DNA from: Thauera phenolivorans
GTDB lineage: Bacteria > Pseudomonadota > Gammaproteobacteria > Burkholderiales > Rhodocyclaceae
DNA length: 64,000 bases
Direction: 5' to 3'
Assembly: GCF_001696715.1 (NCBI RefSeq)
Contig: NZ_MBFM01000001.1
Span: forward strand, 420,994 to 484,993
A model generated the notes under the pieces. It was given only the letters and a program-made list of their open reading frames with translations. It was not told where the DNA came from and made no database searches. Positions 1 through 64,000 of this stretch are shown here, piece by piece (position 1 is the first letter of the stretch; every line of letters starts with the position of its first letter). The position numbers and the translations under genes were made by a program.

Positions 1-226
1 GCAAGCCTCGCCCGGGATCGACTCGCACATGGAGGTCGGCAAACGGCGCCTCCGGCATGAAGGCAAAGCTGCCATACACCCCGCGCAGGCTGTGGGCGAA
101 ACCCTTCAGCCTCGAGCGCAGGCGCACGACACAGGCGCCGTAATCGACGAACAGGCCCTCTTCGGCGAGGGCCTGTTCGAGTTCGGAAAGCGAAGTCTGG
201 CTGATCGGACCTGGTGCTGGCGTCAT
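1..226 (-). CDS. HprK-related kinase A (HPr-rel-A type), N-terminal part, cut by window edge
   Basis: The first 75 codons of a leftward gene that runs off the window. Its ATG (224-226) overlaps the stop codon of the PqqD-like gene in an ATGA junction, so the two are translationally coupled. The visible N-terminus opens MTPAPGPISQTSLSELEQAL and continues with a compact Arg/Val-rich segment before the edge. The assignment to the HprK-related kinase of HPr-rel-A systems rests mainly on the PqqD-like neighbour and on recall of the family's N-terminus. The P-loop lies outside the window and cannot be checked. Family members are HPr kinase-like ATPases of unknown substrate. Confidence 0.6.
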   Translation of the reverse strand, partial: MTPAPGPISQTSLSELEQALAEEGLFVDYGACVVRLRSRLKGFAHSLRGVYGSFAFMPEAPFADLHVRVDPGRGL

Positions 227-483
227 CCCTCCAGCATGCCGATGTCGCCCATCATGCGCAACAGCTGCCGCATCTCGGGCGTGTCACAGTCGAGCTGGAA
301 CTCCTCCCGCAGTTGCCGACGGAGCACCTCCGCGGAAACCGGGCCCTCCGCCGACAGTTCCTCGGCGATCTCCGCGACCACCGCGGCTGCGGGCGGGAGC
401 ACGTGCGTCTCCCAGCTCAGCGGGTCGAACACGACTGCGGCGTCACCGAGACGCCGCAGATGTGGCTTTTCGCCGATCGCCAT
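223..483 (-). CDS. PqqD-like peptide chaperone of HPr-rel-A type
   Basis: An 86-aa protein with the PqqD pattern: an N-terminal strand region ending around FDPLSWETHVLPP, then a helical half (VVAEIAEEL, EVLRRQLREEF). PqqD-fold proteins bind peptide precursors and present them to modifying enzymes. This short stand-alone form is the type found beside HprK-related kinases. It sits 15 bases downstream of the exported-protein gene at 499-1098 and overlaps the kinase gene by four bases, so the three probably form one operon. What peptide it would carry is unknown. The family call is by sequence style, without a search. Confidence 0.65.
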   Translation of the reverse strand: MAIGEKPHLRRLGDAAVVFDPLSWETHVLPPAAAVVAEIAEELSAEGPVSAEVLRRQLREEFQLDCDTPEMRQLLRMMGDIGMLEG

Positions 484-498
484 CGAGCGCCTCGGCGA

Positions 499-1098
499 TC
501 AGTTGATCACGGTCGAGGTGAGGGTCGCCCCGGTCAAGGAGTTCCAGCACGACGCGCCGCTGATCGGGTTGATGACGGGCGAGCTGGTCGGATACACATA
601 CAGGGTCTGACTGATTCCGGCCTGGTAGGCTGCATAGTCCACGAGGACGAATCGCTCCCCCTCGGGCTTGGCCAATTCGCCAATAGGCTTGTTGTTGGCA
701 GCACTCAGCGCCACCGGGTCGGCAGTACCGTCCGCGAGCACGCGGTACCACTGACTGCTCAGGGTGAAATAGAGCTCCTTCTGCGCCGCCGGGGCGGCGC
801 TCGCCACTGCATCGGCGCTGCCCGTCGCGGACGCGTCCAGGAAGGCGCTGGTGCTGGTCGCCGAGACCGAACCGGTGAAACTGTAAACATCGACCTTGAA
901 GCGCATCCAGTTGTCCGGCGCAGCGGCGACGCCAGCGGGCGGCGAGTTCTGCGCGAGTTCCTGGCTCTTCTGTGCGCAGGTCACGCTGGTCGCCGCCAGC
1001 GCGGCACCGCTGGGCAAGGTGAGAATGACGGGTGCGCTGGCGGCGGCGCGCAGGATCCGACGCCGCTGCTCGGTTCGCTCGGATTTGGACTGGGTCAT
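499..1098 (-). CDS. Small exported protein of unknown function, head of the HPr-rel-A-type operon
   Basis: 199 aa, not recognised. The N-terminus has a twin-arginine-like run (QRRRILRAA, residues 11-19), a hydrophobic stretch and an AALA-AT cleavage site near residue 36, so export by Tat or Sec is likely. The mature part is rich in Ala, Ser and Thr. It has only two cysteines, C41 just after the cleavage site and C184 near the C-terminus, which could form one disulfide joining the ends. An AGAGGA ribosome-binding site lies seven bases before the ATG. It is the first gene before the PqqD-like and HprK-like genes. A substrate or partner role is a guess from position only. Confidence 0.6.
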   Translation of the reverse strand: MTQSKSERTEQRRRILRAAASAPVILTLPSGAALAATSVTCAQKSQELAQNSPPAGVAAAPDNWMRFKVDVYSFTGSVSATSTSAFLDASATGSADAVASAAPAAQKELYFTLSSQWYRVLADGTADPVALSAANNKPIGELAKPEGERFVLVDYAAYQAGISQTLYVYPTSSPVINPISGASCWNSLTGATLTSTVIN

Positions 1099-1306
1099 GG
1101 CAAATCCTCTTGTTTCTATGCTGAATATTCGCTGTCAGGGTACATCATCAAGGCATCGAAAACGATGCCGGCATGCTGCATGAAACCTCTGCGCTATACA
1201 CGCAATATTCAAGCCACACGCCTTACCGATAGAAAAAACCTCTTTCGCTCAAGCAGTTGAACGACATCGGGGGCCGCCTGACGCAAGCGTCAAACCCATG
1301 ATCTGT

Positions 1307-1332
1307 AAAAAAAATCGACACTTTCGTGTCGA
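1307..1332 (-). terminator. Intrinsic terminator after grxD
   Basis: A seven-base-pair stem (TCGACAC with GTGTCGA on the plus strand, 1315-1321 and 1326-1332) with a four-base loop. In the minus-strand transcript it is followed by eight consecutive U (1307-1314). It lies 65 bases after the grxD stop codon. The rest of the 298-base gap 1099-1396 holds a short inverted repeat TGACGC-AA-GCGTCA at 1279-1292 and presumably the promoter of the exported-protein gene. I see no further gene there. Confidence 0.85.
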
Positions 1333-1396
1333 GCATTCAAGCTCCGATCGATTCGAACGGCATGGAGCGGGTTCGCCCCATGCCGCCGCGCCCGGA

Positions 1397-1720
1397 TCAC
1401 CCGGCGGCGCCCGCGTCCTTCAGCATCTGCTGGAGCTCGCCGCTCTCGTACATCTCTCGCATGATGTCGCTGCCACCGACGAATTCGCCGTTGACGTAGA
1501 GCTGCGGGATCGTCGGCCAGTTCGAGAACTCCTTGATGCCCTGGCGGATCTCGGGGTCGGCGAGTACGTTCACCGCGAAGACCTCGGCGACGCCGCAGGC
1601 CTTGAGGATCTGCACCGCGCCGGAGGAAAAGCCGCATTGCGGAAACTGCGGCGAGCCCTTCATGTAGAGCACCACCGGGTGCGAACTCACCTGCTGTTGA
1701 ATGACGTCATTGATGTTCAT
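1397..1720 (-). CDS. grxD: Monothiol glutaredoxin Grx4 family
   Basis: 107 aa, the normal length for a Grx4-type monothiol glutaredoxin. The active-site motif CGFS is present in the context [10 protein letters not shown] (around residues 27-36). The [19 protein letters not shown] segment supplies the glutathione-binding TVP-like loop and the GGSD motif. These proteins bind a glutathione-ligated [2Fe-2S] cluster and deliver or sense iron-sulfur clusters in the cytosol. The gene follows prmC by 131 bases and is the last gene of the hemA-prfA-prmC-grxD run. A terminator follows it. Confidence 0.95.
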
Positions 1721-1851
1721 GGAACGGACCCGCTATAGTTGAGTGAAACAGTCGGAAATTCTAGGCGCGGAGCCGGTGCGCGTCAATATCGCCCCAGCCG
1801 CGAACGCTTCCCGAAAAGCGCGACAAGGAGTTGCTTTCGCGGCCTAGCCGC

Positions 1852-2697
1852 TCAGCCACGGCCCAACCAGCGCCCGCCGGACACTCGCTCGATGCCCGCA
1901 AGATCCTTCCACGAGGCGATCCCGGCGAACCCGGCATCGGTCAGCAAGCCCCGCACAGCGAGCGCCTGGTCATAGCCATGCTCGACGAAGAGCCAGCCGC
2001 CGCGCTCGAGCCGGGCCGGCGCTGCCGCCACGATCGACGCGAGATCGTCGAGACCGGCCGGGCCGGCGGCCAGCGCCGAGCGGGGCTCGAAGCGCAGGTC
2101 GCCCTGCTGAAGATGGGGATCGCCAGAGGCGATGTAGGGCGGATTGGCGACGATGATGTCGAAGCGCTCCTCGCCGAGGGAGGCGAACCAGTCGCTCTCG
2201 ACGAAGGAGACGCTGGCGCCCAGCCGCGCGGCGTTGGCCATCGCAACCCAGAGCGCCTCGCGCGAGCGGTCCACCGCCGTCACCTCGGCCTCGTCCAGCT
2301 CGAGGGCGAGCGTGATCGCCAGCACGCCGCTGCCGGTACCGAGATCGAGCAGCTTCACCCGCCGCCCTTCGCCGCAGTGGGCGATCACCAGTTCGACCAG
2401 CAGCTCGGTGTCGGGCCGCGGGATCAATACCGAGGCGCTCACCATGAACTCCCGCCCGTAGAACTCTCGCCCGCCGACCAGATAGGCCACCGGCTCGCCC
2501 GCCTCCCGTCGCTCGATCAGCGCGCGGTAGTCCGCCCAGGCCTTCGCCTCGAGCGGCTGCTCCGGCCGTGCCACCAGACGCGACAGCGGGCATTGCAGGA
2601 CATGGCGCAGCAGCAGTCGCGCCTCCATCGGGTCTACCCGCAGCCTGCCCCAGGCGAGCGCGGCAGCAATGTCGACCGGAGGCTCGGGAAAGTCCAT
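1852..2697 (-). CDS. prmC: Release factor glutamine N5-methyltransferase PrmC (HemK)
   Basis: 281 aa. An N-terminal helical domain is followed by a class I methyltransferase domain with the SAM-binding loop LLDLGTGSGVLAI and the catalytic NPPY motif (ANPPYIASGD). PrmC methylates the glutamine of the GGQ motif in release factors RF1 and RF2. The RF1 gene prfA lies immediately upstream with one base between its stop and this ATG, so enzyme and substrate are co-transcribed. Length and motifs are normal. Confidence 0.96.
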   Translation of the reverse strand: MDFPEPPVDIAAALAWGRLRVDPMEARLLLRHVLQCPLSRLVARPEQPLEAKAWADYRALIERREAGEPVAYLVGGREFYGREFMVSASVLIPRPDTELLVELVIAHCGEGRRVKLLDLGTGSGVLAITLALELDEAEVTAVDRSREALWVAMANAARLGASVSFVESDWFASLGEERFDIIVANPPYIASGDPHLQQGDLRFEPRSALAAGPAGLDDLASIVAAAPARLERGGWLFVEHGYDQALAVRGLLTDAGFAGIASWKDLAGIERVSGGRWLGRG

Positions 2698-2698
2698 C

Positions 2699-3778
2699 TC
2701 AGTCCTCCGCGAGGGCGGCGAGCTGGGCCGCCTGGTGCTCGAGGGTCAGCGCATCCACGAGTTCATCGAGATCGCCCTGCATCACCGCATCGAGCTTGTA
2801 CAGGGTGAGGTTGATGCGGTGGTCGGTGACCCGGCCCTGGGGGAAGTTGTAGGTGCGGATGCGCTCGGAGCGGTCGCCGCTGCCGACGAGGCTCTTCCGT
2901 GCCGCCGCCTCCGCGCTCTGCTGCGCGCGCACGCGGGCGTCGTAAAGGCGGGCTGCGAGCACGGCGAGCGCCTGCGCCCTGTTGCGGTGCTGCGAACGGT
3001 CGTCCTGGCATTCGACCACGAGGCCGGTGGGGAGGTGGGTGACCCGCACCGCGGAATCGGTCTTGTTGATGTGCTGGCCGCCCGCACCCGAGGCGCGAAA
3101 GGTGTCGATGCGCAGGTCCGCCGGGTTGATGTCCACCGCTTCGACCTCGTCGGCCTCGGGCAGCACCGCCACCGTGCACGCCGAGGTGTGGATGCGGCCC
3201 TGCGTCTCGGTGACCGGCACGCGCTGCACGCGATGGCCGCCCGACTCGAACTTCAGCTTCGAGTAGGCGCCGGCACCGACGACGCGGGCGATGACCTCCT
3301 TGTAGCCGCCGAGCTCGGACTCGCTCGCCGACACGACCTCCAGCGTCCAGCGCTGACGTTCGGCATAGCGCGCATACATGCGCAGCAATTCGCCCGCGAA
3401 CAGCGCCGCCTCGTCGCCGCCGGTGCCGGCGCGGATCTCGAGAAAGAGGTTGCGCTCATCGTTGGGATCGCGCGGCAGCAGGGCGCGCTGCAGGTCGCGC
3501 TCGAGCGCTTCGATGCGCGCCTCGCCAGCCTCGAGTTCGGCCTCGCCGAACTCGCGCATCTCGGGGTCGGCGAGCAGTTCGCGCGCAGTCGCGCAGTCGG
3601 CAACCGCCTGGCGCCAACGCTGGTAGAGCTCGACCACCGGCTCGATCTCGGCACGCTCGCGACCGAGCGCACGAAAACCGTTCATGTCGCGCGCGGCGTC
3701 TTCGGCCGCGAGCTCGCGATCCAGCTCTTCCAGTCGGGCGGCGAGGTGTTCGAGTTTGTCGCGGATGCTCTGCTTCAT
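2699..3778 (-). CDS. prfA: Peptide chain release factor 1
   Basis: 359 aa from the ATG at 3776-3778. The frame is open five codons further to a TTG, but the ATG gives [12 protein letters not shown], the usual RF1 N-terminus and length. The stop-codon recognition tripeptide PxT appears as PVT in [14 protein letters not shown], which marks RF1 (UAA/UAG) rather than RF2. The peptidyl-tRNA hydrolysis motif GGQ sits in [14 protein letters not shown]; its Gln is the PrmC target. It lies between hemA (68 bases upstream) and prmC. Confidence 0.96.
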
Positions 3779-3846
3779 GGATGTGTCTACCAATATGCGC
3801 GGACGCGTACGGCCGGCCTCTGCCGACGGCGGCGCGCGGGATGCGG

Positions 3847-5100
3847 CTAGCGCCGACGGGCGCTATGCAGCAGCTGGCCGATCAGTTGCACGGCCTCGAG
3901 CTGGCGCTCGCCCTCCGCATCGTGCAGGTAGCGCGAAGGCGCATGGGTCAGCTTGTTGGTGAGCCGATGGGCGAGCGCGGCGATCACCTGCTCCGGGTCG
4001 TCGCCCCGGCGAAGCAGCCTCAGCGCACGCTCGAGCTCGGTCTGGCGCGTCTCGTCGGCCTGCTCGCGCAGGGCGCGGATGGTAGGCACCACCCCGCGCA
4101 GTTCAAGCCAGTGCAGGAACCCGTCCACCCGGGTGTCGATGATGCGCTCGGCCTCCACCACCGCCTGCTGGCGCGACTCGAGGCCGGCATCGACCACCTG
4201 GGCGAGGTCGTCGACCGTATACAGGAAGACGTCGTCCATCTCGCCGATCTCGGGCTCGATGTCGCGCGGCACGGCAAGGTCGACCATCACCATCGGCCGG
4301 TGGCGACGCGCCTTCACCGCGCGTTCGGCCATGCCGAGGCCGACGATCGGCAGCGGCGCAGCGGTGCAGGAGACGATCACGTCGAACTTCGGCAAGACCT
4401 CGCCGATGCCGTCGAGCCGCATCGTGCGGGCGCCGAAGCGCGAGGCAAGTTCCTGCGCGCGCTCCTCGGTGCGGTTGGCCACCGTCATCGAAGCCGGGCG
4501 GGCGCCGGCGAAGTGCGCCGCGCACAGCTCGATCATCTCGCCCGCGCCGATGAACAGCACGTGCTGCTCGGAGATGTGACCGAAGATGCGCTCGACCAGA
4601 TGCACCGAGGCGGCGGCCATCGACACGATGTTGGCGCCGATCGCGGTGCTCGAACGCACCTCCTTGGCGACGGCGAAGGTGTTCTGGAACAGCTTGTTGA
4701 GCAGCATGCCCAGGGTGCCCGCCTCTTCGGCGGTACGCACCGCATCCTTCACCTGGCCGAGGATCTGCGGCTCGCCGATCACCATCGAGTCGAGCCCGCT
4801 GGCGACGCGGAACACATGGCGGATCGCGTCGCGCTCGGGATAGGCGTAAAGGTAGGGCGACACCTCGGTCAGCGACAGCTGGTGAAAGCGCGCCAGCCAG
4901 TCGGCGGCGGCCTGGGCCTGCTCGGCGGTGAAATAGAGTTCGGTGCGGTTGCAGGTCGACAGGATCGCCGCCTCGCGCACCTCGCCGGCGCGCGTCAGGT
5001 CGTGCAGGGCTTCACCGAGCGATTCGGCCTGAAACGCCACGCGCTCGCGGATCGCGAGCGGCGCGGTGTGGTGATTCAGTCCGAGGGCGTAGAGTTGCAT
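3847..5100 (-). CDS. hemA: Glutamyl-tRNA reductase
   Basis: 417 aa from the ATG at 5098-5100. A longer in-frame start exists, but [19 protein letters not shown] is the family N-terminus. The catalytic cysteine is in STCNRTELY near residue 50, and the NADPH-binding region follows (VLFIGAGEM). A dimerisation helix domain forms the C-terminus. The enzyme reduces glutamyl-tRNA to glutamate-1-semialdehyde, the first committed step of C5-pathway tetrapyrrole synthesis. It supplies haem to the cytochromes encoded elsewhere in the window. It heads the hemA-prfA-prmC-grxD run. Confidence 0.96.
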
Positions 5101-5146
5101 GCGCGGGAAGCCTGCTGAAAACCGGCGATTTGCGGATAACCGGCGG

Positions 5147-5175
5147 ATTATAGCATCCGCGATTTTCCGCAAAGA
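5147..5175 (-). promoter_or_regulatory. Probable hemA promoter
   Basis: A perfect TATAAT on the minus strand (plus ATTATA at 5147-5152), 46 bases before the hemA ATG. The -35 is poor: the best candidates around 5168-5175 match few consensus bases. The -10 element alone carries the call. Confidence 0.4.
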
Positions 5176-5223
5176 TTGAGCGGGATCAGCCGGGTTCGCG
5201 TCACGATCCCGCCGGATCGACCC

Positions 5224-5261
5224 AAAAGCAAAACGGGCCGACGCGAACGCCGACCCGTTTT
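5224..5261 (-). terminator. Intrinsic terminator after tRNA-Phe
   Basis: The minus-strand transcript reads a 14-pair stem (two G-U pairs) starting AAAACGGG and ending CCCGUUUU, capped by a UUCG tetraloop and followed by a second U run. It lies 8 bases past the tRNA 3' end. Confidence 0.85.
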
Positions 5262-5269
5262 TCTTGTTC

Positions 5270-5345
5270 TGGTGGCCAGGGACGGAATCGAACCGCCGAC
5301 ACGCGGATTTTCAATCCGCTGCTCTACCAACTGAGCTACCTGGCC
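5270..5345 (-). tRNA. tRNA-Phe (GAA)
   Basis: 76 nt including an encoded CCA. The minus-strand sequence starts GGCCAGGTAGCTCAGTTGG. The anticodon stem-loop carries GAA, and the T-arm reads GGTTCGATTCC. The acceptor stem GGCCAGG pairs with CCTGGCC. It is a single-gene transcript with its own consensus promoter and terminator. Confidence 0.98.
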
Positions 5346-5357
5346 GAAGAAGGCCGC

Positions 5358-5385
5358 ATTATAGCGGTCTTGCTGGAGCTGTCAA
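5358..5385 (-). promoter_or_regulatory. Consensus sigma-70 promoter of tRNA-Phe
   Basis: On the minus strand TTGACA (5380-5385) and TATAAT (5358-5363) are separated by 16 bases, both perfect. The tRNA 5' end is 13 bases downstream. The tRNA-Leu gene at 57.7 kb has the same 6-16-6 design. Confidence 0.9.
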
Positions 5386-5427
5386 ATCCCTTTTCGGATT
5401 TTCTATCGCGGCTCCCCCCACACGCCG

Positions 5428-5451
5428 TGAAAGAAAGCGGCGGGCCGCTTT
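5428..5451 (-). terminator. Possible terminator after actP
   Basis: A perfect seven-pair hairpin AAAGCGG/CCGCTTT with a four-base loop (5434-5451), followed on the minus strand by a short CTTTC tract. It is about 50 bases past the actP stop. The weak U run keeps confidence moderate. Confidence 0.5.
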
Positions 5452-5500
5452 CGCGAACCCGCCGCATCCATTCAGCCCCCGCCCGCAGGCGGGGATGGGC

Positions 5501-7216
5501 TCAGTGAGCCGACGCGGCCGAGGCGCCGATGCCGGTTTCCGAACGCACCGACTGGGCGAGGAAGCCGGCGCGGTCTTCCTTGGCACGCGCACTGTTGTCG
5601 AGGATGGAGAACAGCCAGATGCCGATGAAGCCGGCCGCCATCGAGAACAGCGCGGGCGAGGCATACGGGAAGGGGGCGGAGCCGGCGGGATTGCCAAGCG
5701 TCGCTTCCCACACCGAGGGCGACAGCACGGTCAGCAGCACGGCGGAGAGCAGACCGAGGAAGCCGCCGATGGTGGCGCCACGGGTGGTGCAGTTCTTCCA
5801 CAGCACCGACATGAACAGCACCGGGAAGTTGGCCGAGGCCGCGATCGCGAAGGCCAGCGACACCATGAAGGCGATGTTCTGCTTCTCGAACGCGATGCCG
5901 AGGATCACCGCGATCACGCCGAGCACCATGGTGGTGATGCGCGAGACGCGCAGTTCCGAAGCGGAATCCGCCTTGCCCTTCTTGAACACGGTGGAGTACA
6001 GGTCATGCGACACCGCCGAGGCGCCCGACAGGGTGAGACCGGCGACCACCGCGAGGATGGTGGCGAAGGCCACGGCCGAGATGAAGCCGAGGAAGATGTT
6101 GCCGCCGACCGCATTGGCCAGATGCACCGCCGCCATGTTGCCGCCGCCGATCAGAACGCCCTTGGCGTCGAGGAAGTCGGGGTTGGTGGACACGAAGACG
6201 ATCGCGCCGAAGCCGATGATGAAGGTCAGCACGTAGAAGTAGCCGATCCAGGTCGTGGCCCAGAACACCGACTTGCGGGCTTCCTTGGCATCGGGCACGG
6301 TGAAGAAGCGCATCAGCACGTGCGGCAGGCCGGCGGTGCCGAACATCAGCGCCATGCCGAAGGAGATCGCCGAGATCGGATCCTTGATGAAGGAGCCCGG
6401 CCCCATGATCGACTGCCCCGCCGCCGATGCCTCTGCCGCCGTCTTGCCGCCCGCCATGGCCACTTCGGTCTTGATCCGCACCGCGTCGGCGAACATCGCC
6501 TCGGGCGAGAAGCCGTAGTTCAGCAGCACCATGAAGGCCATGAAGGACGCGCCGGCGAGCAGCAGGCAGGCCTTGATGATCTGCACCCAGGTGGTCGCGG
6601 TCATGCCGCCGAACAGCACGTAGATCATCATCAGCGCGCCGACGATGACTACCGCCATCCAGTACTCGAGGCCGAACAGCAGCTTGATCAGCTGGCCGGC
6701 GCCGACCATCTGCGCGATCAGGTAGAAGGCCACCACCACCAGCGTGCCGGAAGCGGCGAAGGCGCGGATCGGGGTCTGCTTGAAGCGGTAGGCGGCGACG
6801 TCGGCGAAGGTGAACTTGCCGAGGTTGCGGAGCTTCTCCGCCATCAGGAAAGTGATCACCGGCCAGCCGACGAGGAAGCCGATCGAGTAGATCAGGCCGT
6901 CGTAGCCGCTCATCATCACCGCGGCCGAGATGCCGAGGAAGGAGGCCGCCGACATGTAGTCGCCGGCAATCGCGAGCCCGTTCTGAAAACCCGTGATGCC
7001 GCCGCCGGCGGTGTAGAAGTCGGCGGCCGACTTGGTCTTCGACGCCGCCCACTTGGTGATGAACAGGGTGCCGACCACGAAAACCCCGAACATCGCGATC
7101 GCGGTCCAGTTGGTCGCCTGTTTTTCCGCCTGGCCGAGGTCGCCGCCGGCGGCGATCGCCGCCGCCGACAGGGTGGCGAGCAGCAGGCCGCCCGCGAGGT
7201 GCATGAGCCCGCTCAT
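5501..7216 (-). CDS. actP: Cation/acetate symporter ActP
   Basis: 571 aa, a sodium:solute symporter family (SSS) permease with a signal-like N-terminus ([20 protein letters not shown]) and about 13 membrane segments. The segment [22 protein letters not shown] and the G/A-rich first helices are typical of ActP acetate/glycolate permeases. Its start codon overlaps the stop of the upstream DUF485 gene (ATGA), the standard yjcH-actP pairing. A two-component system lies upstream on the same strand and may control it. An acetyl-CoA synthetase, often linked, is not in this neighbourhood. Confidence 0.93.
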
Positions 7217-7521
7217 TTGCCGGCCTCCTTGACGATGTCGCGCGTCATCGCGTCGAACTCGGAGTTCGCGCGGCGCACGTAGAAGCCGGTGATGAGGATC
7301 GTGAACACGATCAGGCCGAAGCCGACCGGAATGCCGAGTGTCGTCACGCCCTCGCCCAGGCGCTGATGGAGGAGCTCCTTGTCGAAGGCGATGACCGCGA
7401 TGTAGCCGTAGTAGGCCACCATCATGATCGCGGTGAGCAGCCAGCCGAAGCGCGTGCGCGTCTTCACCAGACGCTGGTACTTCGGATTGGCGGCGATCTG
7501 TGCCACCAGTTTGTCTTCCAT
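7213..7521 (-). CDS. yjcH: DUF485 inner-membrane protein, ActP partner
   Basis: 102 aa with two membrane helices ([19 protein letters not shown] and [21 protein letters not shown]), the DUF485 pattern. An AAGGAG ribosome-binding site precedes the ATG. DUF485 genes are almost always placed before actP. They are thought to assist or stabilise the permease, but the function is not established. The actP ATG overlaps this stop. Confidence 0.9.
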
Positions 7522-7664
7522 TTTCCGTCTCCTTGTCGCTTTTGGCGTCGGGCCTTCACCCGGCGAGACGGAAGCTACTCCCCGATGCTTACCCGCCGCT
7601 TACGGCACCGCCGCAGCGCACAAAAAGATGGGTCGGCAGGCCCGGCCACCGAGGTGATGGCCAT

Positions 7665-9152
7665 TCAGCCGAGCGGCTGGAAGCCCCCCTTCACCGGCGG
7701 CAGCACCTGCAGCGCGGTGCGCGGGAACACCACGCGGGCGATCGTGCCCGCCCCCGCGGGGTTGGGATCGAGGGTGACGGACGCGCGGTGGAGCTCGGCG
7801 ATCTCGAGCACGATCGGCAGGCCGAGCCCGGAGCCGTCCTCGCCGCTGCCGAGCACGCGGTAGAAACGCTCGAATACCCGCTCGCGATCGGGCTCGGGAA
7901 TGCCCACGCCGCTGTCCTCGACCTCGACCACCGGCGAGCCCGCCAGGCGGGTGCGGGCGGTGACGTGACCGCCACGCGGAGTGTACTTGATCGCGTTGTC
8001 GATCAGGTTCTTGACCATCTCGCGCAGCAGCACCGGGTTGCCCTCCACCTGCAGCGGCTGCTCGCCGCCTTCGACGCCGAAGTCGATCGCCTTCGCCCGC
8101 GCCCGAGGGTAGACGTCCTGCGCGACCTCGCGCACCACCTCGACCAGATCCACGGTCTCGACCACGTATAGCTTCTCGAAACTGGCTTCGGCGCGCGCAA
8201 GCGAGAGCAGCTGATTGATCAGGTGCGCCGCGCGGTCGGTGCTCTCGGCGATGCGCGCGAGCGAGTCGCGCACCTGGCGCGGATCGGACTCGCAAAGGGC
8301 GAGGTCGGTCTGCATCTTGAGGCCGGTGAGCGGAGTGCGCATCTGGTGCGCGGCGTCAGCGATGAAGCGCTGCTGGGCCTGCAGGTTCTGTTCGAGGCGG
8401 GCCATCATGTCGTTGAAGGCGACGATCAGCGGCCTGACCTCCTCCGGCACGCTCGCCGGCGCGATCGGCGACAGATCGGTCGGCCGACGCTGCCGGATCA
8501 GGCTCTGCAGGCGGTTCAGCGGCGCGATGCCGCGGCTCAGGCCGACCCACACCAGGACGACCGCGAGCGGAATGATCGCGAACTGCGGCAGGAGCACGCC
8601 GGTGACCACCTGCGAGGCGAGATCCGAGCGCTTGTTGCGCGTCTCCGCCACCTGCACCGCGACCAGCGGCCCCTCCGGCTCGCCGCCGGCGCGCAGGAAC
8701 TGGTAGGCGACCCGCACCTCCTCGCCGTGGATCGTCTCGTCGCGGAACAGCACCTCCTCGGCGAACAGCACCGGCGGCACCGCCGCGCGCGGGACCTCGG
8801 CGTCGCCGCTGATCATCTGGCCGCGGACGTCGCTCACCTGGTAGTACACCGCATCGTCCTGGTCTGCGCGGAACATGGCGCGCGGAGGCGCCGGGAAATG
8901 CACTCCGACGCTGCCGTCCTCCTCCAGCATCACCAGGCGCGCCAGCGTGCGCACGCTGTCGGCGAGCGCGCGATCGTAGGGCTGGTTGGCGAGATCGCCG
9001 GCGACGCTGTGGGTGAGGATGATCGAGATCGGCCACAGGAAGAGCAGCGGCGCGAGCATCCAGTCGAGAATCTCGCCGAACAGCGAGTTCGGCGGGCCGG
9101 CACGACGGCCGCCGCCGGCGTTGCGCTCAGACTTTCGGCGCTTGGGCAGCAT
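7665..9152 (-). CDS. Sensor histidine kinase, TctE/QseC type
   Basis: 495 aa from the ATG at 9150-9152 (MLPKRRKSERNAGG), which overlaps the upstream regulator gene by 26 bases. The frame is open further, but that part is antisense-like. Two membrane helices flank a periplasmic sensor of about 150 residues. HAMP, then HisKA with the phospho-acceptor in ADAAHQMRTPLTG, then HATPase with the N box NLIDNAIKYTPRGG and G boxes DSGVGIPE and GSGLGLPI. It partners the response regulator just upstream. TctE senses tricarboxylates in the prototype. Here the neighbour actP suggests a carboxylate signal, which is inference. Confidence 0.88.
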   Translation of the reverse strand: MLPKRRKSERNAGGGRRAGPPNSLFGEILDWMLAPLLFLWPISIILTHSVAGDLANQPYDRALADSVRTLARLVMLEEDGSVGVHFPAPPRAMFRADQDDAVYYQVSDVRGQMISGDAEVPRAAVPPVLFAEEVLFRDETIHGEEVRVAYQFLRAGGEPEGPLVAVQVAETRNKRSDLASQVVTGVLLPQFAIIPLAVVLVWVGLSRGIAPLNRLQSLIRQRRPTDLSPIAPASVPEEVRPLIVAFNDMMARLEQNLQAQQRFIADAAHQMRTPLTGLKMQTDLALCESDPRQVRDSLARIAESTDRAAHLINQLLSLARAEASFEKLYVVETVDLVEVVREVAQDVYPRARAKAIDFGVEGGEQPLQVEGNPVLLREMVKNLIDNAIKYTPRGGHVTARTRLAGSPVVEVEDSGVGIPEPDRERVFERFYRVLGSGEDGSGLGLPIVLEIAELHRASVTLDPNPAGAGTIARVVFPRTALQVLPPVKGGFQPLG

Positions 9153-9813
9153 CCGGATTTTCCAGGCAGTAGCCCAGCCCGCGCACGGTGACGATGCGCA
9201 GCCCGCTGTCCTCCAGCTTCTTGCGCAGGCGGTGCACATAGACCTCGATCGCGTTGCTCGAGACCTCGTCACCCCAACCGCACAGGTGATCCACCAGCTG
9301 GTCCTTGCTCACCAGCCGCCCCACCCGCAGGACGAAGACCTCGAGCAGGCCGATCTCGCGCGCCGACAGGTCGGCCACCTGGCCCCTGATCTTCACCACG
9401 CGGTCGGCCTGGTCATAGCTCAGGTCGCCCACCTCGATGCAGCGCGGCTGGCCGGTGCCGCGCCGCGTCAGCGCGCGCACCCTCGCCTCCAGTTCGGGCA
9501 GGGCGAAGGGCTTGGTGAGATAGTCGTCGGCGCCGGCGTCGAGCCCGCGCACGCGATCCTCCACCCCGTCCTGGGCGGTCAGGATCAGCACCGGCAGCGC
9601 CGACTTGCGCGCGCGCAAGCGCTTGAGCACCTCGATGCCGGGCAGCTTCGGCAGGCCGAGGTCGAGAATCAGCAGGTCGTAGGGCTGGGTGGCGATCGCG
9701 GCGTCGGCGTCGGCGCCGCTGGCGACGTGGTCGATCGCGTAGCCCCCGCGCTTGAGCGCGCGGCCGATACCGTCGGCGATCACGGGGTCGTCTTCTGCAA
9801 GCAGGATGCGCAT
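9127..9813 (-). CDS. OmpR-family response regulator, TctD/QseB type
   Basis: 228 aa. Receiver domain with the acidic pocket (LLAEDDPV), the phospho-acceptor Asp in DLLILDLGLP and the conserved Lys in LTKPFALPE, then a winged-helix DNA-binding domain (VYVHRLRKKLEDSGLRIVTV). It is the first gene of the pair, and the kinase start lies inside its 3' end. The 181-base gap upstream carries the groESL terminator and presumably this promoter. Confidence 0.92.
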   Translation of the reverse strand: MRILLAEDDPVIADGIGRALKRGGYAIDHVASGADADAAIATQPYDLLILDLGLPKLPGIEVLKRLRARKSALPVLILTAQDGVEDRVRGLDAGADDYLTKPFALPELEARVRALTRRGTGQPRCIEVGDLSYDQADRVVKIRGQVADLSAREIGLLEVFVLRVGRLVSKDQLVDHLCGWGDEVSSNAIEVYVHRLRKKLEDSGLRIVTVRGLGYCLENPDAAQAPKV

Positions 9814-9943
9814 GTCTCTCCGCTTCGGGTCGATGATGGATGGCGTAGGCGCACAGCGGGCCGATTATCCCACGCCTGCCGCGCACATTCCGCGCCCATG
9901 CGGCAACGCGACCGGCCCCCGCGGCGAGGCGCGGGTGAACGCA

Positions 9944-9969
9944 ATCGGCCCCGCCGAAGCGGGGCCGAT
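9944..9969 (-). terminator. groESL terminator
   Basis: An 11-pair GC-rich hairpin. The minus-strand transcript has a UUCG tetraloop between AUCGGCCCCGC and GCGGGGCCGAU. It lies 26 bases after the groEL stop. The U tract after it is short (UGCGUU). Confidence 0.7.
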
Positions 9970-9994
9970 CTCGGGCCGAGGCGCCGGGACGGGC

Positions 9995-11647
<1,653 letters not shown>

Positions 11648-11697
11648 TCAGAACTCCAGGATTATGCGGTTGTATCTTGACGGGACGGGCGGAAGGC

Positions 11698-11988
11698 TCA
11701 GCCTTCGACGACGCCCATGATGTCTTCCTCGCGCATGACGAGAAGCTCTTCGCCTTCGACCTTCACGGACTGGCCGGCGTACTTGCCGAACAGCACCTTG
11801 TCGCCCACCTTCACCGCCATCGGGCGGACATTGCCATCGTCCAGGATCTTGCCGTTGCCGACGGCCAGCACTTCGCCCTGGTCGGGCTTCTCGCCGGCGG
11901 AGTCGGGAATCACGATGCCGCTGGCGGTCTTGCGCTCGGCTTCCAGGCGCTTGACGATCACGCGGTCATGCAAGGGACGAATCTTCAT
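11698..11988 (-). CDS. groES: Co-chaperonin GroES (Hsp10)
   Basis: 96 aa from the ATG at 11986-11988, which gives the family start [14 protein letters not shown]. An upstream in-frame extension of 33 codons runs through the CIRCE operator and is not coding. The mobile loop region ([20 protein letters not shown]) and the C-terminal [13 protein letters not shown] are normal. It forms the heptameric lid on GroEL. Confidence 0.98.
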
Positions 11989-12070
11989 CGAACGATCTCC
12001 TATTGAGGCTTGGTTTCGTGGCGTTGCCACGTGCAGACAAATTCGCAGTGGCCGCAGGATGCTGCAGCCG

Positions 12071-12097
12071 TTAGCACTCACTGCCAACGAGTGCTAA
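12071..12097 (-). promoter_or_regulatory. CIRCE operator (HrcA site) of groESL
   Basis: A perfect inverted repeat TTAGCACTC - 9 bases - GAGTGCTAA, the exact CIRCE consensus. It begins at the -10 box of the groES promoter and covers the expected start site, so bound HrcA would block transcription. The hrcA gene is not in the window. Confidence 0.97.
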
Positions 12098-12126
12098 TAA
12101 TAGGGGCGAGGTTTTGCCATTTCAAG
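12097..12126 (-). promoter_or_regulatory. groESL promoter, readable by sigma-70 and sigma-32
   Basis: On the minus strand TTGAAA (12120-12125), a 17-base spacer, then TATTAT (12097-12102): five of six matches in the -10. The same DNA reads CTTGAAA, 13 bases, CCCCTATT, close to the sigma-32 consensus CTTGAA / CCCCAT-T. The -10 is one base inside the CIRCE element. Confidence 0.8.
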
Positions 12127-12172
12127 TGCGCGGGGTGGAGAAATTTTGCAGCCGCGACGGGGCCGCGCGCAT

Positions 12173-13945
12173 TCAGAACGCGATCGCAACCCCGAAGTGC
12201 AGCCGCAGCTTGCTGTCGTCATGGCCGTAGGCGAGGTCGATCGCCAGCGGGCCCGCCGGACTGAGCCAGCGCGCGCCGAGTCCGTAGCCGGTCTTGAGAT
12301 CGAATTCGTTGCGCGAGTCGGCGGCGTCGCCGGTGTCGACGAAGGCGGCGACGCCCCATTGCGGGCGGAGCCAGTGCACATATTCCGCACTTGCGGTGCC
12401 CAGGTAGCGGCCGCCGACGGTGGCGTTGCCCTCCTCCACCCCGAGGCTCTGGTAGGCATAGCCCCGCACCGACTGCGAACCGCCGGTGCGGAACAGGAAG
12501 TCCTGCGGAATGCCCTCGCGGCTGCCGGCGAAGGTGGCGCCGAGCTCGCCGCGCAGGATGAGGACGTCGCGGTCGGCGACGCTCAAATAACGCACATGGC
12601 GCAGATAGGCACGGGTGAAGCGACGGTCGCTCGGCGCCACGGTGGTGCCGGCGCCGAGTTGCACCTCGAGCACGTAACCCTGGCGCGGATCGAGCAGGTC
12701 GTCGACCGAGCGCTTGATCCAGGTCCAGTTGCCGGTGACGGTGCGGGTCGAGGTCGCCTCGGCGCCATCGGGTTCGAGCTCCTCGTGCTGGAGACGCAGC
12801 GCGAGCCGCGTCTCGATGTCGTCGCGCTGGGTGGCGCGCGCGACGCCGATCGCCTGGCTGGTCACCTTCAGACCTTCGAGGTCACTGCGGTCGAGCAGGG
12901 CACCGAAGCTGTCCCGATGCTTGCCCTGCTTGGGCGGCAGGAACACGTCGGCGAACGCGGACTGGCGCTTCTGCTCCAGCCTGATCCCGCTCACCAGTTC
13001 CCAGCCGCGCTTGCGCAGGTTGACGTCGCGGTAGCTGGTCTCGACCCGGTAGCCGGTATTGGTCGAATAACCGACGCCGAAGCCGAGCCGCTTGGGCAGC
13101 GCCTCGGCCACCTGCACCCGCACCGGGGTCGCCGCCGCGCGTGCGGGGTCGCGATCGATCTCGACGATCACCGCCGCGAACTGCGGCTCGTTCTGAAGCC
13201 CGGCCTGGAAGGCGAGCAATTCGTCGCGATCGTAAGGGTCCCCCGCCTCGAGCGTGCTGTAGCGCTCGACGATGCCCTTGGGCAAGGCGTCGATACCGCT
13301 CACATCGAGCGCACCGAGGTAGAAAGGCGGCCCGCTGTCGATGTCGACCTCGAGCCGCACCTCGCCCGCCTCGGGGTCGACCTCCGCCCGGCTGCGGGTG
13401 ATCCTCGCCGCGGCGTAGAGCCGCGCGCCGACCTGATCGAGCAGCCGCTGCTTCGCCGCGTCCCATTCGGCCTGCCGAAAAGCCATGCCCTCGCCAAGCG
13501 TCCAGGCCTCGCGCAGGTCGGCGATGCGAGCCTGCTCCGCCTCACCGGCCTCTGCGAGCGCACCCGCGAAGCGCAGCGTCACCACGCTCACCATGGCACG
13601 CTGCCCCGGCTCGACGATCAGGCGCCAGCGTTCGGCCTCCTCGCGGTCGAAGCGCACGCTCGGGCGGAAATAGCCTTCGGTGGCGAGCAGCTCGACGACC
13701 TCGCGGCGCGCGCGACGCACCATCGCACTGCGATCGGGTCCGGCCTCGGGCAGCACCACTTCGTCGCCGAGGAGACGAACGTGGCTTTCGAGCAGCGCAC
13801 GCACCTCCGCGGGCGCCTCCAGATCGACCTCGAGCGGCTGCTGCGCGTGCGCAGGCAGGATCAGCGGCGAAAGGCAAGCGCACAGCACCAGTCGCCGCAG
13901 CGCCGCAACCGGTCGCCGCGGCGTATTCGTCAATCTTTCCGGCAC
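12173..13945 (-). CDS. tamA: TamA/BamA-family outer-membrane assembly protein
   Basis: 590 aa. A signal peptide ends near PAHAQ, followed by about three POTRA-like repeats (residues 40-270) and a C-terminal 16-strand Omp85 barrel with the family motif VRGYAYQSLG and a terminal Phe (GVAIAF). The length and three-POTRA layout fit TamA (BamA is about 800 aa with five). TamA works with the inner-membrane-anchored TamB in outer-membrane protein insertion. tamB would normally be next downstream, but groES follows instead. The gene starts seven bases after the fbp stop, so it is read with fbp. Confidence 0.88.
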   Translation of the reverse strand: MPERLTNTPRRPVAALRRLVLCACLSPLILPAHAQQPLEVDLEAPAEVRALLESHVRLLGDEVVLPEAGPDRSAMVRRARREVVELLATEGYFRPSVRFDREEAERWRLIVEPGQRAMVSVVTLRFAGALAEAGEAEQARIADLREAWTLGEGMAFRQAEWDAAKQRLLDQVGARLYAAARITRSRAEVDPEAGEVRLEVDIDSGPPFYLGALDVSGIDALPKGIVERYSTLEAGDPYDRDELLAFQAGLQNEPQFAAVIVEIDRDPARAAATPVRVQVAEALPKRLGFGVGYSTNTGYRVETSYRDVNLRKRGWELVSGIRLEQKRQSAFADVFLPPKQGKHRDSFGALLDRSDLEGLKVTSQAIGVARATQRDDIETRLALRLQHEELEPDGAEATSTRTVTGNWTWIKRSVDDLLDPRQGYVLEVQLGAGTTVAPSDRRFTRAYLRHVRYLSVADRDVLILRGELGATFAGSREGIPQDFLFRTGGSQSVRGYAYQSLGVEEGNATVGGRYLGTASAEYVHWLRPQWGVAAFVDTGDAADSRNEFDLKTGYGLGARWLSPAGPLAIDLAYGHDDSKLRLHFGVAIAF

Positions 13946-13952
13946 GATGTGC

Positions 13953-14954
13953 TCAGGCCTCGGCGTGATAGGCGACGACGCGCTCGACCTCGTGCTTCGA
14001 ACCGAGGATCACCGGCACCCGCTGGTGGAGCTTCACCGGCTGCACCTCGAGGATGCGCTCGCGCCCGGTGGAGGCCGCGCCACCGGCCTGCTCGACCAGC
14101 AGCGCCATCGGGTTGGCCTCGTACATCAGGCGCAGCTTGCCGCCCTGGGCGCGGATCTTCTCGTCGACCGGGTACATGAAGATGCCACCGCGGGTGAGCA
14201 CCCGATGCACGTCCGCCACCATCGAGGCCACCCAGCGCATGTTGAAGTCCTCTCCGCGCGGGCCGTCCCTGCCTTCCTGCAGTTCGCCGACATAGCGTTT
14301 CACCGGCTCCTCCCAGAAGCGGGCGTTCGAGCAGTTGATCGCGTACTCGCGGGTATCGACCGGTACCGTCATGAACGGATTGGTGTAGATGAAGCTGCCC
14401 ATCTCCGTGTCGAGGGTGAAGCCGTGCACGCCGTTGCCGACGGTGAGCACCAGCATCGTCGACGGACCGTAGAGTGCATAGCCGGCCGCCTTCTGGAGTA
14501 CCCCCGCCTGCAGGAAGCTCTCCTCGCTCGGCTCGGTCGGACCCGGCGGATTGCTCAGCACCGAGAAGATGCTGCCGACCGAAACGTTGATGTCGATGTT
14601 CGACGACCCGTCGAGCGGATCGAACAGCAGCAGGTAGCCGCCCTTCGGATAGTCGAAGGGGATCTGGCATACCGTCTCGACCTCTTCCGACGCCATCCCC
14701 GCGAGGTGGCCGCCCCACTCGTTGGCCTGCAGCAGGATCTCGTTGGCGATGACGTCGAGCTTCTTCTGCGCTTCACCCTGCACGTTGTCGGTGCCCGCCT
14801 CGCCGAGGACGCCCGCCAGCGCGCCCCTGGAAACGTTGACCCGGATCGCCTTCACCGCGCGCGCGACGACCTCGAGCAACAGACGCAGGTCGGCAGTGAT
14901 GCGGCCGGCGCGCTGTTGTTCGATCAGGAATTGGGTAAGGCTGACACGACGCAT
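13953..14954 (-). CDS. fbp: Fructose-1,6-bisphosphatase class I
   Basis: 333 aa from the ATG at 14952-14954 ([14 protein letters not shown]), with a GGGAG ribosome-binding site six bases upstream. A second in-frame ATG 12 codons earlier is less likely. Metal-binding motif [17 protein letters not shown] and the substrate region [11 protein letters not shown] are intact. It hydrolyses fructose-1,6-bisphosphate to fructose-6-phosphate in gluconeogenesis, consistent with the acetate permease and fatty-acid-type genes nearby. It is followed by tamA with a seven-base gap and is divergent from the dadA-like gene. Confidence 0.96.
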
Positions 14955-15102
14955 GACGAACTCCCGCTGGAGGAAATGAGATGACATGCATCGATTATCC
15001 CGGTTCCGGCCCGGATGCGCACGACCGCCATCAACACGGCCGCGAAGTCCGCCGGCGCAGCGTTTATGATCCCGGCTCCGCCACAGCCCTCCCCCGCTCC
15101 CC

Positions 15103-16362
15103 ATGCATGTGATGGTTCTCGGCGCCGGCGTCTCCGGCGTCAGCACCGCCTGGTATCTTCACGCGGCCGGCCACGAGGTCAGCGTGATCGATCGCCAGCC
15201 CGAGGCCGGCCGCGAGACCAGCTTCGCCAACGGCGGCCAGGTATCGATCAGCCACCCCGAGCCCTGGTCGAGCCCGGGCGCGCCCTGGCTGATGCTGCGC
15301 TGGCTCGGCCGCGCGGACTCGCCGCTGCTGTTCCGCCCCCGCGCCGACGCTGCCCAGTGGTCCTGGGCGCTAAGCTTTCTGCGCGAATGCCTGCCCTGGC
15401 GGCATCGGCGCAACACTGCCGCGATCGCCGCGCTCGCGCTGCACAGCGGGCAGGCCCTGCGGCGGTTGCGCGCGCAGACGGGCATCGCCTACGATCAGCT
15501 CGAACGAGGGATCCTGCATCTCTTCTACGACGCCGCCGAACTCGCCCACGCGCCGGCACGCGCGGCCGCGCTCGGCGGTTTCGGCGTCACGGCGCGGGTC
15601 TGCGGGGTCGACGAATGCCTCTCCATCGAGCCCGCGCTGGCGGCCTCGCCGCAGCGTCCGCTCGGTGGGCTGTACGCGCCGCACGACGAATCGGGCGATG
15701 CCTTCCGCTTCACCCAGTCACTCGCGGCGCTGCTGGCCGCGCGCGGGGTCGACTTCCGCTACCGGACCACGGTGGCGCACTTGCTGCCCGCCGGCAATCG
15801 CATCGCGGGCGTCGAGGTTCGACATGAAGACCGCGGCAGCGAGACCCTGGCTGCGGATGCTTTCGTGGTTTGCCTCGGCAGCTACGGACCGCGCCTGGTG
15901 GCGCCGCTCGGCGAGCGGCTGCCGATCTATCCGGTGAAGGGATATTCGGTGACGGCGCCCGTGGTCGATGCGGCACGCACACCGAGCGTGAGCCTCACCG
16001 ACGAATCACGCCGCATCGTCTGCTCGCGACTCGGCGACCGCCTGCGGATCGCGGGCACGGCCGAACTCGACGGTTTCGACACCACGATACGAGCGGAGCG
16101 GGTGAAGCCAATCTTCGACTGGGCAGGGGCGCGATTTCCAGGCGCGCTCGACCTCACACGCGCCAAAGCCTGGGCTGGGCTGCGCCCGGCGACGCCGGGC
16201 AACCTGCCGCTGATCGGCAGGGCGCGCGCCTCCAACCTGTGGTTCAACACCGGGCACGGCACGCTCGGGTGGACGCTGGCCTGCGGCTCGGCGGCCAGCC
16301 TGGCGGAACTGATGGACGGGCGAACGCCCGACGTCGGCTTCCCTTTCCTGCGGCCGGCCTGA
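15103..16362 (+). CDS. dadA: D-amino-acid dehydrogenase-like FAD oxidoreductase
   Basis: 419 aa. The FAD-binding Rossmann motif is at the start ([17 protein letters not shown]). The DadA-type segments [18 protein letters not shown] near residue 40 and the C-terminal [16 protein letters not shown] and [12 protein letters not shown] follow. These membrane-associated enzymes deaminate D-alanine and related D-amino acids and pass electrons to quinone. No clear ribosome-binding site precedes the ATG. No alanine racemase is adjacent, so the exact substrate is open. It converges with the hemerythrin gene with a seven-base gap. Confidence 0.85.
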
Positions 16363-16369
16363 CCCTGGC

Positions 16370-16858
16370 TCAAGCCGCCGGTTCGGGAGCCGCGCTCAGC
16401 GTCGCGCACCCACAGCCGCCGCCTTGCGGTCCGCAGCTGCCGTCCTCGCGGGCGACGAAAGCTTCGCGCTCGACATCGAAGCCGATGCTCTGGAGGTGGA
16501 ACGCCAGCGCTGCATCCATCCCGCTGGTGTGGTTGGCGAACCACGCGGGCAGCTCCTCGACCAGGCGGCGACCGAGGAAGAGGTCGCCACCGGCGACCCG
16601 CTTGCGAATGTCGTTCACCACCGCGAGCACCCGGTCGTGCTCGCCGCGATGGCAACCGGGGAAGCCGACGGCCTCCATCCACCGGTTCTCCTGGGCGAAA
16701 TGCGCCTCGGTGTGGGCGGCGAATTCGTCGAGACGAGCGGCAAAATCGTCGGGACCGGCGCCCGCCAGCGCGTTGTAGCGCTCGACGAACTCGCGGTGGG
16801 TCGCATCCATGCGCGCCACACCCAGCTCGAGATCTTCCTTCCACTGCAGTTCAGGCAT
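16370..16858 (-). CDS. Bacteriohemerythrin with Cys-rich C-terminal tail
   Basis: 162 aa. The di-iron O2-binding four-helix fold shows its ligands in order: H21, H49 or H53 (HTEAH), E57, H70 and H74 (HRGEH), then a His and Asp in ANHTSGMD near residues 119-124. After the domain there is a short tail with four cysteines in the pattern CGPQGGGCGC, unusual for a stand-alone hemerythrin. Such proteins bind or deliver O2 in micro-oxic bacteria. The gene is alone, between the dadA-like gene and sspB. Confidence 0.9.
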   Translation of the reverse strand: MPELQWKEDLELGVARMDATHREFVERYNALAGAGPDDFAARLDEFAAHTEAHFAQENRWMEAVGFPGCHRGEHDRVLAVVNDIRKRVAGGDLFLGRRLVEELPAWFANHTSGMDAALAFHLQSIGFDVEREAFVAREDGSCGPQGGGCGCATLSAAPEPAA

Positions 16859-16887
16859 GAACCCTCTCCGTTATGTGCCGTGCGCGG

Positions 16888-17346
16888 CTACTTGATCACC
16901 TTGAGGTGGCTGCCACGGGCGGGCGGCGGCGGCTCGGGGGGTTCGTCCGGCGCGGTGGTCGCGGCCGCGGAACCCTCGCGCGCGGTCGCATCGGCCTCGG
17001 CATCGCCGCCCATGTCGACCACCTCGGCCGCCGGGGCATGGACCTCGAAGGCCATGCCCTGCCCGTTTTCGCGCGCATAGATCGCCACGACGTTGTCCAC
17101 GGGCACCAGCAGCGAATGCGCGACACCGCCGAATCGGGCCTGAAAGCTGATGAAATCGTTCTCCATCGCCAGCTTGTGGGCGGCATCGGGGCCGATGTTG
17201 AGGACGATCTGACCGTCCTTGGCATAGCCCGGCGGCACCCGGGTATCGGCATCTACCAGGGTGGCGAGGTAGGGGGTGAAGCCCTGGTCGACGCACCACT
17301 CGTAGATGGCGCGGATCAGATAGGGTTTGGTCGAAACGTTACTCAT
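16888..17346 (-). CDS. sspB: ClpXP adaptor / stringent starvation protein B
   Basis: 152 aa. The folded N-terminal domain (KPYLIRAIYEWCVDQGFTPYL, then RFGGVAHSLLVPVDNVVAIYARENGQGM) binds ssrA-tagged proteins. A low-complexity Ala/Glu/Pro linker follows, and the C-terminal HLKVIK is the ClpX-docking tail. SspB tethers tagged, stalled products to ClpXP. It follows sspA by 58 bases, the usual operon order. Confidence 0.96.
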   Translation of the reverse strand: MSNVSTKPYLIRAIYEWCVDQGFTPYLATLVDADTRVPPGYAKDGQIVLNIGPDAAHKLAMENDFISFQARFGGVAHSLLVPVDNVVAIYARENGQGMAFEVHAPAAEVVDMGGDAEADATAREGSAAATTAPDEPPEPPPPARGSHLKVIK

Positions 17347-17404
17347 GAAACTCCTGGGCGACTGCGGCGGCGCCGGTCTTGCGCGCCGCCGGCACGCTTG
17401 CGGC

Positions 17405-18001
17405 TCAGCGCCGCATCACCTTCTCGGACGGGGTCAGGGCATCGATGAAACCCTGCCGGCTGAAAATCCGCTCAGCATACTTCATCAGCGGCGCGGCGCT
17501 CTTCGGCAGTTCGATGCCGTAGTGCTCGAGACGCCACAGCAGCGGCGCGATCGCGACGTCGAGCATCGAGAACTCGTCGCCGAGCATGAACTTCTGCTTG
17601 GCGAACACCGGCGCGAGCTGGGTCAGATGGTCGCGCACGTGGGCGCGGGTCTTGTCGACACCCTTCTGGTTGGCCTCGAGCGCCTCGATATGCGAGAACA
17701 GCTCGTGCTCGAAGGTGAACAGCAGCTGGCGCGCGCGGGCACGCATGATCGGGTCGGGCGGCATCAGCTGCGGATGCGGGAAGCGCTCGTCGATGTACTC
17801 GTTGATGATGTTCGATTCGTAAAGCACGAGGTCGCGATCGACCAGCACCGGCACCCGGTTGTAAGGGTTGATGACGGCGATGTCTTCGGGCTTGTTGTAG
17901 AGGTCGACGTCGATGACCTCGAAGTCCATGCCCTTCTCGTAGAGCACGATCCGGCAGCGGTGACTGAAGGGATCGGTCGTGCCGGAATACAGGTTCATCA
18001 T
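17405..18001 (-). CDS. sspA: Stringent starvation protein A
   Basis: 198 aa with a glutathione S-transferase fold: thioredoxin-like N-terminus (MMNLYSGTTDPFSHRCRIVLYEKG) and a helical C-terminal domain. SspA lacks GST activity; it binds RNA polymerase and alters gene expression during starvation and acid stress. It lies just after the petABC terminator and just before sspB, a conserved betaproteobacterial order. Confidence 0.95.
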   Translation of the reverse strand: MMNLYSGTTDPFSHRCRIVLYEKGMDFEVIDVDLYNKPEDIAVINPYNRVPVLVDRDLVLYESNIINEYIDERFPHPQLMPPDPIMRARARQLLFTFEHELFSHIEALEANQKGVDKTRAHVRDHLTQLAPVFAKQKFMLGDEFSMLDVAIAPLLWRLEHYGIELPKSAAPLMKYAERIFSRQGFIDALTPSEKVMRR

Positions 18002-18021
18002 GGTGTTGCCACTCCGGAGTG

Positions 18022-18059
18022 CAAAAGCAAAAGCGCACCACGCGCTTCCGCGTGGTGCG
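18022..18059 (-). terminator. petABC terminator
   Basis: A perfect 11-pair stem CGCACCACGCG/CGCGTGGTGCG (18034-18059) with a four-base loop. The minus-strand transcript continues CUUUUGCUUUUG. It separates petC from sspA. Confidence 0.9.
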
Positions 18060-18109
18060 TCGGGGTCAGGACGGAATTGCCAGGCCTCGCGGCCAGTCGT
18101 TTCCCCCGA

Positions 18110-18865
18110 TCAATGAATGTCCTTCCAGTAATTCTTCTTGAGCGCGTACGACAGCACGAACAGGCCGGCGAGGAAGATCAGCACGAAGGTACCGATCGTC
18201 TTGCGCTTCTCGGCCACCGGCTCGCCCATCCAGACGAGGAAGGACACGAGGTCGGCGACCGCCTTGTCGTACTCCTCGACCGACAGCTTGCCCGGCTTCA
18301 CCAGCTCGAGCGCGATCGTCTTGGTGCCGTCGGCATTCTCGGTGATGTTGGCCCGCTGTTCGCCCTGAAGTTCCCAGAACGCATGCGGCATGCCGACGTT
18401 GGCGAAGATCACGTTGTTCCAGCCGGTCGGGCGCTGGGGATCGCGATAGAACTGGCGCAGATAGGTGTACAACCAGTCTGCCCCGCTGCCGTCGCCCGAA
18501 GCGCGCGAGCGCGCGATCACCGACAGATCGGGCGGCGCGGCGCCGAACCACTGCTTGCCCTCCGCGGGAAGCATCGCGATCTTCATCAGATCGCCGGTCT
18601 TCTCGCCGGTAAACAGCAGGTTGTCCTTGATCGCCTGCTCGGACAGCCCGATGTTCTGCAGCTGATTGTAGCGCACGTAGGACGCGCCGTGACAGTTCAG
18701 GCAGTAATTGACGAAGAGCTTGGCGCCGTGCTGCAGGGCCGCCGGGTCGGTGCTGACCGGCGCCTTGTCGAGATGCAGCGCGGCACCCGCGGCCATCGCC
18801 ACCGCCGGCGCGAACATCAGCACCGCCGCGGCACGCTTGATGAGGTTGATCAGGCTCATTTTCAT
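18110..18865 (-). CDS. petC: Ubiquinol-cytochrome c reductase, cytochrome c1
   Basis: 251 aa from the ATG at 18863-18865, which overlaps the petB stop (ATGA). A signal peptide (LINLIKRAAAVLMFAPAVAMAAG) is followed by the haem c site CLNCH near residue 50. A Met-containing distal-ligand region and a C-terminal membrane anchor (FVLIFLAGLFVLSYALKKNYW) follow. It accepts electrons from the Rieske protein in the periplasm. It is the last gene of petABC. Confidence 0.96.
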   Translation of the reverse strand: MKMSLINLIKRAAAVLMFAPAVAMAAGAALHLDKAPVSTDPAALQHGAKLFVNYCLNCHGASYVRYNQLQNIGLSEQAIKDNLLFTGEKTGDLMKIAMLPAEGKQWFGAAPPDLSVIARSRASGDGSGADWLYTYLRQFYRDPQRPTGWNNVIFANVGMPHAFWELQGEQRANITENADGTKTIALELVKPGKLSVEEYDKAVADLVSFLVWMGEPVAEKRKTIGTFVLIFLAGLFVLSYALKKNYWKDIH

Positions 18866-20130
18866 TTGAACGTCACCCTTTCCGGTACGGGTTTGACTTT
18901 GTCGAGCTTGCTGTACCACGGCATCAGCAGGAAGAACGCGAAGTACAGCACCGAGCAGATCTGCGACACCAGCGTACGTCCCGGGGTCGGAGCCAGCACG
19001 CCGAGGTAGCCGAGGATGAAGAAGCAGATCACGAAGATCACGAGCGCGATCTTGAAGACCGGTCCCTTGTAGCGGATCGACTTCACCGGGCTGCGATCCA
19101 GCCAGGGCAGGAAGGCGATGATCACCACCGACGCACCCATCGCCACCACGCCCCAGAACTTCGCATCGAGACCGAACAGCGGATAGGTGACCGCGCGCAG
19201 GATCGAGTAGAAGGGGGTGAAGTACCAGACCGGGGCGATGTGCGGCGGCGTCACCATCGGGTTGGCGGGGATGAAGTTGTTGTACTCGAGGAAGTAGCCG
19301 CCTCCTTCAGGCATGAAGAACACCACCACGCTGAAGAAGAACAGGAAGACCACCACACCGACGATGTCCTTCACCGTGTAGTAGGGATGGAAGGGGATGC
19401 CGTCCAGCGGCTTGCCGGTCGCATCCTTCTTCTTCTTGATCTCGACGCCGTCGGGGTTGTTCGAGCCGACTTCGTGCAGCGCGACGATGTGCGCGAGCAC
19501 CAGGCCGATCAGCACCAGCGGCACGGCGATGACGTGGAAGGAGAAGAAGCGGTTCAGCGTGGCGTCACCGATGACGAAGTCGCCGCGGATCACCAGCGAG
19601 AGGTCCGGTCCGATGATGGGGATCGCCGAGAACAGGTTGACGATCACCTGGGCGCCCCAGTAGGACATCTGCCCCCACGGCAACAGGTAGCCCATGAAGG
19701 CTTCGGCCATCAGCGCCAGGAAGATCAGGGTGCCGAAAATCCAGATCAGCTCGCGCGGCTTGCGATACGAGCCGTAGATCAGGCCGCGGAACATGTGCAG
19801 GTAAACGACGATGAAGAAGGCCGACGCACCGGTCGAGTGCAGATAGCGGATCAGCCAGCCGCCCGGCACCTCGCGCATGATGTATTCGACGCTGGCGAAG
19901 GCCACCGGCACGCCGGCCGCGTTCAGCGAGGCGTCCGGCTTGTAGTGCATGACCAGGAAGATGCCGGTGATGATCTGCAGCACCAGCACCAGCAGGGCCA
20001 GCGAGCCGAAGAAGTACCAGAAGTTGAAGTTTTTCGGCGCGTAGTACTCGGACAGGTGCGCCTTCCAGGTGGACGTGAGCGGGAAACGCTCGTCAACCCA
20101 ATTCAGCAAGGCTTGGGATTTGGTCGTCAT
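18862..20130 (-). CDS. petB: Ubiquinol-cytochrome c reductase, cytochrome b
   Basis: 422 aa integral membrane protein. Typical features are the GWLIRYLHSTGASAFF and SYWGAQVIVNLFSAIPIIG segments, the four haem-ligand histidines on two helices, and the Qo-site PEWY-related region, here as APVWYFTPFYSILR. It is a full-length (fused) cytochrome b, not the split b6/subunit IV form. It lies three bases after petA and overlaps petC. Confidence 0.96.
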   Translation of the reverse strand: MTTKSQALLNWVDERFPLTSTWKAHLSEYYAPKNFNFWYFFGSLALLVLVLQIITGIFLVMHYKPDASLNAAGVPVAFASVEYIMREVPGGWLIRYLHSTGASAFFIVVYLHMFRGLIYGSYRKPRELIWIFGTLIFLALMAEAFMGYLLPWGQMSYWGAQVIVNLFSAIPIIGPDLSLVIRGDFVIGDATLNRFFSFHVIAVPLVLIGLVLAHIVALHEVGSNNPDGVEIKKKKDATGKPLDGIPFHPYYTVKDIVGVVVFLFFFSVVVFFMPEGGGYFLEYNNFIPANPMVTPPHIAPVWYFTPFYSILRAVTYPLFGLDAKFWGVVAMGASVVIIAFLPWLDRSPVKSIRYKGPVFKIALVIFVICFFILGYLGVLAPTPGRTLVSQICSVLYFAFFLLMPWYSKLDKVKPVPERVTFK

Positions 20131-20133
20131 CGC

Positions 20134-20727
20134 TTAGGCCTTTCCGTCTTCGCCGACGAGGATGGAGGTATCGGACAGATACTGGTGCGGCGGGATTTCG
20201 AGGTTGGTCGGCGCCGGCATGCTCTTGTACACGCGGCCGGCCAGGTCGAAGTAGGAACCGTGGCAGGGGCAGAGGAAGCCGCCCGGCCAGTCGGCGCCGA
20301 GACCGCTCTCCGCGCCGACCTTGAACTTCTCGGTGGGCGAGCAGCCGAGGTGGGTGCAGATGCCGACGGTGACGAGATATTCAGGCTTGATCGAGCGGTG
20401 CTTGTTCTTGGCGTACTCGGGCTGCTGCTGCTCGTCCGACGCGGGGTCGCTGACAACGTCGTCGGTCTTGTCGAGCGAAGCGAGCATCTCGGGGGTGCGA
20501 CGGAGGATCCACACCGGCTTCCCGCGCCACTCGACCGTCATCATCTCGCCCGGCGCAAGCTTGCTCACGTCCGCCTCGACCGCGGCACCGGCGGCCTTGG
20601 CTCGCTCGGACGGCGTGAGGCTGGCGACAAACGGCACTGCGGTCGCTACCGCGGCGACACCGCCCGCGGCCGACGTCGCGAGCAACAAAGTGCGGCGACT
20701 GCTGTCCATTCTTTCATCTACGCTCAT
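20134..20727 (-). CDS. petA: Ubiquinol-cytochrome c reductase, Rieske [2Fe-2S] subunit
   Basis: 197 aa from the ATG at 20725-20727 (MSVDERMDSSRRTLLLATS). Twin-arginine N-terminus SSRRTLLL plus a membrane helix, as expected for a Tat-inserted Rieske protein. Cluster ligands are in CTHLGC and CPCHGSYF. It is the first gene of petABC. The 165 in-frame bases upstream hold the promoter and are not coding. Confidence 0.96.
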   Translation of the reverse strand: MSVDERMDSSRRTLLLATSAAGGVAAVATAVPFVASLTPSERAKAAGAAVEADVSKLAPGEMMTVEWRGKPVWILRRTPEMLASLDKTDDVVSDPASDEQQQPEYAKNKHRSIKPEYLVTVGICTHLGCSPTEKFKVGAESGLGADWPGGFLCPCHGSYFDLAGRVYKSMPAPTNLEIPPHQYLSDTSILVGEDGKA

Positions 20728-20778
20728 GACCCTCTTCCCTGAAAGGAATACGAAAGACCCGGATACAAAATCCCGCGA

Positions 20779-20807
20779 ATTATAGCGAGTTCCCCCCGCC
20801 AGAGAAA
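20779..20807 (-). promoter_or_regulatory. Probable petABC promoter
   Basis: A perfect TATAAT on the minus strand (plus ATTATA, 20779-20784), 51 bases before the petA ATG. The -35 at 17 bases distance (TTTCTC) is weak. Confidence 0.5.
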
Positions 20808-20894
20808 GCGCGCAGGCGCGTTTCTCAGGCGCCACAAGGCTTTGGGGGCGATCATGAGCCGTCGCCGACGCCGTTTCCTTGCGCTGGCGCAAAT

Positions 20895-21488
20895 CTACAG
20901 CGTGCGGCGCTCGACCAGGGCCTGGGCGATCGTCCCCGCGTCAATGTGTTCGAGTTCGCCGCCGACCGGCACCCCGCGCGACAGGCGGCTGACACGTATG
21001 CCGCGAGCGCCGAGCAGGCTCGCCACGGTGTGCGCGGTCGCCTCGCCCTCGTTGGTGAAGTTGGTGGCGAGGATGACCTCGCGCACGGCCCCGTCGGTGG
21101 CGCGCGCGATCAGGCGGTCGAGCCCGAGTTCGCGCGGACCGATCCCGTCGAGCGGCGAAAGTCGGCCCATCAGCACGTAGTACAGCCCCTGATAGGCGTG
21201 GGTCTGCTCGATCATCGCGAGATCGGCCGGCGTCTCGACCACGCACAGCAGGCCGGCATCGCGACGCGGATTGGCGCAGCGCGAGCACACCGGCTCTTCG
21301 CTGAAGGCGTTGCAGCGCTCGCAGTGACGCAGCACCGAGAGCGAATGGGATAGCGCCTCGGCGAGCCGGGCGGCGCCGCGCTGATCGCGCTGCAACAGGT
21401 GATAGGCCATCCGCTGGGCCGACTTCGGCCCCACCCCCGGCAGGCAGCGCAGCGCCTCGATCAGCTCGTCGAGGCTGGACGGGCTCAT
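20895..21488 (-). CDS. recR: Recombination mediator RecR
   Basis: 197 aa. HhH region ([20 protein letters not shown]), a four-cysteine zinc finger ([16 protein letters not shown]), and a Toprim domain ([16 protein letters not shown]). RecR acts with RecO (and RecF) to load RecA at single-strand gaps. Its ATG shares one base with the ybaB stop (TGATG). Order dnaX-ybaB-recR is widely conserved. Confidence 0.97.
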
Positions 21489-21811
21489 CAGAACGGGAGC
21501 TTCATGCCCGGCGGCAGGTTGAGCCCCGAGGTGAAGCCGGCCATCTTCTCCTGCGTGGTGGTTTCGACCTTGCGCACGGCATCGTTGACCGCCGCGGCGA
21601 CGAGGTCCTCGAGCATTTCCTTGTCGTCCATCACGGACTCGTCGATCGACACGCGACGCACGTCGTACTTGCAGGTCATCTGCACCTTGACCATGCCGGC
21701 GCCGGACTGCCCCTCGACCTCGACGGTCGCGAGCTGGTCCTGCATCTTCTTCATGTTTTCCTGCATCTGCTGGGCCTGCTTCATCAGGCCGGCGATACCG
21801 CCTTTCATCAT
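21488..21811 (-). CDS. ybaB: YbaB/EbfC nucleoid-associated protein
   Basis: 107 aa, starting [17 protein letters not shown], with the helical N- and C-terminal parts and the central strand core ([18 protein letters not shown]) of the family. YbaB dimers bind DNA and affect nucleoid structure. It lies between dnaX (71 bases upstream) and recR. Confidence 0.96.
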
Positions 21812-21882
21812 GACGACGTCTCCACTTCAGAGGTTGGGTTGGAATCGGGACAAGGACTTACCGTGCGACGACACGGAAGGTT

Positions 21883-23850
21883 TCAGAGCGCCTTCACCGA
21901 GGGTTCGTTCAGGCTTGCGTCAAACCGCTCGATGAGTTCGCGCACGAAGGGGTCGCGCTCGAGCGCGGCGACCGCCTCGGCATGGCGCTGGCGGCGCTCG
22001 GCGGCGTCGCGCTGTGCGGGCGTCTCGCCGGCGATGTCGCCGACGGCGATGCGAAGCCTGAGCCCGTGCCCGAGCGCCGCAGCGAGCTGCTCCTGCAGGC
22101 GCTCGCCGAGCGCGCGGTTCATTTCGTAGAGATGGCGGTGCATGGTCGACACGGTCAGCGCCAGCGTGCCATCGGCGAAACCCGCCCATTCGCAGTGCTG
22201 CGCCAGCTCGCGCACCAGGCCGCCGAGACCGGCGGCGCGGATCAGGCCCCGCCAGTCGCCGCGCGCGAACAGCGCAGCGGCGTCGCCCGCATCGCCCGCA
22301 TCGCCCGCATCGCCTGCGCCGACCGCACTCGATTGCACTGGCTGCGCACCCGCCGTGGGCCGCGGCCGTGCGCCCCCGGCTGGCCCCTCGACCCGCGACG
22401 GCGGAGTCGCACGCTCGTCGACACGCTCGCCACCCGCGCCCTCGTACTGGTCGGCGAAGGCCTCGGGCGGCAGCTCTTCCCACGGCGGGATGTCGTGCTC
22501 GACCGGCGCCCGACTCGGCGCGGCAGAAGCGGCTGGCGTCGGAGATGCCGGCTCATCGGCGGCGACAACCTGCGGCGCCGCCACCGGCGCGGCCGGCACC
22601 TCCGTCAGCGCGCCCCCGCCCCGGAGCGCGGCGGCAGCGGTCGAAGGTGGTAACCCCGCCGGCTCGGGCCGACGCGACGGCGACGATGGACGGGGCGCGG
22701 CAGGCAACGCATCCGCCCGTCCGGCACCGCCGCGATCGCCGTCCGGCAGCCCGCCGAGCGCGGGCGGTTGCAGCGGGCGGAAGGCATGCAGGCGCAACAG
22801 CGTCATGCTGAAGCCGGTGTACTCGTCCGGCGCCAACGGGAGCTCATCGCGGCCATGGATCGCGATCTGATAGGCGAGCTGCAGGAATTCGGCGTCGAAG
22901 GCCGCGGCGTGCAAAGCCAGGCGCGCGCGCTCGCGCTCGTCGGCGATCGCAGTCGGCGCGAACTGCAGCAACGCGACCCGGTGCAGCAGGCTCGCCAGCG
23001 CCTGCAACGCGGCATCGAAGGAGAGGCTGCGCGCCTCCATGTCGTCGGCCACCGCGAGCAGCTCGGCAACCTCGCCGGCAGCGAGCGCGGCGAGGACCGC
23101 ATGGAGATGGTCGTCGCCGACGGTGCCGAGCATGTTCACCACCTGCGCCTCCTCGACCCGGCCGGCGCCATGGGCGATCGCCTGGTCGAGCAGGGACAGC
23201 GCGTCGCGCATCGAGCCGCTCGCCGCCTTCGCGAGGTGGCGCAAGGCGCCCGCCTCGAAGGGCACCGCCTCGGCCTGCAGGATGTGGCTCAGGTGATCGA
23301 CGATCGCCCCCGGGGACATCTGCTTCAGGTTGAACTGCAGGCAGCGGCTGAGCACCGTGACCGGGATCTTCTGCGGATCGGTGGTGGCGAGGATGAACTT
23401 CACATGTTCGGGCGGCTCCTCGAGGGTCTTCAGCATCGCATTGAAGGCGTGCCCGGTGAGCATGTGAACTTCGTCGATCATGTACACCTTGTAGCGCCCC
23501 TGCACCGGCGCATAGACCGCCTTGTCGAGCAGCGCCGCCATGTCGTCCACCCCGCGGTTGGAGGCGGCGTCCATCTCGACGTAGTCGGGGAAGCGATCGG
23601 CGTCGATCGCGCGGCAGGCATCGCAGACGCCGCAGGGCTCGGCGGTGACGCCGGTCTCGCAGTTCAGCGCCTTGGCGAGGATGCGGCTGATCGTCGTCTT
23701 GCCCACCCCGCGCGTGCCGGTAAACAGCCAGGCATGGTGCAGCCGCCCGGTGGCGAGCGCGTGCGTCAGCGCACGCACGACGTGCTCCTGACCGATCAGC
23801 GTGCCGAAGGATTTCGGCCGCCACTTGCGCGCGAGGACCTGATAGCTCAT
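21883..23850 (-). CDS. dnaX: DNA polymerase III subunits tau/gamma
   Basis: 655 aa from the ATG at 23848-23850 (MSYQVLARKWRPKSF). An 83-codon open extension upstream is not family-like. Walker A GTRGVGKTTISR, zinc module CETGVTAEPCGVCDAC, Walker B DEVHML and the arginine-finger region SRCLQF form the clamp-loader ATPase. A long Pro/Ala-rich linker leads to the C-terminal tau domain. No A-rich slippery site for a gamma frameshift is evident. A plain TAGAAT -10-like box lies just 13 bases before the ATG. The linker carries a Gly-Asp-Ala tandem repeat. Confidence 0.96.
   Translation of the reverse strand: MSYQVLARKWRPKSFGTLIGQEHVVRALTHALATGRLHHAWLFTGTRGVGKTTISRILAKALNCETGVTAEPCGVCDACRAIDADRFPDYVEMDAASNRGVDDMAALLDKAVYAPVQGRYKVYMIDEVHMLTGHAFNAMLKTLEEPPEHVKFILATTDPQKIPVTVLSRCLQFNLKQMSPGAIVDHLSHILQAEAVPFEAGALRHLAKAASGSMRDALSLLDQAIAHGAGRVEEAQVVNMLGTVGDDHLHAVLAALAAGEVAELLAVADDMEARSLSFDAALQALASLLHRVALLQFAPTAIADERERARLALHAAAFDAEFLQLAYQIAIHGRDELPLAPDEYTGFSMTLLRLHAFRPLQPPALGGLPDGDRGGAGRADALPAAPRPSSPSRRPEPAGLPPSTAAAALRGGGALTEVPAAPVAAPQVVAADEPASPTPAASAAPSRAPVEHDIPPWEELPPEAFADQYEGAGGERVDERATPPSRVEGPAGGARPRPTAGAQPVQSSAVGAGDAGDAGDAGDAAALFARGDWRGLIRAAGLGGLVRELAQHCEWAGFADGTLALTVSTMHRHLYEMNRALGERLQEQLAAALGHGLRLRIAVGDIAGETPAQRDAAERRQRHAEAVAALERDPFVRELIERFDASLNEPSVKAL
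22281..22319 (-). repeat. 9-base tandem repeat inside dnaX
   Basis: Three exact copies of CGCCCGCAT (22284-22310) plus degenerate flanking units, in frame with dnaX. They encode repeated Gly-Asp-Ala in the linker before the tau C-terminal domain. Copy number could vary without a frameshift. Confidence 0.9.
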
Positions 23851-24050
23851 GGGCGGCGATTCTAGCAGAGCACGCCGGGCCGGCTGCGCCGAGTTCGCCC
23901 ACGCCGCCCGCGCGGGCGCAGAAGCGTTTTCGATGTCGGAGTCATCGACTATATTTCGATGATATGGACGTGAGCCACGTCCGGGCGGGGACTGCCCGCC
24001 CGCATCCTGAACGATCCCGCCCCGCCCGGGACGCTGGCACGGAGACAGGA

Positions 24051-25244
24051 ATGGAACAGGCACGCCCCCGACCCGCCGTCGAACACCCAGTACGCGCAAG
24101 CGCGCCGCCCGGGCTCGCCGGGAGCAGCGCGCTGCAGACGGTGGTCGAGTTGCTCGCGGAAGCAGGCGTGGAGGTCGGCGGCAGCCGCCCCTTCGACATG
24201 ATCATCCACAATCCGCAGACCGCCGACCGCGTGCTGGCTCGCGGCAGCCTCGGCCTCGGCGAGAGCTACATGGAAGGCTGGTGGGATTGCGAGCGCCTCG
24301 ACGAATTCATCTGCCGCGTGCTGCGCGCCCGCCTCGACGAGAAGGTCGGCCGCAGCGCGCTGGTCCTGCAGAGCGTACGCTCGCGCCTGTTCAACCTGCA
24401 GAACTTGCGCCGCGCCTGGAAGGTCGGCGAGGTCCATTACGACCTCGGCAACGCATTCTTCGAGGCAATGCTCGACTCCCGCATGGTCTACACCTGCGGC
24501 TACTGGGCCGAGGCCGACAGTCTCGAGCAGGCGCAGGCGGCCAAGCTCGACCTGATCTGCCGCAAGCTCGGGCTCGAGCCCGGCATGCGCCTGCTCGACA
24601 TCGGCTGCGGCTGGGGCAGCCTGATGAAATACGCTGCGCAACACTACGGCGCGCACTGCGTCGGCCTCACCATCTCGCGTGAGCAGGCCGCGTACGGCGC
24701 AGCCCGCTGCGAGGGCCTGCCGGTCGAGTTCCGCCTGCAGGATTACCGCGAATTCAACCCCGACGGCGGCGAACGCTTCGAGCGCATCGCCTCGATCGGC
24801 ATGTTCGAGCACGTCGGCCACAAGAACTACGGCGACTACTTCGAGATCGCGCGCCGCAGCCTGGCCGACGACGGCCTCTTCCTGCTGCACACCATCGGCA
24901 AGAACCTCCGCAACTGCGCCACCGACCCGTGGATCGACCGCTACATCTTCCCGAACGGCGCCCTGCCCTCGCTCGGCCAGATCGCCGATAGCTCCGAAGG
25001 CCTGTTCATCGTCGAGGATGTGCACAACTTCGGCGCCGATTACGACCGCACGCTGATGGCGTGGCACGAACGCTTCGAGGCCGCGTGGCCAGCCTTCGCC
25101 GAAACCTTCGGCGAGCGCTTCCACCGCATGTGGCGCTACTACCTGCTCGCCTGCGCCGGCACCTTTCGCGCCCGGACCAATCAGCTGTGGCAGGTCGTGC
25201 TGTCGCCCGAGGGGGTGGCGGGCGGGTACCGGCGGTCGTCGTGA
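24051..25244 (+). CDS. cfa: Cyclopropane-fatty-acyl-phospholipid synthase
   Basis: 397 aa from the ATG at 24051, chosen because GGAGA lies ten bases upstream; the frame is open 29 codons further. SAM-binding motif LLDIGCGWGSL, the family segments VHYDLGNAFFEAMLDSRMVYTC and SIGMFEHVGHKNY, and a C-terminal region YYLLACAGTFRAR are present. The enzyme adds a methylene from SAM across double bonds of membrane phospholipid acyl chains, usually at stationary phase. It is divergent from dnaX and 117 bases before the ZIP gene. Confidence 0.95.
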   Translation: MEQARPRPAVEHPVRASAPPGLAGSSALQTVVELLAEAGVEVGGSRPFDMIIHNPQTADRVLARGSLGLGESYMEGWWDCERLDEFICRVLRARLDEKVGRSALVLQSVRSRLFNLQNLRRAWKVGEVHYDLGNAFFEAMLDSRMVYTCGYWAEADSLEQAQAAKLDLICRKLGLEPGMRLLDIGCGWGSLMKYAAQHYGAHCVGLTISREQAAYGAARCEGLPVEFRLQDYREFNPDGGERFERIASIGMFEHVGHKNYGDYFEIARRSLADDGLFLLHTIGKNLRNCATDPWIDRYIFPNGALPSLGQIADSSEGLFIVEDVHNFGADYDRTLMAWHERFEAAWPAFAETFGERFHRMWRYYLLACAGTFRARTNQLWQVVLSPEGVAGGYRRSS

Positions 25245-25277
25245 TTGAAAATCGCAATCACAGGCATTCTACCATTT

Positions 25278-25296
25278 AACTGGAATTATTCTCATT
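25278..25296 (+). promoter_or_regulatory. Fur-box-like site before the ZIP transporter
   Basis: The 19 bases AACTGGAATTATTCTCATT match 15 of 18 defined positions of the Fur consensus AATGAGAAT-n-ATTCTCATT. The site overlaps the -35 and spacer of a candidate promoter and lies 65 bases before the ATG. Placement and match suggest iron-dependent repression. This is inferred from pattern only. Confidence 0.6.
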
Positions 25297-25309
25297 ACCG
25301 CCGGATAAT
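25281..25309 (+). promoter_or_regulatory. Candidate promoter of the ZIP gene
   Basis: GATAAT (25304-25309, five of six -10 matches) is preceded at 17 bases by TGGAAT (three of six). It ends 51 bases before the ATG and is overlapped by the Fur-box-like site. Confidence 0.4.
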
Positions 25310-25360
25310 TGAATCGTCGTCGGGGCGCCTCGTCCCGCGTTTCCAGGGAGACGGTTCATC

Positions 25361-26263
25361 ATGGTCGCCAAGGTCGCAAGAATGCATTTCCAGCCTGCCG
25401 GTCCGGCGGGTGCGCTGCGCGCGATCACTGGGTGGCTGGTCGTGCTGGTCGGCTTCGCCGTGCTCGCGGCGCAGGCGGTGCGCGGCCTCGAAGGTTTCGA
25501 GCTGCCGGTGTCGGGCGCACTCGCCGGCGGCGCGATGGCTGCCGCCGCCACCGCGCTCGGCGCCCTCCCCTTGCTCGTGGTGCGCCGCATCAGCGCGGGC
25601 ACGCAGAGCCTGCTGCTCGGCTTCGGCGCAGGCGTCATGCTCGCGGCGAGCGTGTTCTCGCTGTTGATGCCCGCCTTCGGCGCGGCCGAGGCCCAGCTCG
25701 CTTCGCGGGTCGATGCCGCGATGCTGGTCGGCGCGGGCCTGGCGATCGGCGCGGCGGCCCTGCTCGCGATGGACCGGGCCCTGCCGCACACCCACGCCCC
25801 CGACGGCTCGCGCAGCGGCACCGCGGTCTGGCTGTTCGTCTTCGCGATCGCGGTGCACAACATCCCGGAAGGGCTCGCGATCGGCGTCGCCTCCGGCCTC
25901 AACGGCGCGGCGAGCGGCAGCGGCGATGCGGTGGCAACCGGGATATCGCTGCAGAACGTGCCCGAAGGCCTGATCGTCGCCATCGCGCTGGTCACAGCAG
26001 GCTACGGCCGCCTGTTCGCCTTCGCCGTCGCGTCGGTGTCCGGCCTCATGGAGCCGATCGCGGCGATCGCCGGCTCGATGATGGTCAGCGCCTCGGCAGC
26101 GATCCTGCCCTGGGGCCTCGCCGGCGCGGCGGGGGCGATGCTCTTCGTGGTGAGCCACGAGATCATCCCCGAATCGCATCGTCGCGGGCACGAGACGCTC
26201 GCCACCAGCGGTCTGGTGGCAGGCTTCCTCGCGATGATGCTGATGGACACGCTGCTGGCCTGA
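25361..26263 (+). CDS. ZIP-family metal transporter (GufA-like)
   Basis: 300 aa with about eight membrane helices. The metal-site motifs are HNIPEGLAIGV in one helix and QNVPEGLIVAI in the next, a His-to-Gln pattern seen in GufA-type ZIPs, plus HEIIPESHRRGHE near the C-terminus. An extra N-terminal helix precedes the core. ZIPs import divalent metals (Zn, Fe, Mn). The Fur-box-like site upstream suggests iron responsiveness. A bidirectional terminator follows. Confidence 0.88.
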   Translation: MVAKVARMHFQPAGPAGALRAITGWLVVLVGFAVLAAQAVRGLEGFELPVSGALAGGAMAAAATALGALPLLVVRRISAGTQSLLLGFGAGVMLAASVFSLLMPAFGAAEAQLASRVDAAMLVGAGLAIGAAALLAMDRALPHTHAPDGSRSGTAVWLFVFAIAVHNIPEGLAIGVASGLNGAASGSGDAVATGISLQNVPEGLIVAIALVTAGYGRLFAFAVASVSGLMEPIAAIAGSMMVSASAAILPWGLAGAAGAMLFVVSHEIIPESHRRGHETLATSGLVAGFLAMMLMDTLLA

Positions 26264-26277
26264 GCTGCACACGATTG

Positions 26278-26312
26278 AAAAAGGGCGTTCCCGATCCGGG
26301 AACGCCCTTTTT
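26278..26312. terminator. Bidirectional terminator between the ZIP gene and ffs
   Basis: A symmetric hairpin: GGGCGTTCCCG, three-base loop, CGGGAACGCCC, flanked by five A on the left and five T on the right. It works on both strands and so ends both the rightward ZIP transcript and the leftward SRP RNA. Confidence 0.9.
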
Positions 26313-26321
26313 GGTGTTGGG

Positions 26322-26423
<102 letters not shown>

Positions 26424-26464
26424 GCCGGCATTGTAGCAGCATACCGGCCGTGGCGCGCGTCCGA

Positions 26465-28156
26465 TCAGCCCTTCAGTTCGGGGAAATCTTCCTCGAAGAA
26501 CTCGAGCTCACCGCGCACGTTCTCACCCCGCGCCTCTTCTGCCTTGCGCAGCTCGACACGGCGGATCTTGCCCGAGATGGTCTTGGGCAGATCGGCGAAG
26601 GACAAGCGGCGAATGCGTTTGTAGGGCGCGAGCTTCTCGCGGGTGAAGGCGAAGATGTCCTTCGCCAGCTCCTTGCTCGGCTCGTAGCCGGCGGCGAGGA
26701 TCACGAAGGCCTTGGGCACCGCAAGGCGCACCGGATCGGGGCTCGGCACCACCGCCGCCTCGCCCACCGCGGGGTGCTCGATCAGCACGCTCTCGAGCTC
26801 GAAGGGGCTGATGCGATAGTCGGAGGCCTTGAACACGTCGTCGGCGCGGCCGACGTAGGTGATGTAGCCGTCCTCGTCGATGCTGGCGACGTCGCCAGTG
26901 CGATAGTGGCCGTCACGCATGACCTCAGCGGTCTTGGCCGCATCGCCGGCGTAGCCGACCATGAGGCCGACCGGGCGGCTGTCGCCCAGCACCAGCGAGA
27001 TCTCGCCCTCGGTCACCGGGTTGCTGTCGGCGTCGAGCAGGGCGATCCTGTAGCCCGGCAGCGGGCGGCCCATCGAGCCCGGCTTGAGCAGCTGGCCCGG
27101 CGTGTTGCCGATCTCGGCGGTGGTCTCGGTCTGGCCGAAGCCGTCGCGGATGGTGATGCCCCATGCCTTCTGCACCTGGTCGATGACCTCGGGGTTGAGT
27201 GGCTCGCCGGCGCCGATCAGCTCGCGCAGCTTGGTCTTGACCGAGGCCAGGTCCTCCTGAATGAGCATCCGCCACACGGTCGGGGGCGCGCACATGGTGG
27301 TGATCTCGTACTTCACCAGCACGTCGAGCAGTGCCTTGGCGTTGAAGCGGTTGTAGTTGTACAGGAACACGCAGGCACCGGCGTTCCACGGCGCGAAGAA
27401 GCAGCTCCAGGCGTGCTTGGCCCAGCCCGGCGAGGAGATGTTGAGGTGGCGGTCGTTCTGCTGAAGACCGATCCAGTACATCGTCGACAGGTGGCCGACC
27501 GGGTAGGACTGGTGGGTGTGCAGTACCAGCTTGGGCTTGGAGGTGGTGCCCGAGGTGAAGTACAGCAGCAGCGGATCGTCGACGCGGGTCACGCCGTCCG
27601 GGGTGAAAACGTCGGACTCGGCATGGGCGTCGGCGAAGCGCTTCCAGCCCGCGGGCGGCTCGCCCACGCAGATGCGGCTGAAGCTGCCCGGCAGGTCGGC
27701 GAACTTGTCGGTGTGGGCCTCGCCGATCACGATGTGCTTGACCTGGCCGCGCTCGACGCGGTCGATCAGGTCGTCCGGCGTAAGCAGGGTGGTGGCCGGA
27801 ATCACGACCGCGCCGAGCTTGATCGCGGCGAGCATCGTTTCCCACAGCGGCACTTCGTTGCCGAGCATGATCAGGATGCGCTCGCCACGCTTGACGCCCT
27901 GCTTGCGCAGCCAGTTGGCGACGCGGTTCGAGCGCGCCGACATCTCGGCGAAGGACAGCTTGGCCTCGCTGCCGTCCTCTTCGACGATCCACAGCGCGGG
28001 GGCGTCGTTGCCCTGAGCGATGGTGTCGAAATAGTCCAGCGCCCAGTTGAATTCTTTCAGCTTCGGCCACTTGAAGCCGGCGTACGCGGTCGCGTAGTCG
28101 GTCCGATGGGCCTGCAGGAAGTCACGCGCGGCGAGAAATTCGGCGACGGCGGTCAT
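26465..28156 (-). CDS. AMP-dependent acyl-CoA synthetase (medium-chain/aryl type)
   Basis: 563 aa of the ANL superfamily. The phosphate loop is YFTSGTTSKPK near residue 210, then GFGQTET, the YRTGD motif (HYRTGDVASIDEDGY), the hinge YVGRADDVFKASDYRI and the C-terminal catalytic Lys in KTISGKIRR. It activates a carboxylic acid to acyl-CoA via acyl-AMP. The SPGWAKHAWSCFFAPW segment resembles medium-chain/benzoate-like synthetases, but substrate cannot be fixed from sequence. A GAGGAG ribosome-binding site precedes the ATG. An ACGT palindrome operator lies 68-87 bases upstream. Confidence 0.88.
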   Translation of the reverse strand: MTAVAEFLAARDFLQAHRTDYATAYAGFKWPKLKEFNWALDYFDTIAQGNDAPALWIVEEDGSEAKLSFAEMSARSNRVANWLRKQGVKRGERILIMLGNEVPLWETMLAAIKLGAVVIPATTLLTPDDLIDRVERGQVKHIVIGEAHTDKFADLPGSFSRICVGEPPAGWKRFADAHAESDVFTPDGVTRVDDPLLLYFTSGTTSKPKLVLHTHQSYPVGHLSTMYWIGLQQNDRHLNISSPGWAKHAWSCFFAPWNAGACVFLYNYNRFNAKALLDVLVKYEITTMCAPPTVWRMLIQEDLASVKTKLRELIGAGEPLNPEVIDQVQKAWGITIRDGFGQTETTAEIGNTPGQLLKPGSMGRPLPGYRIALLDADSNPVTEGEISLVLGDSRPVGLMVGYAGDAAKTAEVMRDGHYRTGDVASIDEDGYITYVGRADDVFKASDYRISPFELESVLIEHPAVGEAAVVPSPDPVRLAVPKAFVILAAGYEPSKELAKDIFAFTREKLAPYKRIRRLSFADLPKTISGKIRRVELRKAEEARGENVRGELEFFEEDFPELKG

Positions 28157-28223
28157 GGGCTCTCCTCTTCTTGGTCATTGGAATGGCTGCGCAACGGGTG
28201 CCACGGCTGCGAATCCAGCTATT

Positions 28224-28243
28224 TTACGTTTACGTCAACGTAA
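28224..28243. promoter_or_regulatory. ACGT-type operator between the acyl-CoA synthetase and nitroreductase genes
   Basis: TTACGTTTACGTCAACGTAA contains the inverted repeat TTACGT-CA-ACGTAA (28230-28243) and a further upstream TTACGT half-site. Its form resembles MerR-family (LiuR-like) operators of acyl-CoA catabolism genes in proteobacteria. It lies in the divergent gap and could control either or both genes. No regulator gene is adjacent. Confidence 0.55.
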
Positions 28244-28266
28244 TTCAAGTCGAACCAGATCAAAAA

Positions 28267-28295
28267 ATTCCACGGCTTGCCTGCCACCGTATACT
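28267..28295 (+). promoter_or_regulatory. Candidate promoter of the nitroreductase gene
   Basis: TATACT (28290-28295, five of six) with a weak ATTCCA 17 bases upstream. It ends 30 bases before the ATG at 28326. Confidence 0.35.
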
Positions 28296-28325
28296 CGTGC
28301 TCTATCCCGATTGCCAGGAAAAGCC

Positions 28326-29150
28326 ATGTCTGACCTTGTCCACCAGCTCATGCGCGACCGCTATGGCGAAGACGCCATGCCCGCCTCCATCGCCTGGTCG
28401 CCGCTGATCGAGCAGCTGCTGACCCACCGCTCGGTGCGCGCCTATCTGCCCGACCCGGTCACCGACGAACAGCTCGCCGCGATCGTCGCCGCCGCCCAGT
28501 CCGCCTCGAGCTCCTCCAACCTGCAGGCGTGGAGCGTTGTCGCGGTGCGCGACCCGGCGCGGCGCGCGGCGCTGGCTGAATTCGCCGGCGGGCAGGCCCA
28601 TGTGCGCGACGCACCGCTGCAACTGGTGTGGCTCGCCGACCTCGCCCGCCTGCGCCGCATCGCCGCCCAGCTCGAGCGTCCGTCGGCCGGCCTCGACTAC
28701 CTGGAGATGTTCCTCGTCGGCGTGATCGACGCTGCACTCGCCGCGCAGAACGCCGTCGCCGCGGCCGAGTCGCTCGGCCTCGGCACGGTCTACATCGGCG
28801 GCATGCGCAACCGTCCCGAAGACGTCGCCGAACTGCTCGCATTGCCCGAGGAGGTGGTCGCGGTGTTCGGCCTGTGCGTCGGCACGCCCGATCCGGCCCG
28901 CCCCGCAGCGGTGAAGCCGCGCCCGCCGCAGTCGGTGGTCCTGCACCACGAGACCTACTCGCTCGCGGCCCAGGATGATGGCATCGCATCCTACAACCGC
29001 ACGATGGCGAAGTTCTACGAGTCGCAGCAGATGAAGGTGCACGGCACCTGGGCGGTCCATTCGGCCAAACGCATCGCTGGGCCCGAGTCGCTTTCGGGCC
29101 GCGACCGCCTGGTGGCGGCGCTGAAGGCGCGCGGCTTCCCGCTCGAATGA
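28326..29150 (+). CDS. NADPH-dependent nitroreductase / flavin oxidoreductase (NfsA-like)
   Basis: 274 aa from the ATG at 28326, with AGGA seven bases upstream; the open frame extends into the operator region and was trimmed. The FMN-binding start THRSVRAYLPDPVTDEQL and SASSSSNLQAW, then GLGTVYIGGMRN and VFGLCVGTPDP, are typical of NfsA/FRP-type reductases. They reduce nitroaromatics, quinones or flavins; the native substrate is unknown. The gene is divergent from the acyl-CoA synthetase and 34 bases before the unknown protein gene. Confidence 0.88.
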   Translation: MSDLVHQLMRDRYGEDAMPASIAWSPLIEQLLTHRSVRAYLPDPVTDEQLAAIVAAAQSASSSSNLQAWSVVAVRDPARRAALAEFAGGQAHVRDAPLQLVWLADLARLRRIAAQLERPSAGLDYLEMFLVGVIDAALAAQNAVAAAESLGLGTVYIGGMRNRPEDVAELLALPEEVVAVFGLCVGTPDPARPAAVKPRPPQSVVLHHETYSLAAQDDGIASYNRTMAKFYESQQMKVHGTWAVHSAKRIAGPESLSGRDRLVAALKARGFPLE

Positions 29151-29184
29151 GCCCACCCCGCCGAACCGTCACGAGGAGATGCCG

Positions 29185-30600
29185 ATGCACCAACGCGACA
29201 GCAGCCTGAGCACCGACCAGAAGGCCCTCGCGGTCAACCTGGACAAGTACAAATACGGCTCGATCGTCGAGATCGGCGCCGGTCAGGAGGTGGCGCGGCG
29301 CTTCTTCCAGGTAGGCGCCGCCGCCGGCACCGTGGCGAAGACGATGTCGGCCTACGACATGGCGGTGAGCGACGACATCTACGGTCAGGTCGCGCGCTAC
29401 GTCAGCCGCGAGCGGCTGCTGCAGATGCTCGACAAGGAGTTCTCCCAGGTGGTCAAGCGGCTGTCTCACGTGCGCCCGAAGAACACCACCTTCTTCGCCT
29501 ACGCCGCGACCGTCACCGCGCGCAGCTTCAAGCAGCAGAACGAATGCCACGGCTGGATCGGTGTCCGCGCCCAGCTCCACCCGGGCGCCGAGCCGAGCGA
29601 CGTGGTCATGCATGTGCGCATGCTCGACAACGACAATGCGATGCAGTCCGAGGCACTCGGCATCCTCGGGGTCAACCTGATCCACGGTGTTTTCTTCAAC
29701 CACCACAAGCCCGAATGGGTGGTCGATGGGCTCGCCGACGGGCTGGGCTCCGAGCGCATCGAGGTCGACCTGATCCACTTCTCCGGCCCCTACTTCGACG
29801 AGGTCGAGAACCGCCTGATGAACCTGCATCTGATCCGCAGCTGGCTGACACGGGCGGTGGTGTTCGATCCCGAAGGCAAGGTGGTGGTGCCGGGCGAGCT
29901 CCTCTATCGCAAGCCGGTCATGGTCATGCGCGGCAGCTTCAAGCCGGTGACGCTGGTGAACATCGACATGATGGCAGCGGGCCTCAGGCAGTTCAGCCAG
30001 CTCGCCGCGGTCGTCGAGAACGAGATCGTCTCGCTCGCCGAGATCACGATGAACTCGCTGATCAGCGGCGACAACGTCGACGGCGCCGACTTTCTCGCGC
30101 GCATCGACCTGCTCGCCTCGCAGGGCTACACGGTGATGATCTCGGACTACGTCCGCTTCTTCCGCCTGCGCACCTATCTGCGGCGTTACACGAAGAAGCC
30201 GATCGGTATCGTGCTGTCGGTGCGCGACTTCGCGCCGCTGTTCGACGAGAAATACTACGAGGGTCTGGAAGGCGGCATCCTCGAGGCCTTCGGCAAGCTC
30301 TTCCCCGACAACACCCACGTTTACGTCTATCCCTCGCGCCCGCGAGGCAGCGACCGCGCCACGCTGGTCACGCTCGCGAACGTGGAGGTGCCGGCCAACC
30401 TGCGTCAGCTGCTCGCCCATCTGGTGGAGAACGACAAGCTGCTCGCGGTGCAGCCGCTCGACGACGAGCACCTGCACATCGACGTCGGCGACGTGCTCGC
30501 CGGCCTGCGCCGCGGCCGCGGCGAGTGGGAGCAGGACGTGCCCGAGGGCGTCGCCGCCCGCGTCATCGAAGGCCGGCTGCTCGGCTACGACACCGAGTAA
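29185..30600 (+). CDS. Conserved protein of unknown function, 471 aa
   Basis: Start chosen at the second ATG (MHQRDSSLSTDQKAL) because GAGGAG abuts the first ATG and is well spaced for the second. No signal peptide or membrane helix is seen, so it is probably cytosolic. It is an even, well-folded-looking protein with recognisable blocks: YGSIVEIGAGQEVARRFFQV near residue 25, AYDMAVSDDIYG, HVRMLDNDNAMQSEALGILG, and YLRRYTKKPIGIVLSV. I recall close relatives in other proteobacteria and in cyanobacteria under misleading names, but no function is established. It follows the nitroreductase gene by 34 bases and a terminator follows it. Confidence 0.8.
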   Translation: MHQRDSSLSTDQKALAVNLDKYKYGSIVEIGAGQEVARRFFQVGAAAGTVAKTMSAYDMAVSDDIYGQVARYVSRERLLQMLDKEFSQVVKRLSHVRPKNTTFFAYAATVTARSFKQQNECHGWIGVRAQLHPGAEPSDVVMHVRMLDNDNAMQSEALGILGVNLIHGVFFNHHKPEWVVDGLADGLGSERIEVDLIHFSGPYFDEVENRLMNLHLIRSWLTRAVVFDPEGKVVVPGELLYRKPVMVMRGSFKPVTLVNIDMMAAGLRQFSQLAAVVENEIVSLAEITMNSLISGDNVDGADFLARIDLLASQGYTVMISDYVRFFRLRTYLRRYTKKPIGIVLSVRDFAPLFDEKYYEGLEGGILEAFGKLFPDNTHVYVYPSRPRGSDRATLVTLANVEVPANLRQLLAHLVENDKLLAVQPLDDEHLHIDVGDVLAGLRRGRGEWEQDVPEGVAARVIEGRLLGYDTE

Positions 30601-30620
30601 GCGATCTCTCGCCCGTCCCT

Positions 30621-30652
30621 CGAAGGCCCTGCACCGCAGGGCCTTCGTCTTT
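30621..30652 (+). terminator. Terminator after the 471-aa unknown protein gene
   Basis: A 12-pair hairpin CGAAGGCCCTGC / GCAGGGCCTTCG with a three-base loop (30621-30647), then TCTTT. It is 20 bases after the stop codon. Confidence 0.85.
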
Positions 30653-30747
30653 GGCCCGCGCTCCGCGCGGAACTTCGCTGGCCTGCCCGCGCTCTCTGTT
30701 GCGGCACCGCAACATCAACGCAGAAGCTGCGCAGGGAGAATAACCAC

Positions 30748-31818
30748 ATGGCGAACCACGATTCCGGACGGAAAACGATCGAACTCGCGCTCCAGGGCGG
30801 CGGCGCCCACGGCGCGCTCACCTGGGGCGTGCTCGAGCGCCTGCTCGAGGAACCGCAACTGCACATCGAGGGCGTCAGCGGCACCAGCGCCGGGGCGATG
30901 AACGCGGTCGTCCTCGCCGACGGGCTCGAAGCCGGCGGCGCCGACGGCGCGCGCGCCGCGCTCGAGCGCTTCTGGCGGACGGTCAGCAAGGCCGCGCTCG
31001 GAAGTCCCATCCAGCGTGACCTGTGGTCGCGCCTCAACGGCGACTGGAGCCTGGAGAGTTCGCCCAGCTATGTCTTCTTCGACCACCTCAGCCGGATGTT
31101 CTCGCCCTACGAACTCAACCCGCTCAACCTCAATCCGCTGCGCGACCTGGTCGCCGACATCGTCGACTTCGACCGCGTCAATCGTTGCGGCGCGATCAAG
31201 GTGTTCGTCACCGCCACCAATGTGCGCAGCGGCCGCCCCAGGGTGTTTCGCCAGCCCGAGATCAGCGTCGATGCGCTGATGGCCTCGGCCGCGCTGCCCT
31301 TCATGTTCCAGGCGGTCGAGATCGACGGCGAAGCCTACTGGGACGGCGGCTACATGGGGAATCCTGCGCTCTTCCCGCTGGTGGACGAGTGCGACGCACG
31401 CGACCTCGTGCTGGTGCAGATCAACCCCTTCGAGCGCCCCGAGGTGCCGCGCACCGCGCGCGACATCATCAACCGCCTCAACGAGATCACCTTCAACACC
31501 AGCCTGCTCAAGGAGCTGCGTGCGATCATGCTGCTGCGCGACCTGATCGAGACGGAGGGTCTGGAGCAGGAGCGCTACCGCGACATGCGCCTGCATCGCA
31601 TCCACGCCGACGACGACCTGCTCGATCTCAAGGCCTCCAGCAAGCTCAATGCCGAGTGGGCCTATCTGTGCCACCTGCGCGACCTCGGACGGCAGCGCGC
31701 CGAACGCTGGCTGAAGGCCCACTGGGGCGATCTGGGCGAGCGCTCCAGCTTCGATCTCGACTGGCTGCTCGAGGACAGCATCAGGTCCGCGGGGACGATC
31801 AAGGAGGACCGCGCATGA
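30748..31818 (+). CDS. Patatin-like phospholipase
   Basis: 356 aa. Oxyanion-hole glycine block LQGGGAHGALTWG near residue 15, nucleophile elbow GTSAG (GVSGTSAGAM) near residue 50 and the catalytic Asp in DGGYMGNPAL near 200 give a complete Ser-Asp dyad. No signal peptide, so cytoplasmic. Patatin-like enzymes release fatty acids from lipids or act on storage granules. The following permease gene starts within its stop codon (ATGA), so the two are coupled. Confidence 0.92.
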   Translation: MANHDSGRKTIELALQGGGAHGALTWGVLERLLEEPQLHIEGVSGTSAGAMNAVVLADGLEAGGADGARAALERFWRTVSKAALGSPIQRDLWSRLNGDWSLESSPSYVFFDHLSRMFSPYELNPLNLNPLRDLVADIVDFDRVNRCGAIKVFVTATNVRSGRPRVFRQPEISVDALMASAALPFMFQAVEIDGEAYWDGGYMGNPALFPLVDECDARDLVLVQINPFERPEVPRTARDIINRLNEITFNTSLLKELRAIMLLRDLIETEGLEQERYRDMRLHRIHADDDLLDLKASSKLNAEWAYLCHLRDLGRQRAERWLKAHWGDLGERSSFDLDWLLEDSIRSAGTIKEDRA

Positions 31819-33275
31819 CCGGTCTGCTCGGCGTCCTGCTCGCCCTCGGCCTGCTGATCTGGCTCGCCTACCGCGGCGTCAGCGTGCTGCTGCTCGGACC
31901 GGCGATGGCGCTGCTCGCCGCCGCCTTCGCCGCCGGCACACCGCTGATGGCGACCTACACCCAGCTCTTCATGAGCTCGGCGGGCGGCTTCATCGTGCAG
32001 TACTTCCCGCTCTTCCTGCTCGGCGCGATCTTCGGCAAGCTCATGGACGACAGCGGCGCGGCCGAGGCGATCGCCCAGGGCATCGTCGGCAGACTCGGCG
32101 CCGAGCGCGCGATCCTCGCGGTGGTGTTGGCCTGCGCGGTGCTGACCTATGGCGGCGTGTCGCTGTTCGTGGTGGCCTTCGCGGTGTACCCGATCGGCGC
32201 CGCGCTGTTCCGCCAGGCCGGCATCCCCAAGCGCCTGCTGCCGGCCACGATCGCGCTCGGCGCCTTCACCTTCACGATGACCGCCCTGCCCGGCACGCCG
32301 GCGATCCAGAACGCGATCCCGATGCCCTATTTCGGCACCACGCCCTTCGCCGCCCCGGTGCTCGGCATCATTGCCGCGCTGGTGATGTTCGGCCTCGGCC
32401 AGTGGTGGCTCGCGCGCCAGGCGATTCGCGCGGGTGCCGCAGGCGAAGGCTATGGCCAGCATGACGACACCGGCGCGATGCCCGCCACCTTCGACAAGGA
32501 GCAGCGCGAGCACAGCGCCGGCGAGGGCTTCGACGTGCTGATGATTCCGCCCGAGGCAGCCGCGCGCGCCCTGCCCTCCTTCGAGGTGGCGATCGCTCCG
32601 GTCGTGCTGGTGATCGTGCTCAACTACGTCTTCAGCAGCCTGCTGATTCCCGCGCTCGACACCGGTTACCTCGCGCACGAGCGCTATGGCGCCACCTCGA
32701 TCGACGCGGTGCGCGGCATCTGGTCGATCATCGGCTCGCTGACGCTGGCCTGCCTGCTCCTGCTCGCACTGTGCGGGCGCCGCCTCGCCAACTTCCGCCG
32801 CAGCCTCGACGACGGCGCCAACGCCTCGGTGCTGCCGATCTTCAACACCGCGAGCCTGGTCGGCTTCGGCGCGGTGATCGCCGCGCTGCCGGCCTTCGAG
32901 CTCATCAAGGCTTTCGTCGACCAGCTCGGCGCCGGCAATCCGCTGGTGTCGCTCGCGCTGTCGGTGAACGTGCTCGCCGGCGTCACCGGCTCGGCCTCGG
33001 GCGGCATGAGCATCGCGTTGCAGACCCTGGGCGCGGACTACCTCGCGCTCGCCCAGTCCGCCGGCATCGCGCCCGAGCTGCTGCATCGCGTCACCACGGT
33101 GGCGACCGGCGGTCTCGACAGCCTGCCGCACAACGGCGCGGTGGTGACCCTGCTGGCGATCTGCGGGCTGAGCCACCGCGAGGCCTACAAGGACATCTTC
33201 ATGGTGGCCGTGCTGTTCCCGATTCTCGCCCTGACCCTGCTCGTGATCCTGGGCTCGGTCCTAGGCTCGTTCTGA
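31815..33275 (+). CDS. GntP-family permease
   Basis: 486 aa from the ATG at 31815 (AAGGAGG ribosome-binding site), the true start inside a much longer open frame. About 12-14 membrane helices: LLGVLLALGLLIWLAYRG, GGFIVQYFPLFLLGAIFGKL, TYGGVSLFVVAFAVYPIG and the C-terminal LPHNGAVVTLLAICGLSHRE are typical of gluconate/organic-acid:H+ symporters. A hydrophilic loop of about 50 residues (near 220-260) is longer than usual. The substrate may be a hydroxy acid; this is not settled by sequence. Confidence 0.85.
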   Translation: MTGLLGVLLALGLLIWLAYRGVSVLLLGPAMALLAAAFAAGTPLMATYTQLFMSSAGGFIVQYFPLFLLGAIFGKLMDDSGAAEAIAQGIVGRLGAERAILAVVLACAVLTYGGVSLFVVAFAVYPIGAALFRQAGIPKRLLPATIALGAFTFTMTALPGTPAIQNAIPMPYFGTTPFAAPVLGIIAALVMFGLGQWWLARQAIRAGAAGEGYGQHDDTGAMPATFDKEQREHSAGEGFDVLMIPPEAAARALPSFEVAIAPVVLVIVLNYVFSSLLIPALDTGYLAHERYGATSIDAVRGIWSIIGSLTLACLLLLALCGRRLANFRRSLDDGANASVLPIFNTASLVGFGAVIAALPAFELIKAFVDQLGAGNPLVSLALSVNVLAGVTGSASGGMSIALQTLGADYLALAQSAGIAPELLHRVTTVATGGLDSLPHNGAVVTLLAICGLSHREAYKDIFMVAVLFPILALTLLVILGSVLGSF

Positions 33276-33339
33276 CTCGGGCACCGTGCAGCGCAACTTG
33301 CGGGCTGCGCTGGACTCCATGCACCACAGGAGAAGGAAC

Positions 33340-36048
33340 ATGAACCAGACACAGGCCCGCCCGTTGCGGATCGAATGCCCCCACGCCCTCGGCGCCGACG
33401 AGGTCCTGGACCGGCTACGCACCGACAGCAAGGGCCTGTCCTCGGCCGAAGCCAGCCGCCGCCTCGCCGAGCTCGGCCCCAACCGCCTGCCCGCCCCGCC
33501 CAGGGACGGGCTGCTGAAACGCTTCTTCAAGCACTTCCACGACATCCTGATCTACATCCTGATCGCCGCCGCGATCATCACCGCCGTGCTCGGGCACTGG
33601 ATCGACACCGGGGTGATCCTCGGCGTGGTCGTCATCAACGCCATCATCGGCTTCATTCAAGAGGGCAAGGCCGAGGAAGCGCTCGAGGGCATCCGCAAGA
33701 TGCTGTCGGTTCACGCCCATGCCCGGCGCGACGGCCAGTGGTGCGAGGTCGAGGCCGACGGCCTGGTGCCGGGCGACATCGTGCGTCTGCGCTCGGGCGA
33801 CCGCGTGCCCGCCGACCTGCGCCTGATCAGGACGATCAACCTGCGCATCGAGGAATCCGCCCTCACCGGCGAGTCGGTGCCGGCGGACAAGAACACCGAG
33901 CGGGTCGAGTCCGAGGCCGGCGTCGGCGACCGCTCCGGCATGGCCTATTCGGGAACCCTGGTGGCCGCCGGCCGCGGCGTCGGCGTGGTCACCGCCACCG
34001 GCCCGCACACCGAGCTCGGCCGCATCAACCGCATGATCGCCGAAGTGCAGACCCTGCAGACCCCGCTCACCCGGCAGATGGCGCACTTCAGCAAGGTCCT
34101 GTCGGTGGTCATCGTTGGCCTGGCGCTGCTGATGGTGCTGATCGGCGTGGTTCTGCACGACTTCCCGCCTGGGGAGGTCTTCCTCGCCGCGATCGGCTTT
34201 GCGGTCGCAGCCATCCCCGAAGGCCTGCCCGCCATCCTCACCATCACGCTCGCGCTCGGCGTGCAGCGCATGGCGCAGCGCAACGCGATCACCCGCAAGC
34301 TGAATGCGGTCGAGACCCTCGGCTCGGTCACCGTGATCTGCTCGGACAAGACCGGCACCCTCACCCGGAACGAGATGACCGCGCGCCATGTCGTCACCCG
34401 CGGCGGCTCTTATGATGTCAGCGGCACCGGCTACCGGCCCGAAGGCGACATCACCCTCGACGGCCGGGCCGCCAGCCTCGACCAGCACGGCCACCTGCAT
34501 GCGGTGATCGAGGTGGTGGCGGTGGCCAACGACACCCAGGTCGCCGAGGAAGACGGCCAGTGGAAGGTCACCGGCGAACCGACCGAAGGCGCGCTGCGCA
34601 CGCTCGCACACAAGGCGGGCTTCGATGCCGGCGCCCACGCGCGCCACGCCAGCATCCCGTTCGAGTCGGCCAACAAGTTCATGGCCACCCTCAACACCAC
34701 GCCGGGCGGCGCCCGCCGCATCCTGCTGAAGGGCGCACCGGACCGCCTGCTCGACCGCTGCAGCCGGGAGCTCGGCGCCAACGGCGGGCTCGAGCCGCTC
34801 GACCGCGCCTTCTGGGAGGAGCGGATCGACGCGTTGAGCGCCGAGGGCCTGCGCGTGCTCGCCGCGGCGGCGCGCGAGGTGCCCGACAGCAAGAGCGAGC
34901 TCGCGCTCGAGGATCTCGACGAGGACATGGTCTTCCTCGGCCTCATCGGCATCATCGACCCGCCGCGCCCGGAGGCGACCGCAGCGATCCGGTCCTGCCA
35001 CACGGCGGGCATCCGCGTGAAGATGATCACCGGCGACCATGCCGGCACCGCGTGTGCGATCGGCCTCGAGATGGGCCTGGGCAAGGCCGGGGAGCTGAAG
35101 GTGATCTCCGGCGCCGAGATCGAAGCCGCCTCCGACGAGGAACTGCAGGAGATCGCGCACGAGTGCGACATCTTCGCCCGCACCAGCCCGGAACATAAGC
35201 TGCGGCTGGTGAAGGCGCTGCAGGCGCGTGGCGAGGTGGTGGCGATGACCGGCGACGGCGTCAACGACGCCCCCGCCCTCAAGCGCGCCGATGTGGGCGT
35301 GGCGATGGGCATCAAGGGCACCGAGGCGACCAAGGAGGCCGCCGAGATCGTGCTCGCCGACGACAACTTCTCGTCGATCGAGCGCGCGGTGGAGGAAGGC
35401 CGCACCATCTACGACAACCTGCGCAAGGCGATCCTCTTCATCCTCCCGACCAACGGCGCACAGGGCCTGGTGATGCTGACCGCCGTGGTGTTCGGGCTCA
35501 CCCTGCCGCTGACGCCGGTGCAGATCCTGTGGGTGAACATGGTGGTGGCGGTCACCCTGGCGCTGGCGCTCGCCTTCGAACCGGCCGAGCCGGGCGTCAT
35601 GGCGCGCCCGCCACGCCGGCCGGACGCGCCGATCATGGGACGTGCAATGCTGTGGCGCGTGGCGATCGTGTCGCTGCTGATCGGCGGCGCCACCATCGCC
35701 ATGTTCGAGGTCGAACTGGCGCTGGACATGGAGCTGGGGGTGGCGCGCACGATGGCGGTCAACACCCTGGTGATCGCCCAGGCCTTCTACCTCTTCAACA
35801 GCCGCTTCCTGGTCGAATCGAGCCTGCGCGTGACGCGGATGTTCACCAACCCCACCGCGCTCCTCGCGGTGGGCGCGCTGGCGGTGCTGCAACTCGGCTT
35901 CGTCTATTTGCCGATCATGAACGTCTGGTTCGGCACCTCGCCGCTCGCGCTGCGCCACTGGCTGGTGCCACTGGGCATCGGCGTCGTGGTGTTCCTGCTC
36001 ATCGAGGCCGAGAAGGCCTGGCTGCGCCGGCGTGGCGGCACCACCTGA
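33340..36048 (+). CDS. Cation-transporting P-type ATPase (P2-like, atypical ion site)
   Basis: 902 aa from the ATG at 33340 (AGGAGAAGGA ribosome-binding site). Cation-ATPase N domain, actuator TGES near 180, M4 motif IPEGLPA, phosphorylation site DKTGT at D336, and hinge TGDGVND near 638. The layout is that of SERCA-like pumps. However, in the stretches aligned to the SERCA calcium ligands I read M5 N-x-x-Q where SERCA has N768/E771, and M6 NMVVA where SERCA has NLVTD (T799, D800). Calcium specificity is therefore doubtful. It stands alone 64 bases after the permease. Confidence 0.88.
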
Positions 36049-36063
36049 ACGACGCGCCGCGCC

Positions 36064-37377
36064 TCAGCCGGAAACCTCCTTCCAGCCCAGGCTCAGCCAG
36101 GCGCCGACGAGACCGGCGAGGCCGAGCAGCAGCACCGTGCCCTGCACCGAGACCGTCGCCGCGAGCGCGCCGACCAGGCCGGAAGCCAGCAACAGCGCGC
36201 CGATCACCGAGTTGCTGACGGCAACGTAGTCGGTGCGCTGGTTGCCTTCGGCCATGTCCACCATGTAGGTCTTGCGCCCGAGGCGCACGCCGGCATGGGC
36301 GACGCCGAGGCCGAAGAAGGCCACCGGGTAGAACCAGCTCGCCGCCGCAGCCGGCATCGGCAGCCACGACCACAAGGCCACCGCGATCGACAGGACCGCG
36401 GACAGCGCGCAGGCCGCGGCGAAGACCTCACGGCTCGAGCGGTCGGCCCAGCGCCCCCACACCGGCGAACTCAGCAGCCCGGCCAGGCCTTCGACCGCGA
36501 TGAAGATGCCGAGCAGGCCGAGCGCGCCGCCCAGCTCCTCGCGCGCGAGCGCGACGTAGAAGGGTGCCGCCAGGCCCGAGCCCATCGCCAGCGCACGCGC
36601 GATCACGAAGGCGCGAAAGGGCGGATCGTCGCGCAGCAGGGCCAGCCTGGCGAGCGCCTCGACCACGCCGTTGGCCCCGCCCGAGGTGGCGCCCGGCGCC
36701 TCGACGATGCGCGCGAAGGCGAAGGATGCGGCAAACCACAGCAGCGCGGCGCCGCACAGCAGGCCGGCGAACAGGCCGACCGACGCATCGTCCCGGCTCG
36801 CCCCGAGCGCGAGGCCCACGCCCATCGCGGCGAGCCCCGCGATTGCGCTGATCCAGCCCGACAGCCGACCGCGCCGCGTCTTCGGGATCGTCTTGCCCTG
36901 GACGTCCTTGTAGGCCACCGAGCAGGCCCCACGCGCGAGACTGAACAGGCACAGCAGCCCCAGCAGCGCCCATCCGGCCGTGGCCCCCCGCAGCGCGAGC
37001 GCCGCCCAGCCCATGCCGAGGAGGCACAGGCCCTGCAGCAGCCCGCCCCACACCCACACCCACTTGCGCACCGGCTGGCGCCGCACCGCCGCGCCGATCA
37101 GCATCTGCGGCAGCATCGAACCGGACTCGCGGATCGGCACCAGCAGGCTCAGCATCCAGGCCGGCGCGCCCAGCTGCAGCAGCAGCCAGGGGAGCGTGGT
37201 CTTGGCGCTGGCGATGCGGTCGGCGAGGTTGGACAGGGTATTGGCGACCAGGGTGCGGAAGAAGTTGCCCGGCGACTGGCGGCAGGCGTCCTCGCTGATG
37301 GCCTTGCACACCCTGCCCTCGTCGTCCTCGGCCAGGCGTTCGTAGAGGCTCTCCATCCAGTCGGGGTGGCGCGGCAT
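36064..37377 (-). CDS. Major facilitator superfamily transporter
   Basis: 437 aa with a soluble N-terminal stretch (about 35 residues, ESLYERLAEDDEGRVC) followed by 12 predicted membrane helices. The conserved loop GRWADRSSREVF between helices in the second half is the MFS motif A analogue. No specific subfamily recognised; substrate unknown. A start at the internal Met seven codons in (MESLYERL) is also possible. It converges with the ATPase gene (15-base gap) and is divergent from the SLC13 gene. Confidence 0.82.
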   Translation of the reverse strand: MPRHPDWMESLYERLAEDDEGRVCKAISEDACRQSPGNFFRTLVANTLSNLADRIASAKTTLPWLLLQLGAPAWMLSLLVPIRESGSMLPQMLIGAAVRRQPVRKWVWVWGGLLQGLCLLGMGWAALALRGATAGWALLGLLCLFSLARGACSVAYKDVQGKTIPKTRRGRLSGWISAIAGLAAMGVGLALGASRDDASVGLFAGLLCGAALLWFAASFAFARIVEAPGATSGGANGVVEALARLALLRDDPPFRAFVIARALAMGSGLAAPFYVALAREELGGALGLLGIFIAVEGLAGLLSSPVWGRWADRSSREVFAAACALSAVLSIAVALWSWLPMPAAAASWFYPVAFFGLGVAHAGVRLGRKTYMVDMAEGNQRTDYVAVSNSVIGALLLASGLVGALAATVSVQGTVLLLGLAGLVGAWLSLGWKEVSG

Positions 37378-37563
37378 GACTGTCCTGTGTCGAGGGTGAT
37401 CGAATGGCGGGATCGGCGCGGCCGCGGGGACGGGGAGCGTCGTCCGCCGGCAGTGGCAGCCCGATCGATAGTCGATGCAAGCTTACAGGGCCCGGCATCC
37501 GACATAAACTGGCGAGCGCTCGCCGTCCGCCGAGCGCTCCGTCGCATCGCCAGCGAGGCCTCG

Positions 37564-39576
37564 ATGACCCACGACCAGACCCTGATCCTGATCATCCTGA
37601 TCGCCACCATCGCGATGTTCCTGTGGGGGCGCTGGCGCCACGACATGGTGGCGGCCGGCTCACTGCTCGCCTGCGTGCTCGCCGGCCTGGTGCCGCCCGC
37701 GGAGGCCTTCGCCGGCTTCGGCCACCCGGCGGTGATCACCGTGGCCTGCGTACTGGTGCTGAGCCGCGGATTGCAGACCTCGGGCGCGGTCGACGTCCTC
37801 ACCCGTCACGTCCTGCCGGCGCAGGCCGGCCCGACCCTGAGCCTGGCGGCGCTGGTGGGCGTCGGCGCCCTGTTGTCGGGCTTCATGAACAACGTCGGCG
37901 CGATGGCGCTGCTGATGCCGGTGGCGGTGCAGCTCGCCGGCCGCCTTGAGCTGCCGCCCGGCAGGGTACTGATGCCGCTCGCCTTCGGCACCATCCTCGG
38001 CGGCATGACCACCCTGATCGGCACCCCGCCGAACCTGATCGTCTCCGGTTTCCGCGCCCGCCAGGGCGACGGCGGTTTCGCCATGTTCGACTTCTCCCCG
38101 GTCGGCCTCGCGGTGGCCGCGGGCGGCGTCCTCTTCGTCGCCCTGCTCGGCTGGCGGCTGGTCCCGGCACGCAAGCGCTCCGACGCGGAGAGCTTCGACA
38201 CCGGCGCCTATCTCACCGAAGCGCGCGTGCCCGAAAAGAGCAAGGCGGCCGGCATGCACCTGCGCGAGATCGAGACCGAACTCGACAAGAGCGACGCCCA
38301 GGTGGTGGGCCTCGTGCGTAACGAGGTCCGGATGCTGGCGCCGAGCAGCGGCCGCGTCGTGCGAACAGGCGACATCCTCCTCATCGAGGCAGGCGTCGAT
38401 TCGCTCGCGAGCGCGCTCTCCAGTCTCGGCCTCGAGCTCGAGGAGGCCAGGGCACCCGAGGAAGAGGAGGAGGAAGAGAAGAAAAACGCCGCCGAGGGGG
38501 AGGCCGGCGAGGCCGCCGAAGGGGAAGCCGACGGCCGGGACGAAGCCGGCGAACGCGCAGGAAACTCAGCCGCCGGCGTCAGCGAGCAGCGCCTGCGCAA
38601 GCACGAGACCGGCTCGACCGCAAAGGGGGACGCCGCGGCCGAAATCCAGGATAGCTCGCGCCAGGAAGACTCGGAGGACGCCGCCGAGACCGAGGAGGAG
38701 AAGGAGGCCGAGCGCAGCGACGACGTCGTTCTCATGGAACTCGTCGTGCGGCCCGAATCGCCGCTGCTCGGCCGCTCCGCCAAGGACCTGCTGCTGCGCA
38801 GCCGCTACGGGATCAACCTGCTCGCGCTGTCGCGCGAAGGACAGCGTTCGCGCAGCCGCCTGCGCACGATGCCGATCCACGCGGGCGATCTGCTGCTGAT
38901 GCAGGGCCCGGCGGATGTGCTCGCCCAGTTCGCCAGCGACTTCGGCTGCGTCCCGCTCGCCGCACGCGACCTGCGCATTCCCGACCGCGGCAAGGCGCTC
39001 AGCGCCAGCCTGATCATGGCCTTCGCCGTCGGCGGCGCCGCCTTCGGCCTGCTGCCGGCGGCGATCTCCTTCGCCCTCGGGGTGCTCGCCTCGATGGCGC
39101 TGCGCACCGTGCCTCCACGCGCGGTCTACGAGTCGGTCGACTGGCCGGTGATCGTGCTGCTCGCCGCGCTGATTCCGGTGGCGGGCGCGATGGAGAGCAC
39201 CGGCGCGGCCGAACTGGTCGCACGCATGCTGCTCGAGCACGTCGCCCGCGGCGAACTGGTGATCGCACTGGCCCTGGTCCTCGTGGTCACCATGTTCCTG
39301 TCGGACGTCATGAACAACGCCGCCACCGCCGCGGTGATGTGCCCGATCGCGATCGGTGCGGCGCAGGCGCTCGGGGTGGGCAGCGACGCCTTCCTGATGG
39401 CGGTGGCGATCGGCGCCTCGTGCGCCTTCCTGACCCCGATCGGCCACCAGAACAACACCCTTATCCTCGGGCCGGGCGGTTTCCGCTTCGGCGACTACTG
39501 GCGCCTCGGCCTGCCGCTCGAGTTGCTGGTGCTCGCGATCGCATTGCCGATGCTGCTGCTCGTGTGGACCCCGTAA
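37564..39576 (+). CDS. SLC13-family anion permease with RCK_C domains and a long acidic insert
   Basis: 670 aa from the ATG at 37564 (MTHDQTLILII). Membrane halves at 1-200 and 475-670 carry the permease motifs SGFMNNVGAMALLMPVA, TLIGTPPNLIVSG and SDVMNNAATAAVMCPIAIG. Between them are two TrkA_C-type domains (about 215-290 and 388-470), as in SLC13/YfbS-like carriers. Residues about 290-387 form a Glu/Asp/Ala-rich, low-complexity insert between these two domains, not part of the usual fold. Family substrates are sulfate, dicarboxylates or related anions with Na+ or H+. mgtE follows after ten bases. Confidence 0.87.
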   Translation: MTHDQTLILIILIATIAMFLWGRWRHDMVAAGSLLACVLAGLVPPAEAFAGFGHPAVITVACVLVLSRGLQTSGAVDVLTRHVLPAQAGPTLSLAALVGVGALLSGFMNNVGAMALLMPVAVQLAGRLELPPGRVLMPLAFGTILGGMTTLIGTPPNLIVSGFRARQGDGGFAMFDFSPVGLAVAAGGVLFVALLGWRLVPARKRSDAESFDTGAYLTEARVPEKSKAAGMHLREIETELDKSDAQVVGLVRNEVRMLAPSSGRVVRTGDILLIEAGVDSLASALSSLGLELEEARAPEEEEEEEKKNAAEGEAGEAAEGEADGRDEAGERAGNSAAGVSEQRLRKHETGSTAKGDAAAEIQDSSRQEDSEDAAETEEEKEAERSDDVVLMELVVRPESPLLGRSAKDLLLRSRYGINLLALSREGQRSRSRLRTMPIHAGDLLLMQGPADVLAQFASDFGCVPLAARDLRIPDRGKALSASLIMAFAVGGAAFGLLPAAISFALGVLASMALRTVPPRAVYESVDWPVIVLLAALIPVAGAMESTGAAELVARMLLEHVARGELVIALALVLVVTMFLSDVMNNAATAAVMCPIAIGAAQALGVGSDAFLMAVAIGASCAFLTPIGHQNNTLILGPGGFRFGDYWRLGLPLELLVLAIALPMLLLVWTP

Positions 39577-39586
39577 GCGAGAACCG

Positions 39587-41221
39587 ATGAACGACACCCC
39601 CACGCCACCGCTGTCCAGCGCGGAAGACGCCGACGCGCGCCGCGCCCGCACCTATAGCGAACAGATCCTCACCGCGCTCGCCGAAGGCCGCAACAAGCGG
39701 GTGCGCAAGCTGCTGCGCCGCATGCACCCGGCGAAGATCGCCGCCCTCCTCGAGCGCCTCGACCTCGACCACCGCAAAGCCCTCTGGCAGCAGGTCGACG
39801 CCGCGCAGGAAGCACGGATCCGCCAGCACCTGCAGTTCGACGTGTCGGGCCAACTGACCGACGCGCCTCCGGCGGCGCACGACGCCCTTGCCGAGAACCA
39901 GCTCGACGCCGTACGCACCGCGCTCGCCGAGGGCGCACTCAGGCACGTCGGCAAGACGCTGCACCGGATGCATCCGGCAAAGGTCGCCGGACTGCTGGAG
40001 GCACTGCCCCCGCCCGAGCGCAGCGAGGCCTGGAGCATGGTGGAGACCGAGCGCGCCGGCAAGGTGCTCACCCACCTGCACGAGGAGATCCGCGCGACAC
40101 TCGCCGCCGAGCTTGACCACGACGATCTCGTCGCCGCCGCCCATGGCCTCGAGCTCGACGACCTGGTCGACCTGATCCAGACCCTGCCGCCCGCGCTCGG
40201 CCAGGTCCTGCTGCAGGCGAGCAGCGGCCCGCAGCGCGCCCAGCTCGAATCGATGCTGTCCCATCCGGAGGACTCGGCCGGTGGCCTGATGAACACCGAC
40301 CCGATCGAGACCCGCGCCGACGTCAGGATCAGCACGGTTCTGCGCTACCTGCGCCTGCTCGACGACCTGCCGCCGCAGACCGATCAGCTGATGGTGGTCG
40401 ACCGCAAGGGCCACTTCCAGGGCACCCTGCGTCTGGCCGCGCTGCTCACCGCCGAGCCGGAATGCCGCGTGCAACAGGTCATGAACACCGGCCTCGCCCC
40501 GATAGCGGTCGACACCGACGGCGCCGAGGTCGCCCGCCTGTTCCAGGACCACGACCTGCTGTCGGCGCCGGTGGTCGACCTGCATGGGCGGCTGATCGGT
40601 CGCATCACGGTCGACGACGTGGTCGATCGCATCCGCGACGATTCCGAGCGCGCCCTGATGCAGAGCGCCGGCCTCGACGACGAAGCGGACATGTTCGCGC
40701 CGTTACTGGTGAGCTCGCGGCGGCGCGCCGTGTGGCTCGGCATCAACCTGGTGACCGCCTTCGTCGCGTCATGGGTGATCGGCCAGTTCCAGGGCACGCT
40801 CGAGCGCCTCGTCGCGCTTGCGGTGCTGATGCCGATCGTCGCCAGCATGGGCGGCATCGCCGGCAGTCAGACCCTCACCCTGGTGATCCGCGGCCTCGCG
40901 CTCGGCCAGGTGCAGAAGGGCAACATCCGCCTGTTGCTCAACCGAGAACTCGGCATCTCGCTGCTGAACGGACTGCTGTGGGCGGTGGTGGTGGCGATGC
41001 TGGCGGTGGTCTGGTTCGGCGACTGGGGCATCGGCGGCGTCATTGCGGCGGCCATCCTGCTCAACCTGCTGTGCGCGGCGCTCGCCGGACTGGCGATACC
41101 GCTGACCCTCACCCGGCTCGGCATCGACCCGGCGCTGGCCGGCAGCGTGGTGCTGACGACCGTCACCGATGTCGTCGGCTTCCTCGCTTTCCTCGGCCTC
41201 GCGACACTACTCCTGCTATGA
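39587..41221 (+). CDS. mgtE: Magnesium transporter MgtE
   Basis: 544 aa. The cytosolic N domain appears duplicated: LLRRMHPAKIAALLERL near residue 43 recurs as TLHRMHPAKVAGLLEAL near 124. Two CBS domains follow (about 220-350; VDDVVDRIRDDSE), then five membrane helices with the pore motif MPIVASMGGIAGSQ. MgtE is a Mg2+-gated Mg2+ channel whose N and CBS domains sense cytosolic magnesium. The next gene starts inside its stop codon (ATGA). Confidence 0.93.
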   Translation: MNDTPTPPLSSAEDADARRARTYSEQILTALAEGRNKRVRKLLRRMHPAKIAALLERLDLDHRKALWQQVDAAQEARIRQHLQFDVSGQLTDAPPAAHDALAENQLDAVRTALAEGALRHVGKTLHRMHPAKVAGLLEALPPPERSEAWSMVETERAGKVLTHLHEEIRATLAAELDHDDLVAAAHGLELDDLVDLIQTLPPALGQVLLQASSGPQRAQLESMLSHPEDSAGGLMNTDPIETRADVRISTVLRYLRLLDDLPPQTDQLMVVDRKGHFQGTLRLAALLTAEPECRVQQVMNTGLAPIAVDTDGAEVARLFQDHDLLSAPVVDLHGRLIGRITVDDVVDRIRDDSERALMQSAGLDDEADMFAPLLVSSRRRAVWLGINLVTAFVASWVIGQFQGTLERLVALAVLMPIVASMGGIAGSQTLTLVIRGLALGQVQKGNIRLLLNRELGISLLNGLLWAVVVAMLAVVWFGDWGIGGVIAAAILLNLLCAALAGLAIPLTLTRLGIDPALAGSVVLTTVTDVVGFLAFLGLATLLLL

Positions 41222-42474
41222 ACGACGCCAAGCCAACGTGCATGAGGACAGGCGAGAACGCCGATCCGCAGGAGACGTCCTGCTGGCAGCTGGTGGCGCC
41301 CGAGGACTATCGACTCCCGGCCGACAGTCAGCCGGCGGCACTGCAGCGGCGCTGGAAGGCGCTCACCCGCCTGCTGCGCGGCCGCGACGCGCGGGCGCAA
41401 CGCGCGCGTGACGAGGCGAAGCTGAGCCGACTGCCGCACGTCAGACTGGCGCATCTGGCACCACCGATCGACTGGGCGCCCGCGGCCGAAGCGTTCGCGC
41501 GTGCGCTCGCCGCGCAGCCCACCACCGACGACAGGCCGACAGTGCGCTTCCTGGTCGGTCAGCCGCATGCCGGTCATGCCGCCATCCTCGCCCACTGGGA
41601 ACGCATGGTCGGCGCCCAGACGCTGAGCCCGCCGACCGAGGCCCAGATCCTGAGCGCCGATTCCCGCTGGATCGACGAATACTGCGTGGGCGTGGGCAGT
41701 CCATGGGTGATGCCCACGCTCGAGCGCTGCTTCCTGCGCCATGCGAACGGCCTGGATCTCGTACGCGGCTTCCTGCAGGCGGCGATGTCGGGGGCGCTTG
41801 GCGAAGGCGTTATCGGCTGCGACAGCTGGGCCTGGGCCTACCTGCAGCGCGTCTGGCCGTTGCCGGGGGTGCAGGCACTGACGCTGCAGGCCTTCGACGG
41901 TCCCGCGCTCGCCCAACTGCTGTCGCGCCTGCCCGCGGGCCACCGTCAGGTGCGCTTCGTCAGCGCGAAGAGCGGCGATGCGCTGCTGGGCGATACGGAG
42001 GATGCCGGCAGCGCCCACGACCACGGGAGCTCGCCCGAATTGCGCCGGCTCGCCGCCCACTGTCGCGGCAATCCCGGGATCGCCTGGCACCACTGGCGGC
42101 GCCAGCTGCGCGCCGAGCCGGGACCGGACAGCGCGGAGGAGACCGACGGAGGCAGGGCAGACGGCGGATCCGCGCCGGCCGGTGAGGTGGTGTGGGTGGC
42201 GGCCGAGTTCGTGGCGCCGACGCTGCCCTCTGAAACCGGCGAGGACGAGCTCTTCGTGCTGCACGCGGTGCTGCTGCACGACGGCCTGTCGGCGGCCCTG
42301 ATGACGGAGCTGCTGCCGCTCTCGCCCGCGCGCATCCAGTCCCTGCTGCTGCGCCTCGCATCCTCCGGCCTGGTCGAACAGGCGTCCGACCTGCGCTGGC
42401 GGGTCGCGCCGCTCGCCTATCCGTCGGTACGAGACGCGCTGCGCTCGCGCGCCTTCCTCGTGGACGGTTTCTGA
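41218..42474 (+). CDS. Protein of unknown function with degenerate P-loop-like segment, coupled to mgtE
   Basis: 418 aa from the ATG overlapping the mgtE stop; not recognised. No signal peptide or membrane helix. A glycine-containing loop VGQPHAGHAAI (residues 113-123) sits where an NTPase Walker A would be but lacks the GK(S/T) core. The C-terminal 80 residues (ELFVLHAVLLHDGLSAALMT to the end) look like a winged helix. A low-complexity Glu/Gly/Ala linker (about 300-325) separates the parts. A pseudo-ATPase or adaptor for the adjacent MgtE and MscS proteins is speculation from position. Confidence 0.7.
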   Translation: MNDAKPTCMRTGENADPQETSCWQLVAPEDYRLPADSQPAALQRRWKALTRLLRGRDARAQRARDEAKLSRLPHVRLAHLAPPIDWAPAAEAFARALAAQPTTDDRPTVRFLVGQPHAGHAAILAHWERMVGAQTLSPPTEAQILSADSRWIDEYCVGVGSPWVMPTLERCFLRHANGLDLVRGFLQAAMSGALGEGVIGCDSWAWAYLQRVWPLPGVQALTLQAFDGPALAQLLSRLPAGHRQVRFVSAKSGDALLGDTEDAGSAHDHGSSPELRRLAAHCRGNPGIAWHHWRRQLRAEPGPDSAEETDGGRADGGSAPAGEVVWVAAEFVAPTLPSETGEDELFVLHAVLLHDGLSAALMTELLPLSPARIQSLLLRLASSGLVEQASDLRWRVAPLAYPSVRDALRSRAFLVDGF

Positions 42475-42482
42475 GGTTCACG

Positions 42483-43331
42483 ATGGAAGACACACCCAAT
42501 CTCGCCCGCCTGTTCAACACGCTCGACCGCGGCGCGGTGTTCGAGCTGATCCTGATTGCGGCGACTGCGTTCGCGCTCGCGATCGCCGAGCAGCGCGCCC
42601 TGCCCTGGATCGCCAACCGCCTGCACGGCCGCTACCGCCACTACCTGCTCGCCGCCGTGCCGCCGTTGCGTCTGGCGATCGTCGTCGTCGCTCTGACGCT
42701 GATGATCCCGATCCTGATCGAGCCTTCGCTGCGCAACATGGCGACCCTGCTGGGCGCGATCGGACTGGCGCTCGGCTTCGCACTCAAGGACTATGCCAGC
42801 AGCCTGATCGCCGGCGTCGTCTCGGCCTTCGAGCAGCCCTACCGGCCGGGCGACTGGATCAGGATCGACGGCCACTACGGCGAAGTCGTGCACGTCGGCC
42901 TGCGCACGGTCGACATCGTCACCGCCGACGACGACCGCATCAGCATCCCCCACCTCAAGCTGTGGGACTCGCCGGTCGTCAACGCAAACAACGGCAGCCC
43001 GATCCTGCAATGCAACGCAGTGCTCCACGTCCACCCGGAGCATGATGGACGCCGCGCTCGCGCCGCGCTGGAGGACGTCGCCCTGACGAGCCCCTACCTG
43101 CAGTTCGACGCGCCCGTCCAGGTTCTTTCCGAGGAACACGAATGGGGTAGCCTGTATCGCATCCGCGCCTATCCGCTCGACCCGCGCCAGCAGTTCAGAT
43201 TCATCACCGATCTCACCGTGCGCGGCCGCGATGCGCTGCGCCGGCTCGGCGCCCGGCCCCTGATGCCGACGTCCTCACCGCAGCCGCCGGCCCTCCGCGA
43301 CGGCGTCGTCCAACCCCCGCCGAAGGAGTGA
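42483..43331 (+). CDS. MscS-family mechanosensitive ion channel
   Basis: 282 aa. Three membrane helices, the last the Gly/Ala-rich pore helix [20 protein letters not shown], then the beta domain [25 protein letters not shown] and [19 protein letters not shown]. The short C-terminus ends in a Pro-rich tail. MscS channels release solutes on hypo-osmotic shock. It lies eight bases after the unknown gene and four before ppk2. Confidence 0.92.
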
Positions 43332-43335
43332 ACTC

Positions 43336-44238
43336 ATGACCCAGCCCGCACCGATCGACATCGCCCGCTTCCGCGTCGCCCCCGACACCGACGTGGACTT
43401 GGCCGACTGGCCGACCCGCGTCGATCCCCTTTATGCCGTCAAGGCCGACTACAAGGACGGCCTCAAGGCGGGCACCAAGGCGCTGAAGAAACTGCAGGAA
43501 ACGCTCTACGTGCACGACCGCTATTCCCTGCTGGTGATCTTCCAGGCGATGGACGCCGCGGGCAAGGACGGCGCGATCCGGCACGTCATGTCGGGCGTCA
43601 ACCCGCAGGGCTGCCAGGTCTTCAGCTTCAAGCACCCGAGCGCCACCGAGCTCGACCACGATTTCCTGTGGCGCACGCATATCGCCCTGCCCGAACGGGG
43701 CCGCATCGGCATCTTCAACCGCTCCTACTACGAGGAAGTGCTGATCGTGCGCGTGCGACCCGAGATCCTCGCCGCCCAGCAACTGCCTGATTCGACCCGC
43801 GAGGCGCCCGACTTCTGGGGCGACCGCTACCGCTCGATCGTCGACTCCGAAGCCCATCTGCACCGCAACGGCACCCGCGTGGTGAAGATCTTCCTGCACC
43901 TGTCGCAGGAGGAACAGCGCCAGCGCCTGCTCGCGCGCATCGACGATCCGGACAAGAACTGGAAGTTCTCCGACGCGGACCTCGAGCAGCGCAAGAGCTG
44001 GGACCGCTACATGGAGGCCTACGCCGCCTGCCTGGGCGCCACCAGCACTGCGGCCGCGCCCTGGTACGTGGTGCCGGCCGACGACAAGAAGAACGCACGG
44101 CTGATCGTGTCGCAGATCATCCGCGACACCCTGTCGGGCCTCGACCTGCACTACCCGCCGACCGGCGAGGCGCGGCGCAGGGCGCTGGAGCATAGCCGCC
44201 TGTTGCTCGAGGCGGAGGGCAAGCCCGAGGGCGACTGA
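43336..44238 (+). CDS. ppk2: Polyphosphate kinase 2 family protein
   Basis: 300 aa. Walker A region [19 protein letters not shown] near residue 70, Walker B and lid region [19 protein letters not shown] near 130, and [21 protein letters not shown] near 215 are diagnostic of PPK2. The enzyme transfers phosphate between polyphosphate and nucleotides; the single-domain size fits the class that phosphorylates AMP/ADP or GDP, but class is not certain. A GAAGGAG ribosome-binding site lies in the mscS 3' end, so it is the last gene of the mgtE run. Confidence 0.93.
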
Positions 44239-44256
44239 AGCGGCGCGGCCCGGGGG

Positions 44257-46968
44257 CTAGGCCGCCGCCGCAGCGATCATGCGCCTGATTTCCGGCACGC
44301 AGGAGCCACAGGCGGTCCCGCAGCCGAGCCGGCCCTGCAAGGCCTCGAGGCGGTCGCCGCCGGCGATGCCCGCGGCGATGTCGGCCTCGCCGACACCGAG
44401 ACAGCTGCACACGACGCGGCCCTTGGCGGGCGCCGACAGGGGCGGTTTCGCCAGCGGCGCAAGCAGCCAGCGGCGCAGCGCCAGGGCTTCGCGCTGACCC
44501 ACGACCGCATCGATGAGCCACTGCGCGGCCGCGGTCTCGCCCGCCAGGCGCAGGCCGACCAGCCGATCGTCCTCGATCAGCATGCGCTTGCCCACGCCGC
44601 GGTGCGGGTCCTCGTAGCGCAGCACCGTGTCGCCGTCCAGGCCGAGCAAGGCGTCCAGCGCGATCAGCCAGTCGCCCGGGATCGGCTCGTCGTGGGCGAC
44701 ACGCATCACCACCGCAGGCGTGTCACGGCCGGCGAGCGAGAGCGAGGCGTAGGCGAAGCGCTCCAGCCACGGCGACAGCGCCTCGGCTTCTTCCGCGGCG
44801 CTGCGCCCGGGACGCTCGGCACGCACCAGCAGCATGCGCCAGGGCAGCGCCACCCGCTCGATGCGCACCGCCGCATGCTTGAGGCCAGGCTGCTTCGAGA
44901 ACGGGTCGAAGTCATCCGCGAAGAGCAGGTTGACGCCCGCCGAATTGAGCACCCTGCGCCCCCAGTGCATGGCGACGAAGGCCTGCCCGCGGCGCAGGTC
45001 GGCCGACGCCGCGACCGGCAGCACTAGCTCGCCGCGCCGGCTCGTCACCCGCACCAGCTCGCCGTCGGCGAGGCCGTGCGCCGCGAGATCGCCGGCGTGC
45101 AGCTCGATGCGGGGCTCGCCGGCGTGGCCGTGCAGGCGGGCGACCTTGCCGCTGCGGCTCATACCATGCCACTGGTCGCGCAGGCGGCCACTGGTGAGAT
45201 GCAGCGGATGGCGCGCATCCACCTCCGCCGCGCCCGGCGCCACGGCGGGTACGACGAAGCGGGCGCGTCCGCTCGGCGTCGGAAACCGGCCATCGGCGAA
45301 AAGGCGGGCCCGCGCGGCGGCGTCGGCGAGCGCGGCCCCGGCGGGGAAGGGCCATTGCTGCGGGCCTGCCGCCTCGAGCAGGCCGTAGTCGAGGCCGCCG
45401 ATGTCGAGGTCGCGCCCGATGGTGCTCGCGGCATGCTCGGCGAAGATGGCCTGCGGCCCGGCGTAGTCGAACATGCGCGCGGCCTGCGGCTTGCCGATGC
45501 GCGGCGCGAGGGCGCGCGCGAAGTCGCACGCGATGCGCCAGTCCGGCCGCGCCTCGCCCGGCGCCGGCACCGCCGGGCGGACCCGGCTGATGCGGCGCTC
45601 CGAGTTGGTCACCGTGCCGTCCTTCTCGCCCCAGGTTGCGGCGGGCAGCATGAGGTCGGCGAAGGGCGCGGTGTCGGTGCTGCGGAACGCCTCCTGCAAC
45701 ACGACGAAGTCGCAGGCGGCGAGCGCCTCGCGCACCAGCGCCTGGTCGGGCATCGACTGCGCCGGGTTGGTGCACGCGATCCAGATCGCCTTGACCCTGC
45801 CCTCGCGCGCGGCGCGGAACAGTTCGACCGCGGTCAGTCCCGGCTCCGCGGGCACGCTGTCCACGCCCCACAGGCGGGCGACCTCGGCACGATGCGCCGG
45901 GTTGGCGAGGTCTCGGTGCGCGGACAACAGGTTGGCCAGGCCACCGACCTCCCGCCCGCCCATCGCATTGGGCTGGCCGGTCAGCGAGAAGGGGCCGCAA
46001 CCGGGCCTTCCGATCCTGCCGGTGGCGAGCGACAGCGCGATCAGCGCGGTACCGTTGTGGGTGCCCTGCACCGACTGGTTGAGGCCCTGGCACCATAGCG
46101 ACAGCGCCGCCGGCGCCCGTCCCCACCAGCGCGCGGCGGTGACGATGTCTTCCGCCGCCACCCCGCACACCTCGGCTGCGCGCCCGGGCGACACCGTGCG
46201 GACGTGCGCGCGCAAGGCCTCGAAGCCTTCGGTGTGGGCGGCGACCCAGGCTTCGTCGACGAGGCCCTCCTCCACCATCACGTGCAGCATCGCGTTGAAC
46301 AGCCAGATGTCGGTGCCGGGCAGGATGGCGAGATGGAGATCGGCCGCCGCCGCGCTGTCGGTGCGGCGCGGGTCGACCACGATCAGCTTCATCTGCGGCC
46401 GCCGCGCCCTCGCCGCCTCGATCCGCCCGAAGGCGACCGGGTGCGCATAGGCCGGATTGGCGCCCGCGATCAGGATCACATCGGCGTGGTCGAAGTCCTC
46501 GTAGGCGCACGGCGGGGCGTCCGCTCCCAGGGTCTGCTTGTAGGCCGCGACCGCGCTCGACATGCACAGGCGCGAGTTGGTGTCGATGTTGTTGCTGCCG
46601 ATCAGTCCCTTCATCGCCTTGTTGAAGACGTAGTAGTCCTCGGTCAGCAGCTGGCCCGAAACGTAGAATGCGACCGCATCCGGCCCGTGCTCCGCGATGA
46701 CTGCGGCGAAGCGTCGGGCGGCGATCTCGATCGCCTGCTCCCAGCCGACGCGCCGGCGCGCTTCGCCGCGGGCACTGCGGTATTCGGGATGCAGCAGGCG
46801 GGTATCGGGGCCCGCGCTCAGGTGCAGGGTCGAGCCCTTGGTGCACAGGCGGCCGAAGTTGGCGGGATGCTCGGGGTCGCCGCGCACGCCGGTGATGCGC
46901 GCGCCGTCGTGCCCGATCAGCACGCCGCAGCCCACGCCGCAGTAGGGACAGGTGGCCTTGGTTTCCAT
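44257..46968 (-). CDS. nasA: Assimilatory nitrate reductase, catalytic subunit
   Basis: 903 aa from the ATG at 46966-46968 (METKATCPYCGVGCG), chosen over an earlier ATG because GGAGA lies five bases upstream. N-terminal [4Fe-4S] ligands C7, C10, C14 and a Cys near 41 (RLCTKG), then the molybdopterin guanine dinucleotide domains (NIDTNSRLCMSSAVAAYK, with the Mo-ligand Cys). A C-terminal BFD-like [2Fe-2S] module has CSCLGVGEADI and CGTACGSC. It reduces nitrate to nitrite in the cytoplasm. It is the last gene of the nir-nas operon and converges with ppk2. Confidence 0.95.
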   Translation of the reverse strand: METKATCPYCGVGCGVLIGHDGARITGVRGDPEHPANFGRLCTKGSTLHLSAGPDTRLLHPEYRSARGEARRRVGWEQAIEIAARRFAAVIAEHGPDAVAFYVSGQLLTEDYYVFNKAMKGLIGSNNIDTNSRLCMSSAVAAYKQTLGADAPPCAYEDFDHADVILIAGANPAYAHPVAFGRIEAARARRPQMKLIVVDPRRTDSAAAADLHLAILPGTDIWLFNAMLHVMVEEGLVDEAWVAAHTEGFEALRAHVRTVSPGRAAEVCGVAAEDIVTAARWWGRAPAALSLWCQGLNQSVQGTHNGTALIALSLATGRIGRPGCGPFSLTGQPNAMGGREVGGLANLLSAHRDLANPAHRAEVARLWGVDSVPAEPGLTAVELFRAAREGRVKAIWIACTNPAQSMPDQALVREALAACDFVVLQEAFRSTDTAPFADLMLPAATWGEKDGTVTNSERRISRVRPAVPAPGEARPDWRIACDFARALAPRIGKPQAARMFDYAGPQAIFAEHAASTIGRDLDIGGLDYGLLEAAGPQQWPFPAGAALADAAARARLFADGRFPTPSGRARFVVPAVAPGAAEVDARHPLHLTSGRLRDQWHGMSRSGKVARLHGHAGEPRIELHAGDLAAHGLADGELVRVTSRRGELVLPVAASADLRRGQAFVAMHWGRRVLNSAGVNLLFADDFDPFSKQPGLKHAAVRIERVALPWRMLLVRAERPGRSAAEEAEALSPWLERFAYASLSLAGRDTPAVVMRVAHDEPIPGDWLIALDALLGLDGDTVLRYEDPHRGVGKRMLIEDDRLVGLRLAGETAAAQWLIDAVVGQREALALRRWLLAPLAKPPLSAPAKGRVVCSCLGVGEADIAAGIAGGDRLEALQGRLGCGTACGSCVPEIRRMIAAAAA

Positions 46969-47005
46969 CCGGGTCTCCGCGATTCTCATCATCAGTGGTT
47001 CGGGT

Positions 47006-48763
<1,758 letters not shown>

Positions 48764-48797
48764 CGTCCTGGCGCCTGGCTGGGTCGGCTCGCTCGCC

Positions 48798-50012
48798 TCA
48801 GATCTTCGCCGAACTCAGGTGCGCCGCGCCCCAGGTGGTGCGCCAGCGCGTCTTTACCGCGGTGAGGCCGATGAGCGCGAACACCGCGAGCGCGGCGAAG
48901 ATCAGGAAGCCGGCCTGGTAGCTGCCGGTCAGCTGCTGCGAGTAGCCGAGCGAGGACGCCAGGTAGAAGCCGCCCACCCCGCCCGCCATGCCGACCAGAC
49001 CGGTCATCACGCCGATCTCCCTGCGGAAGCGCTGCGGCACGAGCTGAAACACCGCGCCATTGCCCATGCCGAGCGCCAGCATCGCGCACACGAACATCGC
49101 CAGCGCCATCCAGGCCTCGGGCAGGCCGAAGCTGACGATGGCGAGGAACAGCGCCGCCAGCAGGTACATCACGGTCAGCGACTTCACCCCGCCGATGCGG
49201 TCGGCGACGTTGCCGCCGATCGGGCGCACCAGCGATCCGGCGAACACGCAGCCGGCGGTGAAGAAACCGGCGGTCTTCGGGTCGAGGCCGTACTGGGTGT
49301 TGAAGTAGATCACCAGCGAGGAGGCGAGGCCGACGAAGCCGCCGAAGGTGACCGCATAGAAGAACATGAACCACCACGCGTCCGGGTCCCTGAGCACCTT
49401 TAGGTATTCGCCGAGGGTCTTGGGCGGCGGGGCGTCCGGGGCGTCCCTGGCCATCAGGCAGAAGGCGACGAGGACGACGAGCAGGGGAATCAGCACGATG
49501 CCGAAGACGTTGGTCCAGCCAAAGGCGGCGGCCAGCCCCGGCGCGAACAGCGCGGCGAGCGCGGTGCCGGAGTTGCCGGCCCCGGCGATGCCCATCGCCG
49601 TGCCCTGGTGCTGCGGCGGATACCAGCGCGAGGCGAGCGGCAGCGCGGCCGCGAAGGAGGCGCCGGCCACGCCGAGGAAGACGCCGAGCACCAGCACTTC
49701 CGCATAGCTGTGGACGCCGGCCAGCCACGCGTAGAACATCGCGGCGATGACGATGATCTGGCCGATGATGGCCGCCTTCTTCGGCGACAGGCGATCGACC
49801 AGGATGCCCATCACGATGCGCAACAGCGCGCCGGCGAGCACCGGCGTGGCCACCATCAGGCCCTTTTCGGCGTGCGACAGGCCGAGGTCGCGGGCGATGC
49901 CGACCCCGAGCGGGCCGAGCACGACCCACACCATGAAGGCGAGGTCGAAGTACAGGAAGGCGGCGATCAGGGTGGGCGTGTGGCCGGCCTGCAGAAAGGA
50001 GTTCTTGTCCAT
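48798..50012 (-). CDS. narK: NarK/NasA-type nitrate/nitrite MFS transporter
   Basis: 404 aa from the ATG at 50010-50012 (MDKNSFLQAGHTPTLIAAFLYF). Twelve membrane helices with the nitrate-porter pattern: FDLAFMVWVVLGPLGVGIA, RIVMGILVDRLSPKKAA, the nitrate signature GAGNSGTALAALFAPGLA, and GLVGMAGGVGGFYLASSLG. It imports nitrate (and perhaps exchanges nitrite) for NasA and NirBD. It starts 20 bases after nirD. Confidence 0.93.
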   Translation of the reverse strand: MDKNSFLQAGHTPTLIAAFLYFDLAFMVWVVLGPLGVGIARDLGLSHAEKGLMVATPVLAGALLRIVMGILVDRLSPKKAAIIGQIIVIAAMFYAWLAGVHSYAEVLVLGVFLGVAGASFAAALPLASRWYPPQHQGTAMGIAGAGNSGTALAALFAPGLAAAFGWTNVFGIVLIPLLVVLVAFCLMARDAPDAPPPKTLGEYLKVLRDPDAWWFMFFYAVTFGGFVGLASSLVIYFNTQYGLDPKTAGFFTAGCVFAGSLVRPIGGNVADRIGGVKSLTVMYLLAALFLAIVSFGLPEAWMALAMFVCAMLALGMGNGAVFQLVPQRFRREIGVMTGLVGMAGGVGGFYLASSLGYSQQLTGSYQAGFLIFAALAVFALIGLTAVKTRWRTTWGAAHLSSAKI

Positions 50013-50032
50013 GTCGGGCTCCGGGTTCGGGA

Positions 50033-50344
50033 TCAGATCGACAGAAAGACCCGTCCGTCCTCGACCTTCACGCGGAAGGTGTCGCACGAACCGATGTCGG
50101 GGGCGACGGCATTGCCGTCCGCGAGCGTGAAGGCCCAGCCGTGCAGCGGGCAGCTCACCCTGCGGCCATGGACGATGCCCTGCGACAGCGGGCCGCCCTT
50201 GTGCGCGCACTTGTCGTGCAGGGCGAAGACCTCGTCGTCCGCGTTGCGGAACAGGGCGATGTCGCCGCCGGCCGGCCTGCGCACCACGCGGGCACCCAGC
50301 CGGGGGATGTGGTCCAGCGGGCAGACCAGTTTCCAGTTGCTCAT
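50033..50344 (-). CDS. nirD: Nitrite reductase (NADH) small subunit
   Basis: 103 aa Rieske-like protein: LVCPLDHIPRLGARVVRR, then HDKCAHKGGPLSQG and CPLHGWAF. The CxH/CxxH ligand positions are kept (C-A-H and C-P-L-H). NirD assists NirB. It lies 37 bases after nirB and is co-transcribed. Confidence 0.95.
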   Translation of the reverse strand: MSNWKLVCPLDHIPRLGARVVRRPAGGDIALFRNADDEVFALHDKCAHKGGPLSQGIVHGRRVSCPLHGWAFTLADGNAVAPDIGSCDTFRVKVEDGRVFLSI

Positions 50345-50381
50345 GTCTTCGTCCTCGTGTCGGGGATGGTCGGCGGTGCGC

Positions 50382-52874
50382 TCAGGCCTCGAGCGCGAGC
50401 GGGATGAACTGGCGGAGGCGATCGCCCTCGCGGCTTGTCTGCCAGGGGTCGCGGGCGTCCTTGAGCGCGTCGAGCAGGCGGGCGTGCAGTGCGCGGCGGC
50501 TGTCGCCGTCGGCGACCACCCGCGCCTTCACGTGGTCGAGTCCGACGCGTTCCAGGTAGTGGCAGGTGCGCTCCAGGTACCAGCCTTCCTCACGGTAGAG
50601 CTGCAGGAAGGCGCCCGCGTACTCCATCACCTCCTCGTCGCTGCCGACCTTGCACAGGTACTGCGCGACCTCGGTCTTGATGCCGCCGTTGCCGCCGACG
50701 TAGAGCTCGTAGCCGGAATCGACGCCGATCACGCCGACGTCCTTGATGCCGGCCTCGGCGCAGTTGCGCGGACAGCCGGACACCGCGAGCTTCACCTTGT
50801 GCGGGGCGTACATGTCGAACAGCATCCGCTCGAGCTTGACCCCCATGTCCATCGCCAGCTGGGTACCGAAACGGCAGTGCTCGGCGCCGACGCAGGTCTT
50901 CACGGTGCGGATCGACTTGCCGTAGGCGTGGCCGGACACCATGCCGGCGGCGTTGAGATCGGCCCAGATCGCCGGCAGGTCCTCCTTCTTCACCCCGAGC
51001 AGGTCGATGCGCTGGCCGCCCGTCACCTTCACCGTGGGCACCTGGTACTTCTCGGCGGCGTCGGCGATCGCACGCAGTTCGGAAGGGGTGGTGAGCCCGC
51101 CCCACATGCGCGGCACCACCGAGTAGGTGCCGTCCTTCTGGATGTTGGCGTGGGCGCGCTCGTTGATGAAGCGCGACTGCGGATCGTCCTTCGCCTCGTG
51201 CGGGAAGCTCGAGATCAGGTAGTAGTTGATCGCCGGCCGGCACTTCTCGCAGCCGTCCGGCGCCTTCCAGTTCAGCGTGCCGAAGACGGCTTCCCGGGTG
51301 GTGAGCCGATGCTTGACGATCGCCTCGCGCACCACCTTGTGGGAGTGCTCGGTGCAGCCACATACCGGTTTGTCGCGGGTGCCGACGGCCTGGTAGGCCC
51401 CGCCCACGGTGGAAGCGAGGAGCTGCTCGACGAGGCCGGTGCAGGAGCCGCAGGAGGATGCCGCCTTGGTGTGCTTCTTCACCTCGTCCAGCGAGAACAG
51501 GCCCTGCTCCTTGATCGCCTTGACGATCGTGCCCTTGCACACGCCGTTGCAGCCACACACCTCGGCGCCGTCGGGCATGCTCGCCGCGCGGTTCTCGCCC
51601 TTGTGGCCGGCGTCGCCGAGCCGGGTGCTGGCGAACGAATGGCCGAACATCAGGTGATCGCGGAGCTCGTGGATGTCCTGGCGCTCCTTCATCAGCTGGA
51701 AGTACCAGGCGCCGTCGGCGGTGTCACCGTACAGCACCGAGCCGACGATGCGGCTGTCGCGCAGCACGAGGCGCTTGTAGACCCCGCCCTGGCGGTCGTG
51801 GAGCACGATCTCCTCGGTGTCCGGCCCGCCGCCGAATTCGCCGGCGGAGAACACGTCGATGCCGGTGACCTTGAGCTTGGTCGAGGTCACCGAGCCCTCG
51901 TAGCGGCCGATGCCGAGGTTGGCAAGATGGTTGGCGCACACCTTGCCCTGCTCGAACAGCGGCGCCACCAGCCCGTAGGCCACGCCGCGGTGGGCGACGC
52001 ATTCACCGACCGCATAGACGCGCGGGTCGGTAACCGTCTGCAGCGTGTCCGAAACGTGGATTCCGCGCACCCGGCCGCTGCCGCAGTACAGGCCCGCCGA
52101 CTCGGCGAGGGCGTAGTTGGGCCGGATCCCGGCGGCAACCACCACGAGGTCGGCGGGGATCTCCGCGCCGTCCCGGAAGCGCACCGCGCCGACACGCGCC
52201 TCCCCCTCGCCGGACGCCGGCAGCAGGGCCTCGGTGTCGCGCGCGAGCAGGAACTTCATCCCCTTCGCCTCGAGCGAGGCCTGCAGCATGCCGGCCGCGG
52301 CCTCGTCGAGCTGGCGCTCCATGATCCACTCGCCGAGGTGCACCACGGTGACGTCCATGCCGCGCAGCATGAGGCCGTTGGCGGCTTCGAGACCGAGCAG
52401 GCCGGCGCCGATCACCACCGCGTGGCGGTACTTGCCGGCGGCGTCGATCATCGCCTCGGTGTCGGCGATGTCGCGGTAGCCGAGCACGCCCCGCAGTTCC
52501 CTGCCGGGGATGGGCGGAATGAAGGGGGTGGAACCGGTGGCGAGCAGCAGGCGATCGTATCCGGCTTCGGTGGCGCTGCCGTCGTCCGCCTCGGCAATCA
52601 CCCTGCGCCGGGCGCGGTCGATCTTCGTCACCTTGCAGCCGGCGTGCAGGGTGATGCCCTTGTCGCGATACCAGTCGAGATCGTTGAGCATGATCTCGGG
52701 CAGGCTCATCTCGCCCGCCAGCACCGGCGACAGCAGGATGCGGTTGTAGTTGCCGTGGGGTTCGGCGCCGAACACCGTGATGTCATAGAGGTCGGGGCCG
52801 AGCTTGAGCAGCTCCTCGATGGTCCGGATGCCGGCCATGCCGTTGCCGACGAGGACGAGTTGCATCTTCTTCAT
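50382..52874 (-). CDS. nirB: Nitrite reductase (NADH) large subunit
   Basis: 830 aa from the ATG at 52872-52874, with AAGGAG six bases upstream; 37 upstream in-frame codons lie in the regulatory leader and are not coding. FAD motif LVLVGNGMAGIRTIEELL, NAD motif VVIGAGLLGLEAANGL, BFD-like [2Fe-2S] cluster (CGCNGVCKG and SSCGSC), and the sirohaem/[4Fe-4S] ligands CVGAEHCRFG and SGCPRNCAEAG. It reduces nitrite to ammonium with NADH in the cytoplasm. First gene of nirB-nirD-narK-kinase-nasA. Confidence 0.97.
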   Translation of the reverse strand: MKKMQLVLVGNGMAGIRTIEELLKLGPDLYDITVFGAEPHGNYNRILLSPVLAGEMSLPEIMLNDLDWYRDKGITLHAGCKVTKIDRARRRVIAEADDGSATEAGYDRLLLATGSTPFIPPIPGRELRGVLGYRDIADTEAMIDAAGKYRHAVVIGAGLLGLEAANGLMLRGMDVTVVHLGEWIMERQLDEAAAGMLQASLEAKGMKFLLARDTEALLPASGEGEARVGAVRFRDGAEIPADLVVVAAGIRPNYALAESAGLYCGSGRVRGIHVSDTLQTVTDPRVYAVGECVAHRGVAYGLVAPLFEQGKVCANHLANLGIGRYEGSVTSTKLKVTGIDVFSAGEFGGGPDTEEIVLHDRQGGVYKRLVLRDSRIVGSVLYGDTADGAWYFQLMKERQDIHELRDHLMFGHSFASTRLGDAGHKGENRAASMPDGAEVCGCNGVCKGTIVKAIKEQGLFSLDEVKKHTKAASSCGSCTGLVEQLLASTVGGAYQAVGTRDKPVCGCTEHSHKVVREAIVKHRLTTREAVFGTLNWKAPDGCEKCRPAINYYLISSFPHEAKDDPQSRFINERAHANIQKDGTYSVVPRMWGGLTTPSELRAIADAAEKYQVPTVKVTGGQRIDLLGVKKEDLPAIWADLNAAGMVSGHAYGKSIRTVKTCVGAEHCRFGTQLAMDMGVKLERMLFDMYAPHKVKLAVSGCPRNCAEAGIKDVGVIGVDSGYELYVGGNGGIKTEVAQYLCKVGSDEEVMEYAGAFLQLYREEGWYLERTCHYLERVGLDHVKARVVADGDSRRALHARLLDALKDARDPWQTSREGDRLRQFIPLALEA

Positions 52875-52921
52875 GAGCATCTCCTTGGAAAGCGGATTCA
52901 GGCGGCGTCGAGGGCGAGCCC

Positions 52922-52980
52922 GAAAAGGAACGGCGCCCATCTCCTCCCGGCCGCGGGCCGGAGGGAAATGGACGCCGTTG
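52922..52980 (-). terminator. Leader terminator of the nir-nas operon (attenuator)
   Basis: Minus-strand hairpin with arms AACGGCG and CGCCGUU at the base, CCAU/AUGG in the middle and CCCUCCGGCC/GGCCGGGAGG at the top around a CGC loop. It is followed by CCUUUUCG. It lies 48 bases before the nirB ATG, inside the leader. Its left arm is made from the loop and right side of the ANTAR hairpin P2, so the two structures exclude each other. Confidence 0.85.
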
Positions 52981-52986
52981 TCCATT
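52967..52986 (-). promoter_or_regulatory. ANTAR-type RNA hairpin P2 in the nirB leader
   Basis: A seven-pair stem AAUGGAC/GUCCAUU closing the hexaloop AACGGC, which has the A at position 1 and G at position 4 expected of ANTAR targets. It overlaps the left arm of the terminator, so binding here would favour read-through. Confidence 0.8.
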
Positions 52987-53020
52987 GGTCAGGGATGTTG
53001 CGGATGGTGCGTCGAATCCG

Positions 53021-53036
53021 GAGCCGCCGTTGGCTC
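53021..53036 (-). promoter_or_regulatory. ANTAR-type RNA hairpin P1 in the nirB leader
   Basis: A five-pair stem GAGCC/GGCUC closing the same hexaloop AACGGC as P2. It starts about ten bases after the predicted transcription start and 34 bases before P2. Two tandem hexaloop hairpins form the known ANTAR recognition element. Confidence 0.8.
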
Positions 53037-53052
53037 AGTCTCGGTATTCCTT

Positions 53053-53070
53053 AAGCAGGGACCGTGCCAG
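53053..53070 (-). promoter_or_regulatory. Sigma-54 promoter of the nir-nas operon
   Basis: Minus strand CTGGCACGGTCCCTGCTT: the -24 TGGCACG is perfect, the -12 CTGCT is one base from TTGCT, and the invariant GG (53068-53067) and GC (53056-53055) are exactly ten bases apart. Predicted start is near 53043-53045, giving a leader of about 170 nt before nirB. Confidence 0.85.
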
Positions 53071-53144
53071 ATCCTCGGATCGCACCGCCCCCCCTTAAGC
53101 GAAGGGTTTGAGAGCGCGATGAAGGGCGCGCGCGCGAGGGTTTG

Positions 53145-53161
53145 CGCACTATTGCAGTGCA
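53145..53161 (-). promoter_or_regulatory. NtrC-like enhancer site, proximal
   Basis: On the minus strand TGCAC-N7-GTGCG, close to the NtrC consensus TGCAC-N7-GTGCA. The centre is about 110 bases upstream of the predicted sigma-54 start, the classic enhancer distance. Confidence 0.65.
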
Positions 53162-53175
53162 GCATGCGCTGCGGC

Positions 53176-53192
53176 CGCACGCGATCGGTGCG
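53176..53192 (-). promoter_or_regulatory. NtrC-like enhancer site, distal
   Basis: CGCAC-N7-GTGCG, symmetric, one mismatch to consensus in each arm. Its centre is 31 bases (three helical turns) from the proximal site, at about -141. It lies just past the nasR stop codon. Confidence 0.55.
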
Positions 53193-53202
53193 CCAGCGGC
53201 GC

Positions 53203-54426
53203 TCAGCGACGCCCGGCGAGGAATGCGCGTGCGACCGCCACCAGGCGCTCGCCCCGCTGCATCGCCAATCGCCGCAGCTGCCGGTAGGCGGCGTCCTCGG
53301 ACAGGCCCTCCTCGGCCATCAGCAGGCCCTTGGCGCGCTCGATCAGCTTGCGCTCCTCGAGCGCGCCGCGCACCGCGTGCAACTCGTCGCTGATCGACTG
53401 CAGACGGCGCGACTGCGCCTGCAGCATGTCGAGGAGCGAGCGCCCCAGGCGCGGGCCCGCTTCCCCGGCGACGATCGGGTCGGCCGCCTGCGCCGCATCG
53501 ACGAAAACCGCAGGCGGGCCGCCCGGCGCCGCCGAGGCGGGCAGCGCCAGCTCACCGAGAGTGGCGCGCGCATCGGCGGTCTCGTCCACGCACAACTGCT
53601 GCAGCCCGGCGGCAAGCTGGGCCTCGATGTTCTTCATAGCGTCGATCCGCGTCGTGCAGCAGGCGAACCAGGATTCGCTGAGCGCCGCCTTGAGCGCAGC
53701 CCCCGGCCTGGCGGTGCACAGCATGCCGCGCAGTCGTTCGAGCTCGCCCATCGCGGCCTCGGCCTCGGCGGCGCGCCAGCGCGCCACCACGTCGATCTCG
53801 CCGAACTCGGCGAACACGCCGAAGCAGCGCTGCTGAGCCTCGATCAGGTGCAGCAGACGGTCGCGGTGCGTGGCGTCGGCCCGCCCCGACGCCAGCAGCA
53901 GCCCACCGGCGGCGCGCTCCTGACCGGCGAGCTCCTTGCCCTGCATGAAGTTGAACATCGCCACCAGCGCACGCGAGATCGCCGGATCGCCGGCGCTATC
54001 GGCAGCCTCGAACACCACCGCGAGCAGATCGGCGATCAGGCGGTCGAAGGCGGCGCAGGCCTGCTCCGGCTTCAGCGCAAGACTACCGATGCCCTCACGC
54101 AGCGCAGTGAGGCCGTCGAGCCCGTGCACGACCGCGGCGATGCGGGTGAACAGCCGGGCGTCGCCCCCCGCCTCCGGCTCGAGGGCGGCCAAGCGCTCGC
54201 GCAGCGCCGCTTCCGCCCCGAGACATTCGGCGATGCGCTGCGAACGCTGGTCGGCGAAGCGGCGGCCGCCGGAGGCGAGGAAGACGCTGGAACTGCCACG
54301 CTCCTTTTGCAGCACGTGCACCAGGCGGGCGATGTCGGAGACCAGTTCGCAGGCCGCGTGCAGGCGCTCCAACGCCCGGATCTCGCACTGCCTGGCCGCA
54401 GCCAGGTAATCCACGACCGACTTCAT
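53203..54426 (-). CDS. nasR: Nitrate/nitrite-responsive antiterminator NasR (NIT plus ANTAR)
   Basis: 407 aa from the ATG at 54424-54426 (MKSVVDYLAAARQCEIR), with GGGAGG upstream. The N-terminal helical NIT domain (about 25-260) includes LVHVLQKERGSSSVFLASGGRRF, the nitrate/nitrite sensor pattern. The C-terminal ANTAR domain (about 330-400) has LEERKLIERAKGLLMAEEGLSEDAAYRQLRRLAM. In the prototype, nitrate binding lets ANTAR bind two leader hairpins and prevent termination. The matching RNA element lies directly downstream, before nirB. Confidence 0.95.
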   Translation of the reverse strand: MKSVVDYLAAARQCEIRALERLHAACELVSDIARLVHVLQKERGSSSVFLASGGRRFADQRSQRIAECLGAEAALRERLAALEPEAGGDARLFTRIAAVVHGLDGLTALREGIGSLALKPEQACAAFDRLIADLLAVVFEAADSAGDPAISRALVAMFNFMQGKELAGQERAAGGLLLASGRADATHRDRLLHLIEAQQRCFGVFAEFGEIDVVARWRAAEAEAAMGELERLRGMLCTARPGAALKAALSESWFACCTTRIDAMKNIEAQLAAGLQQLCVDETADARATLGELALPASAAPGGPPAVFVDAAQAADPIVAGEAGPRLGRSLLDMLQAQSRRLQSISDELHAVRGALEERKLIERAKGLLMAEEGLSEDAAYRQLRRLAMQRGERLVAVARAFLAGRR

Positions 54427-54436
54427 CCCGCCTCCC

Positions 54437-54476
54437 AAGAAAGAATCGCTCCACGCCGGACGACGCGAAGCGATTC
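54437..54476 (-). terminator. Hairpin with U tract between rlmB and nasR
   Basis: Perfect eight-base arms GAATCGCT (54443-54450) and AGCGATTC (54469-54476). In the minus-strand transcript UUUCUU follows the hairpin. It ends ten bases before the nasR ATG, so it could terminate rlmB reads or limit transcription into nasR. No ANTAR-type hexaloop pair was found here. Confidence 0.55.
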
Positions 54477-54517
54477 CTTTCGAAGCAAGATTCACACCGT
54501 CAAGCGGCGGCGCGTTC

Positions 54518-55273
54518 TCAGCCGCGCTGGCGGCGCGCCTCGAACAGGCAGATGCCGCTCGCCACCGAGACGTTGAGGCTCTCCACGCTGCCGTGCATCG
54601 GGATCTGCGCGAGTTCGTCGCAGGTGTCGCGGGTCAGCCGGCGCAGGCCGGCGCCCTCGGCGCCGAGCACCCACGCCACCGGCACCTTCTGGTCGACTTC
54701 GTAGATCGATTTCTCCGCCTCGCCCGTCGCGCCGATCACCCACACCCCGGCCTCCTTCAGCTCGCGCAGCGCGCGCGCGAGGTTGGTGACGGTGATGTAG
54801 GGCACGGTGTCGGCCGCGCCGCTGGCGACCTTCACCGCGGTGGCGTTGAGGCCGACCGCGCGGTCCTTGGGGGCGATCACCGCGTGCGCGCCTGCGGCGT
54901 CGGCCACGCGCAGACAGGCGCCGAGGTTGTGCGGATCCTGCACGCCGTCGAGCACCAGGATCAGCGCCTTCTCGTCCAGGCTGTCGAGCACGTCGGCGAG
55001 CTTGAGCTCGCGCCGGGTGGCGTCGATCTTGGCGACCACCCCCTGGTGGCGGCGGGTGCCGACCATGGCGTCGAGGCGCTCGCCTTCGCTCGGAATCATG
55101 CGTATGCCTGCGGCCTCGGCGAGGGCGACGAACTTCTTTGCCCGCACGTCCTTGCGGTCGGCCGACAGGTAGATCTCGAAGACCGCTTCGGGCGACTGCC
55201 GCAGCTTGGCGGAGACCGCATGGAAGCCGTAGATCAGGCGGGAGGAAGGCGAGGTTTCGGCAGGTTTAGCCAC
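54518..55273 (-). CDS. rlmB: 23S rRNA (guanosine-2'-O-)-methyltransferase RlmB
   Basis: 251 aa SpoU-family enzyme. N-terminal L30e-like domain ([17 protein letters not shown]) and SPOUT knot motifs [34 protein letters not shown] and [18 protein letters not shown]. It 2'-O-methylates G2251 (E. coli numbering) in the peptidyl transferase centre. Its start overlaps the rnr stop by eight bases, the standard rnr-rlmB pairing. Confidence 0.96.
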
Positions 55274-57698
55274 GGCTGGAGCCCTTTGCGGAAGATTTGC
55301 GTTTGCGGGCGACGCCTGCGGCCGGCCCGGAGGCGGGCGATTCTACCGGTTTCGCTTCGGACGTCGCGCCTGCGCGCGGCAACGGACCCTCGACGAGACG
55401 GAAGTCGATCTTGTTGGTCTCGAGATCCACCCGCACGAGTTGCACGCGCACCCGGTCGGAGAGGCGGAACTGCTTGCCGGTGCGCTCGCCGAGCAGGGCG
55501 TGACGGGTCTCGTCGTGCTTGAAGTAGTCGGTGCCGAGATCGGAGATGTGCAGCAGGCCCTCGATGAAGATGTCGTCGAGCGCGATGAACAGCCCAAAGG
55601 GCACGACCGACGACACCACGCCGGTGAACTCCTCGCCGACGCGATCCTGCATGAAGTAGCACTTGAGCCAGGCGACCACGTCCCGGGTGGCGTCGTCGGC
55701 GCGGCGCTCGGTCATCGAGCAGTGCAGGCCGATCTCCTCCCAGTCGCCGGGGCGGTACTGTTCGCCGCCGAGCGCCGCTTTGATGCCGCGGTGGATCAGG
55801 AGATCGGGATAGCGCCGGATGGGCGAGGTGAAGTGCGTGTAGGACTCGTAGGCGAGGCCGAAATGGCCGACGTTGTCGGGGCTGTACATCGCCTGCTTGA
55901 GCGAGCGCAGCATCACCGTCTGCAGCAGCTGAGCGTCGGGCCGATCCTTGACCTGGTCGAGCAGCTTGGCATAGTCGAGCGCGCGAGGCTCGTCGCCGCC
56001 GCCGAGCTGCAGACCGAATTCGCTGAGGAAGTCGCGCAGCTTGGCGAGCTTCTCCTCGGCCGGCGTGTCGTGGATGCGGTACAGCGCGGGATGCTCGCGG
56101 CTGGCGAGGAAGTCGGAGGCGCACACGTTGGCGGCCAGCATGCATTCCTCGATCAGGCGGTGGGCGTCGTTGCGCACCTCGGGCACGATGCGCTCGATCT
56201 TGCCCTGGTCGTCGAAGATCATGCGCGTCTCGGTGGTCTCGAAGTCGATCGCACCACGCTTGGCGCGCGCCTTCAGCAGCACGCGGAAGACCTTGTCCAG
56301 ATTCTCGAGGTGGGGCAGCACCGCGGCGAGTTCGGCGCGCACCGCCGCGTCCTTGTCGTAGAGCGCGGCGGCGACCTGGGTGTAGGTCAGCCGGGCGTGC
56401 GACCAGATCACCGCCGGATAGAAGCGATAGGCCTTAATCGCGCCGGTCGTCGAGATGCTCATGTCGGCGACCATCGCCAGGCGCTCGACCTCGGGATTGA
56501 GCGAGCACAGCCCGTTCGACAGTTTCTCCGGCAGCATCGGGATCACCCGGCGCGGGAAGTACACCGAGTTGCCGCGATCGAAGGCATCGCCGTCGAGCGC
56601 ACCGCCGGCGGCGACGTAGTGCGACACGTCGGCGATCGCGACGATGAGGCGGAAGCCGCGGCCCTGGCGCTCGCAATACACCGCGTCGTCGAAGTCCTTC
56701 GCGGTCTCGCCGTCGATCGTCACCAGCGGCAGCGCGGTGAGGTCCTCGCGGCCGGCCCAGTCCTTCTTGCGCACCTTCGGCGGCAGCTTGCGCGTCTCGG
56801 TCTTCGCCTCGGGGGAGAACTCGAACGGCAGGTCGTGCTTGCGCAGCGCGATCTCGATCTCCATGCCGGGATCGGCATAGTTGCCGAGCACTTCGACGAT
56901 GCGACCGATCGGCTGGGCGTACTTGGTGGGCTGCTCGATGAGCTCGACGGTGACGACCTGGCCCGGCTGCGGTCGCTTGCCGCCCGGCGCGACGAGGATG
57001 TCCTGCGCCAGACGGCGGTTCTCGGGCACCACGATCAGCACGCCATGCTCGTTGCGCACGCGGCCGACGACCCGTTCGTTGGCGCGCTCGAGCACTTCGA
57101 CCAGCTTGCCTTCCGGGCGGCCGCGGCGGTCGGTGCCGGAGATGCGCACGATCACGCGGTCGCCGTGCAGCACCTCGCGCATCTCCTTCGGACCGAGGAA
57201 GATGTCGGGCTCGCGGTCATCGCGGCGCACGAAGCCGAAGCCGTCGGGATGCCCCTCCACCCTGCCCTTGATCAGGTCGGCCTTGGCGGGCAGCAGGTAG
57301 GCATTGGCGCGGTTGCGGTAGATCTGGCCGTCGCGCTCCATCGCCCGCAGGCGGCGATCGAAGTAGTCGATCTCGTGCGGGTGGATGTCGAGCGCCTCGA
57401 TCAGGGTCGAGAACGGCACCGGCACCCCGCGCTCGGCGAGGATCTGCAGGATGTACTCGCGGCTCGGCAGCGGATTCTCGTACTCGAGCGCCTCACGCGC
57501 GTGGAAGGGATCTGCGAGACGGATCGCGCTCGGCGCGGGGCCTGGCTTGCGCTTCTTGCCCGCCTCGCCCTTCTTGCCCGCGGCCTTTTCCACGGCCGGC
57601 TGCTGCGCGGTCGGCGCCGCGGACCGCCGGTTGGATGGCGCCGTTTCGGCGGGCTTGCTGGCGGCAGCCTTGCCGGGATTTCTGCTTCTTCTAGTCAT
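55266..57698 (-). CDS. rnr: Ribonuclease R
   Basis: 810 aa from the ATG at 57696-57698. A basic Ala/Lys-rich N-terminus (about 65 residues) precedes a winged-helix segment ([24 protein letters not shown]). Cold-shock domains, the RNB catalytic domain with [16 protein letters not shown]-type metal site ([15 protein letters not shown] here), an S1 domain and a Lys/Arg-rich tail follow. It is a 3'-to-5' exoribonuclease that degrades structured RNA. Its start codon overlaps the -35 box of the divergent tRNA-Leu promoter. Confidence 0.96.
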
Positions 57699-57725
57699 TG
57701 ACAATCTTCTTCTTGAGCTTATAAT
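57698..57725 (+). promoter_or_regulatory. Consensus sigma-70 promoter of tRNA-Leu
   Basis: TTGACA (57698-57703), 16 bases, TATAAT (57720-57725), both perfect. It is 11 bases before the tRNA 5' end. The first T of the -35 is also the start-codon position of the divergent rnr gene. Confidence 0.9.
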
Positions 57726-57736
57726 GCGCGGCTGCT

Positions 57737-57821
57737 GCCCAGATGGCGGAATTGGTAGACGCGCTAGTTTCAGGTACTAGTGCCGCGAGGCGTGGAGGTT
57801 CGAGTCCTCTTCTGGGCACCA
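57737..57821 (+). tRNA. tRNA-Leu (CAG)
   Basis: 85 nt with encoded CCA. Acceptor GCCCAGA pairs with TCTGGGC. The anticodon loop TTCAGGT gives CAG. A long variable arm (TGCCGCGAGGCGT) marks a class II tRNA, and the T-arm reads GGTTCGAGTCC. Confidence 0.98.
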
Positions 57822-57830
57822 GTTTCAAGC

Positions 57831-57857
57831 AAAGGCCGACCTTGTGTCGGCCTTTTT
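57831..57857 (+). terminator. tRNA-Leu terminator
   Basis: AAAGGCCGAC... pairs with ...GTCGGCCTTT (nine to ten pairs), followed by a T run ending at 57857. It is nine bases after the tRNA. The remaining gap to purA (57858-57951) has a GC-rich hairpin GGCCGCCC/GGGCGGCC without a U run, and no gene. Confidence 0.9.
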
Positions 57858-57951
57858 GTCGTTCACCCCGAACCGCCCAGTGCCCCCCTCGACGCGGCAC
57901 GCCGCGTAAGCGGCGAGGCCGCCCCGGAGGGCGGCCCCGACGACATGGGCT

Positions 57952-59262
<1,311 letters not shown>

Positions 59263-59266
59263 CTAA

Positions 59267-60421
59267 TCACTCTCCCTTTAACGGTTCGACCGTCCATCGG
59301 CCGTCCCGCAGCACGAGCTGCCTGTCGCAGCCCGCCTCGTTCCATGTTCCTTCGTGGCCCGGCAATGCCGCGACCACCACCTCACCCTCGGCGCGCAGCG
59401 CTGCGACTCGCTGCGCGAGCGCCGCATCGCCCTCGAAGGGAGTCAGGATGCCGCCGCCGGCCGCTTGCCCGGCCTGGTGCGAGACCAACTCGCGAAGGTC
59501 CAGGCTGAAGCCGATCGCCGGGCGGGCGCGACCGAAGGCCTCGCCTACGCGATCGTAACGACCGCCGAGCGCCACCGCCGCGGGCGAACCCGCCCCGTAA
59601 GCGGCGAAAACCACCCCGCAGTGGTAATGGTAGCCCCGCAGGTCGGCAAGGTCGAAACTGATCGGCAATTCCCGCAGGCTACGGGCGAGCAACTCGAGTT
59701 CGTCGAGCGCGGCACGAATCTCCGGTACGCCCGGCAGGCGCGCGGCTGCTTCGACGAGCACCTCGGGACCGCCGTACAGGGCGGGAAGCGCCAGCAGCGC
59801 GCTGCGCGCGGGTTCGGCCACATCGGCGACCAGCAGCTCGAGACCGGGCACGTCCTTACGGTGCAGCAGGTCGAACAGCTCCTCGCGGTGCTCGGGCGCC
59901 AGCCCCGACTGGTCCGCGAGCGAATGGAAGATGCCGAGATGGCCGATGTCGATGCGGACCGCCGGCACTTCGCCGAGGCGCAGCACCTCGGCGAGCAGGC
60001 GCAGGATCTCGAGCTCGGCCTCGATGCCGGCGTGGCCGTAGAGTTCGGCGCCGATCTGCAGCGGCTCGCGGGTCGCGGTGAGGCTGGACGGCAGGGTGTG
60101 AAGCACGCTGCCGCAGTAGCACAGGCGCGAGACGCCCTGGCGGTTGAGCAGGTGGGCATCGATACGGGTGACCTGCGGCGTCATGTCGGCGCGAACCCCC
60201 ATGCTGCGCCCGGAAAGCTGGTCGACCAGCTTGAAGGTGCGCAGCTCCAGGTCGCGGCCTGCGCCGGTCGTGAGCGAATCCAGGTACTCCAGCATCGGCG
60301 GGATCACGAGCTGATAGCCGCAGGAACGGAAGGTGTCCAGCAGTCGCCGCCGAAGCGCTTCGATTCGGGCGGCCTCGGACGGCAAGGCGTCCTCGATGTG
60401 GTCGGGCAATACCCAGCGCAT
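59267..60421 (-). CDS. hisZ: ATP phosphoribosyltransferase regulatory subunit HisZ
   Basis: 384 aa class II aminoacyl-tRNA synthetase-like protein: [35 protein letters not shown] and [15 protein letters not shown]. It is shorter than HisRS and lacks the anticodon-binding domain, as HisZ does. HisZ activates a short-form HisG in histidine synthesis; hisG is not in the window. It lies between DUF2065 and purA. Confidence 0.95.
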
Positions 60422-60454
60422 GGAATGTTCAGCCGAAAAGCAGTTCTTAGGAAC

Positions 60455-60643
60455 TCAGTGAAAAAGGACGAGCAGGACCACGCCCACCAGCATCGAGCTC
60501 AGGCCGATGAAACGGATCTGCCCGTCAGCCATGGTGGCCAGACGCAAAAAAGCGTCGCGCCAGGCGGCTGGCGCGACGAAGGGAAGGATGCCTTCGAGCA
60601 CCAGCATGAGCGCGAAGGCGGTCAGCAGCGAGGACCCGCTCAA
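60455..60643 (-). CDS. DUF2065 small membrane protein
   Basis: 62 aa with two hydrophobic helices (LLTAFALMLVLEGILPFV and IRFIGLSSMLVGVVLLVLF). DUF2065 genes regularly follow hflC, and here the gap is four bases. Function unknown; a link to the HflKC membrane complex is suggested by position only. A weak hairpin AGTTC/GAACT (60442-60455) with a short U tract lies at its stop. Confidence 0.85.
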   Translation of the reverse strand: MSGSSLLTAFALMLVLEGILPFVAPAAWRDAFLRLATMADGQIRFIGLSSMLVGVVLLVLFH

Positions 60644-60647
60644 GAGC

Positions 60648-61526
60648 TCAGTTCCTCGCGCCGCCGGAGTCCTTCATGAACTTGAAGAAGTCCGAGCTCG
60701 GATCGACCACCAGCATGTCGTCCTTGCCGGCGAAACTGGCACGGTAGGCCTCGAGGCTGCGGTAGAAGGAATAGAAATCGGCGTTCCTACCGAAGGCGTC
60801 AGCGTAGATCGCGATCGCCTTGGCGTCACCCTCGCCCTTCGCCTCCTGCGCCGCCCGATAGGCCTCGGCGATGATGATCTCGCGCTGGCGGTCGGCGTCG
60901 GCACGGATCTTCTCGGCCGCGGCCGCACCCTCCGAGCGCAACTCGTTGGCGACCCGCTTGCGCTCGGCCTCCATGCGGCGATAGACCGACTCGGACACCT
61001 CGGGCAACAGCTCGACCCGCTTCAGCCGGACGTCGACGATCTGCACGCCGATCCGGCGCGCGTCGCGGTCGGCCTTCTCGCGCATCGAGTCCATGATCGC
61101 CTCGCGCGCGCCGGAAACCACCTCGTGCATCGTGCGCCGACCGAACTCCTCGCGCAGGCCGGCATTGACCGTCTGCGTCAGGCGGGTGCGCGCGCGCGCC
61201 TCGTCGCCGGCGACCGATTCGTAGTAAAGGCGCGGATCGATGATCCGCCACTTCACGAAATGGTCCACCAGCAGGTTCATCTTCTCCGAGGTGATGAAGC
61301 GCTCGGGATCGGGCGTATCCAGGGTCAGGATGCGCCGCTCGAAGAAGCGCACGTTCTGGATCAGCGGCAGCTTGAACTTGAGGCCGGGCTCGTCGATCAC
61401 TTCCTTGACCTCGCCGAGCTGGAACACAACCGCGTACTGGCGCTGGTCAACTGTAAACAAGGACATCGAGGCGATCACGATCGCCAGCAGCAGGGCGCCG
61501 CCGAGGAGGGACATCTTGTCGCGCAT
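60648..61526 (-). CDS. hflC: FtsH-regulating membrane protein HflC
   Basis: 292 aa, an N-terminal membrane anchor (LLGGALLLAIVIASMSLF) and a prohibitin-type SPFH domain (VVFQLGEVKEVIDEPGLKFK), then a coiled-coil-like helix (RRMEAERKRVANELRSEGAA). With HflK it forms a cage around the FtsH protease. Its ATG shares one base with the hflK stop (TGATG). Confidence 0.97.
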   Translation of the reverse strand: MRDKMSLLGGALLLAIVIASMSLFTVDQRQYAVVFQLGEVKEVIDEPGLKFKLPLIQNVRFFERRILTLDTPDPERFITSEKMNLLVDHFVKWRIIDPRLYYESVAGDEARARTRLTQTVNAGLREEFGRRTMHEVVSGAREAIMDSMREKADRDARRIGVQIVDVRLKRVELLPEVSESVYRRMEAERKRVANELRSEGAAAAEKIRADADRQREIIIAEAYRAAQEAKGEGDAKAIAIYADAFGRNADFYSFYRSLEAYRASFAGKDDMLVVDPSSDFFKFMKDSGGARN

Positions 61527-62794
61527 CAGCGTTCTCCTCTTTCACGGTTGCGCATCAGTTCGCGGTCGCGCGGATCGAAACCGCCCGCCGCCGGGTCGCT
61601 CTGCGGCGTCGCCGGCTCCGCCATCGGCTCGGCCGCCGCGGTGCGCGGCGCGCCCGCGGACTGCTGGATCAATTTGTCGAGCGGCAGCATCAGCAGGTTT
61701 CCGCTGCCTTTCGCGTCGACCATCACCTTCGATGCGTTGGACATGACTTCCTGCATGGTCTCGAGATACATCCGTTCACGCGTGACATCGGGCGCACGAC
61801 TGTACTCGGCAAGGATCTGACTGAAACGGCTGGCTTCACCCTCGGCGTTGGCGACGACCCGCTCGCGATAGGCGTTGCCCTCCTCGATCAGACGCGAAGC
61901 GGTACCGCGCGCCCGCGGAATCACGTCGTTGGCGTAGGCCTCGCCCTCGTTCTTCTGCCGCTCCTGGTCCTGTCCGGCCTTCACCGCGTCGTCGAACGCG
62001 GCCTGCACCTGCTCGGGCGGCTGCGCGTTCTGCATCGTGACGCGGCTGATCATGATGCCGGTCTCGTAACGGTCGAGGATGCGCTGCATCAGCTCGTGCG
62101 CGGTCGCGGCGATCTCTTCGCGGCCTTCGTACAGCACGAAGTCCATCGGGCTCTTGCCGACGATCTCGCGCATCGCCGTTTCGGCGGCCTGCCCGACGGA
62201 TTCGTCCGGGAAGCGGTTGTTGAACACGTAGTTCTCGGGACTGCTCAGCACGTATTGCACCGCGAACTGGATGCTGATGATGTTCTCGTCGTCGGTCAGC
62301 ATCAGCGACTCGCGCATCACCCTGTTGCGTTCGCTGCCGCGGTAGCCGATCTCGACCGTGCGCACGCCGGTCAGGTCGACGATCTCGTGCGTCTCGAACG
62401 GGTAGGGAAGGCGCCAGCGCAGGCCGGGATCGGTGGTTTGAACGTACTTGCCGAGCCGCAGCACGACGCCCCGCTCGTTCGCATCGACGGTGTAGAAGCC
62501 GCTCGCCAGCCATACGACGCCGACCAGCGCGGCAAGGGCACCGAGCCCGCCACCGAACTGGCGCGGCGAAAAATCGGGCATGCGCGGACCGGATCCGCCG
62601 CCATCGCCGGAGCCGCCGCCTCGCTTGCGCTTGGCGCCGAACAGGCCGGAAAGGCGCTGATTGAAATCGCGCCAGACTTCCTCGAGGTCGGGCGGCCCCT
62701 GATTGCCGCCGCGATTGTCGTCGCCGCGCCTGCCGTCGCCGCGATCGCCATCGTTGCCGCCCTGGCTGCCCCAGCGTGGGTCGTTAAGTGACAT
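61526..62794 (-). CDS. hflK: FtsH-regulating membrane protein HflK
   Basis: 422 aa from the ATG at 62792-62794 (MSLNDPRWGSQGGN). A Gly/Asp/Arg-rich cytosolic N-terminus of about 75 residues, one membrane helix (LGALAALVGVVWLASGFYTV), then the SPFH domain (GVVLRLGKYVQTTDPGLRWR) and coiled coil. An HflK N-terminal low-complexity region is usual. Partner of HflC, lying between hflX and hflC. Confidence 0.97.
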   Translation of the reverse strand: MSLNDPRWGSQGGNDGDRGDGRRGDDNRGGNQGPPDLEEVWRDFNQRLSGLFGAKRKRGGGSGDGGGSGPRMPDFSPRQFGGGLGALAALVGVVWLASGFYTVDANERGVVLRLGKYVQTTDPGLRWRLPYPFETHEIVDLTGVRTVEIGYRGSERNRVMRESLMLTDDENIISIQFAVQYVLSSPENYVFNNRFPDESVGQAAETAMREIVGKSPMDFVLYEGREEIAATAHELMQRILDRYETGIMISRVTMQNAQPPEQVQAAFDDAVKAGQDQERQKNEGEAYANDVIPRARGTASRLIEEGNAYRERVVANAEGEASRFSQILAEYSRAPDVTRERMYLETMQEVMSNASKVMVDAKGSGNLLMLPLDKLIQQSAGAPRTAAAEPMAEPATPQSDPAAGGFDPRDRELMRNRERGER

Positions 62795-62808
62795 GAGTAA
62801 GCCTGTTA

Positions 62809-63954
62809 TCACGTTTGAATTGGAAGCTCGTCGACCGGACCATCCATCCGTCCGGCATCGTTGGTACGCATCTGGCGCGCCGCTTCGGCCAGAACTTCGC
62901 GCAGCAGGTCAAGACCTTCGCCCGTTCTGGCACTCAAAAAAACGCGCCTGATTCTAGCACAGTCACCCCGCTCGACCGCCGGCGCGGCATGGGTGAGGTC
63001 GATCTTGTTCCACACCAGGATCTGCTCGACGTCGCCGGCACCGATCTCCGCCAGCACCTCGTTCACCGAAGCGATCTGGGCGTCGCGATCCTCGCTCGCC
63101 GAATCGACCACATGGAGCAGGACATCGGCCTGCGCCGTCTCTTCGAGGGTGGCGCGGAAGGCCGCGACCAGCGCATGCGGCAGGTCGCGGATGAAGCCGA
63201 CCGTGTCCGACAGCACCACGTTCTCGCCATCGACGTAGAGGCGGCGCGAGGTGGTGTCGAGCGTGGCGAAGAGCTGGTCTGCCGCATATGCCCCCGCCTT
63301 GGTCAGCGCGTTGAACAGCGTCGACTTGCCCGCGTTGGTGTAACCGACAAGAGAGACAGACAGGACCGAGCGGCGTTCCCTTGCCCTGCGCCTGACCTTG
63401 CGCTGCTTTTCCAGCCGCACGAGCTGGAGCTTGAGCAGCTTGACGCGATTGCCGAGCAGCCGGCGGTCGGTCTCGAGCTGCTTCTCGCCCGGCCCGCGCA
63501 GGCCGATGCCGCCCTTCTGCCGCTCCAAGTGGGTCCAGCCCCGCACCAGCCGCGTCGAGAGGTGCTCGAGCTGGGCCAGCTCGACCTGCAGCTTGCCCTC
63601 GTGGCTGCGCGCACGCTGGGCGAAGATGTCGAGGATCAGTGCGGTGCGGTCGATGACCATGCACTGCAGCTCGCGCTCGAGGTTGCGCTGCTGCCCCGGC
63701 GACAGCACGTGATTGAAGATCACGATGTCGCCTTCATGGGCACGCAGCGTCTCGGCGATCTCCTGCACCTTGCCGCGCCCGGCGAACAGCGCCGGGTCGG
63801 GCGCGGGTCGACGGCCCTGGACCACCGCCTCCACGCTCGCCCCGGCGCTGGTGACCAGCAGCTTGAGTTCCGACAGGCGCTCGTCGATCGCCCCCTGGCC
63901 GAGATCGAGCTGGACGAGCACCGCGCGCTGACCCGATGACGGGCGCTCAAACAT
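62809..63954 (-). CDS. hflX: GTPase HflX
   Basis: 381 aa. N-terminal HflX domain (GRGKVQEIAETLRAHEGDIVIFNH, with the NHVLSPGQQRNLE block), coiled linker, and G domain motifs GYTNAGKSTLFNAL (G1), DTVGFIRDLPH (G3) and NKIDL (G4). HflX binds and splits stalled ribosomes under heat stress. The gene upstream (usually hfq) lies beyond the window. No stop or start of it can be seen in 63955-64000. Confidence 0.96.
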   Translation of the reverse strand: MFERPSSGQRAVLVQLDLGQGAIDERLSELKLLVTSAGASVEAVVQGRRPAPDPALFAGRGKVQEIAETLRAHEGDIVIFNHVLSPGQQRNLERELQCMVIDRTALILDIFAQRARSHEGKLQVELAQLEHLSTRLVRGWTHLERQKGGIGLRGPGEKQLETDRRLLGNRVKLLKLQLVRLEKQRKVRRRARERRSVLSVSLVGYTNAGKSTLFNALTKAGAYAADQLFATLDTTSRRLYVDGENVVLSDTVGFIRDLPHALVAAFRATLEETAQADVLLHVVDSASEDRDAQIASVNEVLAEIGAGDVEQILVWNKIDLTHAAPAVERGDCARIRRVFLSARTGEGLDLLREVLAEAARQMRTNDAGRMDGPVDELPIQT

Positions 63955-64000
63955 CGTCGCGCCCCTGCGCCGGAGACGGCCGGCAGCCGCTGGCGGCGAC

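Follow-up and report, generated by a model that had tools for sequence, protein, structure and literature searches.

The stretch between nasR and nirB (positions 52875 to 53202 of the window, by which we mean the whole 64,000-nucleotide stretch of contig NZ_MBFM01000001.1 that was analysed) raises the question of how the nitrate/nitrite assimilation operon of Thauera phenolivorans is controlled. The original prediction was that nitrogen limitation acts at transcription initiation and nitrate/nitrite at antitermination. As far as sequence can speak for it, this two-layer reading is supported by the candidate RNA reader, by NtrC and RpoN, and by covariation in the first leader hairpin, P1; two checks in series—initiation through NtrC and sigma-54, then antitermination through NasR—very probably control the operon. 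The genes concerned are:

44257..46992, minus strand: nasA-type molybdopterin nitrate reductase with a C-terminal BFD-like domain
47006..48763, minus strand: PP2C phosphatase - Ser/Thr kinase fusion
48798..50012, minus strand: narK-type nitrate/nitrite transporter (TIGR00886, 305.5 bits, just missing the cut-off of 311.7; start chosen by us)
50033..50344, minus strand: nirD, nitrite reductase small subunit (TIGR02378, 86.4 bits, over cut-off)
50382..52874, minus strand: nirB, nitrite reductase large subunit (TIGR02374, 888.6 bits; AAGGAG at 52886-52881)

The nasA-type protein matches the assimilatory NasA and NasC models at 8.6e-144 and 6.3e-137, and none of the best 25 NCBIfam families listed for it is over its cut-off. 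The genes nirB-nirD-narK-kinase-nasA probably form one transcript. The PP2C phosphatase-kinase fusion (47006-48763) sits within a nitrate operon, and in genome G142 a kinase with a PP2C match likewise comes after narK (locus L192, 3671-5344).

Three DNA elements that could govern initiation lie upstream of the leader:

53177..53191, palindrome without assigned strand: NtrC-type site GCACCGATCGCGTGC, GCAC-N7-GTGC, centre 53184 (about -141)
53146..53160, palindrome without assigned strand: NtrC-type site GCACTGCAATAGTGC, GCAC-N7-GTGC, centre 53153 (about -110)
53054..53069, minus strand: sigma-54 promoter TGGCACGGTCCCTGCT with exact GG-N10-GC, rpoN being present in the genome

Re-reading the minus strand over 52700-53500 puts the GG of the sigma-54 site at 53068-53067 and the GC at 53056-53055, with N10 between them; the exact GG-N10-GC promoter that had been described was found at 53054-53069, and the two NtrC-like sites, 31 bp apart, were re-read at 53184 and 53153. 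If the C of the sigma-54 site is taken as -12, transcription would start at about 53043, and the enhancer positions of about -110 and -141 are reproduced on the same count. In the enterobacterial glnA enhancer a pair of NtrC sites near -110 and -140 is separated by about 31-32 bp, and the window is like it in NtrC spacing and position. The genome encodes one NtrC over cut-off (693.8 bits) and one RpoN. Together with the GG-N10-GC element and the upstream palindromes, these proteins make up the set expected of an NtrC-dependent promoter, which the site would appear to be.

The leader that follows contains two hairpins and a terminator:

53021..53036, minus strand: P1 hairpin, arms GAGCC and GGCTC around the A1/G4 hexaloop AACGGC (fold; covariation in relatives)
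52967..52986, minus strand: P2 antiterminator hairpin, arms AATGGAC and GTCCATT around the A1/G4 hexaloop AACGGC (fold; near-invariant core)
52929..52979, minus strand: terminator stem-loop built with the P2 loop and 3' arm, then CCUUUUC at 52928-52922

Re-reading located P1 and P2, with their identical hexaloop, and the terminator exactly where the prediction had put them on the minus strand. Two six-base loops with A1 and G4 are one mark of an ANTAR target, found here as AACGGC in both P1 and P2; another is that P2 and the 5' arm of an intrinsic terminator share sequence, as they do here, with a U-run that is imperfect (UUCCUUUU). The 60 nt holding the terminator stem fold at -43.1 kcal/mol (z -6.2 against shuffles), compared with -5.9 for P2 alone and -7.3 for P1, and the difference between P2 and the terminator is as expected where the terminator is the default structure. 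The fold of the whole 174-nt leader beats all but 1 of 200 shuffles. A simple terminator scan did not report the 52929-52979 stem-loop, presumably because the U-run is broken. An open frame runs from ATG 52985 through P2 into nirB; it was taken as chance, since AAGGAG stands before ATG 52874.

The candidate reader of these hairpins is the product of the upstream gene:

53203..54495, minus strand: nasR, NIT-ANTAR nitrate/nitrite antiterminator (NIT 1.2e-53, ANTAR 1.1e-18)

The end of nasR lies about 134 bp upstream of the promoter, and the 3.69-Mb genome has no ANTAR match other than NasR; the expectation of an ANTAR reader encoded directly upstream is borne out, with NIT and ANTAR in one chain. 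NasR matches the Klebsiella NasR structure (4akk) at 1.1e-54 over residues 20-427. With residue correspondence taken from a numbering offset of 27 that was deduced within the analysis, and residue roles as given in PMC7496416, the RNA-binding residues R340, K341 and K347 of the Klebsiella protein are kept as R382, K383 and K389, and E175/R176 of its predicted nitrate pocket as E193/R194. K345 is replaced by R387, a K345R change that behaves like wild type in Klebsiella NasR according to PMC7496416, and W362 by Tyr. The autoinhibitory E191, which pairs with R340 in Klebsiella, aligns with Thr209, and the off-state contact of the Thauera protein may therefore differ.

Leaders of relatives were gathered through NasR relatives in 36 of 121 related genomes (E 1e-20), in 114 of 398 phylum genomes (E 1e-25, many of the matches spanning the NIT part only) and, within the family to which genome G120 belongs, in 56 of 220 genomes (E 1e-80), with 80 kept named loci in addition. 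The 195 loci screened comprise 165 reached via nasR-type proteins and 30 (L141-L170) that owe their discovery to the promoter-plus-P2 pattern. In 129 of the 165 nasR-fetched loci a P2-like hexaloop hairpin comes after a sigma-54 site; the other 36 lack the pair by the patterns used, and some of these encode NIT proteins without ANTAR. Over all 195 loci the pair occurs in 159, of which 30 have no P1 of at least 4 bp by the strict rule. A first detector (75 of 140 loci) applied overly strict rules to P1 and the terminator and was superseded. Removal of duplicates and of leaders with a terminator score below 9/12 left a set of 118 leaders, the window included, in which P1 stem pairing was no selection criterion.

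The NtrC-type sites recur in this set. Of the 118 leaders, 83 have one or more exact GCAC-N7-GTGC sites in the 200 bp preceding the promoter and 35 have none there; in a control region of equal size, 500-700 bp upstream and mostly within nasR, none of the 118 has one, and mononucleotide shuffles of the upstream stretches lead one to expect about 0.8 leaders. Two such sites are found in 25 leaders, 21 of which have them 31 or 32 bp apart.

P1 is kept as a structure. When it is placed by best match to a 10-base core holding the two inner pairs, A1 and G4, pairs 3-8 are paired in 112, 97, 98, 99, 80 and 80 of the 118 leaders, where the shuffle means are 68, 57, 52, 57, 48 and 47, and each of these pairs shows six pair types; A1 is present in 117 and G4 in 114, the placing consensus itself containing both. 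A separate alignment of 26 rows without the window, drawn from loci picked with a paired P1, has 36 two-sided cells against 11.3 when shuffled (0 of 500 shuffles), and its paired cells fall from 93.7% to 26-51% on sliding the partner. Alignment of relatives' leaders had been proposed as a check on the hairpins, and P1 passes it in both the 26-row alignment and the 118-leader set. The P2 core GGACAAMGGCGTCC is nearly invariant among the aligned leaders: three of its four pairs are constant, and the fourth is changed on both sides in a single row of the 26. P2 hardly varies and was itself a selection criterion, so covariation neither supports nor refutes it. The upper stem of the terminator shows compensatory variation, with several standard pair types in relatives when the partner is placed by best pairing.

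A covariance model built from the 26 relatives' rows with the window left out (R1) scores the leader at 80.9 bits, with E-values of 2.8e-18 over the window and 1.6e-16 over the genome. Over the whole genome the next best match has E 2.2 and no other is below E 2, from which the NasR regulon in this genome is probably one operon. Two other genomes have a second sigma-54 plus P2 match, at a distance from the nasR leader of about 3 and 11 kb (G054:C1:1054092 and G322:C1:167709, respectively), and NasR may serve more than one operon there.

The spacing between the two hairpins sets this leader apart from earlier sets of ANTAR targets:

52987..53020, minus strand: long linker between P1 and P2, 34 nt, or 36 nt if both stems are taken as 5 bp
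53001..53020, minus strand: possible linker hairpin CGGAT-N10-ATCCG, not above chance

The curation rule for ANTAR targets gives a linker of 2-25 nt (PMC8164766), and that of the window, at 34-36 nt, falls outside it. The eut leaders have linkers of 5-12 nt, and linkers of 3 or 14 nt drastically cut induction, the 14 nt in eutP (PMC3369931); EutV antitermination in vitro is reported to be abolished by a +20 nt linker (PMC8934654). The 2-25 nt rule is a description of earlier sets, not a proven requirement for NasR. After six of the 118 leaders with a P1-core match below 8/10 were dropped, the remaining 112 have linkers of 9-15 nt (34 leaders), 17-20 nt (7), 23-29 nt (47) and 33-76 nt (24). The linker is longer than 25 nt in 37 of the 112, although the leaders are related and their long linkers are not independent events; in two of the 37 (L102 and L119) an additional A1/G4 hexaloop hairpin stands at 10 nt from P2. 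Linkers of 10-11 nt occur in five leaders from genomes of the same class (L131, L132, L133, L135 and L136).

If the linker folded into a hairpin, P1 and P2 could come closer together. As the reason for the long linker of the window this was rejected, the linker hairpin having p 0.51 against dinucleotide shuffles (MFE). Among relatives, p is 0.1 or lower in 9 of 24 leaders with linkers of at least 31 nt and in 10 of 47 with linkers of 23-30 nt, a modest excess in related rows; the hairpin is conspicuous in several, such as L017, L022, L220 and L199, and a MAFFT/alifold alignment of the linkers gave no consensus structure. By eye, many comamonad linkers, L065, L082, L093 and L052 among them, may form a short GTC(T)-N4-(A)GAC hairpin a few nt ahead of P2, and relatives show changes that look compensatory. 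Variovorax-type leaders have a short linker of about 12-15 nt, and most of them show an extra AGACC...GGTCT-type hairpin between promoter and P1, at the place that P1 occupies in Thauera-type leaders and again with apparent compensatory changes by eye; at L035 4420-4524 and L036 4393-4497 the extra hairpin has an A1/G4 hexaloop, giving three hexaloop hairpins. We regard the linker spacing as real variation that known ANTAR rules do not explain.

Two Rfam families come close to this leader. The narK RNA (RF03032) matches the window at 27.7 bits (E 0.013), below its gathering cut-off of 43.2 bits, and P11 (RF00625) at 19.4 bits (E 0.22), below its cut-off of 70 bits; since both fall short of their gathering scores, neither was accepted as a direct label. 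The narK structure line leaves P2 unpaired. A gathering scan with Rfam 15 covered 20 loci: 15 nasR-linked leaders, L196 (a nasR locus in which no leader was found) and four that narK or P11 had retrieved. No nasR-linked leader in the scan is over any Rfam 15 gathering score, and only L171 (narK) and L182 (P11) of the four fetched loci match at these cut-offs. A cobalamin riboswitch was seen elsewhere in locus L023.

Across 229 class genomes there are 11 narK matches, 9 with both A1/G4 hexaloop hairpins and 6 with the sigma-54 pattern, and 10 P11 matches, all 10 with the P2 A1/G4 hexaloop and all 10 with the sigma-54 pattern; narK is over cut-off in only 2 genomes and P11 in 1, so most of these matches are sub-threshold. 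R1 matches 20 of the 21 narK/P11 loci at E 0.0011 or better, two places being counted twice. Locus L178 is probably not a real locus of this kind. The order in G142, probably a relative of Pseudomonas, is NMT1-like binding protein, receiver-ANTAR protein, narK RNA, NarK transporter, kinase, P11, nirB. L171 1501-1567 (narK RNA) and L182 1501-1640 (P11) both lie within L192, in front of narK and nirB, respectively, and both have a sigma-54 site and ANTAR-type hexaloop hairpins. By these features narK RNA and P11 look like members of the same leader family. P11 is filed in Rfam as an sRNA gene, whereas its anatomy suggests a nirB operon leader. For P. aeruginosa it is treated as a small RNA regulating the nirB operon and is discussed in worm learning (both as described in PMC12080996); if P11 belongs to the same family, that small RNA would be a prematurely ended nirB leader. 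Among the literature matches listed, in a search mainly of papers open without subscription, no paper joining narK RNA or P11 to ANTAR was found.

Three other explanations of the leader were weighed. Hairpins that arose by chance because the intergenic region is rich in GC, with an ordinary sigma-54 promoter in front of them and no attenuation, would fit the negative terminator scan and the near-chance frequency of single motifs: the window has 6 matches to GCAC-N7-GTGC where 2.9 are expected, and 3 to the sigma-54 pattern with at most one mismatch where 1.9 are expected. With single DNA motifs so near chance, the case rests on their ensemble and on conservation, and there the chance explanation fares badly enough that we give it almost no weight: the leader matches at 80.9 bits a model built without it, P1 covaries, and a composite DNA pattern of promoter plus P2 has 37 matches in 31 of 399 order genomes while reversed-pattern columns give zero. 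(The composite pattern misses the leader of the window itself because its spacing range is too short.) That the leader is read by some other signal, or by a NasT-type two-component ANTAR protein in place of NasR, is suggested by G142, where the leaders adjoin the NMT1-like binding protein and the receiver-ANTAR protein, a NasS/NasT-like pair; we consider it very improbable in T. phenolivorans, where NasR is the only ANTAR match of the genome and the end of nasR adjoins the leader, and such a leader stands in the same locus in 129 of the 165 nasR-fetched loci.

More weight, though still little, goes to the proposal that P2 alone is the NasR site in this species and that P1 is either left over or serves separately as a recruitment hairpin, the linker being too long for one dimer to serve both hairpins. 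The linker of 34-36 nt speaks for it, as does crystal work on EutV in which the minimal site is described as one hexaloop contacted individually (PMC8934654). The strength of P1 covariation also follows linker length: it is strong in the 34 leaders with linkers of 9-15 nt, present in the 54 with 17-29 nt, where pair 3 is near the shuffle ceiling, and weaker in the 24 with linkers of 31 nt or more, where pair 6 has no signal (paired in 19 of 24, with shuffles averaging 19.6). In those same 24 leaders, however, pairs 4 and 5 are above all 500 shuffles (22 of 24 against a shuffle maximum of 21, and 20 of 24 against 19) and pair 3 ties the highest shuffle, and the P1 core and stem are kept over all 118 leaders. 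A role for P2 alone is unlikely, and we favour the reading in which NasR uses both hairpins.

Under the favoured reading, with P1 and P2 both read by NasR, nitrogen limitation would lead phosphorylated NtrC, bound at about -110 and -141, to activate sigma-54 RNA polymerase at 53054-53069. Transcription would then begin near 53043, a position that follows from the sites and from the single ntrC and rpoN of the genome. When nitrate and nitrite are absent, the terminator stem at 52979-52929 would take up P2 and transcription would stop before nirB; when either is present, NasR is predicted to bind the A1/G4 hexaloops of P1 and P2 and hold P2 as antiterminator, and with P2 held nirB-nirD-narK-kinase-nasA would be transcribed.

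The nasF operon of Klebsiella oxytoca is under Ntr/sigma-54 control and has nasR upstream; it starts with nasF, whereas the operon in the window starts with nirB. In the Pseudomonas aeruginosa nirBD-PA1779-cobA leader the reader is reportedly NasT, in contrast to the one-component NasR of the window. To judge from the title of Romeo 2012, that operon is a nirB operon under antitermination, as here. Like the window, the nasF leader combines a NIT-ANTAR reader and dual A1/G4 hexaloop hairpins with a P2 that overlaps an intrinsic terminator in front of a nitrate assimilation operon (PMC3369931, PMC3369936, PMC7496416). P2 is described as competing with the terminator (PMC3369936, PMC3369931), and Klebsiella NasR as binding the dual hairpin in a nitrate-dependent manner, with read-through rising from 5% to 52% (PMC7496416). 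The eut leaders of Enterococcus faecalis, with EutV, share the dual hexaloop antiterminator and the competition of P2 with the terminator; they differ in signal, in reader and in their linkers of 5-12 nt (PMC3369931).

The window adds one leader to the NasR family, and the two-layer design of Klebsiella nasF is already known. That design recurs in 118 distinct nasR-linked leaders (window included), yet the 15 that were scanned all fall below the Rfam 15 gathering scores. As the genome has one ANTAR match and one leader that fits the model, mutation of nasR or of a loop should have a clear-cut outcome. The long linker is the one feature of specialist interest beyond confirmation. Tentatively, and aware that the idea may well prove wrong, we suggest that the NasR leaders of betaproteobacteria are a class of ANTAR target in their own right. 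In this class P1 and P2 would work together over 20-60 nt, and the gap would frequently hold a third hairpin that lacks a hexaloop (placed 5' of P1 in Variovorax-type leaders); narK RNA and P11 would be fragments of this one leader family. If this is true, the spacing rule derived from eut would not be general. The natural linkers of 23-60 nt make the use of two hexaloops by one ANTAR dimer directly testable.
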